The notes beneath the pieces were generated by a model. The model did not search any database. It was not told where the DNA came from and saw nothing but the letters and a program-made list of their open reading frames with translations. The translations under genes were made by a program, and so were the position numbers. From positions 141,048-205,047 of the forward strand of contig CACWPS010000005.1 in the NCBI GenBank assembly GCA_902762875.1: 64,000 nucleotides of DNA, read 5' to 3'. The stretch comes from Oscillospiraceae bacterium. GTDB lineage: Bacteria; Bacillota; Clostridia; Oscillospirales; Acutalibacteraceae. Positions 1 through 64,000 of the stretch are shown piece after piece (the first letter of the stretch is position 1; each line of letters begins with the position of its first letter).

Positions 1-78
1 CCGCAAATCGGGGACAAGCCATTGGGAGTTTTCCTGAGAAGGCGAGGCGTGGGAGTGCCGAAGTCGAAATATCCGTAT
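1..78 (+). promoter_or_regulatory. cobalamin riboswitch, 3' part (5' end outside window)
   Basis: The opening bases match the 3' half of the adenosylcobalamin riboswitch aptamer in order: CCGCAA at 2-6, GCCATTGGG near 18-26 (consensus GCCACTG), GAGAAGGCG near 36-44, then GTGCCGAAGTC and a degenerate B12-box (GTCGAAATATCC) to about 74. The upstream half lies beyond the window edge. It precedes a DUF4430 lipoprotein gene and an ECF S-component gene, which fits repression of B12 or corrinoid uptake when cobalamin is plentiful. The match is by eye; the B12 box is weaker than consensus. Confidence 0.78.
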
Positions 79-147
79 GACAAAAGCCTTTTATTATGAC
101 TGCGAGCGCCGGTTTAAAGGGTAATTTAATTTAAGGAGAAATTCAAA

Positions 148-573
148 ATGAAAAAGACAGGATTACTTAAATCGCTGTCGCTCTCCGTTTGTATCGTGCT
201 GATTGCGGTAATGGCACTCTTTACAACCGGCTGTAACGATAGCAAAACCGTTTCGACCCCTTCGGAAGCGCAGGTCTCCTCACAGACTGCGGAGTTTACC
301 TTCAAGGTGACCGATGCGAGCGGTAAGGAAACCGATTTCACAATCAACACCGATAAAAAGACGGTGGGCGAGGCTCTGCTTGAGAAAAACCTCATAGCGG
401 GTGACGACAGCGAGTACGGACTTTATGTTAAAACCGTAAACGGTGTCACCCTCGATTACGATAAGGACGGAATGTATTGGGCATTTTACGAGAACGGTCA
501 GTATGCTTCTAAGGGTGTTGACTCCACAGAGGTTACCGCAGGTGCCGAATATGCCTTTAAGGCGGAAAAATAG
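148..573 (+). CDS. DUF4430-domain lipoprotein, probable B12-uptake accessory
   Basis: The protein has 141 residues. The N-terminus is a lipoprotein signal: KK, a hydrophobic run, then TTGC with Cys29 as the lipidated residue, so the mature protein should be anchored on the outer face of the membrane. A short Ser/Thr linker follows, then one DUF4430 domain (about 50-141), the fold also found in the C-terminal domain of transcobalamin and intrinsic factor. The domain carries the typical TVGEAL segment and a 'YWAFYENG' segment. An AAGGAGA site precedes the ATG. The gene lies behind a cobalamin riboswitch and directly before an ECF S component. I infer that it captures a corrinoid and hands it to the ECF transporter; binding is not proven by sequence. 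Confidence 0.8.
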   Translation: MKKTGLLKSLSLSVCIVLIAVMALFTTGCNDSKTVSTPSEAQVSSQTAEFTFKVTDASGKETDFTINTDKKTVGEALLEKNLIAGDDSEYGLYVKTVNGVTLDYDKDGMYWAFYENGQYASKGVDSTEVTAGAEYAFKAEK

Positions 574-575
574 CC

Positions 576-1094
576 TTGAAGCTAAATATTAAGGAAATTG
601 CCGTTTTCGCCCTTTTGGGGGCGCTGATGTACTCCACTAAAATAGTAATGGAAGTACTCCCTAATGTGCATCTTTTAGGGGTGTTTATTGTGGCGATAAC
701 GGTAGTTTACAGGAAAAAAGCGCTGTATCCTATTTATGTATATGTCTTTATAAACGGTTTCTTTTCGGGCTTTGCTATGTGGTGGATACCTTATCTTTAT
801 ATATGGGCTGTCCTTTGGGGAGCGGTAATGCTGCTGCCTGAAAATATCCCGACAAAGGCAAAACCCATTGTTTATATGACGGTTTGTGCATTGCACGGCT
901 TTTTATTCGGCACCCTTTACGCCCCCGCCCAAGCGCTCTTGTTCGGGCTTGATTTTAAGGGCACGATAGCCTGGATTGCCGCAGGACTGCCCTGGGATTT
1001 TGTCCACGGTGTCAGCAATTTTATCTGCGGAACCCTTATCTGCCCGATTATAGCGGTGCTTAAGCACTCGGAAAAATATATAACGAGGAACTGA
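576..1094 (+). CDS. ECF transporter S component (probable corrinoid/B12 type)
   Basis: This 172-residue protein is almost entirely hydrophobic, with about six membrane segments, an 'AVFALLGALMYSTK' first helix and a short basic C-terminus, as in substrate-binding S components of energy-coupling factor transporters. The only start that keeps the whole first helix is the TTG at 576, two bases after the stop of the lipoprotein gene, so the pair is probably translationally coupled. No A, A' or T energising subunit is nearby; a shared ECF module elsewhere would be needed. The upstream cobalamin riboswitch and the DUF4430 partner point to a corrinoid as substrate (inference); other vitamins cannot be excluded. 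Confidence 0.72.
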   Translation: MKLNIKEIAVFALLGALMYSTKIVMEVLPNVHLLGVFIVAITVVYRKKALYPIYVYVFINGFFSGFAMWWIPYLYIWAVLWGAVMLLPENIPTKAKPIVYMTVCALHGFLFGTLYAPAQALLFGLDFKGTIAWIAAGLPWDFVHGVSNFICGTLICPIIAVLKHSEKYITRN

Positions 1095-1132
1095 AAAACC
1101 TTTTGCCTGATTTTTTCGGGCAGAAGGTTTTT
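1094..1132 (+). terminator. Rho-independent terminator of the B12-uptake operon
   Basis: A 14-pair stem (AAAAACCTTTTGCC with GGCAGAAGGTTTTT, one G-T pair) sits directly after the S-component stop and ends in a T-run. Confidence 0.85.
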
Positions 1133-1182
1133 ATAATATATATCTAATGTATTTTAAAATTCAAAACCTTGTTATGTATTTC

Positions 1183-1211
1183 TTGACATATTGCCCCCGT
1201 GGTGGTAAAAT
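1183..1211 (+). promoter_or_regulatory. sigma-A promoter for rny
   Basis: TTGACA (1183-1188), 17 bases, TAAAAT (1206-1211). The leader to rny is about 160 bases and contains a stem GCACGG (1315-1320) with CCGTGC (1350-1355), enclosing TTTACTT/AAGTAAA. Confidence 0.75.
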
Positions 1212-1379
1212 TATTAAGATAATTCATTTGTTTGTATTATACGGTTTTTCTGTATATCAGGCATTTTTCCCTTTTATGTGCTTAGAAAGGGTAGGATATA
1301 TCGCGGGGGAAAACGCACGGCTCCCGCTCGCTTTACTTCAAAGTAAAAACCGTGCTTATATATAGGAGGTTAATAAAAA

Positions 1380-2933
1380 ATGGGTGATACAGCGATATAT
1401 ATTATTTTAGCTGTTGTCGCCGTTGTGCTTGCCGTAGTAGGCTTTTTTGCAGGCTCTGCATACCGCCGCAAAACCTCGGAGGCCGCTTTAGGCTCTGCCG
1501 AGGAAGAGGCAAAGCGCATTTTGAGCGACGCTATGAAAACCGCCGAAGCAAAGAAAAAAGAGGCTTTGGTAGAAGCAAAGGACGAAATTTTTAAGCTTAG
1601 ACAGGATGCGGATAAGGACATCCGTGAACGCAGAAGCGAGGTACAGCGGCAGGAACACCGCTTACAGCAAAAGGAGGAAACCCTCGACCGTAAAATCGAC
1701 AATCTTGAGGTCAAGGAAGAAAAGCTTGCCGAGCGTTCCAAGGAGATTGACGAAAAGCTCCAGGAATGTGACAGGATAAGGCAGAGCCAGATGGAAATGC
1801 TTGAAAAGATTTCGGGCTACAGCAAGGAACAGGCAAAGGCACATTTGCTTGAACTGCTTGACGGTGAGCTAAACCACGAAAAGGCGGTTAAAATACTCGA
1901 CTATGAGCAGAGAATTAAGGAAGACTCCGACCGTATTGCCAAGAATATTATAGGCCACGCAATACAGCGCTGTGCCGCCGACCATTCTTCCGAAATGACC
2001 GTTTCGGTAGTGGCGCTCCCCAGCGACGAAATGAAGGGAAGAATAATAGGCCGTGAGGGACGCAATATCCGTGCCCTTGAAACCGCCACCGGCGTTGACC
2101 TTATTATAGACGATACTCCCGAGGCAATTACCCTTTCAAGCTTTGACCCCATAAGGCGAGAGATTGCCCGTGTGACCCTTGAAAAGCTAATACTTGACGG
2201 ACGAATCCACCCTGCAAGAATTGAGGAGACCGTAGCCAAGGCCACCGCCGAGGTTGAGGCCACCATCAAGCAGGAGGGTGAGCGTGCTATGATAGAGGCG
2301 GGCATTCACAACCTGCACCCCGAGCTTATAAAGCTTTTAGGTAAGCTGCGCTACCGTACAAGCTACGGGCAGAATGTGCTTAACCACTCCCTTGAGGTTT
2401 GCCACCTTTCGGGGCTTATGGCGACTCAGCTTGGTGAAGATGTAACCCTTGCAAAGCGTGCGGGACTGCTTCACGATATAGGCAAGGCCCTTGACCATGA
2501 GCAGGAGGGCACACACATTCAGCTCGGTGTTGAGGCGGCGAAAAAATACCGTGAAAGCGAAACGGTTATTCACGCAATTCACGCACACCACGGCGAGGTT
2601 GAGGCCAAGACCGTTATTGCCTGCATAGTTCAGGCGGCGGATGCGATTTCTGCCGCAAGACCGGGGGCTAGAAGAGAGAATATTGAGAGCTACATAAAGA
2701 GGCTCGAAAAGCTTGAGGAAATCGCAAATTCCTTCGGTGGTGTTGAGGGCTCCTACGCTATTCAGGCGGGCCGTGAAATACGCATTATTGTAAAGCCCGA
2801 GGCGGTAACGGATGACCAGATGGTGCTTATGGCCCACGATATTTCGTCCCGAATTGAAAATGAGCTTGAATATCCGGGACAGATTAAGGTAAATGTAATC
2901 AGGGAAAGCCGAGTAGTAGATTACGCAAAATAA
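1380..2933 (+). CDS. rny: ribonuclease Y
   Basis: RNase Y is the membrane-anchored endonuclease that starts mRNA decay in many Firmicutes. The 517-residue product has the standard layout: one N-terminal membrane helix (about 5-27), a long charged coiled coil (about 30-190), a KH RNA-binding domain with [10 protein letters not shown] near 220, and an HD metal-dependent phosphohydrolase domain whose catalytic HD is at about 365-366 ([12 protein letters not shown]). An AGGAGGT site lies ten bases before the ATG. It has its own promoter and terminator, so it is monocistronic. In many Firmicutes rny lies elsewhere; here it sits directly before rpoBC. Confidence 0.97.
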
Positions 2934-2950
2934 TAACAGCAAATATTGTT

Positions 2951-2995
2951 GAAGCTGTCGCAGAGGGGTGCCTCTAAGCGGCGGCTTCATTTTTT
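2951..2995 (+). terminator. terminator after rny
   Basis: GAAGCTGTCGC pairs with GCGGCGGCTTC (two G-T pairs), with an inner AGAGG/CCTCT helix, followed by a T-run. Confidence 0.8.
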
Positions 2996-3017
2996 GGAAA
3001 ATTTTTAAAAATAATGC

Positions 3018-3046
3018 TTGACTAATGCAGACAAGTGATTTATAAT
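3018..3046 (+). promoter_or_regulatory. sigma-A promoter for rpoBC
   Basis: TTGACT (3018-3023), 17 bases, TATAAT (3041-3046). It is followed by a leader of about 135 bases that ends in a small CGGC/GCCG hairpin and a GGAGGAG ribosome binding site. I see no L10-type leader structure, in keeping with the absence of rplJ and rplL. Confidence 0.82.
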
Positions 3047-3187
3047 TAATAATTACTAATGATGGGGTAATGTGCGCCTATTATATTTTATTATATATTT
3101 TTCCTTTTATTACAGCCGCCCTTTACCCTGACTGTTTATGCTATTGCGGCACTGCCGTAAAATATTTGGAGGAGTGATTGCAAACCT

Positions 3188-6100
3188 ATGGAGTCAACTT
3201 CAATGGTTAAACCTGTCAAGTTGGGTAAAAACACTCGAATGACCTTCTCGAAAATCAACGAAGTCATCGATATGCCTAATCTTATTGAGATTCAGAAGGA
3301 TTCGTACAAATGGTTTGTCGAGGAGGGGCTTAAGGAAGTCTTCAGGGATATGTCTGATATTACCGATTACAGCGGTAATCTTCGCCTGAGCTTTGTGGAT
3401 TATCATCTTGACGACACACCGAAATACGATGTCACCGAGTGTAAGGCGCGTGATACGACCTACGCCGCCCCCCTTAGAGTGACTGCTCGTCTCATTAATG
3501 TCGAGAGGGACGAGATTAAGGAGAGCGAGGTCTCGATGGGCGATTTCCCGCTTATGACAGAGGCGGGAACCTTCGTAATTAACGGTGCAGAGCGTGCCGT
3601 TGTATCCCAGCTTGTCCGTTCCCCCGGTGCTTATTATGCCGAGAAAACCGACGAAAAAACCGGCAAAAGGCTTTTTTCTTCCACAATTATTCCTAACCGA
3701 GGCGCTTGGCTTGAGTACGAAACCTCGGCTAATGATGTGCTTTATGTCCGTATAGACAAAAACCGCAAGCTGCCCATTACTACCTTTGTCCGTGCCTTGG
3801 GGCTTGGCTCCAACGAGCAGATAAGGGAGCTTTTCGGCGAGGATGAAAGACTTTCTGCAACCTTAGAGGCGGACGATACAAAGAGCGTTGAGGATGCACT
3901 TGTTGAGGTTTACAAGAAGCTCCGCCCTAGCGAGCCTGTAACTATCGAGGGTGCTAAAAGCTATCTTGAACAGCTTTTCTTTGATGCCCACCGTTATGAT
4001 ATTTCAAGGGTTGGCCGCTATAAATACAATAAAAAGTTAGCCATTGGCGCCCGTATTAAAGGCGCTGTGCTGTCACGCCCTGTTATCGACCCCATGACCG
4101 GCGAGATTTTGGCAGATGCCGACACTACCGTAAGCCGTGAATTAGCAGAGGAAATTGAGAGAAAGGGCGTACTCTCGGCATACATTAATGTAATGGATAA
4201 CGAGGGTAATGTTTCAGAGGTTAAGGTTCTCTCAAACGGTATGGTAAATCTTTCGGATTTCACCGATTTTACCGCAGAGGAATTAGAGGAGCTTGACTCC
4301 TTAGGCATTAACGAGAAGGTTTCCTTTGCCGCTTTAAAGGAACTGCTTGAAACAGCCAACAGCAAAGAGGAGCTTCGTGAGGCTGTTTTAGAGCACGCAG
4401 ACGACCTTATCCCCAAGCATATCACACTTGACGATATATTTGCTTCCGTCAGCTATTTCTTAGGTCTGCCCCATAATGTAGGCAACACCGATGATATTGA
4501 CCATTTGGGCAACCGCCGTATACGCTCTGTAGGTGAGCTTTTGCAGAACCAGTTCCGTATAGGTATTTCCCGTATGGAGAGGGTAGTAAGGGAGAAAATG
4601 ACCCTTCAAGCTCAGGATCCCGACAGTATTACTCCCCAGTCTCTTATAAATATCCGTCCTGTTGTGGCGGCTATTAAGGAGTTCTTCGGTTCTTCTCCGC
4701 TGTCCCAGTTTATGGACCAGACCAACCCCCTTTCCGAGCTTACCCACAAGCGCCGTCTTTCGGCATTAGGCCCCGGCGGACTTTCCCGTGACCGTGCATC
4801 CTTCGAGGTTCGTGACGTTCACTACACCCATTACGGCAGAATGTGTCCTATTGAGACACCTGAAGGTCCTAACATCGGTCTTATTTCCTATCTTGCAACC
4901 TTTGCTAAGATTAACAAGTACGGCTTTATCGAGACCCCCTTCCGCAAGGTTGACAAGGAGACCGGCAGGGTGCTTGACGAGGTTCGCTATATGACCGCCG
5001 ACGAAGAGGACGAGTATATCGTAGCCCAGGCAAACGAGCCGCTGGACGAGAACGGTTGCTTTGTAAACAAAAAGGTAAACGCCCGTTATCTTGACGGCTT
5101 CCAGGAGGTAGAGGCTTCCCGTGCCGACTATATGGATGTTTCGCCTAAGATGGTGGTTTCGGTTGCAACCGCTATGATTCCCTTCCTTGAGAACGACGAT
5201 ACCAACCGTGCGCTGATGGGCTCTAACATGCAGAAGCAGGCAGTTCCGCTTCTCCGCCCCGAAAACCCGATTGTTGCAACGGGTATGGAATATAAGGCGG
5301 CGGTAGACTCGGGTGTTGTTGTGCTTGCAAAGCGTGCAGGCGAGGTTATCTTTGTCAGCGCAGATTATATTAAGATTCGTGCTAAGAACGGCGAGATTGA
5401 CGAATACAAGCTTATTAAGTTCCTGCGCTCCAACCACGGAACCTGTATTAATCAGCGCCCTGTGGTGGCTGTAGGTCAGCAGGTTGAGGAGCATGAGGTT
5501 ATAGCAGACGGTCCCGCTACAAACGGCGGCGAGATTTCCCTTGGCAGAAACGCCCTTATCGGCTTTATGACTTGGGAGGGTTATAACTACGAGGACGCTG
5601 TTCTTATTAACGAGCGCCTTGTCCGTGACGATATTTACACCTCTATTCATATTGAGGAATATGAGCTTGAAGCAAGAGATACCAAGCTCGGACCCGAGGA
5701 AATCACAAGGGATATTCCGAATGTGGGCGAGGACGCACTTAAGGACCTTGACGAGCGTGGAATTATCCGCATAGGCGCCGAGGTTACTGCGGGCGATATA
5801 CTTGTAGGTAAGGTTACACCTAAGGGCGAAACCGAGCTTACCGCCGAGGAAAGACTGCTCCGTGCAATCTTCGGTGAGAAGGCAAGAGAGGTTAGAGACA
5901 CCTCCTTGCGTGTTCCCCACGGCGAATACGGCACAATAGTTGATGTTAAGGTATTCAACAGGGAAAATTCCTCTGAATTAAGCCCCGGAGTAAATGTTGT
6001 TGTCCGTTGTTATATAGCCCAGAAGCGTAAGATTTCTGTGGGCGATAAGATGGCGGGCCGCCACGGTAATAAGGGCGTTGTTTCCCGCATACTTCCTAGT

Positions 6101-7003
6101 GAAGATATGCCCTTCCTGCCCGACGGCACACCCCTTGATATAGTTCTTAACCCCTTGGGCGTTCCCTCCCGTATGAATATCGGTCAGGTGCTTGAGGTTC
6201 ACTTGGGTTATGCCGCAAGGGCGCTTGGCTGGAATATCTGCACACCTGTATTTGACGGTGCGCATGAGGACGACATCAGAAAATGTTTCTCTATGGCGGA
6301 AGATGCCACAAAGGCGGATGGCTATGAGTTTAAGGATACGGCGGGGCTTGATTTCTCCCGTATTCCCCTTAATGCCGACGCTAAAACACAGCTGTTTGAC
6401 GGCCGCACGGGTGAACCCTTTGACAACCCCGTAACCGTTGGATATATGTATTATCTTAAGCTCCATCACTTGGTTGACGATAAGATTCACGCCCGTTCTA
6501 CAGGCCCCTACTCCCTTGTTACTCAACAGCCCTTGGGCGGTAAGGCACAGTTCGGCGGTCAGCGTTTCGGAGAAATGGAGGTTTGGGCGCTTGAGGCTTA
6601 CGGTGCGGCCTATACTCTTCAGGAAATTCTTACCGTTAAGTCGGACGATGTTGTGGGCAGAGTTAAGACCTACGAGTCAATCGTTAAGGGTCAGAACATT
6701 CCGAAGCCGGGCGTACCCGAGTCCTTCAAGGTTCTTATTAAGGAGCTTCAGTCCTTGGGCCTTGATGTTAAGGTACTTGACGAGGACGAGAACGAAATCG
6801 ACCTAAAGCAGAGCTTTGACGATGACGATGATATAGGCCTCGGCTCACCGGTTATCCCCGAAGACGAGGATGCCGACTTTGAAAACGACACCGTCGCCGA
6901 CGATTTGACAGGCTTCGGTCTTGAGGACGAAAACGGCGATGCGATTGCCGACGAGGATATTGACGAATTCGCATCTGATGATGAATTTGATGACGAAATG
7001 TAA
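3188..7003 (+). CDS. rpoB: DNA-directed RNA polymerase subunit beta
   Basis: The beta subunit of RNA polymerase, 1271 residues, with the whole family sequence intact from '[17 protein letters not shown]' to '[11 protein letters not shown]'. The rifampicin pocket reads [19 protein letters not shown] followed by LSALGPGGL, the drug-sensitive form at the usual resistance positions. Conserved C-terminal motifs include [15 protein letters not shown] and the [20 protein letters not shown] block. After residue 1200 the protein ends in a strongly acidic tail with DDDDD and many D/E residues, longer than in Bacillus. rpoC starts 12 bases downstream behind a CGGAGGG site. No rplK-rplA-rplJ-rplL genes precede it, an unusual split of the usual cluster. 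Confidence 0.98.
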
Positions 7004-7015
7004 CGGAGGGCAAAT

Positions 7016-10000
7016 ATGGCAGAAATTGAATTTGAATCAATAAAAATCGGACTTGCGTCTCCCGAACAGATAAGAAGCTGGTCTCACGGTGCGCATTTTC
7101 GGGCCCCAGAAGGACTGGGAATGTCACTGCGGTAAGTATAAGCGCATCCGTTATAAGGGTAAGGTCTGCGAGCGCTGCGGCGTAGAGGTTACCCGTGCAA
7201 AGGTGCGCAGAGAGCGTATGGGCTCTATTGAGCTCGCCGCTCCCGTTTCCCACATTTGGTATTTCAAAACTATTCCCTCCCGTATGGGCTTAGTGCTTGA
7301 TGTTACCCCCAAAGCGCTTGAGCAGGTACTCTATTTCTCACAGTACATTGTTACCGACCCCGGTACTACACCCCTTGAGAAAAAACAGCTTTTAAATGAA
7401 AAGCAGTACCGTGATATGCGTGAAAAATATGAGGACGATTTTGAAGCGGGAATGGGCGCAGAGGCTATTAAAAAGCTTCTTTGCGAAATCGACCTTGATA
7501 AAACCTGCGAGGAATTAAGAAACGAGCTTGAAAACGCCACAGGCCAAAAGAGCGTACGCCTTTTAAAGCGCCTTGAGGTGTTAGAGGCATTCAGGCAGTC
7601 AGGTAACCGTCCCGAGTGGATGATTCTTGATGTAATTCCCGTAATTCCCCCCGATTTGCGCCCGATGGTACAGCTTGACGGCGGACGCTTCGCCACAAGC
7701 GACCTAAACGACCTTTACAGACGGGTTATCAACCGTAATAACCGTCTTAAGAGACTTTTAGAGCTTAAGGCTCCCGATATAATCGTCCGCAACGAGAAGC
7801 GTATGCTTCAAGAGGCGGTAGACGCCCTTATCGATAACGGCAGACGGGGCAAGCCCGTAACAGGGCCTAACAACCGTCCCCTTAAGTCCCTTTCGGATAT
7901 GCTTAAGGGTAAGCAGGGCCGTTTCCGTCAGAACCTTCTTGGTAAGCGTGTTGACTATTCGGGCCGTTCGGTTATCGTTGTAGGACCTGAGCTTAAGATG
8001 TACCAGTGCGGTCTTCCTAAGGAAATGGCGCTTGAGCTTTTCAAGCCCTTCGTTATGAAACGCCTTGTGGAAACAAAGGCGGTCACTAATATTAAGACTG
8101 CAAGGAAGATGGTAGAGCGTGCCTCAAACGAGGTTTGGGACGCACTCGAAATGGTAATTAAAGAGCATCCTGTGCTCCTTAACCGTGCACCTACACTTCA
8201 CAGACTCGGTATTCAGGCATTTGAGCCTGTACTTGTTGAGGGTAAGGCATTAAAGCTTCACCCCCTTGTATGTACCGCATACAATGCCGACTTTGACGGC
8301 GACCAGATGGCGGTCCATGTTCCCCTGTCGGCAGAGGCTCAGGCAGAGGCCAGATTCCTTATGCTTGCTGCCAATAACCTCTTAAAGCCGTCGGACGGTA
8401 AGCCTGTTACCGTTCCTACACAGGATATGGTACTCGGTTCTTACTATTTAACCCTCGTTAAGTCGGAAGAAAAGGGTACTAATAAGGTCTTCCGTGATAA
8501 GAACGAGGCCATTATGGCTTACAGCGATAATATTATCGGTCTGCACGCTCCTATAAGGGTGCGTATGACCAATGCCGAGGGCGAAAGCGGTCTTGTTTGG
8601 ACTACTGTGGGCTTTATAATCTTCAACGAGTCTATTCCGCAGGATTTAGGCTTTGTTGACAGAAGTGACCCTGCACACAAGTTTGACCTTGAGTGGACCT
8701 TTGCGGTTAAGAACCCTGAAACGAACCATATCGAGAGTAATGACGATATTATTCAGAATAAGGTGGGCAAAAAGCAGCTGGGTAAAATTATTGACCGCTG
8801 TATCACCATTCACGGCACAAGCGAAGCCTCTATAGTGCTTGATAATGTTAAGGCTACAGGCTTTAAGTACTCCACAAAGGGCGCTATAACCGTTGCGGTT
8901 ATAGATGCGGTAATCCCGCCCGCCAAGAAGGAAATTCTTGCCGCCGCTGAAAATCAGATTGACCTTGTAACCCGTGATTACAGAAGGGGTCTTATAAGCA
9001 ACGAGGAGCGCAGCCGCCATATTATTGAAATATGGAACAAGGCCACCGAGGATGTTGCAGACGCTCTTAAGGGCAACCTTGACGAGTTCAATCCTATCTT
9101 TATGATGGCGGATTCCGGCGCCCGTGGTTCTATGAGCCAGATTAGACAGCTTGCAGGTATGCGCGGACTTATCGCAAATACCGCAGGTAAGGTAATTGAG
9201 GTTCCTATCCGTGCTAACTACCGTGAGGGTCTTAATGTACTTGAGTACTTCATTTCCTCCCGTGGTGCCCGTAAGGGACTTGCGGATACAGCGCTCCGTA
9301 CGGCCGACTCGGGTTATCTTACCCGCCGTCTCGTTGATGTTGCGCAGGATGTTATCGTTCGTGAGGACGACTGCGGTACCGAGGAAGGCCTCACCGTATT
9401 CGATATTAAGGACGGCAACCATATCTTAGAGCCCCTTGAGGAACGCTTAGAGGGAAGATATTTACTCCACGATGCGGTTCACCCCGAAACAGGGGAGATT
9501 ATCTGGTCCCATGAGGATATGGTTACGGGCGAGGGTGCCAAGAAGATCGTTGATGCGGGCATTACCCGAATTGAGATTCGCTCGGTGCTTACCTGCCACA
9601 GCCACCACGGCGTATGCAAGAAGTGCTACGGCAGAAACCTTGCCACAAGCAAGCCTGTTACAACGGGCGAGGCTGTAGGCATTGTCGCCGCACAGTCAAT
9701 CGGTGAGCCGGGTACACAGCTTACAATGCGTACCTTCCATACCGGCGGTATCGCCAGCACCGAGGATATTACACAGGGTCTTCCCCGTGTTGAAGAGCTG
9801 TTCGAGGCAAGAAGACCTAAGAGATGTGCCCTTATCGCTAAGATTGACGGCAGAGTCCGCATAGTCGAGGAAAAGAAGAGCAATGTTGTTGTTATCACTA
9901 ACGACGAGCTTAAAACCGAAGAAAAGGTCACCATTCCTTACGGCGTGCGTTGTCTTGTAAAGGACGGCGACGAGGTTAAGGCAGGCGATATGCTGATTCC

Positions 10001-10592
10001 GGGCGCTAAGTATCCTCAGGATATTTTGGAGGCTCAGGGACCCGAGGCGGTTGAAGAATATATCATCGCCGAGATTCAGAACGCTTACCGTACACAGGGT
10101 GTTGACATTAATGATAAGCACATTGAGGTTATCGTACGTCAGATGATGAGAAAGCTCCGTGTTATTGATGCCGGCTCTACAGACCTGTTACAGAATGTAA
10201 GCTATGAATATAAGGAAATAGCCGATGCAAACGCAAAGGTTCAGGAAAGAATCGATGCGGGCGAGGAGGGGCTCACCAAAGCCACCTACCGTGCTACATT
10301 GCTTGGTATTACCAAGGCTTCCTTGGCGACAGAATCCTTCCTGTCCGCCGCATCCTTCCAGGAGACCACAAGGGTTCTCACCGAGGCCGCTATTAAGGGC
10401 AAGGTTGACCCGCTGTTCGGCCTTAAGGAGAATGTTATCATCGGTAAGCTTGTTCCTGCGGGAACAGGTATGCGCTGCGAGGAAATCAACCCCGCCGCTT
10501 ATGATGAGCAGGAAAAATCCGACTCCAATGAAGAGGACGGTTTGTTCGTGACCGATACCGAGGAAGCAGCCGAAACAGTAGCTGCTGAATAA
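7016..10592 (+). CDS. rpoC: RNA polymerase subunit beta', frame broken near codon 25
   Basis: The beta' subunit carries the active-site magnesium motif NADFDGDQM, present here. The true start is the ATG at 7016, twelve bases after rpoB, and encodes the expected N-terminus ([20 protein letters not shown]) up to 7090. At that point the family segment EVKKPETINYRTLKPE..DGLFC is missing, about 23 residues, and the frame moves by one. The reading frame continues from 7092 as [16 protein letters not shown], so the Zn1 finger (CHC..CERC) and everything after it are intact to 10592. A GTG at 7089 gives an open 1167-residue frame but would lack the essential N-terminus. A missing stretch of about 68 bases is the simplest reading, and an assembly error is more likely than a dead rpoC. 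Confidence 0.9.
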
Positions 10593-10602
10593 TAGATTGA
10601 GA

Positions 10603-10784
10603 GCCTCCCTTGCCTAAAGGGAGGGGGACCGCCGGACGGCGGTGGAGGGATTAATAATGCTTCTGCAAAGCTTGTATCCCCCAGTCACGGCTTCGCCGAG
10701 ACAGCCGCTGACGGCGGCCTCCCCCTCTGTCACTCCGTGACATCTCCCCACACTGTGGGGAGTCACCCTTTAGGCAAGGGGGCC
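10603..10784. repeat. multi-hairpin palindromic repeat, copy A (with nested insert)
   Basis: It starts GCCTCCCTTGCCTAAAGGGAGG and ends CCCTTTAGGCAAGGGGGCC, so the ends form inverted repeats and each end is itself a hairpin. Inside are ACCGCC-GGAC-GGCGGT, GGAGGGAT opposed by ATCCCCC, and GTCACGGC-ttc-GCCGAGAC. A further hairpin block (10691-10760, with TCCCC/GGGGA arms) is inserted before the right end, unlike copies B and D. It lies between rpoC and mrp and may end the rpoBC transcript. Confidence 0.8.
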
Positions 10785-10822
10785 TTATTTATAAAAAATG
10801 TAAAATAAAGGAGACCTTTAAT

Positions 10823-11665
10823 ATGTCAGAGAATAAAACAGGCGGCTGTACGGGCGATTGCTCCTCCTGCGGGGAAAGCTGTTCCTCCCGTGAGCCCCAA
10901 AGCCTTATTGAGCCTACAGGCGAATACAACAATATTAAGCACATAATCGGCGTTGTAAGCGGAAAGGGCGGCGTGGGCAAGTCCATGACCACCTCAATGC
11001 TTGCGGTACTGCTCAGAAGAATGGGCTATAATGTAGGTATCCTTGATGCGGATATTACAGGCCCGTCAATTCCCAAAACCTTTGGGGTTAATTCCAGGGC
11101 TATGCAGAACGAGATAGGCATACTTCCCGCCGAGACCAAGACAGGCATTAAAATTATGTCAATTAATATGATGCTTGAGGAAAAGGATTCCCCCGTGCTT
11201 TGGCGAGGCCCTGTTATTGCGGGTGCGGTAAAGCAGTTCTGGACGGATGTTGTTTGGGGTGACCTTGATTATCTTCTTATCGATTGCCCGCCCGGAACGG
11301 GTGATGTACCGCTTACCGTTTTCCAAACAATTCCGCTGGACGGGGTTGTAATTGTAACCTCTCCCCAGGATTTGGTTTCGCTTATCGTTAAAAAGGCATA
11401 CAATATGGCTAAAATGATGAATATTCCCGTGCTCGGAATAATTGAGAATATGAGCTATGTGCTTTGCCCCGACTGCGGAAAGAAAATTCAGCTTTTCGGC
11501 TCGGGAAGTGAGAGCGTAGCAGAGGAAATCGGCGTTCCGCTTCTCGGCAAAATGCCGATTGACCCCTCCCTTGCCGCAATGGTTGACAACGGCGAGTTTG
11601 AGCGCTTTACCTGTGATTATCTCGAAGGCGCCGCCAATGAAATTGCCGGAAAATTCAAGGGCTGA
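10823..11665 (+). CDS. mrp: Mrp/NBP35-type iron-sulfur carrier P-loop ATPase
   Basis: Mrp proteins bind and transfer Fe-S clusters to apoproteins in the cytoplasm. The 280-residue product has the deviant Walker A motif GKGGVGKS near residues 47-54, the switch DADITGPS, and the LLIDCPPGTGD Walker B region. A CPDC pair near residue 215 is the family's bridging cluster site. The N-terminus also carries a Cys-rich patch (Cys9, 13, 16, 20) like the NBP35/ApbC extension of some clostridial members. The ATG is preceded by AAAGGAG. It sits between two repeat-rich stretches, with no iron-sulfur biogenesis genes beside it. Confidence 0.93.
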   Translation: MSENKTGGCTGDCSSCGESCSSREPQSLIEPTGEYNNIKHIIGVVSGKGGVGKSMTTSMLAVLLRRMGYNVGILDADITGPSIPKTFGVNSRAMQNEIGILPAETKTGIKIMSINMMLEEKDSPVLWRGPVIAGAVKQFWTDVVWGDLDYLLIDCPPGTGDVPLTVFQTIPLDGVVIVTSPQDLVSLIVKKAYNMAKMMNIPVLGIIENMSYVLCPDCGKKIQLFGSGSESVAEEIGVPLLGKMPIDPSLAAMVDNGEFERFTCDYLEGAANEIAGKFKG

Positions 11666-11705
11666 TTTGGGACTGTGTCCTACGGCGGTTAAATTGATTT
11701 TTCGT

Positions 11706-11737
11706 AGCGGGAGGGCCTTAAGCGATCTCCCGCTTTA
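11706..11737 (+). terminator. probable terminator after mrp
   Basis: AGCGGGAG (11706-11713) pairs with CTCCCGCT (11727-11734); the T-run after it is short, so the call is tentative. Confidence 0.45.
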
Positions 11738-11786
11738 GCATAAAATAAGGACAGAACAACATTTTAAAATTAAAATAAAAAAACAC

Positions 11787-11815
11787 TTGATTTTTTCTAC
11801 AATACAATGTATAAT
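11787..11815 (+). promoter_or_regulatory. promoter of tRNA-Ser
   Basis: TTGATT (11787-11792), 17 bases, TATAAT (11810-11815), about 40 bases before the tRNA. Confidence 0.8.
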
Positions 11816-11854
11816 AACTCTTGCCGTCATGAACGGCAGTTAATCAATATGTTT

Positions 11855-11946
11855 GGAGATGTCGCCTAGTCCGGTCGAGGGCGCACGATTGGAAATCGTG
11901 TAGCTCGGAAACGAGCTCGAGAGTTCGAATCTCTCCATCTCCGCCA
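11855..11946 (+). tRNA. tRNA-Ser (GGA anticodon)
   Basis: All arms fold: acceptor GGAGATG/CATCTCC, anticodon stem CACGA/TCGTG around TTGGAAA giving anticodon GGA, a long class II variable arm (AGCTCG/CGAGCT), and a T arm with GTTCGAATC. Discriminator G is followed by an encoded CCA. It reads UCC and UCU serine codons. Confidence 0.96.
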
Positions 11947-11985
11947 AACGAAAATCCGTTCACGCAAGTGGGCGGATTTTCGTTT
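11946..11985 (+). terminator. terminator after tRNA-Ser
   Basis: A perfect 13-pair stem, AAACGAAAATCCG with CGGATTTTCGTTT, overlaps the last A of the tRNA CCA. Confidence 0.85.
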
Positions 11986-12030
11986 GTATTATTCATTATT
12001 AAATATTCATTCCTTCAATATTCATTAAAA
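11981..12030. repeat. tRNA 3'-flank repeat, copy 1
   Basis: These 50 bases match 61232-61281, behind tRNA-Pro, at all but one position. The block begins CGTTTGTATTATTCATT and is followed by related palindromic ATTCATT/AATGAAT sequence to about 12095. A short form (CGTTTGTATTATT) recurs at 12346-12358. Confidence 0.8.
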
Positions 12031-12139
12031 AGAACGGATTTTCAAATGAATATTGAATATTGAAGTCGCTTCGCTAATGAATAATGAATAATTTTTCAAT
12101 CAGTTTCACTTTTCTGTAAGTCTAAAGTTTTTGATAAGT

Positions 12140-12298
12140 TTATTCGTATTTGATTTCGATATAATCATCAATAGAAGATAATTTAGAAGTAGAAAACCTT
12201 GTAATATCCATATTTTTATGGTAAAATACAAATGTTAAGAAATTCGGGGTATTTTGCGCCTGAAAACATAGATTTATGAGGAGTTCTTTTTTGAACAC
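12140..12298 (-). CDS. possible small ORF or gene remnant, 52 residues, unknown
   Basis: A GTG-started frame (GTG at 12296-12298) runs to a TAA at 12140-12142. It encodes VFKKELLINLCFQAQN..., ending IDDYIEIKYE, with protein-like composition. I do not recognise a family, and no good ribosome binding site precedes it; the region upstream on this strand is a long hairpin. It may be a remnant of a larger gene's 3' end or part of a repeat. It is the only coding-like content I see in the 11986-12557 gap. Confidence 0.25.
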   Translation of the reverse strand: MFKKELLINLCFQAQNTPNFLTFVFYHKNMDITRFSTSKLSSIDDYIEIKYE

Positions 12299-12303
12299 CC
12301 ATC

Positions 12304-12352
12304 ACAAACGAAAAAGTCGCCTAAAGTTATTTTAGGTGACTTTTTCGTTTGT
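12304..12352. terminator. long hairpin with tRNA-flank type ends
   Basis: ACAAACGAAAAAGTC..CCTAAA pairs with TTTAGG..GACTTTTTCGTTTGT, about 21 pairs, with T-rich sequence on both strands, so it could end transcription in either direction. Confidence 0.65.
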
Positions 12353-12374
12353 ATTATTACTTATTATAAGCATA

Positions 12375-12418
12375 AAAAAATAACCGCCCAAGCCTTCCAA
12401 ACTTAGCGGTTATTTTTT
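12375..12418. terminator. bidirectional terminator-like hairpin
   Basis: AAAAAATAACCGC (12375-12387) pairs perfectly with GCGGTTATTTTTT (12406-12418) around an 18-base loop. It separates the repeat-rich gap from the ribosomal operon promoter; 12419-12557 shows nothing else. Confidence 0.75.
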
Positions 12419-12557
12419 AACCAAAACTTTGGAACAACCGCCGACTGCGGTAGCCCTCTGTGTTTATATTATACCCGGTAAGTACATATTTGTCAACATT
12501 TTGCTTTAATGATTATGAAAATTTTTTTGAAAAACCTTAAAAAATCGCAAAAAAAGC

Positions 12558-12586
12558 TTGATTTTTTTATTCTGATGTGTTATTAT
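12558..12586 (+). promoter_or_regulatory. promoter of the S10-spc-alpha operon
   Basis: TTGATT (12558-12563), 17 bases, TATTAT (12581-12586). No other promoter this good is visible until after rplQ. Confidence 0.82.
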
Positions 12587-12592
12587 ACCAAG

Positions 12593-12815
12593 GTACGCTG
12601 TGTAAGTGCGGCGTTATACATGCGATGATGCGGGAGGTGGCCGACCCCGAGTCGGGAAATTTCCGCGGAGTATGTCCGATTTTAAACCGGGCGAAAAAGA
12701 TGGAGTACATAAAAGATCTTGCGGCTTTTGTGTACAGCGGCGGAGCGTGCCGCGAAGAAAAACACGGCAGGTTGTAAGTTTTGCCCGCCAACTATTTAAG
12801 GAGGCGAATTTCACA
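12593..12815 (+). promoter_or_regulatory. structured leader of rpsJ, candidate ribosomal-protein autoregulatory RNA
   Basis: The 220-base leader folds into three clear units. Unit 1 has nested stems ACAT/ATGT, GCGGGA (12630-12635)/TTCCGC (12661-12666) and CCGAC/GTCGG. Unit 2 is an 11-pair stem GTACATAAAAG (12705-12715)/CTTTTGTGTAC (12725-12735). Unit 3 is GCGGC (12737-12741)/GCCGC (12749-12753). The rpsJ ribosome binding site (AAGGAGG, about 12799) follows. S10 operons are known to be autoregulated by a ribosomal protein (L4 in gammaproteobacteria); that this leader does so is inference. Confidence 0.6.
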
Positions 12816-13127
12816 ATGGCAGTGAAAGAAAAAATCCGTATTCGTATCAAAGGTTACGACCATGCGCTTGTAGACCAGTCCGCTGAAAAGATAGTGGAAA
12901 CCGCTAAACGTACAGGTGCCAGGGTTTCGGGACCCGTACCGCTCCCGACCGAGAAGGAAGTCGTTACCATTCTCCGTGCTGTTCATAAGTATAAGGACAG
13001 CCGTGAGCAGTTTGAGACGAGAACGCACAAAAGGCTCATTGATATTATCAGACCTTCCAACAAAACTGTTGAGGCTTTGACTAATCTTGAGCTCCCCGCC
13101 GGTGTAGAAATTGAAATAAAACTCTAA
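12816..13127 (+). CDS. rpsJ: 30S ribosomal protein S10
   Basis: S10 (103 residues) of the 30S head, also the NusE partner in antitermination. The ATG at 12816, behind AAGGAGG, gives the family N-terminus [17 protein letters not shown]; an in-frame extension upstream lies in the folded leader and is not coding. Conserved motifs [11 protein letters not shown] and THKRLIDI are intact. First gene of the operon, but separated from rplC by an unusual 188-base gap that contains an inverted-repeat element. Confidence 0.97.
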
Positions 13128-13141
13128 TCGAGTTCAATTTC

Positions 13142-13259
13142 AATTTAGATGTTAGACAGTAGGTGTTAGATTGCGGTGTGCCGTCGGCACATTATATATA
13201 AGTCGGTTTTTCCGATACTTCTTTCTAATTTCTAAAATCTAAATTCTAAAATCTAAATT
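13142..13259. repeat. MITE-like element between rpsJ and rplC
   Basis: AATTTAGATGTTAGA (13142-13156) is opposed by TCTAAAATCTAAATT (13245-13259), giving 15-base terminal inverted repeats with one or two mismatches. Between them are GTGCCG/CGGCAC and TCGG/CCGA hairpins and TCTAAA direct repeats. A related end occurs at 38792-38811. No coding capacity. Confidence 0.65.
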
Positions 13260-13315
13260 TACACGGTGTGGTCAAGTTGGTGAAAACCAACCAATAACCA
13301 AAGGAGGAAAAAACA

Positions 13316-13948
13316 ATGAAAAAGGGTATCATCGGTAAAAAGCTCGGCATGACCCAGCTTTTCGATGCAAACGGAAATGTTGTTCCGGTAACCGTTATTG
13401 AAGCGGGTCCCTGCGTTATTTCGCAGAAGAAGACAGCCGAGAACGACGGATACGAGGCAGTTCAGGTAGGCTACGGCGACCTCAAGGCCTCTAAGGTAAC
13501 CAAGCCCCAGAAGGGTCATTTCCAGAAAGGCGACGTAGCTCCCAAGAAGGTTCTTCGTGAGTTCCGCTTTGAGGATACTTCCGCTATGAATGTGGGCGAC
13601 ATTATTAAGGCTGACGTCTTCGCTGAGGGCGACGCTGTTGATGTTCGCGGCACTTCTAAAGGTAAGGGTTACGCCGGCACTATTAAGCGCTGGAATTTCG
13701 GAAGACTTAAGGAGACACACGGTACAGGTCCTGTTCACCGTCACGGCGGTTCACTTGGCGCCTGCTCCAGCCCCTCAAGAGTCTTCAAGGGCAAGAAAAT
13801 GGCCGGACACCTTGGTAATGAGCGTGTAACCGTTCAGAACCTCAGTGTCGTTAAGGTAGACGCAGAGAAGAACATAATCGCCGTTAAGGGCGCCGTTCCC
13901 GGACCCAAGGGCGGAATCGTAGTTCTTTTCGACAGCGTTAAAGCTTAA
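13316..13948 (+). CDS. rplC: 50S ribosomal protein L3
   Basis: L3 (210 residues) is an early-assembly protein that reaches the peptidyl transferase centre. The ATG follows AAAGGAGG. Family landmarks are [13 protein letters not shown] at the N-terminus, the [15 protein letters not shown] loop near 110 and [19 protein letters not shown]. The C-terminal [11 protein letters not shown] is complete. The gene resumes the S10 operon after the inserted element. Confidence 0.97.
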
Positions 13949-13968
13949 GGGAAGGAGTGTTTTAAATT

Positions 13969-14592
13969 ATGCCTAATATAGCAGTAGTCGATATGGCGGG
14001 TAAAAGCGTCGGTGAAATTACGCTTAGCGACGCCGTTTTCGGAATCGTACCTAACGCAGTTGTAATGCATATGGCAGTTGTAAACTACCTCGCAAACCAG
14101 CGTCAGGGCACACAATCCACTCTCACCCGTACAGAGGTTTCAGGCGGCGGCAAAAAGCCGTGGAGACAGAAGGGAACAGGTCACGCAAGACAGGGTTCCA
14201 CAAGAGCTCCCCAGTGGAGACACGGCGGTATCGTTCACGCCCCGAAGCCGAGAGATTATTCCTACTCTCTTAACAAAAAGGTTAAGAAGTTGGCTCTTAA
14301 GTCCGCTTTGTCGGATAAGGTAGCTACAGGCGATATGATAGTTCTCGACGAGTTAAAGCTCGACACCTACAAGACCAAGACCGTTGCAGATTGCTTAAAG
14401 GCTATCGGTGCGGGCAAGAAGACCCTTGTAGTTCTTGAGGACAATAACGCTTACGCTGTTAAGAGCATTGCTAACATCGCAGGTGCTAAATCTGCGCAGG
14501 TTAACACAATTAACACCTACGACATCATCAACGCCGATACACTGGTTGTTGTAAAGAATGCCGTAGCAAAGCTTGAGGAGGTGTATGCATAA
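13969..14592 (+). CDS. rplD: 50S ribosomal protein L4
   Basis: L4 (207 residues) has a globular domain and a long loop that lines the exit tunnel; the loop is visible as [16 protein letters not shown] near residues 64-79. L4 is the classical autogenous repressor of S10 operons in enterobacteria, so it is the first candidate ligand for the leader at 12593-12815. The stop TAA overlaps the ATG of rplW by one base. Confidence 0.97.
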
Positions 14593-14885
14593 TGAAAGCC
14601 GCACAGGATATCATTATAGCTCCGGTAATAACCGAAAAAAGTATGTCGGGAATCGCCGATAAGAAGTACACCTTTAAGGTGGCAAAGGACGCCAACAAGA
14701 TTGAAATTGCCGACGCCGTAGAAAAGCTTTTCAAGGTCGATGTTGCTAAGGTAAACACCATCAATGTCAGAGGCAAGGAAAAGCGTATGGGCCGTTACAG
14801 CGGTTATACAGCTTCTTGGAAAAAGGCAATCGTTACCTTAAAGTCCGATTCAAAGCCGATTGAGTTCTTTGACGGTCTTATCTAA
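14592..14885 (+). CDS. rplW: 50S ribosomal protein L23
   Basis: L23 (97 residues) lies at the tunnel exit and is the docking site for trigger factor and SRP. The N-terminal [11 protein letters not shown] and the [16 protein letters not shown] loop are typical. It starts one base inside the rplD stop, so translation is coupled. Two small hairpins (GGAAATC/GATTTCC at 14899-14915 and GAAGCC/GGCTTC at 14926-14943) fill the 86 bases to rplB. Confidence 0.97.
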
Positions 14886-14971
14886 TAAGCGTCTTTAAGG
14901 AAATCAAGGATTTCCGGTGATGTATGAAGCCGAACACGGCTTCGCTAAGCCAAAATAGGAGAGTGAAACAA

Positions 14972-15799
14972 ATGGCAATCAAACATTACAAGCCTACTAC
15001 TCCGGGCCGCCGCAATATGACCACAATGGATTATTCAGGTCTTTCTAAGGTAGCTCCCGAGAGAAGCTTGCTTGAGCCTATCAAGAAAAATGCCGGACGC
15101 AACAGCTACGGCAGAATCACCGTTCGCCACAGAGGCGGCGGAAACCGCAGAAAGTACAGGGTTATCGATTTCAAGAGAGAGCGTTTCGGAGTACCCGCAA
15201 CTGTTATGACTCTTGAGTATGACCCCAACCGTTCCGCTTTTATCGCCCTCGTTCAGTATGAGGACGGCGAGAAGCGTTACATCATCGCTCCGCAGGATTT
15301 AAAGGTTGGCGATGTTATTGTAAGCGGCCCCGATGCCGACATTAAGCCCGGCAACGCACTTCCGCTCGTAAACATCCCCGTAGGTACCTTCCTGCACAAT
15401 ATCGAGCTTTATCCCGGAAAGGGCGCTCAGCTTGCCCGTTCCGCCGGAAATATGGCACAGCTTATGGCTAAGGAAAACGGTATGGCGCTTCTTCGTCTGC
15501 CTTCAGGCGAGCTCCGCAATGTACCCGCTAACTGCATGGCTACCGTAGGCGTGGTTTCAAACCCTGAGCATGCAAATGTTAACTACGGTAAAGCAGGCCG
15601 CAAGCGTCATATGGGCTGGAGACCTACCGTTCGCGGTTCTGTAATGAACCCCTGCGACCACCCCCACGGCGGTGGTGAAGGTAAGTCACCTATCGGCCGT
15701 CCGGGCCCTGTTACTCCGTGGGGCAAGCCTGCTCTCGGATACAAGACCCGTCAGAAGAACAAGCACACCGATAAGTATATCGTAAAGCGCCGTAAGTAA
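14972..15799 (+). CDS. rplB: 50S ribosomal protein L2
   Basis: L2 (275 residues) is needed for subunit association and peptidyl transfer. I chose the ATG at 14972, preceded by AGGAGAG, because it gives the family N-terminus [17 protein letters not shown]; a longer frame from 14924 reads through the intergenic hairpins. The C-terminal [12 protein letters not shown] motif with the conserved His is intact. Confidence 0.97.
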
Positions 15800-15821
15800 T
15801 TCGACGAAAGGAGATTTCATC

Positions 15822-16097
15822 ATGGGAAGAAGCATTAAAAAGGGCCCCTATGTGCAACCTGTGTTGCTCAAGAGAGTCAAAGAAATGAACGAAGCCGGTG
15901 AAAAGCGCGTGCTTAAGACCTGGAGCCGTTCCTCCACCATTTTCCCCGATTTCGTCGGACATACTTTTGCGGTTCATGACGGTCGCAAGCATGTTCCGGT
16001 TTATGTAACCGAGGATATGGTTGGTCACAAGCTCGGTGAGTTCGCACCGACAAGAACCTTTAAGGGTCATGCCGGTTCAAAAACCACCGGTAAGTAA
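15822..16097 (+). CDS. rpsS: 30S ribosomal protein S19
   Basis: S19 (91 residues) forms part of the 30S head with S13 and contacts the A-site finger bridge. Start motif [17 protein letters not shown], then [23 protein letters not shown] and the C-terminal [12 protein letters not shown] are all present. AAAGGAG precedes the ATG; 22 bases separate it from rplB. Confidence 0.97.
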
Positions 16098-16120
16098 GCG
16101 GCTGAAAGGAGAGTTTAACT

Positions 16121-16459
16121 ATGGAAGCAAGGGCTACACTTAAATACGCCCGTATTTCACCCCGCAAGGTGAAAATCGTTATGGATTTAATCCGTAACCA
16201 GGATGCTGACAAGGCTATGGCTATACTCAAGTTTACTCCTAAGTCCGCTTGTGAGTATTTAGAGAAGCTTTTAGCGTCAGCTATGGCGAATGCAGAAAAC
16301 AATCACAATATGGATGTTTCAAAGCTTTATGTTGCTGAGTGCTTTGTTTGCCCCGGACCTACTCTTAAGAGAATCCGTCCGAAGGATCACGGCAGAGCTC
16401 ACAGAATCTTAAAGAGAACAAGCCATATGACAATCGTTCTTAAAGAACGAGAAGACTAA
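16121..16459 (+). CDS. rplV: 50S ribosomal protein L22
   Basis: L22 (112 residues) has a beta-hairpin that narrows the exit tunnel; changes there can cause macrolide resistance. The hairpin region GPTLKRIRPKDHGRAHRIL has the usual sequence with no obvious deletion. The ARISPRKVKIVMDLIR N-terminus is typical. AAAGGAG lies nine bases before the ATG. Confidence 0.97.
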   Translation: MEARATLKYARISPRKVKIVMDLIRNQDADKAMAILKFTPKSACEYLEKLLASAMANAENNHNMDVSKLYVAECFVCPGPTLKRIRPKDHGRAHRILKRTSHMTIVLKERED

Positions 16460-16475
16460 TTAAGGAGGTTAAGTT

Positions 16476-17141
16476 ATGGGCCAGAAGGTTAATCCCCACG
16501 GTTTCCGTGTGGGCGTAATTAAAAACTGGGACTCGCGTTGGTTTGTCGAAGATAAAAACTTTGGCGATACATTGGTTGAGGACTACAACCTCCGTAAATA
16601 CCTGAAGAAGGCACTCTTCACAGCAGGTATTGCCAAAATCGAAATCGAACGCGATGACAAGCGTGTAAGATTACACATCCACTGCGCAAAGCCGGGTATG
16701 GTAATCGGACGCAACGGCAGCGAAATTGAAAAGCTGCGTGCCACCTGCCAGCAGATGCTTGGCAAGCCGGTTGTTATCAACATCGTTGAGATTAAGAATC
16801 CCGACGCTAACGCACAGCTCGTTGCCGAGAATATTGCGGCACAGCTTGAAAAGCGTATTTCCTTCCGCCGTGCTATGAAGCTCTCAATAGGCAGAGCTAT
16901 GAGACTCGGCGTAAAGGGTATCAAAACACAGGTTTCAGGTCGCTTGGGCGGCGCTGAAATTGCAAGAAGCGAGCAGTATCACGAGGGCACTATCCCGCTT
17001 CAGACCTTAAGAGCAGACATCGACTACGGTTTTGCTGAGGCAAACACCACCTACGGTCGTATCGGCGTAAAGGTTTGGATTTACAAGGGCGAGGTTCTTG
17101 CTGATAACCGCAAGGCTAAAAAGGAAGGAGGAGCCCGCTAA
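16476..17141 (+). CDS. rpsC: 30S ribosomal protein S3
   Basis: S3 (221 residues) lines the mRNA entry channel and helps unwind mRNA. It has a KH type II domain with the motif [12 protein letters not shown] near residue 75 and the C-terminal [27 protein letters not shown] domain. The N-terminus [12 protein letters not shown] is diagnostic. The stop overlaps the rplP start (TAATG). Confidence 0.98.
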
Positions 17142-17566
17142 TGTTAATGCCGAAGCGTGTTAAATACCGCAGGGTACACCGTGGCCGTCTTACAGGTACC
17201 GCCTCAAGAGGTAACACCGTAACCCACGGCAATTTCGGTCTTCAGGCTTTAGAGCCCGCGTGGATAACCTCCAATCAGATCGAAGCTGCCCGTATCGCCA
17301 TGACCCGTTATATCAAGCGTGGCGGTCAGGTATGGATTAAAATTTTCCCGGATAAGCCGATTACAGAGAAGCCGGCTGAAACTCGAATGGGTTCAGGTAA
17401 AGGCTCTCCTGAGTACTGGGTAGCGGTCGTTAAGCCCGGCCGTGTAATGTTTGAAATCGGCGGAGTTAGCGAGGAGCTTGCCCGTGAGGCTATGCGTCTC
17501 GCCGCAAACAAACTTCCTATTAAGTGCAAGTTTGTAACTAAGCAGGAAATGGGTGGTGAGCAGTAA
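17141..17566 (+). CDS. rplP: 50S ribosomal protein L16
   Basis: L16 (141 residues) helps order the A site and the 5S region. [14 protein letters not shown], the [11 protein letters not shown] block and [19 protein letters not shown] are all present. The start could be either ATG at 17141 or the third codon (17147); the first overlaps the rpsC stop and is chosen. The stop overlaps the rpmC ATG. Confidence 0.97.
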
Positions 17567-17775
17567 TGAATGCAAAGGAAATCAGACAGAGCACTTTGCC
17601 CGAGCTTAATGAGCAGTTGACAAAGCTTAAAGAAGAATTATTTAATCTGCGTTTCCAACTCGCCATTAATCAGCTCGAAAACCCCATGCGTATAGTTGCT
17701 GTCAAGAAAGACATCGCTCGCATTAAGACCGTTATTCGCGAGAACGAGCTTAAGAACGACAGCGCAAACGCTTAA
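17566..17775 (+). CDS. rpmC: 50S ribosomal protein L29
   Basis: L29 (69 residues) is a two-helix protein near the tunnel exit beside L23. The family pattern [27 protein letters not shown] and the C-terminal [14 protein letters not shown] are intact. Coupled to rplP through TAATG. Confidence 0.96.
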
Positions 17776-17794
17776 AAGAGGGAGGAAAAGCTAA

Positions 17795-18052
17795 ATGAGC
17801 GAAAGAAACCTTCGTAAAACAAGAGTGGGAATCGTTGCCAGCGACAAGATGGATAAAACCGTTGTAGTTGCCATTCAGGACAATGTAAAGCACCCGCTTT
17901 ATAAGAAGATTATCAAAAACACAATAAGACTTAAAGCTCATGATGAGAATAATTCCTGTGGCGTTGGCGACAGAGTTCTTATTATGGAGACCAGACCACT
18001 CTCCAAGGATAAACGCTGGCGTGTGGTTGAAATAATCGAAAAGGCTAAGTAA
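17795..18052 (+). CDS. rpsQ: 30S ribosomal protein S17
   Basis: S17 (85 residues) is a primary 16S-binding protein of OB fold. Motifs [25 protein letters not shown] and the C-terminal [14 protein letters not shown] match the family. GGGAGG precedes the ATG. Confidence 0.97.
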
Positions 18053-18074
18053 GCCTTACAAGGAGGAAAACACT

Positions 18075-18443
18075 GTGATACAACAACAGAGTTACCTCAA
18101 GGTTGCCGACAACACCGGTGCAAAGGAAATTATGTGCATCCGTGTACTTGGAGGCTCCAGAAGGAGGTATGCCAACATTGGCGATGTCATCGTTGCTTCT
18201 GTTAAAAAGGCCGCTCCCGGCGGTACAGTTAAGAAGGGCGATGTTGTAAAGGCAGTTGTGGTTCGTTCCGCAAGAGGTCTTCGTCGCAATGACGGCACAT
18301 ACATCAGATTTGACGAAAATGCGGCTGTTATCATCCGTGATGACAAGAATCCGAGAGGAACCCGTATTTTTGGGCCTGTAGCCAGAGAGCTGCGTGACAA
18401 GGATTACACCAAGATCCTGTCCTTGGCTCCCGAAGTACTTTAA
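18075..18443 (+). CDS. rplN: 50S ribosomal protein L14
   Basis: L14 (122 residues) makes intersubunit bridges and is the RsfS contact. It starts at a GTG (18075) behind AAGGAGG, giving [19 protein letters not shown]; the next ATG is far inside. [15 protein letters not shown] and the [20 protein letters not shown] motif are present. The GTG start may lower its initiation rate compared with its neighbours. Confidence 0.97.
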
Positions 18444-18461
18444 TGGGAGGTAGAAAAGAAT

Positions 18462-18785
18462 ATGAGTAAGCTTCACATTAAAACAGGCGATACCGTAATG
18501 CTTCTTACAGGAGACAAGAAGGACCGCAAGAAGACCGGCAAGGTACTTGAGGTCAGCCCCAAAGAGGGTAAGGTAATCGTTGAGGGAATCAACAAGGTTA
18601 AAAAGCATGTAAAGCCCCGTAAGGCGGGCGATCCGTCCGGCATTATCGAGACCGAGGGCGCAATTTATGCCTGCAAGGTTCAGGTTGTTTGCCCCAAGTG
18701 CAATAAGCCCACAAGAGTAGGAACAAAAATCTACGAGGACGGCAAAAAGGACCGCATGTGCAAAAAATGCGGCGAGACTTTTTAA
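18462..18785 (+). CDS. rplX: 50S ribosomal protein L24 (zinc-ribbon type)
   Basis: L24 (107 residues) starts large-subunit assembly. A KOW motif occupies the N-terminus (KIHTGDTVMLLTGDKKDRKKTG region). The C-terminus carries two Cys pairs, CPKC and CKKC about 25 residues apart, which should bind zinc; many L24 proteins lack them. GGGAGG precedes the ATG. Confidence 0.96.
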   Translation: MSKLHIKTGDTVMLLTGDKKDRKKTGKVLEVSPKEGKVIVEGINKVKKHVKPRKAGDPSGIIETEGAIYACKVQVVCPKCNKPTRVGTKIYEDGKKDRMCKKCGETF

Positions 18786-18803
18786 GAGTAGGAGGAACTG
18801 ACA

Positions 18804-19343
18804 ATGTCAACATTAGCTAATGAATATAAAGCTTCAATAGCACCCGCTTTGATGACTAAATTCGGCTACAAGAGCGTTATGCAGATTCCGAAGCTCGAGA
18901 AGGTCGTTATCAATGTAGGCGCCGGCGAGGCTAAGGAAAACTCCAAGGTTATAGACGCTATTGTCCGTGACTTAAGCCTTATCACCGGTCAGAAGGCAAT
19001 CCCCTGCCGTGCTAAGAAGTCGGTTGCGAACTTCAAGCTCCGTGAGGGTATGCCCATAGGTGCAAAAGTAACTCTCCGTGGCGAGCGTATGTATGAATTC
19101 GTTGACAGACTTTTCAACGCCGCTCTTCCGAGGGTTAGAGACTTCAGAGGAATTAACCCCAACGCTTTTGACGGCAGAGGAAACTATGCTATGGGCGTTA
19201 AGGAGCAGCTTATATTCCCTGAAATTGAGTATGACAAAATCGATAAGGTCCGTGGTATGGACATTATCTTTGTCACCACTGCAAAAACAGATGAAGAGGC
19301 CCGCGAGTTACTCACACTTATGGGCGCTCCGTTTGCGAGATAA
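18804..19343 (+). CDS. rplE: 50S ribosomal protein L5
   Basis: L5 (179 residues) binds 5S rRNA in the central protuberance. The [16 protein letters not shown] and [21 protein letters not shown] blocks and the C-terminal [20 protein letters not shown] are intact. AGGAGG lies before the ATG. Confidence 0.97.
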
Positions 19344-19354
19344 GGAGAAGAACT

Positions 19355-19540
19355 ATGGCTAAGACTGCTATGAAAGTTAAGCAGGCAAGACCTGCTAAGT
19401 TTTCTACAAGAGAGTACAACAGATGTAAAATCTGCGGTCGCCCGCACGCTTATCTTCGCAAGTACGGCATTTGCCGTATATGCTTCAGAGAGCTTGCCTA
19501 TAAGGGTGAGATTCCCGGAGTGAAGAAGGCAAGCTGGTAA
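19355..19540 (+). CDS. rpsZ: 30S ribosomal protein S14, zinc-binding type
   Basis: A short S14 (61 residues) of the C+ type, with CKIC and CRIC pairs spaced for one zinc, the form made under zinc sufficiency. [14 protein letters not shown]-type sequence is present here as [20 protein letters not shown]. It starts 11 bases after rplE. Confidence 0.97.
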
Positions 19541-19567
19541 GGCAGAACGCAAAAGGAGGTTGACGAC

Positions 19568-19966
19568 ATGCAAATCAGCGATACTATAGCAGATATGCTT
19601 ACGAGAATCCGTAATGCTTCTGCTGCAAAGCATGATTCGGTAGATGTTCCTGCGTCAAATGTAAAAAAGGCTATCGCCCAGATTTTACTTGACGAGGGAT
19701 ATATAACAAGCTTTCAGGTCGAGGAAGACGGAAAGCAGGGCGTAATTCATATCACTTTGAAGTACGGCCAGAATAAATCGCAGGCTATAAGCGGCATCAG
19801 GCGTGTGTCCAAGCCGGGACTGCGTATTTATACAAATGTAGAGGATATGCCTAAGGTTATGAAGGGCCTCGGCATAGCAATCCTTTCCACCTCTAAGGGC
19901 ATAATGACAGATAAGCAGGCACGCAAGGCCAATGTTGGCGGCGAAGTCCTCGCTTATGTCTGGTAA
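19568..19966 (+). CDS. rpsH: 30S ribosomal protein S8
   Basis: S8 (132 residues) binds the central 16S domain and, in E. coli, represses the spc operon. [13 protein letters not shown] at the N-terminus and [26 protein letters not shown] at the C-terminus are typical. AAAGGAGG precedes the ATG. Confidence 0.97.
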
Positions 19967-19980
19967 GGAGGTGCCAAGGA

Positions 19981-20529
19981 ATGTCAAGAATAGGAAAGAA
20001 GCCTATCGCAATTCCTGCCGGTGTAGATGTTAAGATTGACGGAAGCAAGGTTACCGTTAAGGGCCCCAAGGGCACACTTGAGAACACCTTTAATCCCGAA
20101 ATCGCCATCGCAGTAGAGGGCAGCGAGATAGTTGTTACCCGCCCGTCGGACGACAAAAATCATCGTGCGCTTCATGGTCTTACCCGTACCCTCGTAGCAA
20201 ATATGGTTGAGGGTGTAACCAACGGCTATTCAAAAACGCTTGAGGTTAACGGCGTAGGTTACCGTGCACAGAAGCAGGGAAAGAATCTTGTGATGAATCT
20301 CGGCTATTCTCATCAGGTTATTATGCCGGAGATAGACGGAATCACAATCGATGTACCGTCTCCTAACCAGATAGTTATCAGCGGTGCAGATAAGCAGCAG
20401 GTCGGTCAGTTTGCAGCAGAGGTTCGTGAGAAGCGTCCCCCCGAGCCGTACAAGGGCAAGGGTATTAAGTACGCTGACGAGCATATCCGCCGCAAGGAAG
20501 GTAAGGCCGCCAAGGGTGCTAAGAAATAA
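19981..20529 (+). CDS. rplF: 50S ribosomal protein L6
   Basis: L6 (182 residues) has two homologous domains and lies near the factor-binding site. [32 protein letters not shown] and the C-terminal [16 protein letters not shown] are present. GGAGGTG precedes the ATG; spacing to rpsH is 14 bases. Confidence 0.97.
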
Positions 20530-20547
20530 TAAAGGAGTGTACAAACA

Positions 20548-20907
20548 ATGGTTAACAAGCCTGATACCAATAAGGCAAGACTTAAGCGCCATGCCCGCGT
20601 TCGTTCTAAGATAAGCGGCACAGCGGCTTGTCCCCGCCTTGATGTATTCCGCTCCAACAGCAACATTTACGCCCAGCTTATCGATGATGTAAACGGTGTT
20701 ACACTCGCAGCCGCTTCTTCTAACGAGAAGGATTTCGGAGTTTCCGGCGGCAATGCAGAGGGTGCACGCAAGGTTGGAAAGTTAATTGCTGAACGCGCCG
20801 TTTCTAAGGGCATCACCGAGGTTGTTTTTGACCGCGGCGGATACATTTATCACGGCCGTGTCAAGGAGCTTGCCGAAGGTGCCCGTGAGGGCGGCCTTAA
20901 GTTCTAA
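20548..20907 (+). CDS. rplR: 50S ribosomal protein L18
   Basis: L18 (119 residues) binds 5S rRNA with L5. [23 protein letters not shown] and [23 protein letters not shown] match the family. The ATG lies behind AAAGGAG. Confidence 0.97.
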
Positions 20908-20922
20908 TAAGGAGGAATACTT

Positions 20923-21426
20923 TTGGCTACAAATATTGACGCATCAACATTAGATTTAAAAGAGCGAGTAGTTGCTATAAACCGTGTTTCCAAGACCGTC
21001 AAGGGCGGACGCATTATGAAGTTTGCCGCTTTGGTGGTTGTTGGCGACGGCAACGGCATTGTAGGCTACGGACTCGGTAAAGCAGGCGAAGTTCCCGACG
21101 CTATCCGCAAGGGAATTGAAGACGCTAAAAAGAATCTTATAAAGGTATCCTTAAAGGGTACCACAATCCCGCACGAGGTAATCGGTGAATTCGGCGCAGG
21201 CCGTGTTCTCTTAAAGCCTGCTGCTCCCGGTACCGGCGTTATTGCCGGCGGCGCAGTTCGTGCGGTAGTAGAGACTGTCGGCATTTCCGACATTCGTACC
21301 AAGGCTTTACGCTCAAACAATCCTTGCAATGTGGTAAGAGCCACTGTAGCAGGTCTTGCTTCACTTCGCAGCGCTGAAGAGGTTGCGGCAGTACGCGGCA
21401 AGTCCGTCAAGGAAATCATAGGTTAA
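20923..21426 (+). CDS. rpsE: 30S ribosomal protein S5
   Basis: S5 (167 residues) takes part in decoding fidelity; ram changes map to it. The start is a TTG at 20923 behind AAGGAGG; no ATG fits. The double-stranded RNA-binding part ([19 protein letters not shown]) and [17 protein letters not shown] are followed by [18 protein letters not shown]. Sequence is full length. Confidence 0.97.
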
Positions 21427-21440
21427 GGAGGAGCAGCGTT

Positions 21441-21638
21441 ATGGCAACAAAAAAGGCTGCCGGCCTTAAAATAAAGCTGGTAAAGAGCACAATAGGTGCT
21501 AAGAAGGATCAGATTGCTACCGCTAACGCTCTCGGTCTTTACAAAATCGGCGATGAGAAAATTCAGCCCGATAACGAGCAGACCAAGGGTAAGATCAATA
21601 AGATTTCCCATCTTATCGAGGTAAGCCCTGCAAAATAA
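21441..21638 (+). CDS. rpmD: 50S ribosomal protein L30
   Basis: L30 (65 residues) with the family pattern [24 protein letters not shown] and a C-terminal [11 protein letters not shown]. Preceded by AAGGAGGAG and 14 bases from rpsE. A small GCGGTTTAACCGC hairpin lies in the gap to rplO. Confidence 0.95.
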
Positions 21639-21705
21639 TCCTTTATCCGTAGGTGTTTACGGAAATGCGGTTTAACCGCGCTAATTAAGCAAGGAGGTGC
21701 GAACA

Positions 21706-22146
21706 ATGAAAATGCATGAATTAGCTCCGGCTTTCGGCTCTACTAAAGAGGCGAAGCGCATAGGCAGAGGTCACGGATCCGGAAACGGTAAAACAGCCGG
21801 TAAGGGACATAAGGGTCAAAAGGCCCGTGCTGGTCACGGTATGAGACCCGGCTTTGAAGGCGGTCAGATGCCGCTACAGAGAAGAGTTCCGAAGCGCGGC
21901 TTCAATAACATTTTTGCTGAGGAATGGGTAGCTATCAATCTCTCCGCTCTTGAAGTGTTCGAGGACGGCGCAACTGTTGATGCTACAGCTTTGGCTGATA
22001 AAGGAATCGTAAAGAAGGCTAACCTTCCCGTTAAGGTTTTGGGCAACGGAAAGCTTACAAAGAAGCTCACTGTAAAGCTCAACGCTTTCTCTGCGTCTGC
22101 CGCTGAGAAAATTAATTCCGTAGGCGGAAAGGCTGAGGTGATCTAA
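21706..22146 (+). CDS. rplO: 50S ribosomal protein L15
   Basis: L15 (146 residues) joins late in 50S assembly. I chose the ATG at 21706 ([20 protein letters not shown]), eight bases from AAGGAGGTG; a GTG at 21697 lies inside that site. The glycine-rich [18 protein letters not shown] stretch is diagnostic. The stop overlaps the secY start. Confidence 0.97.
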
Positions 22147-23420
22147 TGTTAGAAACATTAAGAAACGCCTGGAAAGTAAAAGAAATTCGCAATAAGATTC
22201 TTTTTACCGTTTTCATCATTTTGATTTTCCGTGTCGGTTCTGTTATTCCGGTGCCCTACATTGATGTTGCGGCACTGAAAGCGGCAAACGAAACGGGAGC
22301 TACAAATGAATTTTTCAGCTACCTGTCAATTTTAACCGGAGGCGGTCTCGAGTACGGCGCAATCTTCGCAATGTCGGTTACCCCGTACATCAACTCCTCC
22401 ATTATAATTCAGCTTCTCTGCGTTGCTATTCCCTATCTTGAGCGCTTGCAGAAAGAGGGAGAAGAGGGTCAGAAGAAGCTGGCGCAGATAACCCGATACA
22501 CAACGGTGCTTTTGGCGCTTATTCAGGGTACTGCATATTTCTTCTATCTAAAGAACAGCAACTATTTAAGCGTGTCCGGCGGAGCTGTGATTTTTGCGGC
22601 GTTCGTTATAGTACTCGCCTTTGCGGCGGGTTCGGCGCTTGTTATGTGGCTGGGTGAGCAGATTGATGTTAAGGGTATCGGCAACGGTATTTCCATACTG
22701 CTCTTTGCGGGTATTCTTTCCCGCGGTCCCCAGGCTTTTGAGTATCTCATTATGAACTGGGAGCTCCACAAGGTTGCGGTTATCGGAATAGTCCTCTTAT
22801 TCCTTGCGGTGATTGTATTTGTCGTTTGGATGACCGAGGCAGAGCGCCGTGTTCCCGTACAGTACGCAAAGCGTGTTGTAGGTAATAAGATGTACGGCGG
22901 TCAGAACACACATATACCGATTAAGGTAAATATGTCGGGTGTTATGCCGATAATCTTCGCAAGCTCTATTTTGATGCTTCCCACAATGATTCTCTCATTT
23001 ATGAGGAATACCGAAAGCTTCTGGTACAAGGCTTTGTCGCTCTTTAGCGTACAGGGAATATTCTATGCGGTAATTTATTTCCTCCTGATTATCGGATTTG
23101 CATATTTCTATGCTACAATCCAGTTTAATCCGGTCGAAATGGCAAACAACCTGCGTAAGCAGGGCGGTGCAATCCCCGGAATACGCCCCGGAAAGCCTAC
23201 ATCGGACTTTATTTCAAAAATCCTGTCAAGAATTACCCTTATGGGTGCGCTCTTCTTGAGCGTAATCGCAATTCTTCCTATCGTTATCGGTTCTGTCGGA
23301 ACAATTAATATTTCTCTCGGCGGTACTTCGATGCTGATTATGGTTGGTGTTGCGCTTGACACGGTTCGTAATCTTGAATCCCAGATGATGATGCGTCATT
23401 ATAAGGGATTCCTCGATTAA
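22146..23420 (+). CDS. secY: protein translocase subunit SecY
   Basis: SecY (424 residues) is the channel of the Sec translocon, with ten membrane helices. The first helix carries FRVGSVIPVPYID; the plug and pore-ring region and the cytoplasmic loop AQITRYTTVLLALIQG are present, as is RRVPVQYAKRVVG, the loop contacted by SecA and the ribosome. Translation is coupled to rplO (TAATG). SecD and SecF of the same export path are at 53033-55367. Confidence 0.98.
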   Translation: MLETLRNAWKVKEIRNKILFTVFIILIFRVGSVIPVPYIDVAALKAANETGATNEFFSYLSILTGGGLEYGAIFAMSVTPYINSSIIIQLLCVAIPYLERLQKEGEEGQKKLAQITRYTTVLLALIQGTAYFFYLKNSNYLSVSGGAVIFAAFVIVLAFAAGSALVMWLGEQIDVKGIGNGISILLFAGILSRGPQAFEYLIMNWELHKVAVIGIVLLFLAVIVFVVWMTEAERRVPVQYAKRVVGNKMYGGQNTHIPIKVNMSGVMPIIFASSILMLPTMILSFMRNTESFWYKALSLFSVQGIFYAVIYFLLIIGFAYFYATIQFNPVEMANNLRKQGGAIPGIRPGKPTSDFISKILSRITLMGALFLSVIAILPIVIGSVGTINISLGGTSMLIMVGVALDTVRNLESQMMMRHYKGFLD

Positions 23421-23436
23421 GAATAAGGAGAATTTT

Positions 23437-24075
23437 ATGAAGCTTATTCTTTTAGGAGCACCGGGTGCGGGGAAAGGCACCCAGGCAGAGATAATCTCCG
23501 AAAAATACAACATTCCCACCATTTCGACAGGAAATATAATCCGTGCCGCCCTTAAGAACGGCACCGAAATGGGTCTTAAAGCAAAATCATACATCGATGC
23601 GGGTGAGCTTGTTCCCGATAATGTGGTTATCGGCATTATCAAGGAGCGTTTAAGTGAGGCTGACTGCAAGGAAGGCTACATTTTAGACGGCTTCCCCCGT
23701 ACGATTCCGCAGGCAGTTGCCCTTGACGATATGGGCTTTGTGATCGACGCCGCCCTCTCTATTGAGGTTGCCGACGAGGAAATCGTAAAGCGTATGTCCG
23801 GCAGACGGGTTTGTGAAAAGTGCGGAGCCAGCTACCATACCGAGTTTAAAAAGCCCGAGGTAGAGGGCGTCTGCAACCTGTGCGGCGGTAAGCTTGTAAT
23901 CCGTAAGGACGACGAGCCCGAGACCGTGAAAAACAGACTTAATGTTTATCACGAGCAGACCGAGCCGCTCAAGGATTTTTACAAGAGTTGCGGAAAGCTG
24001 ATTACGGTAGAGGGTCAGGATAAGGTTGAGGACACAACCCGCCTTGTGCTTGACGCACTGGAGAATCAGGTATGA
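23437..24075 (+). CDS. adk: adenylate kinase, zinc-lid type
   Basis: Adenylate kinase (212 residues) interconverts ATP + AMP and 2 ADP. The Walker loop GAPGAGKGTQA is at residues 7-17; the AMP site has STGNIIRAA and DGFPRTIPQA. The lid contains two Cys pairs, CEKC and CNLC, so this is the long, zinc-binding Gram-positive form. The stop overlaps the map start by four bases (ATGA). Confidence 0.97.
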   Translation: MKLILLGAPGAGKGTQAEIISEKYNIPTISTGNIIRAALKNGTEMGLKAKSYIDAGELVPDNVVIGIIKERLSEADCKEGYILDGFPRTIPQAVALDDMGFVIDAALSIEVADEEIVKRMSGRRVCEKCGASYHTEFKKPEVEGVCNLCGGKLVIRKDDEPETVKNRLNVYHEQTEPLKDFYKSCGKLITVEGQDKVEDTTRLVLDALENQV

Positions 24076-24821
24076 TAGTGCTCAAAACCGGCCGTGAGCT
24101 TAATATTATGAAGGAAGCTTGCAGAATATCGGCCGGAGCATTACAAACAGCCGGCAAAGCGGTGGAGCCCGGAGTTACCACAGCTGAGCTTGACCGTCTG
24201 GCAGAGGAATATATCCGAAGTCAGGGGGGCGAGCCCAACTTTAAGAACTATGAGGGTTATCCCGCTACCGCCTGTATATCAATCAACAACGAAGTGATTC
24301 ACGGCATACCGTCTGCAAAGCGAAAGCTTCGTGCGGGGGATATAGTAAGTATAGACCTCGGCGCTAAGTTTGACGGGTATCACGGTGACAATGCCGCCAC
24401 TTTCGCCTGCGGGGACATCTCCGAGGAGGCGAAGCGGCTGATGGACGCAACCCGAGAGAGCCTTTACGAGGGCATCAAGGCGGCGCGTGCGGGCGGCAGA
24501 GTGGGTGATATAGGTCACGCAGTGCAGTCGTATGTTGAGGCGAGGGGTTACACGGTTGTCCGTCAGTTTGTCGGCCACGGTGTGGGAACCCACTTGCACG
24601 AAGCTCCCGAGGTTCCGAATTTCGGCACTCCGGGCAGGGGCGTTCGTTTAATGCCCGGAATGACAATCGCCATTGAGCCGATGGTCAATGCCGGAGCGGC
24701 GGGCGTCGAGGTACAGCCCGACGGTTGGACTGTTTTAACTAAGGACGGGTCATTATCCGCACATTTCGAGCATACGGTAGCAATTACCGCAGACGGTCCT
24801 AAGATTATGACCTTAATTTGA
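24072..24821 (+). CDS. map: methionine aminopeptidase, type I
   Basis: Removes the N-terminal Met from nascent proteins. The 249-residue product has the five metal ligands of the family: the Asp pair in DLGAKFDGYHGDNA, His in GHGVGTHLHEAPEVPNFG, and Glu in IEPMV and HFEHTVAI. It overlaps adk and precedes a KOW protein, as in other Firmicutes. Confidence 0.97.
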   Translation: MIVLKTGRELNIMKEACRISAGALQTAGKAVEPGVTTAELDRLAEEYIRSQGGEPNFKNYEGYPATACISINNEVIHGIPSAKRKLRAGDIVSIDLGAKFDGYHGDNAATFACGDISEEAKRLMDATRESLYEGIKAARAGGRVGDIGHAVQSYVEARGYTVVRQFVGHGVGTHLHEAPEVPNFGTPGRGVRLMPGMTIAIEPMVNAGAAGVEVQPDGWTVLTKDGSLSAHFEHTVAITADGPKIMTLI

Positions 24822-24830
24822 GGGCTTAAT

Positions 24831-25070
24831 ATGGTAGGACGAATTGTTTGTTCAAAATCGGGGCGTGATAAGGGATATTTTCTTGTGGTTATAAAGGAGG
24901 AGGACGGTTTCCTTTTGGTCTGCGACGGAAAGGAGCGCCCGCTTTCAAGACCTAAGAAAAAAAATCCCAAGCACTTAGCGCTTACAAATACCGTGCTTAG
25001 TGAAGACAGTTACAGTACAGATAAATCGTTGAGACGAGCGCTTGCGATTTACAGAGATTCCGTTTTGTAA
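24831..25070 (+). CDS. KOW-domain RNA-binding protein (L14e/L27e-like)
   Basis: A small 79-residue protein: [20 protein letters not shown] opens with a KOW-like beta barrel, followed by a Lys-rich segment [12 protein letters not shown] and a helical C-terminus. It resembles the short 'L14E/L6E/L27E-like' proteins often found between map and infA in Firmicutes. Role unknown; RNA or ribosome binding is likely from the fold and position. Confidence 0.8.
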
Positions 25071-25083
25071 AGGAGGAGCTAAA

Positions 25084-25265
25084 ATGTCCAAAGAGGATAT
25101 GATAGAGCTTGAAGGCGTAGTTGTTGAGGCAATGCCTAACGCAATGTTTAAGGTAGAAATTCAGGGGGGACATACTATTCTTGCTCACATTTCAGTGACA
25201 AGGTGACTGTTGAAATGTCTCCGTACGACCTCTCAAAGGGCCGTATAACCTGGCGAAGCAAGTAA
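25084..25265 (+). pseudogene. infA: translation initiation factor IF-1, internal deletion and frameshift
   Basis: IF-1 occupies the 30S A site during initiation. The ATG at 25084 (behind AAAGGAGG) gives the correct N-terminus up to AHIS (about 25195). The family segment G-K-L-R-M-N-F-I-R-I-L-P-G is then missing and only two bases remain before [19 protein letters not shown], which continues in another frame to the TAA at 25263. As written, translation stops at a TGA at 25203-25205. The loss is about 37 bases. IF-1 is normally essential and flanks are perfect, so an error in the sequence is the likely cause. Confidence 0.88.
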
Positions 25266-25296
25266 CAGTCAAGAATTTTAAAGGAGGCAAAATCGA

Positions 25297-25410
25297 ATGA
25301 AAGTCAGACCTTCTGTTAAAAAGATTTGCGAAAAATGCAAAATTATCAAGCGCAAGGGCAAGGTAATGGTTATCTGCGAAAACCCCAAGCACAAACAGCG
25401 TCAGGGTTAA
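25297..25410 (+). CDS. rpmJ: 50S ribosomal protein L36
   Basis: A 37-residue protein, [17 protein letters not shown]..., with the zinc-binding pattern C-x2-C-x12-C-x4-H of the C+ form of L36. AAAGGAGG lies nine bases before the ATG. It follows infA as in most Firmicutes. Confidence 0.97.
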
Positions 25411-25447
25411 TTGCGCTCGAGTAAAAAATATGGAGGTGCATTGATAA

Positions 25448-25816
25448 ATGGCACGAATTGCTGGTGTTGATCTTCCGAACGAGAAGCGAGTTGAAATAGG
25501 ACTCACCTACATCTTCGGAATCGGTCTTACAACATCTAAAAAAATCCTTGCTGATACAGGAATCAATCCTGATACCCGTGTCAAGGACTTAACCGAGGAC
25601 GATATTTCAAAACTTCGTGAGTACATCGACCACAATCTTCAGGTTGAGGGTGACCGTCGCCGTACCATCGCATTTGATATTAAGAGACTTATCGAAATCG
25701 GAAGCTATCGCGGTCTGCGCCACAGAAAGGGTCTGCCCGTAAGAGGACAGCGCTCTAAAACAAATGCGCGTACACGCAAGGGTCCCAAGAAGACCATAGC
25801 TAACAAGAAGAAATAA
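25448..25816 (+). CDS. rpsM: 30S ribosomal protein S13
   Basis: S13 (122 residues) bridges to L5 and contacts P-site t[24 protein letters not shown] and the C-terminal [22 protein letters not shown] are typical. GGAGGTG precedes the ATG. Confidence 0.97.
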
Positions 25817-25832
25817 GTAGGAGGAAGATAAT

Positions 25833-26234
25833 ATGGCTACTGCAAAGGGCAAGACGGCTACTACTCGCCGTCGCCGTGAGAAAAAGAATATCGAGCGTGG
25901 CTCAGCCCATATCCAGTCTACCTTCAACAACACTATCGTTACCATCACCGATACACAGGGCAACGCTCTTTCATGGGCATCTGCGGGTGAGTTAGGTTTC
26001 AGAGGTTCAAGAAAGTCTACTCCGTTTGCGGCACAGAGTGCGGCTGAAACCGCTGCAAAGGCTGCTATGGAGCACGGTCTTAAGACTGTTGAAGTGTATG
26101 TTAAGGGTCCGGGAGCAGGACGCGAAGCGGCTATCCGCGCGCTGCAGACTGCGGGTCTTGAGGTTAGCATGATTAAAGATGTAACCCCGATTCCCCATAA
26201 CGGCTGCCGTCCTCCCAAGAGAAGACGCGTATAA
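25833..26234 (+). CDS. rpsK: 30S ribosomal protein S11
   Basis: S11 (133 residues) of the 30S platform. [16 protein letters not shown], the [14 protein letters not shown] block and the C-terminal [16 protein letters not shown] are intact. Basic N-terminal extension [12 protein letters not shown]. Starts 16 bases after rpsM. Confidence 0.97.
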
Positions 26235-26290
26235 TCGATTAAACTATCTTTGCAACAACAGTTGCAGTTAAAATTTTGGAGGTGTAATAG

Positions 26291-26917
26291 ATGGCAAGAT
26301 ATACCGGTGCAGTTTGCAGACTTTGCCGCCGTGAGGGTCAGAAGCTGTTCCTCAAGGGTGAGCGCTGCTACTCGGATAAATGCTCTGTTGCTTTAAGGGG
26401 CTACGCTCCCGGCCAGCACGGACAGGGCAGAAAGAAATCGTCTGAATACGGTATGCAGCTTCGTGCTAAGCAGACCGCAAGACGCTTCTACGGTGTTCAG
26501 GAAAATCAGTTCCATCATTATTTTGAAATTGCTGAAAGAAAGCAGGGCATTACGGGTGACAACCTTTTAAGAATACTTGAAAGCCGTCTCGATAATGTTG
26601 TTTACAGGGTTGGCTTTGCTTCTTCAAGAGCAGAAGCCCGTCAGCTCGTAGGCCACGGCCATTTTGAGGTAAACGGCAAGCGTGTAGATATCGCTTCCTA
26701 TCTCTTAAAGGCAGGCGATGTTGTTTCTATCTGCGAGAAGAGCAGAGGAAGCGAGAAGATTAAAGCGGTTGTTGAGGCTAACAGCGCAAGACCTGTTCCC
26801 CAGTGGATTGATGTCAACCGTGACCAGCTTACAGCAAAGGTTATCGCTCTGCCCACAAGAGACCAGATTGAGGCTCCTGTTGAAGAGCAGCTCATTGTCG
26901 AGTTCTATTCTAAGTAA
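26291..26917 (+). CDS. rpsD: 30S ribosomal protein S4 (zinc-type N-terminus)
   Basis: S4 (208 residues) starts 30S assembly and affects fidelity. The N-terminus has Cys at CRLC and at CYSDKC, the zinc-binding form. An S4 RNA-binding domain ([29 protein letters not shown]) follows. In Bacillus rpsD lies outside the alpha operon and represses itself; here it lies between rpsK and rpoA, the usual position in Clostridia. Confidence 0.97.
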
Positions 26918-26994
26918 TAGAAAGACATCTGACCGCATTTCCCGTACAGATGCGGCGGCATAAAAAATACAGTACGGAGAAACGGAGCTTTTAA

Positions 26995-27945
26995 ATGATA
27001 GAAATTGAAAAGCCCAGAATAGATACCGCAGAACTTACCGCTGACGGCAAGTACGGCAAATTCGTTATGGAGCCGCTGGAGCGTGGCTATGCTACAACCC
27101 TCGGCAACAGTATGAGACGGGTGCTTTTATCCATTTTGCCCGGCGTAGCCGTTACCTCGGTTAAGATTGACGGTGTTGTGCATGAGTTTTCCACCATTCC
27201 CGGAGTAAAAGAGGATGTAACCGAAATTATCCTCAACATCAAGGGTTTGATTGCAAAGCTCCATGCCGATACGGCGAAGAAGATTTATATTGAGGCAGAG
27301 GGTCCCGCAGTGGTTACCGCCGCTTCAATCAAGGCCGATTCCGAGGTTGAGATTTTAAACCCCGATATGTATATTGCCACGCTTGATGCGGGAGCAAAGC
27401 TCAATATGGAGATGACTCTCGACAAGGGCAGGGGCTATGTACCCGCCGAGCAGAACAGACCGGCGCAGAATGTAATCGGCGTAATTCCCGTTGACTCTAT
27501 TTATACGCCTGTGCTCAAGGCTAACTTCACGGTTGATAATACCCGTGTTGGTAATGTTACCGATAAGGGCAAGCTTACCCTTGAGGTTTGGACAGACGGC
27601 TCTATTAAGGCAAACGAGGCGGTTTCAATGTCCGCTAAGGTGCTTATTGAGCATTTTGAGCTGTTCCTTGACCTTACAGAGGGTGCCAGTGAGGCCCAGA
27701 GCATTATGGCAGAGAAGAGTGATAACGAGAAGGAAAAGGTTCTCGATCTCACCATCGATGAATTGGATTTATCTGTCCGCAGCTTCAACTGCCTGAAGCG
27801 CGCAGGTATCAACACGGTTGAAGACCTTATCAACAAGTCCGAAGAGGATATGATGAAGGTAAGGAACTTGGGCCGCAAGTCACTTGAAGAGGTTATCGCA
27901 AAGCTTAATTCCTTTGGCTTTACCCTCAAGCACGACGACGAATAA
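26995..27945 (+). CDS. rpoA: DNA-directed RNA polymerase subunit alpha
   Basis: The alpha subunit (316 residues) assembles the polymerase through its N-terminal domain ([22 protein letters not shown]) and binds UP elements and activators through its C-terminal domain (about 245-310, with [19 protein letters not shown] and [11 protein letters not shown]). The start ATG at 26995 follows ACGGAG. Coexpressed with the ribosomal genes. Confidence 0.98.
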
Positions 27946-27962
27946 TTAAGGAGTGAATAGAA

Positions 27963-28304
27963 ATGCCGGGAACCCGTAAACTCGGAAGAACCAGCGATCA
28001 CAGAACCGCCATGCTCAGAGCTATGGTGACATATCTGCTCGAAAACGGCAGAATTGAGACTACTGTGACCCGCGCCAAAGAAGTAAGATCAATGGCAGAG
28101 AAGTATATTACACTCGCTAAGGATAACAATCTTAACGCTAAGCGTCAGGCAATGGCCTTTATCACTAAGGAGGATGTTGTAGCAAAGCTCTTCAACGAAA
28201 TTGCTCCTAAGTATAAGGATGTAAACGGCGGCTATTGCAGGATTGTTAAAACCGGTCCTCGCCGCGGCGATGCCGCCGAGATGGCGATTATCGAGTTGGT
28301 ATAA
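27963..28304 (+). CDS. rplQ: 50S ribosomal protein L17
   Basis: L17 (113 residues) at the tunnel exit. [21 protein letters not shown] and [16 protein letters not shown] match the family. The ATG follows AAGGAG. It is the last gene of the ribosomal operon; a long hairpin and then a terminator follow. Confidence 0.97.
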
Positions 28305-28340
28305 CTCTCATTTGACGGCAAGGCTTGCTGTCAAAACAGC

Positions 28341-28423
28341 TTTAGTAGTCACATTGGGCACGGCGCAGCGTAACAGTATATACGGCAAATTCCGTATTTT
28401 GCGCCGATAATGTGGGTACTAAA
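28341..28423 (+). other. long composite hairpin after rplQ
   Basis: TTTAGTAGTCACATT (28341-28355) pairs with AATGTGGGTACTAAA (28409-28423), 13 of 15 positions. Inside are GGCGCA/TGCGCC and ATACGG/CCGTAT helices, giving an 83-base rod. It precedes the true terminator and could protect the 3' end or be an inserted repeat; function unknown. Confidence 0.55.
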
Positions 28424-28436
28424 CCGAAACAATCGA

Positions 28437-28464
28437 AAACCGCTCCGTAAGGGGCGGTTTTTTT
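28437..28464 (+). terminator. terminator of the ribosomal operon
   Basis: AAAACCGCTCC-gtaa-GGGGCGGTTTT, eleven pairs with one G-T pair and a GNRA-like loop, followed by a T-run. Confidence 0.9.
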
Positions 28465-28474
28465 GCGAAAATCG

Positions 28475-28503
28475 TTGATAATCCTTTTAATTTATGGTAA
28501 AAT
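28475..28503 (+). promoter_or_regulatory. promoter of prfC
   Basis: TTGATA (28475-28480), 17 bases, TAAAAT (28498-28503). Confidence 0.75.
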
Positions 28504-28539
28504 TATTAATTAGTAAAAAAGGCTAAAGGAGAAATTTCG

Positions 28540-30132
28540 GTGACCGAATTAGAACGAGAAATTGGAAGACGGCGCACTTTCGCTATCATATCCCACCCTG
28601 ATGCAGGTAAAACCACACTTACGGAAAAATTCCTGCTTTACGGCGGCGCAATACAGACCGCAGGCTCTGTTAAGGGAAAGGCAACCGCAAAGCATGCAGT
28701 TTCCGACTGGATGGAGCTTGAAAAACAGCGTGGAATTTCCATAACCTCCTCGGTAATGCAGTTTGAGTACGAGGGCTACTGCATAAATATACTTGATACT
28801 CCGGGGCATCAGGACTTCTCGGAGGACACCTACCGCACCCTTATGGCGGCGGACAGTGCGGTTATGGTAATCGATGCGGCAAAGGGTATAGAGGCGCAAA
28901 CAAGGAAGCTCTTTAAGGTGTGCGCTATGCGGCATATCCCGATTTTCACCTTTATCAATAAGCTTGACCGTGAGGCGAGGGACCCCTTTGAGCTGCTTGA
29001 TGAGCTTGAAAAGGAGTTCGGCATTGGCACCTATCCCGTAAACTGGCCTATCGGGTGCGGGGTGAGCTTCAAGGGGGTTTTCGACCGTGACAAGCGGGAG
29101 ATTTTAACCTTTAACGAGTTTCATAAGGGTCAGGAAAGGCTTAACGCAATTAAGTGCGACATTACCGATACCGATAAATTAGATGAGCTTATAGGGGAGT
29201 ACCAGCGTGCCGAGCTTGTTGACCAGATAGAGCTACTTGACGGGGCAAGCTTTGAGTTTGATATTGAAAAGGTCAGAAAGGGTGAGCTAACCCCCGTTTT
29301 CTTCGGCTCTGCCCTTACCAACTTCGGAATAGAGCCCTTCCTTGAAAACTTTCTTAAAATGACCACTTCGCCCCTGCCCCGCATTTCAGAGGGCAAGGAA
29401 ATAAGCCCCTTTGACGAGAATTTTTCGGCATTTGCCTTTAAAATTCAGGCGAATATGAATAAAAACCACCGTGATAGGATAACCTTTTTCCGTATATGCT
29501 CAGGCAAATTTGAGCGTGGTGCCGACTATTACCATGTTCAGGCGGGAAAGCCTGTGAGACTTTCACAGCCCCAGCAGATGATGGCAGAGGAACGGCAGGT
29601 TATAAATGAGGCATACGCAGGGGATATTATCGGAGTTTTTGACCCGGGTATCTATTCCATAGGTGATACCGTATGTTCACAGAAATTGCAGGTTAAGTAT
29701 GAGGGCATTCCCACCTTTGCCCCCGAGCATTTTGCCCTTATTGAACAGAAGGACAGCCTTAAGCGAAAGCAGTTTGTAAAGGGTGTTGAGCAGATAGCCC
29801 AAGAGGGTGCAATACAGATTTTCCGTGAGCCCAACACGGGTATGGAGCGGGTAATCGTGGGCGTTGTAGGTATATTGCAGTTAGAGGTGCTGGAATACCG
29901 CCTTAAAAACGAATACGGCGTTGATGTAATCCGCAACGACCTGCCGTATTCGTATATCCGCTGGGTAAAGAATAAGGATATTGATATTAAATCCCTCAAC
30001 CTTACTTCGGACACTAAGTGGGTGCAGGATTTTAAAAACAATAACCTCTTAATATTCACAAGCGAGTGGAATATTAACTGGGCAGAGGAACGCAACGAAG
30101 GACTTATTCTCGAGGATTTCAGTAAGGATTAA
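28540..30132 (+). CDS. prfC: peptide chain release factor 3
   Basis: RF3 is the GTPase that removes RF1 and RF2 from the ribosome after termination. The 530-residue product shows the G1 motif SHPDAGKTT, G2-like GISITSSVMQFEY, G3 DTPGHQDF and G4 NKLDREARDP, followed by the RF3 domains II and III (VVGILQLEVLEYRLKNEYG). The start is a GTG at 28540 behind AAAGGAG. It has its own promoter and ends in repeat copy B. Confidence 0.97.
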   Translation: MTELEREIGRRRTFAIISHPDAGKTTLTEKFLLYGGAIQTAGSVKGKATAKHAVSDWMELEKQRGISITSSVMQFEYEGYCINILDTPGHQDFSEDTYRTLMAADSAVMVIDAAKGIEAQTRKLFKVCAMRHIPIFTFINKLDREARDPFELLDELEKEFGIGTYPVNWPIGCGVSFKGVFDRDKREILTFNEFHKGQERLNAIKCDITDTDKLDELIGEYQRAELVDQIELLDGASFEFDIEKVRKGELTPVFFGSALTNFGIEPFLENFLKMTTSPLPRISEGKEISPFDENFSAFAFKIQANMNKNHRDRITFFRICSGKFERGADYYHVQAGKPVRLSQPQQMMAEERQVINEAYAGDIIGVFDPGIYSIGDTVCSQKLQVKYEGIPTFAPEHFALIEQKDSLKRKQFVKGVEQIAQEGAIQIFREPNTGMERVIVGVVGILQLEVLEYRLKNEYGVDVIRNDLPYSYIRWVKNKDIDIKSLNLTSDTKWVQDFKNNNLLIFTSEWNINWAEERNEGLILEDFSKD

Positions 30133-30170
30133 AAAGGAATGTCGCATCAATCTTAAAGTATAAAAACAAA

Positions 30171-30293
30171 GGCCCCCTTGCCTAAAGGGGGCTGTCGCGG
30201 CGAAGCCGTGACTGGGGGATATTAGGTTTGTAGAAATCATGAATATATCCCTCCACCGCTAAAGCGGTCCCCCTCCCTTTAGGCAAGGGAGGC
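30171..30293. repeat. multi-hairpin palindromic repeat, copy B (reverse orientation)
   Basis: The reverse complement runs GCCTCCCTTGCCTAAAGGGAGG, ACCGCTTTAGCGGT, GGAGGGATAT, a 30-base variable centre, ATATCCCCCAGT, GTCACGGC-ttc-GCCGCGAC, and AGCCCCCTTTAGGCAAGGGGGCC. It is a complete, uninterrupted copy and may terminate both prfC and the opposing minus-strand operon. Nothing else is seen in 30133-30343. Confidence 0.85.
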
Positions 30294-30343
30294 TTATTGG
30301 TGCAAAACGCTTTTAATGGGACAGCACCTTTTTAGAGCTGTAA

Positions 30344-30475
30344 TCAGAAATTGTTGTTATTATTGTTGTTCTTGTTCTGATTGTTATTCTGGTTGTTTTT
30401 ATTCTGATTGTTGTTCTTGTTCTGGTTATTATTCTGGTTGTTGTTCTGGTTATTCTTGTTCTGGTTGTTTTCCAT
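30344..30475 (-). CDS. Asn/Gln-rich micropeptide, 43 residues, unknown
   Basis: A short frame with ATG at 30473-30475 and TGA at 30344-30346. It reads MENNQNKNNQNNNQ and so on: 29 Asn, 7 Gln and 4 Lys, ending in a run of seven Asn and one Phe. A GGGGTGA ribosome binding site lies six to seven bases before the ATG, but sits in the 3' arm of a hairpin. It is the last gene of the rlmB-metG-tatD minus-strand group. The low-complexity sequence resembles prion-like or disordered tails; similar tiny N/Q-rich proteins occur in Clostridia, but I know no function. A non-coding repeat is possible, though a start, a stop and a ribosome binding site are in place. Confidence 0.5.
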   Translation of the reverse strand: MENNQNKNNQNNNQNNNQNKNNNQNKNNQNNNQNKNNNNNNNF

Positions 30476-30481
30476 TAAAAA

Positions 30482-30522
30482 TCACCCCGCTTTCAGGTTT
30501 ATTATCTGTAAAGGCGGGGTGA
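30482..30522 (-). promoter_or_regulatory. hairpin covering the micropeptide ribosome binding site
   Basis: On the minus strand TCACCCCGC pairs with GCGGGGTGA, with inner TTTACAG/CTGAAA pairing. The second arm contains the GGGGTGA site of the micropeptide gene. It lies just after the tatD stop, so it may be an imperfect terminator of tatD, a translational switch, or both. Confidence 0.55.
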
Positions 30523-30528
30523 AATATA

Positions 30529-31314
30529 CTATATACCGAATAAATTTTCCGTGTTTTTCCTTGCAGAGCTTAGCACCTGTTCAACCGTTGTGCTTCTTAA
30601 TTCTGCAATTTTTTTTGCGGTGTAATAAATCATATCCGAATGATTTATCTCCCCTCTGTAGGGAACAGGGGTTAAATAGGGAGCGTCGGTTTCAAGCAAA
30701 AAGCGGTCCTCGGGGAGCATTTCTACAACTTCGGGGAGCTTTTTTGCATTTTTAAAGGTTATAACTCCCCCGATTCCTATATACATACCTAATTCCAGTA
30801 TTTCCCTTGCCATTTCACGACTTCCCGAAAAGCTGTGAACAACACCCCTTGGGCGGTGCTTTTTTAAAAGCTCAAGGGTGTCTGCGTGGGCGTCTCGGTC
30901 ATGGACGATAACGGGGAGTCTTAACCTGTTTGCAAGGATTAACTGCTCCTCAAAAAGGGCTATTTGCTCCTCCTTATTGTCCGAAACCCAATAATAATCC
31001 AAGCCGATTTCGCCTATGGCAACGCACTTTTTATGCTTTGAAAGCTCCTCAATTTCTGCCGCTGTTCCGCCGTCGATATTCTCGGGGTGAACACCTACTG
31101 CGGCGTAAATATATGGGTACTTTTCGGCATAGACAAGGGCCTTTTTTGAAGACAGGGTATCGCACCCGCAGTTGATTACGCCGCATACACCGTGACGGGG
31201 CAGAGCCTCTAAAAGCTCATCACGGATTCCGTCGAATTTTGCATCGTCATAGTGGGCGTGGCTGTCGAAAATCAGGGGCTCGTTTAAAGGGCATTCCTCT
31301 AAAAAATCACTCAT
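30529..31314 (-). CDS. tatD: TatD-family metal-dependent DNase/hydrolase
   Basis: TatD proteins are TIM-barrel metallohydrolases linked to DNA repair and 3'-5' exonuclease or D-aminoacyl-tRNA editing activity. The 261-residue product has the HxH metal motif (FDSHAHYDD near 18), Glu in GEIGLDYYW near 100, His in IVHDRDAH and VVHSFSGS, and the Asp in LLETDAPYLTPVPYRG near 205. The start overlaps the metG stop by four bases, an arrangement common in Firmicutes (metG-tatD). Confidence 0.95.
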   Translation of the reverse strand: MSDFLEECPLNEPLIFDSHAHYDDAKFDGIRDELLEALPRHGVCGVINCGCDTLSSKKALVYAEKYPYIYAAVGVHPENIDGGTAAEIEELSKHKKCVAIGEIGLDYYWVSDNKEEQIALFEEQLILANRLRLPVIVHDRDAHADTLELLKKHRPRGVVHSFSGSREMAREILELGMYIGIGGVITFKNAKKLPEVVEMLPEDRFLLETDAPYLTPVPYRGEINHSDMIYYTAKKIAELRSTTVEQVLSSARKNTENLFGI

Positions 31315-33212
31315 CTTATCTTACTTCCCGCAGGGACGCCGTCAATAAACAGCACCTTAACATCGTCCTTAGCGCAGTCGGCGGCTAAAATCATACCGTT
31401 TGACTCGACACCGCAAAGCTTTGCGGGCTTTAGGTTTGCCACAACGATTACGGTGTGGCCGATAAGCTCGTCAGGGGTATAGTAGTTGGCAATACCCGAG
31501 GCTACGGTTCTGGGTGTTCCGCTGCCGTCATCAAGGGTTAATTTCAAAAGCTTTTTCGCCTTGGGAATAGGCTCGCAGGCGGTGATTTTAGCGGCTTTAA
31601 GCTCCACCTTGGCAAAATCCTCTATACCTATCTGTGCGATACCCTCAACCTTTTCAGGCTCTGCCTTTGCCTCGTTTTCGGCGGCAATTTCGGCTAAAAC
31701 CTTTTCAACATCCAAACGGGGGAAGAGGTTAGCGGTTTCCTCGGGGGTGTAGCTGTCAGGTGTGCGAAGCTCCTCGCTGACACTGTCCCCCGCAATGCTT
31801 TTCGCCGTGTCGGGCATAATGGGACTAAGTAATGTGCCGATAATTTTTATAAGGTCTAAAAGGTTGTAAAGAACATCGTTAAGGCGGTCTTTTTGCGCCT
31901 CGTCCTTTGCTAGTGCCCAGGGCATCGTTTCGTCAATATACTTGTTGCAACGCTTAGCCAAATCCAAAACAGCGGCACAGGCATCGGCATTACGGTAATC
32001 GTCCATACACTTGTGGTATTTTGAAATGCAGTCTTCGGCAAAGGAGAAAAGCTCTTTATCTAAAGCTTCTGTAATTTCGTGCTTTACTACAGTACCGCCG
32101 AAATACTTTTTGGTCATAGCCACGGTACGGCTTACAAGGTTGCCTATGGTATTTGCAAGGTCGGCGTTAAAGACATTTATAAAGCTTTCATAGGTAAAGG
32201 TGCCGTCATTACCGAAGGGCATTTGAGAAAGCAGATAGTAACGAACCGCATCGGCACCGAAGCGCTTTGCCAATTCGTCGGCATAAACCACATTGCCCTT
32301 GGATTTTGACATTTTGTCTTCACCTACAAGCACCCAAGGATGCCCTAAAACCTGCTTAGGCAGGGGAAGTCCTAAAGCCATTAAAATGATAGGCCAGTAA
32401 ATGGTGTGGAAGCGGACAATATCCTTACCTATAACATGCAGGTCGGCAGGCCAAAGCTGGCTGAACTTATCGCTGCTGCCGTCGGGATTGTAGCCGATAC
32501 CCGTAATGTAGTTGGAAAGAGCGTCAATCCAAACATAGATTACATGCTTATCGTCAAACTCAACCGGCACACCCCATTTAAAGGAGGAACGGGAAACACA
32601 AAGGTCTTGAAGTCCCGGCTTTAGGAAGTTGTTTATCATCTCGTTTTTGCGGGATTCGGGCTTAATGAAATCGGGGTTTTCCTCGAAATATTTAAGCAGT
32701 CTGTCTTGATATTTGCTAAGCCTTAAGAAATAAGCCTCTTCCTTAGAGTCGACAACCTCTCTGCCGCAGTCGGGACATTTGCCGTCTACCAACTGGGATT
32801 CGGTATAAAAAGACTCACAGGGAACACAGTACTTGCCCTCATAGGTGCTTTTGTAAATATCCCCCTGCTCGTAAAGCTTGGTGAAAATTCTCTGTACCGC
32901 CTTTTCGTGGTCGGCATCGGTGGTACGGATAAATTTATCGTAGGAAGTGTTAAGGCTGTCCCAAACCGCCTTAATGGTTGCGGCGGCATTATCCACATAC
33001 TCCTTAGGAGTAATGCCCTGCGCCTTGGCCTTTTCCTCAATTTTCTGCCCGTGCTCGTCGGAGCCGGTCATCAGGTAAACCTCATAGCCCATCTGCTTTT
33101 TATAGCGTGCTATCATATCCGCAAGCACAATATCATAGGCATTGCCTATATGGGGCTTGCTGGAAGCGTAGGCTATTGCGGTTGTAATATAAAACTTTTT
33201 CTTTTCGGACAT
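31311..33212 (-). CDS. metG: methionyl-tRNA synthetase with C-terminal tRNA-binding domain
   Basis: Charges tRNA-Met. The 633-residue product has the class I HIGH-like signature (KPHIGNAYD), KMSKS as DKMSKSKGN near 300, a zinc knuckle with CVPC and CPDC, the anticodon-binding helical domain, and a C-terminal EMAP/Trbp111 domain (IGIEDFAKVELKAAKITACEP) that aids dimerisation and tRNA binding. The ATG at 33212 is chosen because AGGAGG lies seven bases away; the ATG two codons upstream abuts that site. No T-box leader is visible. Confidence 0.96.
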   Translation of the reverse strand: MSEKKKFYITTAIAYASSKPHIGNAYDIVLADMIARYKKQMGYEVYLMTGSDEHGQKIEEKAKAQGITPKEYVDNAAATIKAVWDSLNTSYDKFIRTTDADHEKAVQRIFTKLYEQGDIYKSTYEGKYCVPCESFYTESQLVDGKCPDCGREVVDSKEEAYFLRLSKYQDRLLKYFEENPDFIKPESRKNEMINNFLKPGLQDLCVSRSSFKWGVPVEFDDKHVIYVWIDALSNYITGIGYNPDGSSDKFSQLWPADLHVIGKDIVRFHTIYWPIILMALGLPLPKQVLGHPWVLVGEDKMSKSKGNVVYADELAKRFGADAVRYYLLSQMPFGNDGTFTYESFINVFNADLANTIGNLVSRTVAMTKKYFGGTVVKHEITEALDKELFSFAEDCISKYHKCMDDYRNADACAAVLDLAKRCNKYIDETMPWALAKDEAQKDRLNDVLYNLLDLIKIIGTLLSPIMPDTAKSIAGDSVSEELRTPDSYTPEETANLFPRLDVEKVLAEIAAENEAKAEPEKVEGIAQIGIEDFAKVELKAAKITACEPIPKAKKLLKLTLDDGSGTPRTVASGIANYYTPDELIGHTVIVVANLKPAKLCGVESNGMILAADCAKDDVKVLFIDGVPAGSKIR

Positions 33213-33223
33213 AATCATTCCTC

Positions 33224-35866
33224 CTATGGTTTCTGTGTTAAATATAAAATATAGGAAACAACAGCCGATATAAGGCTGTAAAACAGTACTGTGGTTCCGC
33301 CCATAAGGGAGCCCGAGCCGTCAAATGACATATAGGCAAACAGCACTGAGCCCAAAGCCGCCGAAATCACATAAAGAACTGTAAGCAAAAGGTTTGACTT
33401 TTTAATCTTTGACGCATTGCTTATAATGGCGGCAAGGCCCAAAGGATTGCTCTTATATGCGGCGGGAGCAGAGTAGGAAGGTGTGGGGGTGACTGCATTT
33501 TTATACATATGACAGCCTGCGGCGCTCATAACCTTAACCGAATCGCTGTAAAGACCGAAATAGTCGCAAATCATTTCCTCGGTCATATTAGGGTCGGAGC
33601 TGTTAATTAACATCGTAACCCCTAAAGCCGACACACGGCGCAATTCCTTTGCTATATCCTCTCTTACGGTGTAGCTTACGGTTATTAAGGCACAGGCCTT
33701 ATCCTGTGAGGCGACATATACAGGGAAAAGTCCCTGACGGAGTATCTTTCGGTCAAGCTCGACATTCGGAACCTCAATTCCGTGTGCCTCCATAAGGGTG
33801 CGGTTGCCTATAAATAAAAGCTTATCGTCAACCCAGCCAGAAATACCCATTCTGTCCTCGTATTTTACGGTGTCCGAATCGGGTAAAACCGTGTTCCCGC
33901 CCGTGCCCGCTATTTTTTTGAAGATAGGGGCTAAGGGGCTTCTCATAGCCTCTGTAAGAGATGCGGCACGGATTATTGTATCGTCAATGCTGTTGTCGGA
34001 CAAAACTTGAAGTCTGTGCAGCTGTACCGTGCCAGAGGGGAAAAGCTCATCTGCGGAGAATACCGCCGCATTGGCGTTTTCAACCCGCTCTGCTCCCGTT
34101 TTTCCCGCAATCATCGCCCCCATTTTGGCAAGGCGCTTTGCAGAGGAATAAAGGGGTAAATTATCTATCATAAATATTACGGGCAATGCGGCAAAGCACT
34201 GAATTGCCGCCGCACTGTAAAAGCCGTATAATACGCCGTCAAAATAAGCGGTACAGGCAAGACCCACCACAACCGAAAGTAAAAGCGAAATCACCGTTAT
34301 TACGGGCAATTTCCCCGATAAAACTATTCTAAAGGTGGAATATTTCATATAACTGTCAATATGCTTTGTCCTTTGGGGAGCGGCGGCGAGAACATCACCC
34401 TCAATGGCATTTTTCGCCATAGCAAAGGTTACCGCTTGGTCGCCTATAAGCTTCACCGCCCGTTTGGGTGAAGAAAGGGAGATTTGCTTAAAGCCCGCCA
34501 ACATATAGCCCGCATTCCAGAAGGAGCTCAACGCACGGACAAAGAGTATTACCGCACCTAAAAGTATAAGGTCAAGGGCAATTTCATTTTTAAATACCGC
34601 TGTTATACCGTAGGCTATAACCGAAACCGAGGCGGTAACCGACAGTACATCAGGGTTAGAGTGACGGCTGAAAATTTTGGGGAGACTTTTGAACATATCT
34701 GCATTAATAACTGTTATTATTCCCAAAACTGCGGTACATATTATGTTTGCCGCCATAGTGTGGGCAAGCAGCATTTCGGACATAAAGGGGAGCTTTGCAA
34801 TGCACAGCAAAATAAGTCCCAATCCCGAGAAAACCGTTCTTAAAAAGGCAGAGCGCTTTTTTACAGATAACTGCCTAAGTATTCGCTTTGCATCCTTTTC
34901 GTCGGAAAATTCCTCTTTGGGTATGTATTCCTCAAACTCCGACTGCTCAAGCTGAACCTTGTTTTCAGGTTCTTCGGCACCCGCTTCGGGCAGACCTGTA
35001 AGCTCACCCGTTAAATCAATCGGTCTTGTCCTTGAGCTTACGCTTATGCGAGAGGTGTTATTTACATCTGCTACGGGGGTGAATTTAATGGTGGCTGTGT
35101 TGTGAATATCAGGCGTTTCGGGCTCTTTTTGGGGAGCGGACGGGTCAATGTCCGAAATTACGGATACATTGGTTTGCACCTGTCCCACCTTTGAAAGGGA
35201 AGAAATAAGGTCCTCAAACGCTTCGTTTTCGGGGGCTTTATTGCTCTTTGTCTCTTCGTCGGGCTTTGGCGCCTCGGGCTCGGCTTCAACACTATACTTA
35301 CCAAGGTCGTCAAAGGATATTTCATATTTTTGTGAGAGCTTGTCAAGCGCCCTTTTGCTTTCGCTGTTTAAGATTTCCGCCACGCTTTCAAGCCTGTAGG
35401 TGGGGGCGGATTCCATGGCGCTCTCCCCCTCTTCGCCGTCAAGGATAAAGGGACGGCATTTCTCAAGCAAGGAGGGCTCTTCTGATTCTGTCGGCTCTTT
35501 CGGTTCGGGAGCTTTCTCCGCTACAGAGGGATAGGACTGCTTTTCTCTCTTTACCTTATTAAAGCTTTCCGAAAAGGCGCTCAAATCAAAGTCTTCCTCC
35601 TCTGCGGGGGTCGATTTTTCTTCTGCGGGCTCCTGCTCGGATTCGGTGTTTGCCGTATTTTCAAGCATACGCTTTTTAAGGGAATCCAAAGCCCCCGTTG
35701 AAGCTATTTCACCCTCTTCGGAATTTGACGCAAAGTTTAAAACCTCATCAGGAGTAAGTGCGTGCTCGGGGTGCAGAGAACTGTTCTGCCCGAAGGTGTA
35801 TTCGTTATTGTCTTCATCAAACAGATAAAACAATTCTTCGTTTTTCTTTTTTGAAAAAAATCTCAT
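33224..35866 (-). CDS. P-type-ATPase-like membrane pseudoenzyme with disordered N-terminus
   Basis: The 880-residue protein has three parts. Residues 1-330 are acidic, Ser/Pro/Glu-rich and probably disordered cytoplasmic sequence. Residues about 340-580 hold roughly six hydrophobic helices ending in ALPVIFMIDNLPL, the place of the P1B-ATPase ion-site helix. Residues about 580-800 align with P and N domains: RLAKMGAMIAGKTGAERV matches the conserved run-in, but the phospho-acceptor motif DKTGT is replaced by FSADELFPSG near 603-612. GISGWVDDKLLFIGNRTLM near 673 matches the N-domain, TGD is replaced by NSSDP near 755, and GDGxND is absent. Two more helices close it. It therefore cannot be a normal ion pump. 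It overlaps rlmB by four bases. Function unknown. Confidence 0.75.
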   Translation of the reverse strand: MRFFSKKKNEELFYLFDEDNNEYTFGQNSSLHPEHALTPDEVLNFASNSEEGEIASTGALDSLKKRMLENTANTESEQEPAEEKSTPAEEEDFDLSAFSESFNKVKREKQSYPSVAEKAPEPKEPTESEEPSLLEKCRPFILDGEEGESAMESAPTYRLESVAEILNSESKRALDKLSQKYEISFDDLGKYSVEAEPEAPKPDEETKSNKAPENEAFEDLISSLSKVGQVQTNVSVISDIDPSAPQKEPETPDIHNTATIKFTPVADVNNTSRISVSSRTRPIDLTGELTGLPEAGAEEPENKVQLEQSEFEEYIPKEEFSDEKDAKRILRQLSVKKRSAFLRTVFSGLGLILLCIAKLPFMSEMLLAHTMAANIICTAVLGIITVINADMFKSLPKIFSRHSNPDVLSVTASVSVIAYGITAVFKNEIALDLILLGAVILFVRALSSFWNAGYMLAGFKQISLSSPKRAVKLIGDQAVTFAMAKNAIEGDVLAAAPQRTKHIDSYMKYSTFRIVLSGKLPVITVISLLLSVVVGLACTAYFDGVLYGFYSAAAIQCFAALPVIFMIDNLPLYSSAKRLAKMGAMIAGKTGAERVENANAAVFSADELFPSGTVQLHRLQVLSDNSIDDTIIRAASLTEAMRSPLAPIFKKIAGTGGNTVLPDSDTVKYEDRMGISGWVDDKLLFIGNRTLMEAHGIEVPNVELDRKILRQGLFPVYVASQDKACALITVSYTVREDIAKELRRVSALGVTMLINSSDPNMTEEMICDYFGLYSDSVKVMSAAGCHMYKNAVTPTPSYSAPAAYKSNPLGLAAIISNASKIKKSNLLLTVLYVISAALGSVLFAYMSFDGSGSLMGGTTVLFYSLISAVVSYILYLTQKP

Positions 35867-36621
35867 AACTGCCTCCTTTTTCGCACGACCTCGTACATAA
35901 GCACACCCGCCGCCACCGAGGCGTTAAGGGAGTTGATTTTACCAAACATAGGCAGGCTTACTATCCCGTCACATTTTTTGGCGGTAAGTGCGCCTATTCC
36001 GCTGCCCTCGTTGCCGATTACAAGGGCTAAGGAACAGTCAAAATCTGTTTTTGTGTAATCGCCGCCGTCCATATCTGCGCCGAAAACCCAAACACCTTTT
36101 TCTTTCAGCTCGTCTATTGTATTGGCAATATTATTAACCCTTGCCACAGGCATATATTCGAGTGCCCCGCATGCCGCCTTTGCAACGGTTGCGTTAAGTG
36201 AGGCGCTCCTGCGCTTGGGTATTATTATACCGTGTGCGCCGCAAATTTCGGCAGTTCTTATAATTGCGCCCAAATTGTGGGGGTCTTCTATTTCATCGCA
36301 TATTATTATGAATGGCTTTTCTTGCTTTTGCTCTGCAAGGGCGAAAATATCCTCGACCGTGGCATATTCCTGCGAGGCGAACATAACCGCCACACCCTGA
36401 TGGTTGGCTCCGCCGCAGTAATAGTCAAGCTTTTGGGGGCTTACCTCTTTTATAAGCACACCCTTTGCACGGCACTTAGCGATTATAGCCGTAACCGAGC
36501 CCCCCGAAACACCGTGAGCCACAAGCAGACGGTCAATTTCTCTGCCCGAGCGCACCGCTTCAAGCACGGGGTTTCTTCCGCATATTATATTTCCTGTGCG
36601 TTCTGTGTTTGTATTATCCAT
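35863..36621 (-). CDS. rlmB: 23S rRNA 2'-O-ribose methyltransferase, RlmB family
   Basis: A SPOUT methyltransferase for 23S rRNA (G2251 in E. coli numbering). The 252-residue product has an N-terminal L30e-like substrate domain (GRNPVLEAVRSGREIDRLLV) and the trefoil-knot motifs NLGAIIRTAEICGAHG, LVIGNEGSGI and SLNASVAAGVLMYEV. First gene of the minus-strand unit; its stop overlaps the start of the pseudo-ATPase gene. Confidence 0.94.
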   Translation of the reverse strand: MDNTNTERTGNIICGRNPVLEAVRSGREIDRLLVAHGVSGGSVTAIIAKCRAKGVLIKEVSPQKLDYYCGGANHQGVAVMFASQEYATVEDIFALAEQKQEKPFIIICDEIEDPHNLGAIIRTAEICGAHGIIIPKRRSASLNATVAKAACGALEYMPVARVNNIANTIDELKEKGVWVFGADMDGGDYTKTDFDCSLALVIGNEGSGIGALTAKKCDGIVSLPMFGKINSLNASVAAGVLMYEVVRKRRQL

Positions 36622-36660
36622 ATTTTTAACTATCCTTTAAACACTATATTCCAATCATAT

Positions 36661-36669
36661 ATTATACCA
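36661..36669 (-). promoter_or_regulatory. extended -10 promoter of the rlmB operon
   Basis: On the minus strand TGGTATAAT gives a TATAAT box with the TGn extension; a weak TTTTAA lies 17 bases upstream of it. About 35 bases before the rlmB start. Confidence 0.6.
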
Positions 36670-36738
36670 CAAACTGTCGAAAATTAAAATAGGTAATTTT
36701 ATTAATAAACCGAAAATATGCAGAAATAATATATATAA

Positions 36739-38001
<1,263 letters not shown>

Positions 38002-38022
38002 AGACAAAATGCTTATAAGCAG

Positions 38023-38250
38023 TTACCTTTCGGGATAGCTAAGCCCCTTGGGCAACCCGAGTATATAGTCTGCCGACACCCCGTAAAAGCGGCACAGCTT
38101 TTCAAGATGCTCAATGGGCAGTTTTCTGTTTCCGTTTTCATATTCGCTGTAATATTGCTGTGTTGTTCCCAAAAGCTGCGCTATATCCTTTTGGCTCGTT
38201 TTAGGCTCACGATCCTCTCTAAGACCTTTTATAACAGCGGCATAATTCAT
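38023..38250 (-). CDS. XRE-family transcriptional repressor
   Basis: A 75-residue protein that is essentially one Cro/CI helix-turn-helix domain: SQKDIAQLLGTTQQYYSEYENGNRKLPIEHLEKLCRFYGVSADYILGL contains the five helices, with Q-QYYSEYENG as the recognition region (shown here in part). It is divergent from a DUF6809 gene, and the shared intergenic region carries TACATCA-type operators over the promoter, so it probably represses both genes. Confidence 0.9.
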   Translation of the reverse strand: MNYAAVIKGLREDREPKTSQKDIAQLLGTTQQYYSEYENGNRKLPIEHLEKLCRFYGVSADYILGLPKGLSYPER

Positions 38251-38287
38251 ATTTTATAAACCCTCCTGTTTTTGCAAAAAGTATAGC

Positions 38288-38335
38288 ATACATCAAAAAT
38301 TATGTATTGACTTTACATCATTTATGATGTATAAT
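38288..38335 (+). promoter_or_regulatory. promoter of the DUF6809 gene with overlapping repressor operators
   Basis: TTGACT (38307-38312), 17 bases, TATAAT (38330-38335). A perfect dyad TACATCA-ttta-TGATGTA (38314-38331) fills the spacer. The half-site TACATCA recurs at 38289-38295 inside a second dyad, ATACAT-8-ATGTAT (38288-38307). These are likely sites for the adjacent XRE protein. Confidence 0.75.
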
Positions 38336-38380
38336 TTTTTGTGTTAAAACATTTTTATTAACGCTAAGGAGGCTTTTAAT

Positions 38381-38650
38381 ATGTCAATACTCGAAGAATT
38401 ATACAATGGCAATATAGCACCGATAGAAAGGTCTATGAAAAAAGGAAGCGAGTATTACAAGCTTTGCAAGGCCGTCTCTGAAAAAGAAGACAAGCTTTTT
38501 GAAGAATTGAGCTGTGAGAAAAAAGCGATATATGAAAGCATAGCGGAAAGTAAGCTTATGGTTGAGAGTATTTCCGAAGAAGAAATCTTTATTGACGGCT
38601 TTAGACTCGGCGCACAAATTATGCTTGAAATCATCAATAAACCGGACTAA
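38381..38650 (+). CDS. DUF6809 family protein
   Basis: An 89-residue, mainly helical protein with the family pattern ILEELYNGNIAPIERSMKKG at the start and FIDGFRLGAQIMLEI at the end. DUF6809 proteins are small proteins of unknown function, common in Clostridia. An AAGGAGG site precedes the ATG. The arrangement, a small helical protein next to a divergent XRE repressor with a shared operator, recalls a toxin-antitoxin or phage-type module, but nothing in the sequence shows toxicity. Confidence 0.8.
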   Translation: MSILEELYNGNIAPIERSMKKGSEYYKLCKAVSEKEDKLFEELSCEKKAIYESIAESKLMVESISEEEIFIDGFRLGAQIMLEIINKPD

Positions 38651-38672
38651 CCGCTTTTGCTAAATTAGTTTA

Positions 38673-38746
38673 TGTAGGGGATGATGCCCACATCATCCCG
38701 TTGCCTATCGGCTAAAACGGGAGGGCGCTTAAGACCCTCCCCTACA
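38673..38746. repeat. short palindromic repeat of a second family
   Basis: TGTAGGGGA opens and TCCCCTACA closes the element. Inside are GATGATG/CATCATC and GGGAGGG/CCCTCCC hairpins. A GGCGGG/CCCGCC hairpin (about 38768-38790) and a 20-base piece related to the rpsJ-rplC element (38792-38811) follow. Confidence 0.65.
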
Positions 38747-38810
38747 AAAAATTAATTTGAATTAAGTAGGGCGGGGGCTTGTCTCCCGCCGTCTAATGTC
38801 TAACATCTAA

Positions 38811-38845
38811 AACGGCAGATACACGAAGATGTATCTGCCGTTCTA
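38811..38845. terminator. bidirectional terminator
   Basis: AACGGCAGATACA pairs perfectly with TGTATCTGCCGTT, 13 pairs around CGAAGA; TTTTAG follows on the minus strand, where it ends the 3D-domain gene. Confidence 0.82.
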
Positions 38846-39934
38846 TTATTCAAGTATATAGATTTCTACATTGCGCACGCCGAAGCTTCTGCATGCACTT
38901 TCGGAGGACATAAACAGGTCAACGCCTTTGGGGTACCGTCTTATAAACCCGCCTGTATCCGCCGCAACAGCATAGCCGTAAATAACGCTGCCGTCTGCAG
39001 TTTTGATATACATTTTGGTGCCGTAGGGAATATAGTTGGGGTTTACCGCAATATATCCCGGCTGGGGCGCTACGCCGGTTGAGCATTTATTGCCCGTATA
39101 GGTGTAGGCGGTAGCTCTCGCCGTAATTTTAGACTTATAGTTTACGGGGTTGCCGTTTTCGTCAAGCTCTATGGGTGAAGAGGGGGTGAGGGTGGAAACA
39201 CTTTTAACCGAAGCGGAGGTTGTAACTGTGCTTGCGACTGCACTTGCCGCCTTTTTAGTGCCCACAATCTTCTTGGCATCAACTGCGGCGGTTACAACTT
39301 CTTCACTTATTACGGTTTTCTCTTCGGAAACTCCGTTTACAAGCTTTTCGGTGTAGTTTACCTGCTTCACACCGTCTAAACCGTTTTCAAGTGTGGTGCT
39401 TCCTTCGGCCATGCTTGAGGAATATACGGTTTTTGTGCTGTGGGGAATAGCCTCGGTGTAGCTGCCGTTTACATACTCAATATCGGTGTAGTCGATATAA
39501 GCGGTTTCGGTAATAACAGTATCTAATGAGGGCTCTATAAAATCGTCGCCGTCGGGTGTGTATCCCGCAGCCTCGAGAGCCTCTAATACGGTACCGCCCG
39601 TAAACTCGATTTCCTGTGTTTGCTCGCCTATTGTAATATAAACGGGGAAGGCATAGGCGATTTCAACCTCTGTCTTGCGGTTTTCAACCGTGGTTTTTGT
39701 AATTTTGTAGCGCTCGGACTTTAAATTCAGGTTAGAGAGAACATTCGCAACATTCATATTGAGTGAACGCACGGTGTAAGTCTTTTCACCGTCAAATATT
39801 TCAACTGTATTTAATGATAGCCCGAGTAAAGTAACAACTGCAATGGTAATTGCGGTCATAACCGCTATGCAGCTTATACGCATTTGCTTTGAGAGCAGGC
39901 TCTTTGACAAACGGTACTTTATTTTTTCTAACAT
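38846..39934 (-). CDS. G5 and 3D domain cell-wall protein (YabE/RpfB-like)
   Basis: The 362-residue product starts at the ATG at 39934, eight bases from AAAGGAGT; a longer frame has no such site. One membrane anchor (about 20-41) is followed by two DUF348 ubiquitin-like repeats (about 45-140), a G5 domain (about 150-215), an Ala/Ser/Thr linker, and a C-terminal 3D domain (about 275-362) with AADTGGFIRR and VDLFMSS, the Asp residues that give the domain its name. These proteins are exported peptidoglycan-active factors, probably lytic transglycosylase-like, tied to cell-wall remodelling or resuscitation. Confidence 0.92.
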   Translation of the reverse strand: MLEKIKYRLSKSLLSKQMRISCIAVMTAITIAVVTLLGLSLNTVEIFDGEKTYTVRSLNMNVANVLSNLNLKSERYKITKTTVENRKTEVEIAYAFPVYITIGEQTQEIEFTGGTVLEALEAAGYTPDGDDFIEPSLDTVITETAYIDYTDIEYVNGSYTEAIPHSTKTVYSSSMAEGSTTLENGLDGVKQVNYTEKLVNGVSEEKTVISEEVVTAAVDAKKIVGTKKAASAVASTVTTSASVKSVSTLTPSSPIELDENGNPVNYKSKITARATAYTYTGNKCSTGVAPQPGYIAVNPNYIPYGTKMYIKTADGSVIYGYAVAADTGGFIRRYPKGVDLFMSSESACRSFGVRNVEIYILE

Positions 39935-39974
39935 CAAATGACTCCTTTGAAATAAATCTCGCAAGCCGTGGGGT

Positions 39975-40003
39975 ATTATATAGCATTAAATCGACGATGT
40001 CAA
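39975..40003 (-). promoter_or_regulatory. promoter of the G5/3D gene
   Basis: On the minus strand TTGACA (40003-39998), 17 bases, TATAAT (39980-39975). Upstream at 40063-40078 is a perfect 16-base palindrome, GTTACAAGCTTGTAAC. In 40085-40262 I see an AAATGT/ACATTT hairpin and a GGGCAAA/TTTGCCC pair, and no gene. Confidence 0.78.
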
Positions 40004-40062
40004 AGCGGAAAAAATCCAACTTTTTAGTCAAAAGCACTAAAAAAATTCAAGAATTTAAAAAA

Positions 40063-40078
40063 GTTACAAGCTTGTAAC
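40063..40078. other. perfect 16-base palindrome, possible operator
   Basis: GTTACAAGCTTGTAAC, flanked by A and T runs. It is about 60 bases upstream of the -35 box of the 3D-domain gene and has no loop, so it fits a protein-binding site better than a terminator. Confidence 0.4.
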
Positions 40079-40269
40079 CTTTTTAAAGGGCAATTAAATG
40101 TCATTTTTTTACATTTAACTTGTGCAATCCTACAAAATCGGGCAAAGTGGTGCGGGCGGGTGCTTGTACTATGCTATTTTGCCCCAAAAGTGGGGGATTT
40201 ATGCAAAAAACCACTTTTTAACCACAATATAAGGTATAAAAAAATTTTTGATAATTTGTTAAAAAAATC

Positions 40270-40298
40270 TTTACAATTATATATATGTGTGGTATATT
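40270..40298 (+). promoter_or_regulatory. promoter of pyrR-uraA
   Basis: TTTACA (40270-40275), 17 bases, TATATT (40293-40298). Confidence 0.65.
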
Positions 40299-40313
40299 AA
40301 TAGCGGTTCAATT

Positions 40314-40442
40314 CCTTTAAGACGGTACGGAGATACCGGCAAGGCTCTGATTAACAAATGGTATACATTATATATAATATATGTATATGCCGAGTTTGTG
40401 TTGACTATTCGAGCGTCTTGCTGTGTGCGGGACGCTTTTTTA
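40314..40442 (+). promoter_or_regulatory. PyrR-dependent attenuator
   Basis: The PyrR binding loop is at 40314-40345: TTTAAGACGGTA, loop CGGAGA, TACCGGCAAGG; the stem CGGTA/TACCG and the purine-rich GGAGA loop fit the consensus. A terminator with stem AGCGTC (40412-40417)/GACGCT (40431-40436) and a T-run ends just before the pyrR ribosome binding site. When UMP is high, PyrR should bind the loop, block the antiterminator and stop transcription. Confidence 0.85.
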
Positions 40443-40453
40443 CGGAGGGCTTT

Positions 40454-40993
40454 ATGGATAAGTTTAAGGCTACGCTTATGGACGAGGCGGCGGTGACCAG
40501 GGCGCTCAAGCGTATATCGCACGAGATACTTGAAAAAAACGACGGCGGCGCCGACCTTTGTATTATAGGTATAAAACGCCGCGGAGTTGCCCTTGCAAAT
40601 ATTATAGCGGATAACATATATAATATAGAGGGTGTCCGTCCCCCTACAGGCGAGATTGATATAACCTTTTACCGTGACGATTTGACCGCAATTTCACCCG
40701 ACCCGGTTATACATTCGGCGGCGCTTACGGTTTCGATTGTGGGCAAAAAGGTAGTTTTGGTGGACGATGTGCTTTACACAGGCAGAACAGTAAGGGCGGC
40801 TATGGACGCTATTATGCGTTTTGGCAGAGCGGCTTCAATTCAGCTTGCCGTGCTTATTGACAGGGGACATAGGGAGCTTCCCATTAGGGGCGACTATGTG
40901 GGCAAAAATGTTCCCACCTCTAAGTCAGAGATTATTGCGGTAAAAATACCGCCTTATGATGACGAGACTGCGGCGGAGCTTTACGAGATATGA
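40454..40993 (+). CDS. pyrR: PyrR bifunctional pyrimidine regulator / uracil phosphoribosyltransferase
   Basis: PyrR binds the leader RNA in response to UMP and has weak uracil phosphoribosyltransferase activity. The 179-residue product has the PRPP-binding motif [17 protein letters not shown] near 95-111 and [11 protein letters not shown]. The ATG at 40454, behind ACGGAGGG, is the true start; a longer frame runs back through the terminator hairpin. uraA follows in the same unit. Confidence 0.96.
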
Positions 40994-41066
40994 ACAGTCC
41001 TATGACTGCTTATATATAATAATGTGTAGGGTTAAATTCCTGCGCAAAATATGGAGGAAGTAATAA

Positions 41067-42430
41067 ATGAAGATGTACTACAATGTTGAAGACAAGCCTA
41101 AGTTTGGGCAGTTGATTGTCTTCGCAATCCAGCAGCTGCTTGCCATTATGGCGGCAACCCTCGTTGTTCCGGTAATAATTAACAGCAACGCAGGACTTAC
41201 AGGCAAGGACGCTATGAGCACCGCCGCAGCACTTTTCGGCGCCGGCGTGGGAACCCTTGTTTATGTCCTTTTCACAAAGAAGAAAAGCCCGGTTTTCTTA
41301 GGCTCGTCCTTTGCATTCATCGGCTCAATGACTGCGGCGTTCGCAGGTGCGGCAAGCGTTGCCGTCGGTTATCTCGGTCTTATTTTCGGTGCGGTTTTCG
41401 CGGGTCTTGTCTATGTTGTTATTGCGATAATCGTTAAGTTTGCGGGAGTAGGCTGGATTAATAAGCTTATGCCTGCCGTTGTTATCGGACCTACGGTTGC
41501 CATAATCGGTCTTTCCCTTTAGACGCTGAGGGCAACTCGGTTGCGAATGTTCTTCTTTGCGTACTTATCGGTATTATAACCCTTATCGTCACTATGCTCT
41601 GCTCGACCTACGGCAAAAAGACCGCAAAGCTTATCCCCTTTATTTTCGGTATTCTCGCGGGCTATGCGGTAGCTCTTATATTTACGGTTATAGGCTACGC
41701 GGCTGATGTCGAGGCTTTAAAGCTTATCAATTTCGGCAACTTTACGGCTCTTGTTTCGGGCGGCGTATCCCTTGAAACATTTATCAGTGTTCCTAAATTC
41801 ACATTCTTAACCGCTTTCGGCGGCTTTGGTGAAATTTCAGGTTCCTATATCGGTACGGTTGCGGTTGCGTATGTACCTGTTGCTTTCGTTGTATTCGCCG
41901 AGCATATCGCCGACCACAAGAACATTTCAAGCATTATTGAAAAGGATCTTCTTGAGGAACCCGGACTTCACAGAACACTTTTAGGCGACGGTGTAGGCTC
42001 AATGGTAGGCGCTTTATTCGGCGGCTGCCCAAACACCACCTACGGCGAGTCGGTAGCCTGCGTTGCTATTACAAGAAATGCCTCTGTTGCCACAATTATT
42101 GCGGCGGCCTTCGGCGCTATAATCGTTTCCTTTGTAAACCCCTTTGTCGCTTTCGTTAATTCCATTCCCGCCTGCGTAATGGGCGGCGTTTGTATGGCAC
42201 TTTACGGCTTTATCGCAGTAAGCGGTCTTAAGATGGTACAGAAGGTTGACCTTAACGAAAACAAGAACCTCTTTGTTGTATCGGCTATACTTATCGCAGG
42301 TATCGGCGGTCTTTCCCTTACCTTCGGCAAGATTACCCTTACAGCGGTTGCAACCTCACTTATCCTCGGAATAATCGTAAATCTTATTCTTTCCGGCAAG
42401 AAAGAGGAAGTAAACGAGACAGAGGAATAA
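41067..42430 (+). pseudogene. uraA: uracil permease (NCS2), internal deletion and frameshift
   Basis: A nucleobase:cation symporter of about 14 helices that imports uracil. The first part (41067-41520) is normal, from FGQLIVFAIQQLLAIMAATLVVPVI to MPAVVIGPTVAIIGLSL, where it meets a TAG at 41521. The family continuation, an AGNA-type segment of roughly 12-16 residues, is missing. The remaining protein resumes in another frame at about 41523 (DAEGNSVANVLL) and runs to 42430 with the conserved NTTYGES motif (CPNTTYGESVACVAITRNAS). Everything else is undamaged, as in rpoC and infA, so a local sequence loss is likely. PyrR regulation upstream supports uracil as substrate. Confidence 0.87.
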
Positions 42431-42436
42431 TAAAAA

Positions 42437-42809
42437 GCCTCCCTTGTGAAAAGGGAGGGGAACCGCCGAATGGCGGTGGAGGGATTGTCCGTTTAACAGC
42501 TTAACCGCATACAATCCCCCAGTCTCGCTATGCTCGACAGCCCCCTTTACACAAGGGGGCCTCAGTCTGTCGAAAAAGCCGGTTGTCGGCTCCCCTTGTC
42601 AGGGGAGCTGTCACCGTAGGTGACTGAGGGGTAGTCAAAAAAGGCTTTATTAAAGCGTTTTCTCTCCCTCCGTCACGGCGAAGCCGTGCCACCTCCCTCG
42701 TCAGAGGGAGGCAAAAGATAGTTTATCGACACTCTCAGCCCCCCTTTACACAAGGGGGCCTTTTTTGTTGAAGCTTTGCAAAACACCTCCCTCGTCTGAG
42801 GGAGGCGTT
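42437..42809. repeat. cluster of nested multi-hairpin repeats, copy C and partials
   Basis: Copy C1 (42437-42562) is complete: GCCTCCCTT..AAGGGAGG, ACCGCC-GAAT-GGCGGT, GGAGGGATTGT opposed by ACAATCCCCC, and CCCCCTTTACACAAGGGGGCC. C2 (about 42589-42712) is a complete copy in the other orientation with GTCACC-TAC-GGTGAC and GTCACGGC/GCCGTG helices. Half elements follow at 42740-42763 and 42785-42809. The whole 415-base gap after uraA is made of this family; no gene is seen in it. Confidence 0.8.
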
Positions 42810-42845
42810 AAGTTGTGCAAATGTCTTAATGGTACAGTCTATTTG

Positions 42846-43127
42846 TTATTTAAGATTTCTTTCAAGCCATACAAAGCCAACATCAAGGGCGTCAAAGAAG
42901 GAGTCCTTTTCCGATGATTTTACAACCCTTTCCTTATCGGAAAGCTGGGTATCGCTCTTTAAGAGCTCAACCTTAACCTTGCCCGGAATTTCGTTTTCCC
43001 CCGCCTTTACTGTAGACAGCACAGTAAATCTTACAACAAAGGGCTCTGCCATATCGCCGTAATAAATTTCGTTACCGCACTTAACAATAGGCTTGTTCTT
43101 ATAGGTTAAAAAATTATTTTCTGCCAT
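42846..43127 (-). CDS. hypothetical protein, 93 residues
   Basis: I do not recognise this protein. It begins MAENNFLTYKNKPIVKCGNE and is predicted to be mixed alpha/beta, soluble and without a signal peptide, ending in a FDALDVGFVWLERNLK helix. Glu/Lys content is high. It lies five bases downstream of another small gene on the same strand, so the two are one operon. Codon use and the AT-rich ribosome site look like their neighbours, so they are probably native. Confidence 0.7.
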   Translation of the reverse strand: MAENNFLTYKNKPIVKCGNEIYYGDMAEPFVVRFTVLSTVKAGENEIPGKVKVELLKSDTQLSDKERVVKSSEKDSFFDALDVGFVWLERNLK

Positions 43128-43132
43128 ATTTC

Positions 43133-43396
43133 TTAATTCTCCCCCGGCATTTCGCCGTAAAGATTAAACCTGAAGAGCATTGTTTCGTCCTCGGGGTTGG
43201 TGCAACGGATTGTAGCCTCGGCAACCTCGGAATTGTTTAAAATCGTGCTTAAGCCTATCATCTGGCAAAGCTTGGATTTAAGGTTTAATACATCGCCGTC
43301 CTTGGTCTCAAGGTAAACATCGCCCTTGCATTCGTCAATCGCTTTTATAAAATCATCAAAATCAACATTGTGAAGTTGAATTTTTCCGTTATCCAT
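43133..43396 (-). CDS. hypothetical protein, 87 residues
   Basis: Not recognised. I start it at the ATG at 43396, where a GGGAGG site lies ten bases upstream; a longer frame from 43414 would begin inside that site. The product, MDNGKIQLHNVDFDDFIKA..., has alternating hydrophobic beta strands (DVYLETKDGDVLNLKS) and a NNSEVAEATIRC segment with FRFNLY near the end. It is followed by the 93-residue gene. Both are soluble; they may form a complex (inference from the operon only). Confidence 0.7.
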   Translation of the reverse strand: MDNGKIQLHNVDFDDFIKAIDECKGDVYLETKDGDVLNLKSKLCQMIGLSTILNNSEVAEATIRCTNPEDETMLFRFNLYGEMPGEN

Positions 43397-43470
43397 AATA
43401 ACAAAACCTCCCATTCATTCTATGCTAAAAGTATAAACGATATATATTAATATGTCAAGTTAAATTAGTG

Positions 43471-43499
43471 TTGACTTTTTGACAAATTTCCTTTACTAT
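43471..43499 (+). promoter_or_regulatory. promoter of glyS
   Basis: TTGACT (43471-43476), 17 bases, TACTAT (43494-43499). The leader is about 30 bases, too short for a T-box. Confidence 0.6.
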
Positions 43500-43538
43500 A
43501 TTATTTGTAGGAATTTCGGTTTCAGGAGGAAGAAAATT

Positions 43539-44930
43539 TTGGATAACGCAAAAAAAAGTATGGATACCATTGTTGCCCTTGCAAAGGGCCGCGGCTTTGT
43601 ATACCCCGGCAGCGAGATATACGGCGGTCTTGCAAATTCGTGGGATTACGGTCCCCTGGGCGTGGAGCTTAAAAATAATATAAAAAAGGCTTGGCTTAAA
43701 AAATTCGTTCAGGAGTCCCCTTACAATGTAGGGCTTGACAGTGCGATTTTGATGAACCCCGAAACCTGGGTGGCTTCGGGTCATTTAGGCGGCTTTTCGG
43801 ACCCCCTTATGGACTGCCGCTCCTGTAAGACAAGGCACAGAGCCGATAAGCTTATTGAGGACTATGTGGCTGAGAACGGCCTTTCGGATAATCCCGCCGC
43901 TATGAGCGACGAGGAAATGATGCAGTATATTAAGGACAAGGGCATAGCCTGCCCTCACTGCGGCTCCCACGATTTTACGGATATTAGAAAGTTTAACCTT
44001 ATGTTCAAGACCTTTCAGGGCGTTACGGAGGACAGCTCCTCTACCCTTTATCTCCGCCCCGAAACTGCGCAGGGCATTTTCGTAAACTTCAAGAATATTG
44101 CCCGCACTACCCGTAAAAAGATTCCCTTCGGTGTAGCGCAGGTGGGTAAATCGTTCCGTAACGAGATTACCCCCGGAAACTTTATTTTCAGAATTCGTGA
44201 GTTTGAGCAGATGGAGCTTGAGTTCTTCTGCAAGCCCGGTACCGACCTTTACTGGTTTGAGTACTGGCGCAGCTTCTGCAAGAAGTGGCTTTTAGACCTT
44301 GGTATGACCGAGGAGCACTTGAGACTTCGTGACCACGATAAGGATGAGCTTTGCTTCTATTCAAAGGCAACAACCGACTTTGAGTTCCTCTTCCCCTTCG
44401 GCTGGGGCGAATTATGGGGCGTTGCCGACCGTACCGATTACGACTTAACCCAGCACGCCAACCATTCGGGGGAGGCTATGGAGTATTTTGACCCCGAAAC
44501 AAACGAAAAATACATTCCTTATGTAATAGAGCCTTCTTTAGGTGCTGACCGTGTTCTGCTTGCCTTCCTTTGTGACGCATATGACGAGGAGCAGGACGAA
44601 AAGGGCGACACAAGAGTAGTGCTTCATCTGCACCCTGCACTTGCTCCCTTTAAGGCGGCGGTTTTACCCCTTTCCAAAAAGCTCTCGGAAAAGGCGACAG
44701 AGGTATTCGGCGATTTAGCCAAAGACTTTATGGTGGATTTTGACGATGCGGGCTCAATAGGCAAGCGCTACCGCCGTCAGGACGAAATCGGCACACCGAT
44801 TTGCATAACCTACGATTTCGACTCCCTTGAGGACAACTGCGTTACCGTGCGTGACCGTGACACAATGGAGCAGAAGCGTATCCCCATTTCAGAACTTAAG
44901 ACTTATATTGCGGAATCTGTTAAATTCTAA
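43539..44930 (+). CDS. glyS: glycyl-tRNA synthetase, single-chain alpha2 type
   Basis: Charges tRNA-Gly. The 463-residue class II enzyme has [12 protein letters not shown], motif 2 in [24 protein letters not shown], motif 3 in [10 protein letters not shown], and the C-terminal anticodon domain ([15 protein letters not shown]). The TTG at 43539 is chosen: it lies seven bases after AGGAGGA and gives [19 protein letters not shown], while the in-frame ATG 60 bases upstream lies in the promoter. Eukaryote/Gram-positive type rather than the alpha2beta2 enzyme. Confidence 0.96.
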
Positions 44931-44963
44931 AATCGGGGCGACAGCCTTTAAAGAGGTAATAAA

Positions 44964-46724
44964 ATGACATCTACCCAAATTTTGTTAATGGCAGCCGAGC
45001 TGTTAGGCGGTCTTGCATTTTTCCTGTACGGAATGTCCACCTTGTCGGACGGACTTGAAAATGTTGCGGGCGGCGCCCTTGAAAAGACCCTTAAAAAGGT
45101 TACAAAAAACCAGTTTTTAAGCTTCTTTCTGGGAGCGGGAATAACCATTGCGATACAGTCCTCCTCGGCGATGACCGTAATGCTCATAGGTCTTGTAAAC
45201 TCAGGGATAGTTAATTTCTGCGATACCTTCGGCATAATAATGGGCTCGAATGTGGGAACAACCCTCACTGCCTGGCTTTTAAGCCTTACGGGCATAAGCG
45301 GCGATAATTTCTTCCTTACATTATTAAAGCCGATGACCTTTGCGCCTATTCTTGCCTTTATCGGTATCCTCTTAAGAATGGTCTCAAAGCAGGATAAAAA
45401 GAAGAATATCGGACTTATTCTTATAGGCTTTGCCGTTCTTATGACGGGAATGGACTTTATGAGCAATTCGATGAGCGCCGTCCGTGAAATGGACGGTTTT
45501 AAGAACCTGCTCTTTGCCTTCAGCAGTCCTGTGATAGCGCTCCTTATATCGATGCTTTTCACAGGAATTATTCAGTCCTCGGCGGCGACAATCGGTATTG
45601 TTCAGGCGTTAGCCCTTACGGGCAGTATCACCTATGAAATGGCGATACCGCTGGTGCTGGGCGCTAATATCGGCACCTGTATCACGGCGCTTATCTCAAG
45701 CTTCGGCACTAACAAAAACGCCAAGCGTGTGGTTGCAATGCACATTTATGTTAATGTAATCGGCTCGGTGCTGTGCCTTATTTTGCTTTATGTTGCAGAA
45801 TTGGCAGGGGTAGCATTTATAAAATCCCCTGTTTCAATGATAGGCGTCGCTATGATTCACACCCTCTTTAACTTTGTGAACACAGTAATTCTTGTCCCCT
45901 TTAGAAAGGCGGTTATACACCTTTGCGAGCTTACCGTTAAGAAAAATGACGGTAAAACTCATACCGTATTTTTGGACGAGCGTCTCTTTAACAATACTGC
46001 ACTTGCGGTTTCGGAGTGCCACAGGCTTACTTCCGAGATGGCGGAGCGTGCAAGGGAGTCCCTTTTAAAATCCATTTCGGTTATTTCTAAATATGACCCC
46101 CAAACGGTGGAGTTTATCCGTGAAAACGAGGAGCTTATCGATAAATATGAGGACAAGCTGGGCACCTACCTTGTGCGCTTAAGCAATAATGAGCAGTCCG
46201 AAAATACGGCTCACAGCATAGCGAGAATGCTCCACAGCATAGGTGACTTTGAGCGTATAGGCGACCACGCCCTTAATATCTGTAAGGTTGCTGAGGAAAT
46301 GCATGACAAAAGCATACATTTCTCTGATGATGCAATGAAGGAAATCGATACAATCACTGCCGCTGTAACCGAAATACTTAATATGACAATAGACTCCTTT
46401 ATAAACGACGATATAGAGCAGGCTTCCCATGTCGAGCCCCTTGAACAGGTTATCGACAAGCTTAATAAGGAGCTTAAGGCACGGCATATCAACCGTCTGC
46501 AAAACGGCGAATGCACTATAGAGCTGGGCTTTATCTTCACCGATTTGCTTACAAATTACGAGCGTGTTTCCGACCACTGCTCAAATATTGCGGTTTACAC
46601 AATGCAGTTGCCCACCGATATGCTGGATACCCACAAGTATCTGCATAAGCTTAAGAGCTCGCTTAACGGTACCTTTGTGGACGATTTCAACAAATTCAGT
46701 GAAAAATATACTTTAGATACATAA
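44964..46724 (+). CDS. Na+/phosphate cotransporter with C-terminal PhoU domain
   Basis: The 586-residue protein has eight to ten membrane helices with the duplicated signature QSSSAMTVM near 53 and QSSAATIGI near 209 of the Na/Pi cotransporter II family. The cytoplasmic C-terminus (about 340-580) is a PhoU-like helical bundle with two repeats (MLHSIGDFERIGDHALNI and TNYERVSDHCSNIAVY). It imports phosphate, perhaps gated by the PhoU part; a role in other anion handling cannot be ruled out. Potassium-uptake genes follow after a hairpin. Confidence 0.92.
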   Translation: MTSTQILLMAAELLGGLAFFLYGMSTLSDGLENVAGGALEKTLKKVTKNQFLSFFLGAGITIAIQSSSAMTVMLIGLVNSGIVNFCDTFGIIMGSNVGTTLTAWLLSLTGISGDNFFLTLLKPMTFAPILAFIGILLRMVSKQDKKKNIGLILIGFAVLMTGMDFMSNSMSAVREMDGFKNLLFAFSSPVIALLISMLFTGIIQSSAATIGIVQALALTGSITYEMAIPLVLGANIGTCITALISSFGTNKNAKRVVAMHIYVNVIGSVLCLILLYVAELAGVAFIKSPVSMIGVAMIHTLFNFVNTVILVPFRKAVIHLCELTVKKNDGKTHTVFLDERLFNNTALAVSECHRLTSEMAERARESLLKSISVISKYDPQTVEFIRENEELIDKYEDKLGTYLVRLSNNEQSENTAHSIARMLHSIGDFERIGDHALNICKVAEEMHDKSIHFSDDAMKEIDTITAAVTEILNMTIDSFINDDIEQASHVEPLEQVIDKLNKELKARHINRLQNGECTIELGFIFTDLLTNYERVSDHCSNIAVYTMQLPTDMLDTHKYLHKLKSSLNGTFVDDFNKFSEKYTLDT

Positions 46725-46734
46725 GTTAAGCTAC

Positions 46735-46758
46735 CCCTCCCGATAGTCGGGAGGGTTT
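46735..46758 (+). terminator. hairpin between the phosphate and potassium transport genes
   Basis: CCCTCCCGA-tag-TCGGGAGGG, nine perfect pairs; only three T residues follow, so it may be a weak terminator or an mRNA stabiliser. Confidence 0.5.
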
Positions 46759-46775
46759 GGTTACGGAGGCATTTA

Positions 46776-48104
46776 ATGAAACATCGCAGGCTTTCTCATG
46801 TCCGGGTTATCACTCTCGGATACCTTATTATGATACTTTTGGGCACAGCCCTGCTTATGCTGCCTTGCGCTACCCGTGAGGGTGTAGGCGCAGGCCCTGT
46901 CACGGCGCTTTTTACCGCCACCTCGGCATCCTGCGTTACGGGGCTTGTTTTGCAGGACACCGCAACCTATTGGTCGCTGTTCGGTCAGCTGGTTATTCTT
47001 GTGCTTATACAGATAGGCGGTCTCGGCTTTATGACCATTGCCATATTCTTTTTCAGGCTTGTAAGCAAGAAGGCAAGCCTAAGGGAAAGGGCGGTAATGG
47101 CGGAAAGCATCAACACCACAAAAATGGGGGACTTTTCAAGGCTTGTAAGAAAAATCATTATAGGAACCATAGCATTAGAGAGTATCGGCGGAATTTTGCT
47201 TGCGACACACTTTGTAAGACAACCGAATTTAGGCTTTTTAAAGGGCGTTTATTACGGCTTTTTCCACGCAATTTCCGCCTTTTGCAACGCCGGCTTTGAC
47301 CTTATGGGGGATTATTCCTCCTTTACCTCGCTGTCAGGCAATGTTCTGGTAAATGCGGTGCTTATAACCCTTATTGTAGTCGGCGGTATAGGCTTTCTTG
47401 TGTGGGACGATATTACGGCCTGCCGTTTTAAATTTAAAAAATTCTCCCTGCACACCAAAACCGTGCTTACGGTTACTGCAATTTTGATTTTAGGCGGGGC
47501 ATTACTGCTTTTTGTATTCGAGCATAATAACACCGGTGCCGACAAGCCCCTTAGCGAGGAAATATGGGTGGCGCTTTTCGGCTCTGTTACCGCAAGGACT
47601 GCGGGCTTTAATACCGTGGACACTGCGGCGCTAAGCTCTGCCTCAAAGCTTATAACCATTGTTTTAATGTTTATAGGCGGTTCGTCAGGCTCTACGGCGG
47701 GCGGTGTTAAAACCACTACCGTTGCGGTTATATTGATTTTCCTTATAGCGGGTATGCGGGGTCAGGATAATATTCATTTTTATAAGAGGCGCATTAGGGA
47801 GGATGTGCTTAGAAAATCGGTGATTATAATATCCACAAATTTACTGCTCCTGCTTTTAGGTGCTACGGTGCTCTGTGCCGTACAGGGCTTCAGCATTACC
47901 GAAGCGGTTTTTGAGACCACCTCGGCAATAAGCACGGTGGGAATGACCACAGGCATAACAAGGGACTTGAATTTAGTCTCTGAATTGGTTATAATATTCC
48001 TGATGTATTGCGGGCGGGTAGGGAGTATATCCTTCGGAATATCCCTATTCGAGCGCAGAAAGCCGCCTGTTTCCTATCCTGAGGAATCAGTAACGGTGGG
48101 GTAA
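46776..48104 (+). CDS. ktrB: Trk/Ktr potassium uptake channel subunit
   Basis: The membrane subunit of a K+ uptake system of the SKT superfamily, 442 residues with four M1-P-M2 repeats. The four selectivity-filter loops are visible: SCVTGL near 50, FCNAGFD near 171, ARTAGFNT near 272 and STVGMTT near 388, each with the required Gly. The GGSSGSTAGG gate loop follows the third. Its length and lone RCK partner downstream fit KtrB better than E. coli TrkH. Confidence 0.92.
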   Translation: MKHRRLSHVRVITLGYLIMILLGTALLMLPCATREGVGAGPVTALFTATSASCVTGLVLQDTATYWSLFGQLVILVLIQIGGLGFMTIAIFFFRLVSKKASLRERAVMAESINTTKMGDFSRLVRKIIIGTIALESIGGILLATHFVRQPNLGFLKGVYYGFFHAISAFCNAGFDLMGDYSSFTSLSGNVLVNAVLITLIVVGGIGFLVWDDITACRFKFKKFSLHTKTVLTVTAILILGGALLLFVFEHNNTGADKPLSEEIWVALFGSVTARTAGFNTVDTAALSSASKLITIVLMFIGGSSGSTAGGVKTTTVAVILIFLIAGMRGQDNIHFYKRRIREDVLRKSVIIISTNLLLLLLGATVLCAVQGFSITEAVFETTSAISTVGMTTGITRDLNLVSELVIIFLMYCGRVGSISFGISLFERRKPPVSYPEESVTVG

Positions 48105-48125
48105 TTTTAAAAAGGAGATAATAAA

Positions 48126-48767
48126 ATGAAATCCTTTCTTATAATCGGTATGGGGTCGCTTGGGCATCACCTTTGCAACGAGCTTTCAAAAAACGGCTGT
48201 GAAATAATGGCAGCGGATATAAATGCCGAAACAATGGAAGATATAATGCCTATGGTCGTAAGCGCAAGGGTGTGTGACTGTACAAAGTTAGATGTTTTAA
48301 AAACCCTCGGTGTAGAGGAGTTTGACGCCTGCTTTGTCTGCATTGAGGACTTCTTTCAGGCTTGCCTTGAAATCACAGATTTGCTCAAGGACTTGGGGGC
48401 TAAAAAGGTTTACAGCGTGGCAAACCGTGATGTTGAGGAAAAATTCCTGCTCCGCAACGGGGCGGACAGGGTTATTTATCCCGAACGGGATGTGGCGAGC
48501 CGTATAGCAGGGCTTGAGAGCGCTGAAAATATATTCGATTGCATAAACATCTCGGCAGAATACTCTATTTTTGAGATTGAGCCCTTAGATAAATGGATTG
48601 GCAAAACGGTTACCGACCTTGATTTCCGCAACAGGTATGAGCTTAATATAATTGCGGTTAAAAAGGACGGTAAGGTTATGCCTATCAGACCCGATTATAT
48701 GTTCACAAAAGCGGAGCATTTGCTGGTGTTAGGCCACAAAAAGGATGTCAGGCGGGTTTTAAAGTAG
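48126..48767 (+). CDS. ktrA: Trk/Ktr potassium uptake regulatory subunit (RCK)
   Basis: The cytoplasmic RCK ring that gates the adjacent channel. Residues 1-130 form a RossmannN fold with GMGSLGHHL (Gly-x-Gly-x2-Gly) and the acidic AADIN at the end of the second strand, for ATP/ADP or NAD. Residues 140-213 are the RCK_C domain (FEIEPLDKWIGKTVTDL). The 213 residues hold one RCK unit, typical of KtrA. It starts 21 bases after the channel gene behind AAAGGAGA. Confidence 0.93.
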   Translation: MKSFLIIGMGSLGHHLCNELSKNGCEIMAADINAETMEDIMPMVVSARVCDCTKLDVLKTLGVEEFDACFVCIEDFFQACLEITDLLKDLGAKKVYSVANRDVEEKFLLRNGADRVIYPERDVASRIAGLESAENIFDCINISAEYSIFEIEPLDKWIGKTVTDLDFRNRYELNIIAVKKDGKVMPIRPDYMFTKAEHLLVLGHKKDVRRVLK

Positions 48768-48804
48768 GCTTAGGTGCAAAATTCAAAAATTAGGAGGACG
48801 GTCG

Positions 48805-49230
48805 GTGCAAAGGCTTTTGAGCGGATTTAAGCACACATTTGTAAGCAAAAAGTTTATCGGCTACTGTCTAATAGGAATTGTTAATACATTCAACACTGCG
48901 TTCTTTTCTTGGCTGGCGCATTTCAGGGTGCAAGAAAATGTCGCCGCCTACATAGGGTATTTTATCTCGCTTACAATAAATTATATTTTAAACAGTATAA
49001 TAGTTTTTAAAAACCGCCTCGCATTAAGGCGGTATTTTAGGTTTTTACTTTCATATGTGCCTAACTTCTTTATTTATACGCTGGTAAGCTTGCTTACAAT
49101 CAATGTTATGCAAATTAACCAGTTTTGGGCGACGGTGCTTGCAACTGCGGCGGGAGCCCCCATTACATTTGTTATAATCAAGCTTTTCGCCTTCGGAAAT
49201 AAGGCCAAGGCAGAAATAGATGAGGAATAA
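48805..49230 (+). CDS. GtrA-family membrane protein
   Basis: A 141-residue protein with four membrane helices and the GtrA signature (FIGYCLIGIVNTFNTAFFSWL, then YFISLTINYILNS). GtrA-type flippases move undecaprenyl-linked sugars in cell-surface glycosylation. It starts with GTG behind AGGAGG. No glycosyltransferase is nearby, so its substrate is open. Confidence 0.85.
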   Translation: MQRLLSGFKHTFVSKKFIGYCLIGIVNTFNTAFFSWLAHFRVQENVAAYIGYFISLTINYILNSIIVFKNRLALRRYFRFLLSYVPNFFIYTLVSLLTINVMQINQFWATVLATAAGAPITFVIIKLFAFGNKAKAEIDEE

Positions 49231-49257
49231 ATTTCAAATTTATTAAAATAGTTATTC

Positions 49258-49286
49258 TTGACATAATCGGATAATAATAATATAAT
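49258..49286 (+). promoter_or_regulatory. promoter of greA-lysS
   Basis: TTGACA (49258-49263), 17 bases, TATAAT (49281-49286), a consensus promoter. Confidence 0.85.
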
Positions 49287-49339
49287 GTGATTTATATGAA
49301 CTTATCTTATACATTAATATATAAAGGTGGTTATTTTTT

Positions 49340-49813
49340 ATGGCAAAGGTAGTTAAGCTTACCGACGACGGTCTTAAAAAACTCGAGGAGGAGCTCGAAA
49401 ATCTTAAAACCGTGGGCAGAGCGGAAATAGCCGAAAAAATTAAGGTTGCCCGGGGATACGGCGACCTTTCCGAAAACAGCGAATACGATGAGGCTAAGAA
49501 CGATCAGGCTAAAATCGAGGCAAGGATTGTCGAGATTGAGGAAATGCTCAAAAATGTTGAAATTATAGAGGATGTAAAGGGCAAAGCAAAGACGGTTATG
49601 GTCGGCGTTAAGGTAAAGGTGCTTGACGAGGAGTACGGCGACGAGTGCGAATACCGTGTTGTAGGCTCAACCGAGGCAGACCCGAGAGACGGTAAAATTT
49701 CGGACGAGTCCCCCGTAGGCAGAGCGCTTATGGGCAAGAAAATCGGCGATGAGGTTATTGTTGAGGCTCCCGGCGGCGAATTTAAGCTTAAGGTAGTAGG
49801 AATTTCAAAATAG
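49340..49813 (+). CDS. greA: transcription elongation factor GreA
   Basis: GreA rescues backtracked RNA polymerase by stimulating transcript cleavage. The 157-residue product has the N-terminal coiled coil with the acidic tip ([17 protein letters not shown] near 45) and the C-terminal FKBP-like domain ([18 protein letters not shown]). It precedes lysS by ten bases, a conserved Firmicutes pair. Confidence 0.97.
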
Positions 49814-49823
49814 GGTGAAATAA

Positions 49824-51320
49824 ATGGCACAGAATAATAACAATCCTGCAACTCAGGATTTAAATGAAATTGTTAGGGTTCGCCACGAAAAGCTGGCGGC
49901 TTTAAAGGAAAGCGGCAATGACCCCTTTCTGATTACAAGGTTTGATTTTAATAACGACTCTGCTAATATTAAGGCAAACTTCCAAGAGCTTGAGGGTAAA
50001 ACCGTTAAAATTGCAGGTAGAATTATTGCCCGCAGAATTATGGGTAAGGCAAGCTTTGTAGGTTTAAGCGATTCCACCGGCAGAATTCAGCTTTATGTCA
50101 GGCGTGATGATGTGGGTGAGGAGGCTTATGCCGCCTTCAAAAAGTGGGATATCGGCGATATTGTGGGTGTTGAGGGCTTTGTTTTCAAGACCCAAACCGA
50201 GGAAATCTCGGTTCACGCAACAGCTATAACCCTGCTTTCAAAATCTCTTTTACCTCTTCCCGAAAAGTTCCACGGACTCAAGGATAACGATTTAAGATAC
50301 CGCCAGCGTTATGTTGACCTTATTGTTAATCCCGAGGTTAAAAATAATTTTGTCATACGCTCAAAATTCATAAAGTTTATGAGAAATTACCTTGATAATA
50401 TGAATTATATTGAGGTTGAAACTCCTGTGCTTAATACGATTGTGGGCGGCGCCGCCGCAAGACCCTTTGTTACACATCACAACACCTTAAATATACCTAT
50501 GTATATGCGTATCGCCACCGAGCTTCCCTTAAAGAGGCTTATTGTGGGCGGTATGGACAGGGTTTATGAAATCGGCAGAATTTTCCGTAACGAGGGTATG
50601 GACCCTAAGCACAATCCCGAATTTACTACGGTTGAGCTATATCAGGCTTATGCCGATTTCCACGATATGATGGATATTGCCGAGGGTATAATCTCCGGTG
50701 CCGCAAAGGAAATTTTAGGCACCTACGAGCTTGAGTGGTTGGGCGAGAAAATTGACCTTACCCCCGGCTGGCGCAGACTTACTATGGTTGATGCCGTTAA
50801 GGAATATGCAGGTGTTGATTTCGGTGCTATTACCGATGACGCTCAAGCGGTTGCCGCCGCCCAAGCTATCGGTGTTGAGCTTGCCGAAACAGCCGATAAA
50901 ACTTGGGGCAACGCTCTTTACGCTTGCTTCGACCAGAGGGTTGAAGAAAAATTAATTCAGCCCACATTTATTACAATGTATCCTGTTGAGGTTTCTCCCT
51001 TAACCAAGGCTTCCCCCGAGGACCCGAGACTTACCGAGCGTTTTGAGCTGTTTGTATGCCACAGCGAGCTTGCCAACGCCTATTCCGAGCTTAACGACCC
51101 AATTGTTCAGCGTGAACGCTTTATGAAGCAGTTGGAGCTTCGTGACAGAGGCGACGACGAGGCAGAAATGCTTGATGAGGATTTCCTTACCGCTATGGAG
51201 TACGGTATGCCTCCCACAGGCGGTATGGGTATAGGTATCGACAGAGCAGTAATGCTTCTTACAGGCGCAGACACTATCCGAGAGGTGATCTGCTTCCCCA
51301 CGATGAAACCGTTAGACTGA
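49824..51320 (+). CDS. lysS: lysyl-tRNA synthetase, class II
   Basis: Charges tRNA-Lys. The 498-residue enzyme has an OB-fold anticodon domain (KIAGRIIARRIMGKASFVGL), motif 1 near DNMNYIEVETPVL, motif 2 in EIGRIFRNEGMDPKHNPEFT and motif 3 in GGMGIGIDRAVMLLT. A short Asn-rich N-terminus (MAQNNNNPATQ) precedes the domain. Expressed with greA; a strong terminator follows. Confidence 0.97.
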   Translation: MAQNNNNPATQDLNEIVRVRHEKLAALKESGNDPFLITRFDFNNDSANIKANFQELEGKTVKIAGRIIARRIMGKASFVGLSDSTGRIQLYVRRDDVGEEAYAAFKKWDIGDIVGVEGFVFKTQTEEISVHATAITLLSKSLLPLPEKFHGLKDNDLRYRQRYVDLIVNPEVKNNFVIRSKFIKFMRNYLDNMNYIEVETPVLNTIVGGAAARPFVTHHNTLNIPMYMRIATELPLKRLIVGGMDRVYEIGRIFRNEGMDPKHNPEFTTVELYQAYADFHDMMDIAEGIISGAAKEILGTYELEWLGEKIDLTPGWRRLTMVDAVKEYAGVDFGAITDDAQAVAAAQAIGVELAETADKTWGNALYACFDQRVEEKLIQPTFITMYPVEVSPLTKASPEDPRLTERFELFVCHSELANAYSELNDPIVQRERFMKQLELRDRGDDEAEMLDEDFLTAMEYGMPPTGGMGIGIDRAVMLLTGADTIREVICFPTMKPLD

Positions 51321-51330
51321 TATGTAACTC

Positions 51331-51372
51331 AACAAGCCTTTCTCGCTTAAACAGTGAGAAAGGCTTGTTTTT
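51331..51372 (+). terminator. terminator of greA-lysS
   Basis: AACAAGCCTTTCTC pairs perfectly with GAGAAAGGCTTGTT, then a T-run. Confidence 0.9.
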
Positions 51373-51394
51373 GGTGTCTTTATACGCAGAAATA

Positions 51395-51417
51395 AACCCT
51401 CGGTTCTACCGAGGGTT
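51395..51417 (-). terminator. terminator of degV
   Basis: AACCCTCGG/CCGAGGGTT, nine pairs, followed on the minus strand by TTATTT. Confidence 0.75.
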
Positions 51418-51434
51418 AGTAGAGCGCGGTGTTT

Positions 51435-52265
51435 TTAAGCCTCAAAAGCTATTATACATCCGCCCTTTTCGGCGTAAAAGCTGCAAAGACCCGTACATTC
51501 CCGTATTTTTATATCAGATTCAGGATAAACCTCTAAAATCATATTTTTGAATTTCTCCGCCGCCGAAGGATTTTCGCAATGCGCTATGCGGAGCTTTCCG
51601 CCTTTAAAGCCTTTTTTCAGAACCTCGTTTTTCATAGTTTCAAGCGCCTTCTTTTCGCCTCTGCATTTATGTATAGGTTCTAAGTACCCATCCTCGCTTG
51701 CGGTGCCCACAACTCTGATACCGAGAACACCTGCTATTTTTGCAACCGTATGGCTTACCCGACCGTTTTTGGCAAGATTATTGAGTGATTCCAGGGAAAC
51801 GAAAAGATGTGTTTTTTCAAGATATTCCCGAACTGCTTTTTCTGCTTCTTCAAATCCTACGCCCTCACCCGAAAGCTCCTGCAATTTTTCGATTATAAGC
51901 TCCATTTCAGGGCCTGTTGACAGCGAATCGATAACGCAAATTTTGGCGTCGCTGTTGCTGTTCAGAAAATCATTTTTTGCTTGAACCGCCGCCGCATAGC
52001 ACCCTGAAAGATTGCTTGTGATTGTAACGGCAAAGCATTCGCTTGCTCCCTTAAAGGCTTCGAGCCAGTCAAAAACATTAGGGCAAGATGTAGAGCATTT
52101 TTCCTTGCTTTTGCTCATCTCCTCAACCATTGCCCTGACATCTAAATTTTCATCGTCAACAAACTGCTTTTCGCCGAGAACAACTGTAAGGGGTACGCTC
52201 TTATAATCCGCATTGTCAAGCTTTAGAATATTAGATGATGAATCGGACACTATTCTGTAACTCAT
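51435..52265 (-). CDS. DegV-family fatty-acid-binding protein
   Basis: DegV (FakB-like) proteins bind one fatty acid between two domains and present it to the kinase FakA. The 276-residue product starts SYRIVSDSSSNIL (the Ser-rich loop that binds the carboxylate), has TSCPNVFDWLEAF and TITSNLSGCYAAA near 78 and the RVSHTVAKIAGVLGIRVV block near 168. FakA is not in the window, so a role in phospholipid recycling is inferred from the family. Confidence 0.9.
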   Translation of the reverse strand: MSYRIVSDSSSNILKLDNADYKSVPLTVVLGEKQFVDDENLDVRAMVEEMSKSKEKCSTSCPNVFDWLEAFKGASECFAVTITSNLSGCYAAAVQAKNDFLNSNSDAKICVIDSLSTGPEMELIIEKLQELSGEGVGFEEAEKAVREYLEKTHLFVSLESLNNLAKNGRVSHTVAKIAGVLGIRVVGTASEDGYLEPIHKCRGEKKALETMKNEVLKKGFKGGKLRIAHCENPSAAEKFKNMILEVYPESDIKIRECTGLCSFYAEKGGCIIAFEA

Positions 52266-52297
52266 AATTTTACCTCTTATAAACTGTTTATATTGTT

Positions 52298-52326
52298 ATT
52301 GTAGTACATATTAAACACCCTGTCAA
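52298..52326 (-). promoter_or_regulatory. promoter of degV
   Basis: On the minus strand TTGACA (52326-52321), 17 bases, TACAAT (52303-52298). Confidence 0.8.
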
Positions 52327-52368
52327 GAGTTTTTTAAAAACCGATTAAAGGTTTTTATTAATATTGTA

Positions 52369-52397
52369 TTGACCAAACTATAATTGTGTTGTAAAAT
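52369..52397 (+). promoter_or_regulatory. promoter of the DUF1836 gene
   Basis: TTGACC (52369-52374), 17 bases, TAAAAT (52392-52397). The degV promoter lies 43 bases away on the other strand. Confidence 0.75.
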
Positions 52398-52417
52398 CTA
52401 ACTGAGAGGTGGAAGAA

Positions 52418-52933
52418 GTGTCAGAGCCTAAAAAAAATGAAATTATAGAATCAATAAAATGTTTTAATTTGCCGAAATATACCGAAATTCCAAATGTCGG
52501 ACTTTATTTGGAGCAGACGGCAAAATATATTTCGGAATATTTAAAACCTATTCTGGAGACGGCGGTTACCGGCTCTATGATAAGCAATTATGTAAAAAAA
52601 GGCTTGGTTTCAAACCCGATAAAAAAGCAGTACAGCCGCGAGCAGATTGCCTATCTGTTATTTGTTGCAGTGGCAAAAACAGTGCTTTCTATGGATGATA
52701 TTAAGCTTCTCATAGAAATCCAAAAACAAACATATGATTCCGAGATTGCATACAGTTATTTTGAAACCGAATTAAAAAACGTTCTTTCATATGTCTTTGG
52801 AATCGAAGCCTCCCTTGAGCAAATAGGGGAAGACAGCTCGGAGCAAAAAGTGATTCTTCGAAATTTAATTATAGCGGTTTCTCATAAGGTCTATCTTGAG
52901 AAAAGCTTTGCTTTGCTGCGAAATAAAAAATAA
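52418..52933 (+). CDS. DUF1836 protein, MerR-like putative regulator
   Basis: The 171-residue product matches DUF1836: LPKYTEIPNVGLYLEQTAKY, then SMISNYVKKGLVSNPIKKQY and REQIAYLLFVAVAKTVLSMDDI, which resembles a MerR-type winged helix with a dimerising helix. The GTG at 52418 is chosen, seven bases after AGAGGTGG; a GTG nine bases upstream lies inside that site. It is divergent from degV and may regulate it (inference). Confidence 0.82.
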   Translation: MSEPKKNEIIESIKCFNLPKYTEIPNVGLYLEQTAKYISEYLKPILETAVTGSMISNYVKKGLVSNPIKKQYSREQIAYLLFVAVAKTVLSMDDIKLLIEIQKQTYDSEIAYSYFETELKNVLSYVFGIEASLEQIGEDSSEQKVILRNLIIAVSHKVYLEKSFALLRNKK

Positions 52934-52979
52934 ACAATATATATAAAAAACAGGGAGCCTATTGCTTTTACGGCATTAA

Positions 52980-53022
52980 AAAATCACGGCAATTCTTTTT
53001 AGAGAACTGCCGTGATTTTGCT
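52980..53022. terminator. bidirectional terminator between DUF1836 and secF
   Basis: AAAATCACGGCA pairs perfectly with TGCCGTGATTTT, with T-rich sequence on both strands. Confidence 0.82.
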
Positions 53023-53032
53023 TTTTAATCGT

Positions 53033-53980
53033 TTATTTCTTACCGCTTGCGGCAAGCTTTTTTGCCTTATGCCTTTTCCAGATAACCCAGATAGGTCCTG
53101 CGATAAAGAGGGAGGAAACGCCGCCCGAAACGATACCGAATGCCATCGGAATAGCAAAGGAGCGAAGTGTGGAAAGACCGAAAAGCTCCGAAACAACAAC
53201 TATAGTTATAACTGCGATAAAGGTGGTAAGGGAGGTTACGAAGTTTCTCATCTTAACCATATTGATGCTCTTGTTTACAAGCTCGCCGATTTCCATATCT
53301 GGTTCAAGGCGTTCATTTTCACGCACACGGTCGTACATAACTATTGTATCGTTAAGTGAGTAACCGAGGATAGTAAGCACAACGGCGATATAGTTAGAGT
53401 CTATCTGCAGCTTGAAGAATACGCATATGCAGAAGGTTATAAGCAGGTCAAATACCAGCGCACAAAGCGCAGTGAGTGCCGCAGAGACACCGCCTATACG
53501 CCTAAAGCGGATGCCCACATAGATTACAACCAGAAGTGCGGTTATAAGCACAGCCACAAGGCTCTTTGCAAAGAATGTACCTGCGATTGTGGGGCTTACC
53601 GAGTTTGAGTTGTAAAGAGAAATCTCATTGTCGGCAAATTTTTCTTCCAGCGCCTTTGTAAGCTCTTTCTGCTTTTCTGCCGAGATTGAGTCCTTACCCA
53701 CAAGGCTTATTTCAAAGGTTTTTGTGTTCCCCGCAAGTGCGGTGCTTTTTGCAAGTGTAAAGGAATTGTCAATTACGCCCTTTACGGTAGTTTCAATATC
53801 GCTGTCGGCAACATCGCCCGAATAGGAATAGGCGATTTTTGTACCGCCCTTAAAGTTAATGTCCAAATTAACTCCGAATGAGGGGATAAAGGCAAAAATC
53901 AGTCCCGCAAGGAATATAACTGCGTAAACTATTACGACTTTTTTGAAGGCTTTGTTAAAATCAATATTAAAATTACGCAT
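53033..53980 (-). CDS. secF: protein translocase subunit SecF
   Basis: SecF works with SecD in pulling exported proteins out of the translocon, using the proton or sodium gradient. The 315-residue product has six membrane helices, the periplasmic-type loop with DINFKGGTKIAYSYS, and the conserved VLTILGYSLNDTIVMYDRVREN segment with its Asp. Its start overlaps the secD end by eight bases. SecD and SecF are separate here, unlike the SecDF fusion of Bacillus. Confidence 0.96.
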   Translation of the reverse strand: MRNFNIDFNKAFKKVVIVYAVIFLAGLIFAFIPSFGVNLDINFKGGTKIAYSYSGDVADSDIETTVKGVIDNSFTLAKSTALAGNTKTFEISLVGKDSISAEKQKELTKALEEKFADNEISLYNSNSVSPTIAGTFFAKSLVAVLITALLVVIYVGIRFRRIGGVSAALTALCALVFDLLITFCICVFFKLQIDSNYIAVVLTILGYSLNDTIVMYDRVRENERLEPDMEIGELVNKSINMVKMRNFVTSLTTFIAVITIVVVSELFGLSTLRSFAIPMAFGIVSGGVSSLFIAGPIWVIWKRHKAKKLAASGKK

Positions 53981-55367
53981 TTTTCTTACCTCCGTAAAGC
54001 CAGGGATTTCTTAAGAATTTTAGCTGTGAAACACTCTTGAGCATATACTTTGAAGCAAGAAGACCCATTATGAAGTTGAAGATTACGCCCACAAGCAGAG
54101 TATATCCGAAGGAGTAAATCGAGCCTGTAATGGACGAGCCTAAAAGTGACATTATGGGGGAGAAGATTTTTGCAATAAAGCTGTCGGGCGTGCCGAAGGC
54201 TCCCATAAGCACAAGGGATACTATAACTATTGTTACATTGCCGTCAACAATCGCACTAAGGGCGTTTTTAAAGCCGCTGTCGATAGCGCCGTCAATGGTT
54301 TTGCCCTTTTTGAATTCGTCTCTTATACGCTCGGATGCGATAACATTACAGTCAACGCCTACGCCTATGGAAAGAATGATACCCGCAATACCCGGGATTG
54401 TAAGGGTAAAGCTGTCGGTATTCGGGAAGAAGCCCGAAATACAGGCTATTGTACCTGCAAGCTGACCTAACAGCGCAATAGATGTAACCACGCCGTTTAA
54501 GCGGTAGCGCAAAATCATAAGCAAGCAAACAATACCGAATGCGATAGAGCCTGCAATAAGCATTACTCTTAATGCGTCAGAGCCCAAGGTGGGGGAGATT
54601 ATTTGAAGCTTGCTGTCGTCAACCGTAAGGGCAAAGGGGAGAGAGCCGGCATTAATCTTATCTGCAAGCGCCTTTGCCTCTTCGGCGTTGGCCATACCGT
54701 TGATGTATGTAGTGCCGCTGTTACCGTCAAGTACAGATTCGCTTACTGTCGGAGCCGAGATTTCCTGGTCATCCATCCAAATGGAAATTTTTTGGTTTAC
54801 AAGCTCTCTTTTTGCGGTGTCGAATTTAGCCTCACCTGAATCGGTGAAATAAAGAAATACTACATATTCGTTTCCGCTGTCGGTCTGACTGACACCGGCT
54901 TCTGCCCGCTCAATATCCTCTGCACCGCTTAAAATTACATCTTCCTTGTTTTCATTTCGGCAGAAGGAGAGGAGTGCAGTTTCGCCCAACTCCTGAACTG
55001 CCGCCGCAGCGTCGAAATCGCTTTCGTCCGCCGCCCAGGGGAAGCGTACGATTATCTGGTGATTGTCCGAATCGGTGTAAACCTCGTAATCGGTGATGTT
55101 TTTGTTTACAAGACGGGTTTCGATAATGGCCTTTGCGGCGTCCATATCGTCATCCGTAATGTCAACCTCTTCCTTGTCGGGCGAGAAAACGGCTTCAACG
55201 CCGCCCCGTATATCGATACCCCAACGAATATCGTTAGCGCCCTTAAAATAAACTTTTCTTGTGTCGCCGTAGTAGTTTTCTATTCCGAAAAAGGCGGTGT
55301 ATGTAAGCGCCAAAATCAAGATGAGTACTACAAAAAATACCGGCTTGCCTGTTCTTTTGGACTTCAT
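53973..55367 (-). CDS. secD: protein translocase subunit SecD
   Basis: The 464-residue SecD has the KGANDIRWGIDIRGG motif (the DLRGG-type signature), a large extracytoplasmic P1 domain (about 60-270), and six helices with GVGVDCNVIASERIRDEF. The ATG at 55367 lies eight bases from GGAGGA; a start five codons upstream is inside that site. Promoter visible at 55403-55431. Confidence 0.96.
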   Translation of the reverse strand: MKSKRTGKPVFFVVLILILALTYTAFFGIENYYGDTRKVYFKGANDIRWGIDIRGGVEAVFSPDKEEVDITDDDMDAAKAIIETRLVNKNITDYEVYTDSDNHQIIVRFPWAADESDFDAAAAVQELGETALLSFCRNENKEDVILSGAEDIERAEAGVSQTDSGNEYVVFLYFTDSGEAKFDTAKRELVNQKISIWMDDQEISAPTVSESVLDGNSGTTYINGMANAEEAKALADKINAGSLPFALTVDDSKLQIISPTLGSDALRVMLIAGSIAFGIVCLLMILRYRLNGVVTSIALLGQLAGTIACISGFFPNTDSFTLTIPGIAGIILSIGVGVDCNVIASERIRDEFKKGKTIDGAIDSGFKNALSAIVDGNVTIVIVSLVLMGAFGTPDSFIAKIFSPIMSLLGSSITGSIYSFGYTLLVGVIFNFIMGLLASKYMLKSVSQLKFLRNPWLYGGKKNA

Positions 55368-55402
55368 TGGCAAATCCTCCACTATTATGTGATTATTTAT
55401 TA

Positions 55403-55431
55403 ATTATATATAAAAATGAATGCAAAGTCAA
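55403..55431 (-). promoter_or_regulatory. promoter of secDF
   Basis: On the minus strand TTGACT (55431-55426), 17 bases, TATAAT (55408-55403). Confidence 0.8.
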
Positions 55432-55467
55432 TCATTATACATTAAAACTTTACAAAAACAGCTAAAA

Positions 55468-56748
55468 TTATTGCTTTTCGTTAAGCAGTTTTTCAAGAGC
55501 GGCGTATCTTACTGCAACGCAAAGCACGGCAGAAGCTGTTTTAATCTCCTCAACAGAGGGGTAGGAGGGGGCAATTCTGATGTTGGAATCGTCCGGGTCT
55601 ACACCGTAGGGATAGGTAGCTCCTGCGGGGGTTAATATCATTCCTGCGTTGGCGCAGAGCTGTTCAACACGCTTTGCACAGCCCGTGGGCACATAAAGGC
55701 TTATAAAGTAGCCGCCTTTTGGGTTTGTCCAACGGGCAATACCCGTACTTTTAAGCTGACCGTCAAGCTCGGCTAAAACAGACTGGAACTTAGGACGCAG
55801 AATATCGGCGTGGCGCTTCATATGGCGCTTTATATCGTCGGGCGTCTTGAACATTCTTGCGTGGCGGAGTTGATTAAGCTTATCGGGCCCTATTGTCTGG
55901 TATTGCATACGGCTTTTAAGCAAAGCCACATTGTTGGGGCTTGCCGCCTCCACCGCAACACCCGCACCGGGGAAGGTGATTTTTGAGGTAGAGGTAAAGA
56001 TTATTGGCAAATCGGGGTTACCTGCCTTTACACACTCATCATATATATTAAGGAGTGTATCCCCCTCGTCATAGAGGTCGTGCACAACATAGGCATTGTC
56101 CCAAAAAATGCGGAAGTCGCTGGCAGCAGGCTTAAGGTGTGCCATTCGGCGTACAACCTCATTAGAGTAGGTGATTCCCTCGGGATTCGAGTACTTGGGA
56201 ACGCACCAGATTCCCTTTACTGCAGGGTCTTTTACAAGCTCCTCAACCTCATCCATTAAGGGGCCCTCCGCCGTCATCTTAACGGGGATAAGCTTAAAGC
56301 CGAAGTATTCGGTTATGGCAAAATGCCTGTCATAACCTGGTACGGGGCAAAGGAATTTAAGCCCTCCATGCTTTCCCCAAGGCTCGCCGCCCATACCGTG
56401 GGTCATGGCCTGAGCTATCGTATCAAACATCATATTAAGAGAGGAGTTGCCGCCAACGATAATCTGGTCGGGGTTAAGCCCCAGTATTTTGCCGAAAAGA
56501 GCTTTAAGCTCGGCAAGGCCGTCAAGCCCGCCGTAGTTTCTGCAATCGATACCGCTGATATTCTTAAAGCCTGTGTCATTTCCGACCAGGTCGAACATTT
56601 CCTCGCTTAAATCCATATTGTCAAACCCGGGCTTTCCTCTGGACATATCGAGGGACAGGTGCATAGCTCTGAGCTTTTCGTATTCGCTTTTCACCCTTCG
56701 GAACTCTTCGTGAAGCTCCTCTTTACTCATTTTTAAATATTCGGACAT
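55468..56748 (-). CDS. aspartate aminotransferase, subgroup Ic (PF12897-like)
   Basis: A PLP enzyme of the Corynebacterium-type aspartate aminotransferase branch. The 426-residue product has the LDMSRGKPGFDNMDLSEEM substrate loop, GGNSSLNMMFDTIAQAM, VPKYSNPEGITYS, FWDNAYVVHDL with the PLP-binding Asp, and the Schiff-base Lys in FTSTSKITFPGAGVA. The ATG at 56748, behind AAGGAGG, is the true start; a longer frame adds 24 residues of promoter-region sequence. Reaction: aspartate + 2-oxoglutarate to oxaloacetate + glutamate. Confidence 0.88.
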   Translation of the reverse strand: MSEYLKMSKEELHEEFRRVKSEYEKLRAMHLSLDMSRGKPGFDNMDLSEEMFDLVGNDTGFKNISGIDCRNYGGLDGLAELKALFGKILGLNPDQIIVGGNSSLNMMFDTIAQAMTHGMGGEPWGKHGGLKFLCPVPGYDRHFAITEYFGFKLIPVKMTAEGPLMDEVEELVKDPAVKGIWCVPKYSNPEGITYSNEVVRRMAHLKPAASDFRIFWDNAYVVHDLYDEGDTLLNIYDECVKAGNPDLPIIFTSTSKITFPGAGVAVEAASPNNVALLKSRMQYQTIGPDKLNQLRHARMFKTPDDIKRHMKRHADILRPKFQSVLAELDGQLKSTGIARWTNPKGGYFISLYVPTGCAKRVEQLCANAGMILTPAGATYPYGVDPDDSNIRIAPSYPSVEEIKTASAVLCVAVRYAALEKLLNEKQ

Positions 56749-56791
56749 AATCCGAAGCCTCCTTAAAAGTAACATTACATACAACTTATTA

Positions 56792-56820
56792 AATATAATA
56801 CATTTTGGGGCTTTTTTCAA
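56792..56820 (-). promoter_or_regulatory. promoter of the aminotransferase gene
   Basis: On the minus strand TTGAAA (56820-56815), 17 bases, TATATT (56797-56792). Confidence 0.65.
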
Positions 56821-56862
56821 GTTATTTGTAGCCTAAAACCGATTTTTTGCACTAAAAAGTAC

Positions 56863-56891
56863 TTGACATAGGGGATACGCTATGCTATAAT
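56863..56891 (+). promoter_or_regulatory. promoter of the ylxM-ffh operon
   Basis: TTGACA (56863-56868), 17 bases, TATAAT (56886-56891), a full consensus promoter. Confidence 0.88.
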
Positions 56892-56932
56892 CACAGCTGT
56901 AAAGTTTTTTTCTTTACAGAAAAGGTGCTTAT

Positions 56933-57241
56933 ATGCCTAAGAATTTGTATATTTCCGCCCTGCTTGATGTCTACGGCGCAGTTTTAAATGAAAAGCAAAG
57001 GGAGCTTTGCGAATATTATTATAATGAGGATTTGTCCCTTGCCGAGATTGCCGAGAATGTGGGCATTACCCGTCAGGGCGTGCGGGACTTAATTAAGCGT
57101 GCCGAACAAACCCTCATGTCCCTTGAGGAAAGCTGTCACTACTGCGAGCGTTTCTTAAAGCTTAAGGAGCTTTGTTATAAAGCCCGTGAGGGGGATAATG
57201 GGGCGGCAGAAAAAATTTTTGATATTATAGATGAATTGTGA
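56933..57241 (+). CDS. ylxM: YlxM-family SRP-associated helix-turn-helix protein
   Basis: YlxM, 102 residues, is encoded before ffh in Firmicutes and, in Streptococcus, modulates SRP GTPase activity. The sigma-4-like helix-turn-helix (LSLAEIAENVGITRQGVRDLI near residues 30-50) suits RNA or DNA binding. The stop TGA overlaps a GTG upstream of ffh; the ffh ATG lies 11 bases on. Confidence 0.93.
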   Translation: MPKNLYISALLDVYGAVLNEKQRELCEYYYNEDLSLAEIAENVGITRQGVRDLIKRAEQTLMSLEESCHYCERFLKLKELCYKAREGDNGAAEKIFDIIDEL

Positions 57242-57252
57242 GGGTTGGCGCT

Positions 57253-58584
57253 ATGGCGTTTGAAAATTTATCCGATAAGCTGTCGGGCGTGTTTAAGCGC
57301 CTGCGCTCCAAAGGTAAATTAAGCGAGGCGGATGTTAAAACCGCAATGCGTGAGGTACGGCTTGCGCTTCTTGAGGCGGATGTAAACTATAAGGTCGCAA
57401 AGGACTTTACAAATTCCGTCACCGAAAAGTGCATAGGCGAAAATGTAATGGAAAGCCTTACTGCGGCGCAGACGGTTATTAAAATCGTTAAGGAAGAGCT
57501 CACCTCTCTTATGGGAAGTGAGCAGGCGCGCCTTAAAATTTCAAATAAATTGCCCACGGTTGTTATGATGTGCGGTCTTCAGGGCTCGGGTAAAACCACC
57601 CACTCTGCAAAGCTTGCAAGGTTTTTAAAGAGTAAGGGGCACAGACCCCTGCTTGTTGCCTGTGATATATACCGTCCCGCCGCTATTGAGCAGTTGAAGG
57701 TTGTGGGCAAGGCGGTGGATACCCCCGTTTTTGAGCTTGGCACCGAAAAGCCAGAGATAACGGCTAAAAAGGCGGTTGCCCATGCACGGGATTACGGCTA
57801 TGATTTTGTGATTTTAGATACTGCGGGCCGTCTTCATATAGACACTGAGCTTATGGACGAGTTGAAGCGTGTCACCGAGGCGGTAGAGGTTACCGATATA
57901 CTGCTTGTTATCGACTCTATGGTAGGTCAGGATGCGGTGAATATCGCCAAGGCATTTAACGAAATTTTAGAGATTGACGGCGTTATTCTAACCAAGCTTG
58001 ACGGCGATACAAGAGGCGGTGCGGCTCTCTCGGTAAGGGCGGTTACGGGCAAGCCGATTATGTTTACGGGTGTAGGCGAAAAGTTAGAAGACTTAGACGA
58101 GTTCCACCCCGACCGTATGGCATCCAGAATCCTTGGAATGGGGGATGTATTGTCCCTTATAGAGCGGGTTGAGTCTGAGGTTGACCAGAAAAAGGCGGAG
58201 GAAGCCGCCAAAAAGCTTCAGGAAAATAAGTTTGATATGAACGACCTGCTTGACCAGTTCCAGCAGATAAAGAAGATGGGACCCCTTAAAAATGTGCTTT
58301 CGATGCTTCCGGGTATGGATAAGCAACTGCGGGATGTGGATATTGACGACCGCCAGATGCTTAGGATTGAGGCGATAATAACCTCAATGACCAAAAAGGA
58401 GCGGGCAAAGCCTGACATTATAAACGCTTCCAGAAGAAAGCGCATTGCGGCGGGAGCGGGCGTTAAGGTTGAGGATGTAAATAAGCTTCTCCGCCAGTAT
58501 GAGCAGATGAAAAAAATGTTCAAGCAGATGAATTCAAAGGGCGGCAAACGCAACCTTATGAGAGGTATGAGAAACGGTTTTTAA
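57253..58584 (+). CDS. ffh: signal recognition particle protein Ffh
   Basis: The SRP GTPase that targets membrane proteins to SecY. The 443-residue product has an N domain, the G domain with GLQGSGKTTHSAKLA near 105, DTAGRLHID, and TKLDGDTRGGAALS, and a Met-rich M domain with GMDKQLRDVDIDDRQMLRIE and SRRKRIAAGAG for 4.5S RNA. The ATG at 57253 is used because GAGGG lies eight bases upstream. Confidence 0.97.
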   Translation: MAFENLSDKLSGVFKRLRSKGKLSEADVKTAMREVRLALLEADVNYKVAKDFTNSVTEKCIGENVMESLTAAQTVIKIVKEELTSLMGSEQARLKISNKLPTVVMMCGLQGSGKTTHSAKLARFLKSKGHRPLLVACDIYRPAAIEQLKVVGKAVDTPVFELGTEKPEITAKKAVAHARDYGYDFVILDTAGRLHIDTELMDELKRVTEAVEVTDILLVIDSMVGQDAVNIAKAFNEILEIDGVILTKLDGDTRGGAALSVRAVTGKPIMFTGVGEKLEDLDEFHPDRMASRILGMGDVLSLIERVESEVDQKKAEEAAKKLQENKFDMNDLLDQFQQIKKMGPLKNVLSMLPGMDKQLRDVDIDDRQMLRIEAIITSMTKKERAKPDIINASRRKRIAAGAGVKVEDVNKLLRQYEQMKKMFKQMNSKGGKRNLMRGMRNGF

Positions 58585-58632
58585 AGAGTAATTCTTTTAA
58601 AAATATATATTCTGATATGGAGGTGTATTATC

Positions 58633-58875
58633 GTGGCAGTTAAAATCAGACTTCGCCGTATGGGCGCTAAAAGAGCTCCTTTTTACCGTGTTGTTGTAGC
58701 TGATTCAAGGTATCCCCGTGACGGTCGTTTCATCGAGGAAATCGGCACCTACGATCCTACTAAGGATCCCGCAGCCGTTAACATTGACGCTGAAAAGGCT
58801 AAAAAGTGGATCTCCAACGGAGCTCAGCCTACCGATACCGTTAAGGCTTTACTTAAGAAAAACGGTGTGCTTTAA
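58633..58875 (+). CDS. rpsP: 30S ribosomal protein S16
   Basis: S16 (80 residues) with the family start [25 protein letters not shown] and [14 protein letters not shown]. It starts with GTG behind GGAGGTG. In the order ffh-rpsP-khpA-rimM-trmD, rplS is missing after trmD. Confidence 0.97.
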
Positions 58876-58896
58876 TAATTTTAGCGAGGTAAAACA

Positions 58897-59130
58897 ATGA
58901 AAGAGCTTCTTACAGCTATCGTCTCGGGTCTTGTTGAAAAACCTGAGGAGGTAACAGTTACTGTTGACGAGCCCAATGAGGAGGGCGTGGTTTACTATCA
59001 TATTCATGTTGCGGAAGATGATATGGGCCGTGTTATCGGCAAGCAGGGCAGAATTGCTAAGGCAATCCGTGTTGTAATGCGTGCCGCCGCCAACAGGAAC
59101 AACGAAAAAATATCGGTCGAGATTGACTGA
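58897..59130 (+). CDS. khpA: KH-domain RNA-binding protein KhpA
   Basis: A 77-residue single KH domain with the GxxG-type loop GRVIGKQGRIAKAIRVVMRAAA. KhpA forms a dimer or pairs with KhpB and influences cell division and small-RNA function in Gram-positive bacteria. Followed directly by repeat copy D, which separates it from rimM. Confidence 0.94.
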   Translation: MKELLTAIVSGLVEKPEEVTVTVDEPNEEGVVYYHIHVAEDDMGRVIGKQGRIAKAIRVVMRAAANRNNEKISVEID

Positions 59131-59135
59131 TAACA

Positions 59136-59254
59136 GCCTCCCTTGCCTAAAGGGAGGGGGACCGCATCAGCGGTGGAGGGATATATTTAAGTTTTCTACA
59201 ATCCTAATATCCCCCAGTCAGCTACGCTGACAGCCCCCTTTAGGCAAGGGGGCC
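59136..59254. repeat. multi-hairpin palindromic repeat, copy D
   Basis: The cleanest copy: GCCTCCCTTGCCTAAAGGGAGG, ACCGC-ATCA-GCGGT, GGAGGGATAT and ATATCCCCC around a 28-base variable centre, GTCAGC-tac-GCTGAC, and AGCCCCCTTTAGGCAAGGGGGCC. Inserted between khpA and rimM inside what is usually one operon. Confidence 0.88.
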
Positions 59255-59313
59255 TTTGGTTTTACGGTATGTTTTAGTGAATTTACTATTTATATATAAT
59301 TTTCGGAGGAACT

Positions 59314-59829
59314 ATGATAAAAAAGTATCTTGAAACCGGAAAAATTGTCGGCACCCACGGAATAAAGGGTATGGTGCGGGTTCAGCCCTGGTCGGACTCG
59401 GGGGAATTTCTCACCAACTTTAAGCGGTTTTTTCTTTCCCCAAATGGCGAAAATGAGCTTAAAACACTAAAGATTCAACCCCACGGCGGTGTGGTGCTTG
59501 TGGCATTTAAAGGGATAGACACTGTGGAACAAGCCGAGTCACTGCGAGGCAAAACCCTTTATATCAGCCGTGAGGATATTAAGCTTCCCGAGGGCAGATA
59601 TTTTATTGATGACCTTATCGGTTGCAGTGTTTTTGATGCGGACAGCGGCGAAAAATACGGCGAAATCAGCGATGTGTCCGTGACCGGTGCTAACGATGTA
59701 TGGCATATAAAGTCGGGCGAAAAGGAGTATCTCCTGCCCGCTATAGACGAGGTTATAGTATCGGTTGACCCCGAAAACGAAAGGCTTGAAATCCGCCCTA
59801 TGAAAGGAATTTTCGACGATGAGGATTGA
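59314..59829 (+). CDS. rimM: ribosome maturation factor RimM
   Basis: RimM binds S19 and helps mature the 30S head. The 171-residue product has the N-terminal beta barrel (GKIVGTHGIKGMVRVQPWSD) and the PRC barrel (YFIDDLIGCSVFDADSGEKYG and the LLPAIDEVIVSVD block). Its end overlaps the trmD start by 11 bases. Confidence 0.96.
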   Translation: MIKKYLETGKIVGTHGIKGMVRVQPWSDSGEFLTNFKRFFLSPNGENELKTLKIQPHGGVVLVAFKGIDTVEQAESLRGKTLYISREDIKLPEGRYFIDDLIGCSVFDADSGEKYGEISDVSVTGANDVWHIKSGEKEYLLPAIDEVIVSVDPENERLEIRPMKGIFDDED

Positions 59830-60574
59830 TATTATGACCCTCTTCCCCGAAATGTGCGAGACGGTTATGAGCGAAAGCATAATCGGCAGGGCAAGAAAGG
59901 CGGGCAAGGTGGAGATTGTTGTTACAAATATCCGTGATTTTGCAGGGAATAAGCACAATAAGGTTGACGATATGCCCTACGGCGGCGGAATGGGAATGAT
60001 AATGGCGGCAGACCCTATTTATAACTGCTACAAAAGCCTCTATAAAGAGGGCGAGCCTAAGCCGCACCTCGTTTATATGTCTCCTAAGGGTAAGACCTTT
60101 AACCAGCAAAAGGCGGTGGAACTCTCCAAATTTGACCGCGTAGTACTGCTTTGCGGTCATTATGAGGGTATTGATGAGCGTGTTATTGAGGAAATCGTTG
60201 ACGAGGAAATATCTATAGGCGATTTTGTCCTTACCGGCGGCGAGCTGCCCGCCCTTACCGTGGCGGATGCGGTTTGCAGAATGTTACCCGGTGTGCTGTC
60301 GGATGACCTCTGTTTTGAAGAGGAAAGCCATTTTTCGGGTTTTCTTGAGTACCCGCAGTACACAAGGCCCGCCCTATGGCAGGGAAAAGAGGTTCCCGAG
60401 GTACTGCTTTCGGGAAATCACGCAAAAATTGCCGAATGGCGCAGAATACAGTCGGTTTTAATAACCGCCGAGCGCCGTCCCGACCTTTTTGACCCCGAAA
60501 GCCTGACAAAGGCGGATAAAAAGATGTTTCAAACAAACGGAATACCCATTCCCGATGGGGAAAAAATGTCCTAA
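59819..60574 (+). CDS. trmD: tRNA (guanine37-N1)-methyltransferase TrmD
   Basis: Methylates G37 next to the anticodon and prevents frameshifting. The 251-residue SPOUT enzyme has DIMTLFPEMCE, DDMPYGGGMGMIM, LLCGHYEGIDERV and IGDFVLTGGELPA, with the knot intact, then the C-terminal helical domain. Overlaps rimM. Normally followed by rplS, which is absent. Confidence 0.97.
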   Translation: MRIDIMTLFPEMCETVMSESIIGRARKAGKVEIVVTNIRDFAGNKHNKVDDMPYGGGMGMIMAADPIYNCYKSLYKEGEPKPHLVYMSPKGKTFNQQKAVELSKFDRVVLLCGHYEGIDERVIEEIVDEEISIGDFVLTGGELPALTVADAVCRMLPGVLSDDLCFEEESHFSGFLEYPQYTRPALWQGKEVPEVLLSGNHAKIAEWRRIQSVLITAERRPDLFDPESLTKADKKMFQTNGIPIPDGEKMS

Positions 60575-60672
60575 ATGTTTGTTCACGGTTTATTAACATA
60601 TTAAAACTGCACAAATAAGGCTTTTTGAAAATAGAAATTGTTGGATAAATATTAGAACTTATTCACAAAATC

Positions 60673-60700
60673 TTGACTGGAGCATTAAATGTGGTATAAT
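60673..60700 (+). promoter_or_regulatory. promoter of ptsH
   Basis: TTGACT (60673-60678), 16 bases, TATAAT (60695-60700). Confidence 0.75.
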
Positions 60701-60750
60701 AACTATAGTTAAAGCATTTAATCGATATTAATCTTAAGGAGATTTTTATA

Positions 60751-61014
60751 ATGTGTGTTAAAGACGTAGTTATTCAGAATCAGGTAGGTCTTCACGCTCG
60801 CCCCGCAACTTTCTTTATCCAGAAAGCAAACGAGTATAAATCATCTATTTGGGTAGAGAAGGACGAAAGAAAGGTAAACGCTAAGAGCTTGCTCGGTGTT
60901 CTTTCCCTCGGCATTGTCGGCGGCACAACCATCAAAATCATTGTTGACGGCTCCGACGAAAAGGAAGCGCTTGACGGCCTTGTGGCTTTGGTAGAATCGG
61001 GCTTTGCTGATTAA
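60751..61014 (+). CDS. ptsH: phosphocarrier protein HPr
   Basis: HPr passes phosphate from PEP through enzyme I to PTS sugar permeases. The 87-residue product has the active His15 in GLHARPATF and the regulatory Ser46 in NAKSLLGVLSLG, so it can be phosphorylated by HPr kinase for catabolite control with CcpA. It is monocistronic with its own promoter and terminator; no ptsI follows, which is common in Clostridia. AAGGAG precedes the ATG. Confidence 0.95.
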   Translation: MCVKDVVIQNQVGLHARPATFFIQKANEYKSSIWVEKDERKVNAKSLLGVLSLGIVGGTTIKIIVDGSDEKEALDGLVALVESGFAD

Positions 61015-61030
61015 TCTGTTTTAAATGCGA

Positions 61031-61068
61031 GCCGATATTAAAAAATTTTTTAATATCGGCTTGTTTTT
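61031..61068 (+). terminator. terminator of ptsH
   Basis: GCCGATATTAAAAAA pairs perfectly with TTTTTTAATATCGGC, followed by TTGTTTTT. Confidence 0.9.
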
Positions 61069-61069
61069 G

Positions 61070-61097
61070 TTGACTTTTTAAAATTTTCTGTTATAAT
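61070..61097 (+). promoter_or_regulatory. promoter of tRNA-Pro
   Basis: TTGACT (61070-61075), 16 bases, TATAAT (61092-61097). Confidence 0.75.
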
Positions 61098-61120
61098 AGT
61101 AGAAGTCTCAAATTTAATAT

Positions 61121-61196
61121 CCGGGTGTGGCGCAGCTGGTAGCGCGCTTGACTGGGGGTCAAGAGGCCGCAGGTTCAAGTCCTGTCACTCGGACCA
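61121..61196 (+). tRNA. tRNA-Pro (GGG anticodon)
   Basis: Acceptor CCGGGTG/CACTCGG with one G-T pair, D stem GCGC/GCGC, anticodon stem CTTGA/TCAAG around CTGGGGG giving GGG, T arm GCAGG/CCTGT with TTCAAGT, discriminator A and encoded CCA. Reads CCC and CCU. Confidence 0.96.
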
Positions 61197-61199
61197 AAC

Positions 61200-61235
61200 A
61201 AAAATCCGTTCTCGAAAGAGGGCGGATTTTTCGTT
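61200..61235 (+). terminator. terminator after tRNA-Pro
   Basis: AAAAATCCG (61200-61208) pairs with CGGATTTTT (61223-61231); the same design as the tRNA-Ser terminator. Confidence 0.82.
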
Positions 61236-61281
61236 TGTATTATTCATTATTAAATATTCATTTCTTCAATATTCATTAAAA
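61232..61281. repeat. tRNA 3'-flank repeat, copy 2
   Basis: Matches 11981-12030 except for one base. The next 40 bases (ATGGATTTTCAAATGAAT) also resemble the sequence behind tRNA-Ser. Confidence 0.8.
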
Positions 61282-61384
61282 TGCGAATGGATTTTCAAAT
61301 GAATAATTAATAATTTAGCTATGCCGTTGCACCGCTAACAAGCATATGGTATAATGATTTAAAATAATTGTTTGAGGTAACAAA

Positions 61385-62458
61385 ATGAAGAAAAAAATTA
61401 TAAAATCATTATGTATAGCTTTGTCGGTAATTGTATTGGCGGTGCTGGGATACATATTGTATGTTGTTTTAAGTTATCACCGTGTTGAGGATAACCTTAC
61501 CCTTGATGTTGCGGGGGAAGCTACTGCCAATGTCCCTGTTAATACCGAGCTTGCTCTTTCAACCTATAATATCGGATTCGGTGCATACAGTGCCGATTAT
61601 TCCTTTTTTATGGACGGCGGGGAACATTCAAGAGCGCTTTCCAAAGACGCCGTAATCAATAATACAAAGGGTGCTATTGAAACAATAAAAGAAAAAAATC
61701 CCGACCTTGTGCTTTGGCAGGAAGTGGATACCGACGGCACCCGCAGTTATCATATAAATCAAAAGAAGCTTATCGCCGAGAGTTTTAAAGACTTTGACAG
61801 TGTTTTTGCAGAAAATTATGATTCGCCCTACTTTTTATATCCCTTTCACGAACCCATAGGCGCAAACAAATCGGGAATTCTTACATTGTCCCGTTTTAGT
61901 ATAGACTCCGGTGTCAGAAAAAGCCTGCCTGTGGAAGACTCCCTTGCAAAGTATTTTGACCTTGACCGTGCCTACAGTGTTTCGGTTATAAAAACCTCTG
62001 ACGGCAAGGAGCTTGTGCTTTACAATGTTCATCTGTCTGCTTATACTACGGACGGCACAATTGCCGAAGACCAGCTTAAAATTTTAAGTGCTGATATGCA
62101 GGAAGAGTATAATAAGGGCAATTATATCATCGCCGCAGGGGATTTTAACAAGGATATGCTGGGGGATTCTTCAAAATATTTTAAGCGTCCTGCCGGCGAG
62201 TATAACTGGGCGGTGCCTTTTAATGACAGCTTGTTGCCCTATGGAATCACAAGTCACAGCGGCTCTAATTCACCCACATGCCGCAATGCCGATTCTGCCT
62301 TCAGGGGCGACGGTACCGACTTTGTCCTTTCGGTTGACGGCGTGCTCGTAAGCGATAATGTTGAAGTTTTATCCTGTGAGACGGTTGATACTTCATTTGC
62401 TTACAGCGACCATAATCCGGTGTATCTAAAATTTATTTTAAAATCAGAAAATTTCTGA
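61385..62458 (+). CDS. endonuclease/exonuclease/phosphatase family protein, membrane-anchored
   Basis: The 357-residue product has an N-terminal membrane anchor (about 6-27) and an EEP domain facing outwards. Catalytic motifs are in place: STYNIGFG near 60, LWQEVD near 112 (metal Glu), YNVHLSAY near 218, AAGDFN near 260 and YSDHNPVYLKF near the end with the general-base His. The family includes DNases, sphingomyelinases and inositol phosphatases; the substrate cannot be told from sequence. GAGGTAA precedes the ATG. Monocistronic. Confidence 0.88.
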   Translation: MKKKIIKSLCIALSVIVLAVLGYILYVVLSYHRVEDNLTLDVAGEATANVPVNTELALSTYNIGFGAYSADYSFFMDGGEHSRALSKDAVINNTKGAIETIKEKNPDLVLWQEVDTDGTRSYHINQKKLIAESFKDFDSVFAENYDSPYFLYPFHEPIGANKSGILTLSRFSIDSGVRKSLPVEDSLAKYFDLDRAYSVSVIKTSDGKELVLYNVHLSAYTTDGTIAEDQLKILSADMQEEYNKGNYIIAAGDFNKDMLGDSSKYFKRPAGEYNWAVPFNDSLLPYGITSHSGSNSPTCRNADSAFRGDGTDFVLSVDGVLVSDNVEVLSCETVDTSFAYSDHNPVYLKFILKSENF

Positions 62459-62476
62459 ATTACAGAAATAATTTAA

Positions 62477-62512
62477 AAACCACCGATTGTTATTTGACAA
62501 CCGGTGATTTTG
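62477..62512. terminator. bidirectional terminator between the EEP gene and pfp
   Basis: CACCG/CGGTG and TTGT/ACAA around a short loop with one mismatch, flanked by A and T runs. Confidence 0.65.
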
Positions 62513-62524
62513 ATTATAAATAGG

Positions 62525-63754
62525 CTATTTCTGCACTAACTCGGAATCGGCGCCGATAAGCCTGTAATGCACGGGCAAGCCGTTCTGCATTTTAATAATT
62601 TGCTCGCCCTGCATAAGGGGCTGGAAGTAGGGGATAGCCTCGTCAAGAACATAGTTCTGCTTATCGTTTATCCATTTTTTCGGGAAGAAGCGTTCATTAT
62701 TTGCTACGAGGTGTGCGTCAACGGGGTCGATAGCTACTGTATAGGGCATATCGAGGATTCGGCGGAAGCGCATCATTTTTCCGCTTTCGCCTTTAAGCAT
62801 AGCCTGTACTGCGGCGGCGCCGATTTGCTCTGACTCGTCAATATCGGTACGGGAGCTTATGTGGGAGGAACAGCGCTGCATAACATTAAGCTCAATAGAG
62901 CGCACCTTGCAGCCGAAACGGTTGCCCACAAGGTTTTCCAACTGCTTGCCCACCCCCGAAAGATAAGCGTGGCCGAAGCAATCGGTTTTTCCCGAGCGGC
63001 AGCTGTCGTCCTCGACCTTAATACCCTCGGACACTACCACAATAACCGCCTTATGCAGCTTCATTTGCTCCGCCACATCGGACAAGAACCGCTCGCTGTC
63101 AAATTCACATTCAGGCAGATAGATAAGATGCGGTGCGGTTTCGCCGTTTGCGTGTAAGGTGCAGGAGGACGCCGCAAGCCAGCCTGCGTGACGACCCATA
63201 ACTTCAATAATTGTAACCGATTGAATACTGTAAACCGAGCTGTCTCTCGTGATTTCCTGTATTGAGGTGGCAACATACTTTGCAGCCGAGCCGAAGCCGG
63301 GGGTGTGGTCGGTCTCGCACAAATCATTATCGATGGTTTTAGGTATTCCCATTACCTGTATGCCGTCCCCCGTTTTTGCAAAATAATCCGATAGCTTGGC
63401 CACGGTATCCATAGAATCGTTGCCGCCGATGTAGAAAAACGCACGGATATCGTGCTTTTTAAAGCAATCGGCGATTGTCTTGTAAATTTCGGCATTTTCC
63501 GACAAACTTGGCAGCTTATAGCGGCAGGAACCCAGCACGGTGGAGGGAGTTTGGCGCAGAAGCTCCATATCCTCGTTGGTGTGAATGGCGGATTTTAGGT
63601 CAATCATTCGGTCATTGATGATGCCCTCAATCCCGTTTACCGAGCCGTAAATTACACCGATTTCAGGATTTTTAAGAGCTTCTTTAATAACTCCCAGCAG
63701 GGAGGCGTTAATGGCGCAGGTAGGTCCGCCTGATTGCGCAACTGCAATATTCAT
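62525..63754 (-). CDS. pfp: 6-phosphofructokinase, pyrophosphate-dependent type
   Basis: Phosphorylates fructose 6-phosphate in glycolysis. The 409-residue product begins IAVAQSGGPTCAIN. The phosphate-donor site reads YIGGNDSMDT rather than the GGDGS of ATP enzymes, and the next motif is PKTIDND with Lys rather than PGTIDND; both point to PPi as donor. MGRHAGWLA near 205 is the sugar-binding motif. The reaction is reversible with PPi, which saves ATP in anaerobes. The Asn in place of Asp in GGND is less common; use of PPi is inferred. Confidence 0.92.
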   Translation of the reverse strand: MNIAVAQSGGPTCAINASLLGVIKEALKNPEIGVIYGSVNGIEGIINDRMIDLKSAIHTNEDMELLRQTPSTVLGSCRYKLPSLSENAEIYKTIADCFKKHDIRAFFYIGGNDSMDTVAKLSDYFAKTGDGIQVMGIPKTIDNDLCETDHTPGFGSAAKYVATSIQEITRDSSVYSIQSVTIIEVMGRHAGWLAASSCTLHANGETAPHLIYLPECEFDSERFLSDVAEQMKLHKAVIVVVSEGIKVEDDSCRSGKTDCFGHAYLSGVGKQLENLVGNRFGCKVRSIELNVMQRCSSHISSRTDIDESEQIGAAAVQAMLKGESGKMMRFRRILDMPYTVAIDPVDAHLVANNERFFPKKWINDKQNYVLDEAIPYFQPLMQGEQIIKMQNGLPVHYRLIGADSELVQK

Positions 63755-63903
63755 AATTTATTCCCCTTGTACGGATTTTTAACTTCTGTTAAGCCCAATA
63801 AGACTATTTTACCCATTATAACATAATATAAAAAAGATTTCTACCATTTTAATAAATTAAATGAATTTAAAGCGGGAGCGGGACATCAATAAGAAGGGAA
63901 GAT

Positions 63904-63929
63904 GTAGGTTTGTCAATGATGTGTTACAA
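63904..63929 (-). mobile_element. probable insertion-sequence end
   Basis: TGTAGG..TGTCAATGATGTGTTACA-type sequence directly behind the end of a transposase frame resembles IS terminal repeats. The element continues past the right edge, so its other end cannot be compared. Nothing else is seen in 63755-63903. Confidence 0.4.
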
Positions 63930-63931
63930 AA

Positions 63932-64000
63932 TTAGAAAACTTCTCCATTTTGAATAAAAGCCTTAATATATTGGGCAGGAGATTTCCAATTAAGTGGACG
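63932..64000 (-). CDS. transposase C-terminal fragment (rve/IS481- or IS3-like), cut by window edge
   Basis: Only the last 22 residues are in the window: RPLNWKSPAQYIKAFIQ, then NGEVF and TAA at 63932. The pattern R-P-x-x-x-W-x-S-P-x-x-Y is typical of the tail of DDE integrase-core transposases (RPH..LGW..SP..Y). The family assignment is tentative with so little sequence. Confidence 0.5.
   Translation of the reverse strand, partial: RPLNWKSPAQYIKAFIQNGEVF

Follow-up and report, generated by a model that had tools for sequence, protein, structure and literature searches.

Genomes of the bacterial order Oscillospirales almost universally carry a gene for a membrane protein that is related to the P1B-type ATPases and has lost the motifs of a working pump. 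P-type ATPases are defined by a phospho-aspartate, and their cycle needs the aspartyl-phosphate, its lysine, the Mg-binding GDGxND motif and the TGE loop. On comparison of sequences, loss of the pump cycle in this family is well supported, because the lysine, GDGxND and the TGE loop are required in P-type biochemistry. The protein has probably acquired a new, non-pumping job, since the pumping parts are missing and yet nearly every sampled genome of the order keeps the gene, beside rlmB where this was checked. Our main reading, to which we assign a probability of about 0.55, is that the protein would be a membrane pseudoenzyme of ancient origin, without catalysis, that serves as a platform for docking or regulation or as a regulatory subunit.

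The window is a 64,000-nucleotide stretch of the genome of an Oscillospiraceae bacterium (contig CACWPS010000005.1). The open reading frame at 33224-35866 lies on the minus strand, begins with ATG and encodes 880 amino acid residues; the plus strand across the same interval contains many stops. The gene, its parts and its neighbours are listed below, with helices placed by the predicted model and hydropathy and lost motifs placed by alignment.

35863..36621, minus strand: rlmB (23S rRNA 2'-O-methyltransferase), the next gene upstream, whose stop and the start of the pseudo-ATPase gene have 4 bases in common
33224..35866, minus strand: pseudo-P1B-ATPase gene, 880 residues, identified by sequence and profile searches and predicted fold
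34943..35866, minus strand: residues 1-308, disordered acidic tail, 68 Asp and Glu against 32 Lys and Arg
35738..35764, minus strand: residues 35-43, HALTPDEVL, a possible counterpart of the motif [YF]S[VIL][DE]DIL.E found elsewhere in the family
34478..34900, minus strand: residues 323-463, first four transmembrane helices (MA, MB, M1 and M2 equivalents)
34310..34477, minus strand: residues 464-519, shortened A-domain, without TGE in the window
34121..34309, minus strand: residues 520-582, M3-M4 equivalents, CPC replaced by ALP
34037..34057, minus strand: residues 604-610, SADELFP at the DKTGTxT site, S604 at the phospho-Asp position
33662..34030, minus strand: residues 613-735, region resembling an N-domain, without the HP histidine; G674 and G687 invariant in 98/98 members
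33593..33601, minus strand: residues 756-758, SSD at the TGD site, Asp kept in 97/98 members
33236..33439, minus strand: residues 810-877, last two transmembrane helices (M5-M6 equivalents)
31311..33218, minus strand: metG, downstream of the pseudo-ATPase gene
30529..31314, minus strand: tatD-like hydrolase, downstream, beyond metG

The neighbours' names are those we presume from general family knowledge, and that of rlmB was taken over from an earlier, sequence-only reading of this DNA. That reading had placed the gene in one operon with rlmB and metG, which agrees with the arrangement rlmB-ORF-metG-tatD, where the four genes have the same (minus) orientation and rlmB and the ORF overlap at their ends.

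The same reading proposed a P1B-ATPase relative, and database searches bear this out. In a phmmer search of the PDB, CopA-type homology spans residues 520-778 of the window protein (3rfu, 1.4e-9); weak non-pump entries were also listed, three of them at 0.003 and another three at 2. The NCBIfam CopA model matched the protein at 1e-15, yet with 57 bits against a cutoff of 1316, and Pfam Hydrolase reached 14 bits against a cutoff of 26.4. No Pfam model matched above its cutoff, and the only NCBIfam matches were to CopA/ZntA-type models, far under theirs. We then used an order-level profile (A3) built from 37 of 38 order-level loci and four of 39 genus-level sequences; the excluded locus, L115, has a frame broken by an internal TGA. 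Against the PDB this profile matched 3rfu at 9.5e-33, and all 53 listed entries were P-type ATPases. Among 41 family core sequences, Pfam matches at E<=0.01 were limited to Hydrolase (4/41), DUF4079 (1/41) and E1-E2_ATPase (1/41), and the NCBIfam CopA model touched 30/41. Because CopA comes first among PDB matches and the library scores stay below cutoff, the family is a divergent relative of P1B-ATPases that is poorly covered by any Pfam or NCBIfam model.

Structure prediction gave a similar picture. Eight transmembrane helices are predicted, with hydropathy and the AF2 model in agreement. From 17 of 39 A1 sequences as input, all of them close relatives, AF2 produced a core-only model with pLDDT 82.0 and pTM 0.77 and a full-length model with confident transmembrane helices and a disordered tail. 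The first Foldseek matches of the core model were CopA (4bbj, 6.3e-15) and ATP7B (7si6, 1.6e-13); with both models P1B pumps and KdpB lead, and P2 and P3 pumps stand lower. Thus, solved structures rank with P1B pumps first both by the A3 profile and by Foldseek, and the concern that the prediction might look unlike a P-type ATPase proved unfounded. TM-scores of the core to pumps are about 0.2-0.5, not high, values that fit a relative with a shrunken headpiece.

The motifs were compared column by column between 98 distinct family members and 22 intact pumps chosen for having DKTGT and GDGxND. Duplicates were merged and 26 ORFs scoring below 300 bits were dropped (those cut by the end of a locus, or the N-terminal piece of the broken gene in genome G058, whose C-terminal piece counts within the 98). 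The window's genus supplies 41 of the 98 members, and percentages therefore lean towards that genus. Losses of DKTGT, TGD and GDGxND had been read from the window sequence, and the alignment agrees: DKTGT aligns with SADEL in AVFSADELFPSG, the SSD of INSSDPN stands in the place of TGD, and no GDGxND is present. Beyond these, the window protein has also lost TGE, CPC and the HP histidine.

These losses extend across the order. None of the 98 members has an intact DKTGT. Its aspartate position is occupied by Asp in 30 members, Ser in 19, Asn in 17, His in nine and other residues in the rest; the lysine position is never Lys (0/98), the glycine position is never Gly and is instead Asp (67/98) or Glu (17/98), and the last threonine is replaced by Ile, Leu, Val, Phe or Ala (Thr in 0/98). 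The end of DKTGTxT has become [DE][LIV]FP in most members, with newly conserved F609 (94/98) and P610 (87/98). The letters DKTG do occur in three of the 98 members, in all three within the tail ahead of the core. GDGxND was found neither in the 98 members nor in the 38 order-level ORFs. The HP histidine and the GxG residues contact adenine in the P-type N-domain, and this histidine is present in 22/22 intact pumps versus 0/98 members. Both cysteines of CPC are likewise present in all 22 pumps, versus 6/98 (first) and 1/98 (second) in the family. The M2-M3 segment holding the A-domain has 46-65 residues (median 58) versus 120-124 in 19/22 pumps, the remaining three being trimmed by the alignment; the letters TGE fall within this shortened segment in 6/98 members, at a place that may or may not be the homologous one. 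What has been kept is the aspartate of TGD (D758) together with G674 and G687, whose invariance means that the core of the N-domain is kept. Conservation in 80% or more of the 98 members is reached by 20 columns: 17 of them fall at residues 571-760, which cover the end of M4 and the headpiece, and a single one falls in the last transmembrane pair. The phospho-position aspartate is found in 2/41 members from the window's genus versus 28/57 elsewhere, and Lys and Gly are never present at their positions, which suggests from the alignment that Lys, Gly and Thr were lost first and that Asp was afterwards lost repeatedly.

The gene is nearly universal in its order. With the window protein as query, 56/60 relatives had a match at E<=0.001, weak matches to real pumps included, and a genus profile found matches in 98/147 order genomes. 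With the order-level profile at E<=1e-45, the gene was identified in 241 of 247 order genomes, all at least 90% complete, and in 132/134 genera, with one match per genome except in G448, which has two; among the stronger matches, which are those listed, nearly the whole profile is spanned. A sample of 196 class genomes included nine from within the order, which scored 342-723 bits over nearly the whole profile. None of the 187 class genomes outside the order reached 1e-45; the best match there (5.3e-40, 136.5 bits) is confined to profile positions 207-491, the part common with real pumps. In a sample of the phylum, three of 249 genomes matched at 1e-45, all three in-order. Six of the 247 order genomes are without a match at this threshold. 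One of them, G062, has rlmB (229 bits) and a family-like N-terminus that runs to the end of the contig. In the other five (G127, G092, G115, G150 and G435) the best rlmB match has only 34-71 bits, against 221-518 bits for the rlmB beside the gene at other loci (phmmer on ORFs, only roughly comparable); close rlmB is therefore missing there too, either through an assembly gap or through joint loss.

Selection on the protein is purifying, and it is stronger on the core than on the tail. Pairs with more than 70% core identity were listed, and for the two least saturated of these dN/dS of the core is 0.057 (L004/L002) and 0.069 (L010/L008), with looser values of 0.222 and 0.255, respectively, in the tail; 13 further, more saturated pairs gave 0.08-0.16 for the core. 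The lost catalytic motifs, and the frame broken by an internal TGA in G058, might raise the suspicion of a pseudogene in decay or a functionless selfish remnant. This is ruled out because 241/247 genomes and 132/134 genera keep the gene and the core dN/dS is 0.06-0.07. A recent loss in a single strain was also rejected, none of the 98 relatives compared being intact. The view of the protein as a membrane pseudoenzyme is strongly supported: the losses are conserved order-wide (0/98 with DKTGT) while the P1B fold is kept according to Foldseek, selection is purifying, and of the two anticipated objections, neither an unlike predicted structure nor a family homologue with intact DKTGT was found.

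Immediately upstream of the gene and on the same strand, rlmB was found at 45/46 genus-level loci (several of which duplicate one locus, and one of which is the window's own) and at 37/38 order-level loci from 16 families, 82/84 in total. Both loci without it (L041 and L105) are cut at a contig end. At L115 an internal TGA divides the gene, whose N-terminal half sits between rlmB and the remainder. Leaving L115 apart, the first ATG follows the stop of rlmB at a distance of -4 to 182 bases where measurable. The genes downstream vary by family (metG-tatD, prfC, a radical SAM protein, a PPDK-like protein and others), with metG kept among genus loci and not across the order; comparison of these downstream neighbours between families gave no functional lead. 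The pairing suggests translational or functional coupling with rlmB, and it may also be operon inertia.

A second degenerate pump was encountered at this locus in one family, f19. There the gene upstream of rlmB, on the far side from the pseudo-P1B gene, encodes a relative of P2-type pumps with 737-822 residues. Pfam E1-E2_ATPase is above cutoff in 3/3 scanned proteins and Cation_ATPase_N in 1/3. None of TGES, DKTGT, TGD and GDGVND survives in the five genomes carrying it, and it adjoins rlmB in 5/5. In a search of 197 order genomes the five f19 genomes scored no lower than 533 bits, and the match after them had 145; among the next 25 loci DKTGT is present in 24, the exception being L259, whose longest ORF is without it. 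Judging from sequence, a P2-type pump thus seems to have lost its activity independently at this one locus, so that coincidence would be a less appealing explanation. One may imagine that the gene serves with rlmB as the order's core membrane receptor, for instance by linking ribosomes or the state of translation to the membrane, with perhaps a hetero-oligomer of two dead pumps in f19; we rate this as rather unlikely.

The long, acidic and disordered N-terminus that had been described for the window protein is evident both in the charge balance of residues 1-308 and in the model, where residues 1-63, 69-166 and 182-308 have pLDDT <50. No Pfam metal-binding domain matched this tail. Its length varies widely: when 37 order-level genes were measured from stop to stop, between 99 and 890 residues stood ahead of a core of 546-596. 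Near the N-terminus, [YF]S[VIL][DE]DIL.E is common to several families, and a loose form of it occurs within the first 160 residues in 24/57 members outside the window's genus. The genus itself has HALTPDEVL and conserved blocks such as LLEKC, LESVAEIL, ISDID and FTPV, and at most a diverged form of the motif. Conserved short motifs in a disordered tail point to a possible role in docking.

We compared the family with known systems. With P1B-ATPases (CopA, ATP7B, ZntA) it has in common the eight-helix topology, the A/P/N order of the headpiece, the predicted fold, G674 and G687, and the TGD aspartate. Unlike them, it is without DKTGT, GDGxND, CPC and the HP histidine, its A-domain has about half the length, and its long disordered tail is free of matches to Pfam metal-binding domains. 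The eukaryotic TMEM94/ERMA, compared through papers alone (PMC12134183 and PMC13322241, in their available text), appears by analogy to be the nearest precedent: it too has a P-type-like fold, TGES is missing and the GDGxND loop is replaced. It differs in having ten transmembrane helices, in being nearest to SPCA and in retaining Asp and Lys in DKQGI, whereas the bacterial family is P1B-like, with eight predicted helices and Lys in 0/98. Reports on its activity disagree in the text available from each: no ATPase activity was detected for TMEM94 (PMC12134183), and ERMA is held to be a Mg2+ ATPase (PMC13322241). In a UniProt survey published in PLoS One in 2014, the available text gives 99.77% of P-type ATPases as carrying DKTGT and 22 of 9,634 P-type sequences as having single point changes in it (PMC3896382); the motif is not intact in those variants either, but they have single changes, whereas here the whole motif set is gone across an order. 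Among the titles listed by our literature search, which left subscription papers and bioRxiv mostly outside its scope, there was no paper on this bacterial family.

The function that asks for the fewest assumptions is that of a non-catalytic membrane platform or a regulatory subunit. According to this reading, an ancient CopA-like P1B-ATPase would have been stripped of its catalytic and metal-binding residues by the time of the order's last common ancestor or earlier, and would have been retained afterwards as a membrane pseudoenzyme without ATPase activity. Its eight predicted helices would carry a compact cytosolic headpiece, in which the A-domain is shortened, the P-domain has no catalytic residues and the N-domain has no adenine-contacting histidine. 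Binding of a partner may fall to the tail and to the FP/DPN face of the inactive P-domain, and anchoring or sensing to the transmembrane bundle.

Other functions can be envisaged for the same architecture; the earlier reading had named a scaffold, a sensor and a lipid or ion regulator as candidates. Since the phospho position is Asp in 30/98 members and D758 is kept in 97/98, residual chemistry or metal binding is possible, at least in other lineages. The protein could then be a non-canonical transporter that moves an ion or a lipid by another energy source or chemistry via an acidic cluster (Asp at 604 in some lineages, Asp or Glu at the Gly position in 84/98, and D758), as claimed for ERMA/TMEM94; in the available text of PMC13322241, ERMA is credited with Mg2+ uptake even though TGES and GDGxND are gone. 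However, the phospho-position Asp is rare in the window's genus and Lys is never found, CPC is gone and we identified no candidate ion site, and the other report leaves TMEM94 without ATPase activity (PMC12134183, available text). We consider such a transporter unlikely. A sensor of nucleotides or phospho-ligands, whose N-domain would bind nucleotide without hydrolysis and signal to the membrane or a partner, draws on the invariant G674 (of GxG) and G687 and on TMEM94, which bound AMPPCP at micromolar affinity with ATPase activity undetected (PMC12134183, available text). The loss of the histidine in 98/98 members and the absence of the first glycine of GxG in 77/98 argue against it, and this function, too, seems to us improbable. 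A passive facilitator derived from the former pump and permeable to lipids or ions would fit the retained eight-helix P1B bundle, and the available text of PMC12134183 places a phosphatidic-acid-shaped lipid in TMEM94. Conservation is nevertheless concentrated outside the last transmembrane pair, and no conserved polar path was identified, though without a detailed search; we regard this possibility as very unlikely.

Pseudoenzymes and dead P-type ATPases are already known; the near-universal presence of one in a single bacterial order is unusual. A dead P1B pump in 241/247 genomes shows that bacteria reuse the P-type fold as a non-pump. The family offers a simple model for the open TMEM94/ERMA dispute, and the gene is a knock-out target in culturable members of the order. 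It is also a candidate marker for the order, because no sampled genome from outside reached the same score (0/187 in the class, and only in-order matches in the phylum).

Finally, we asked where else the tail motif [YF]S[VIL][DE]DIL.E occurs, by running DNA patterns for it against sets of 16, 147 and 247 genomes of the order and against 147 class genomes. The strict pattern was found in 32/147 order genomes, several times in unrelated proteins, and, at the DNA level only, in 9/141 class genomes outside the order. In the 247-genome search, sequence was retrieved for 15 places with no known family gene next to them, and the others were judged by place. The idea of a shared address tag was dropped, the case being too thin: most translated non-family matches fall in folded domains, presumably of RimO-like, EF-Ts-like and UbiB-like proteins as judged by eye. 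Two non-family matches lie in the tails of membrane proteins, which we named by eye as LspA-like (G122) and an ABC-2-like permease (G130).

In one family of the order (f19), a second P-type ATPase, of P2 type and likewise catalytically dead, lies on the opposite flank of rlmB from the pseudo-P1B-ATPase gene, that is, upstream of rlmB, and was present in all five f19 genomes found.

Loci L092, L102, L108 and L243-L247: second, P2-type dead pump, upstream of rlmB, family f19

Among the P2-type matches outside f19, the longest ORF of one locus (L259, genome G145) contains neither DKTGT nor GDGxND; this ORF may be in the wrong frame or may represent another dead pump.

Neither a family gene (order-level profile, E<=1e-45) nor a close rlmB was found in genomes G092, G150, G127, G115 and G435, the first two of which belong to one genus, and this reflects either joint loss or an assembly gap. 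At another locus (L115, genome G058), a single internal TGA divides the family gene into frames of 376 aa and 434 aa, through either a sequencing error or a real break.

Six of the 98 aligned members (L112, L113, L062, L092, L102 and one more) carry the letters TGE inside their shortened A-domain segment, where this would be either what is left of the dephosphorylation loop or a coincidence. The motif of the disordered N-terminal tail also recurs in other membrane proteins, both named by eye: as YS[IL][DE]DILAE at the end of an LspA-like protein, and in the form FSIDDILAE at the start of an ABC-2-like permease.

Loci L175/L185 and L183/L184: tail motif in the LspA-like protein (G122) and the ABC-2-like permease (G130)
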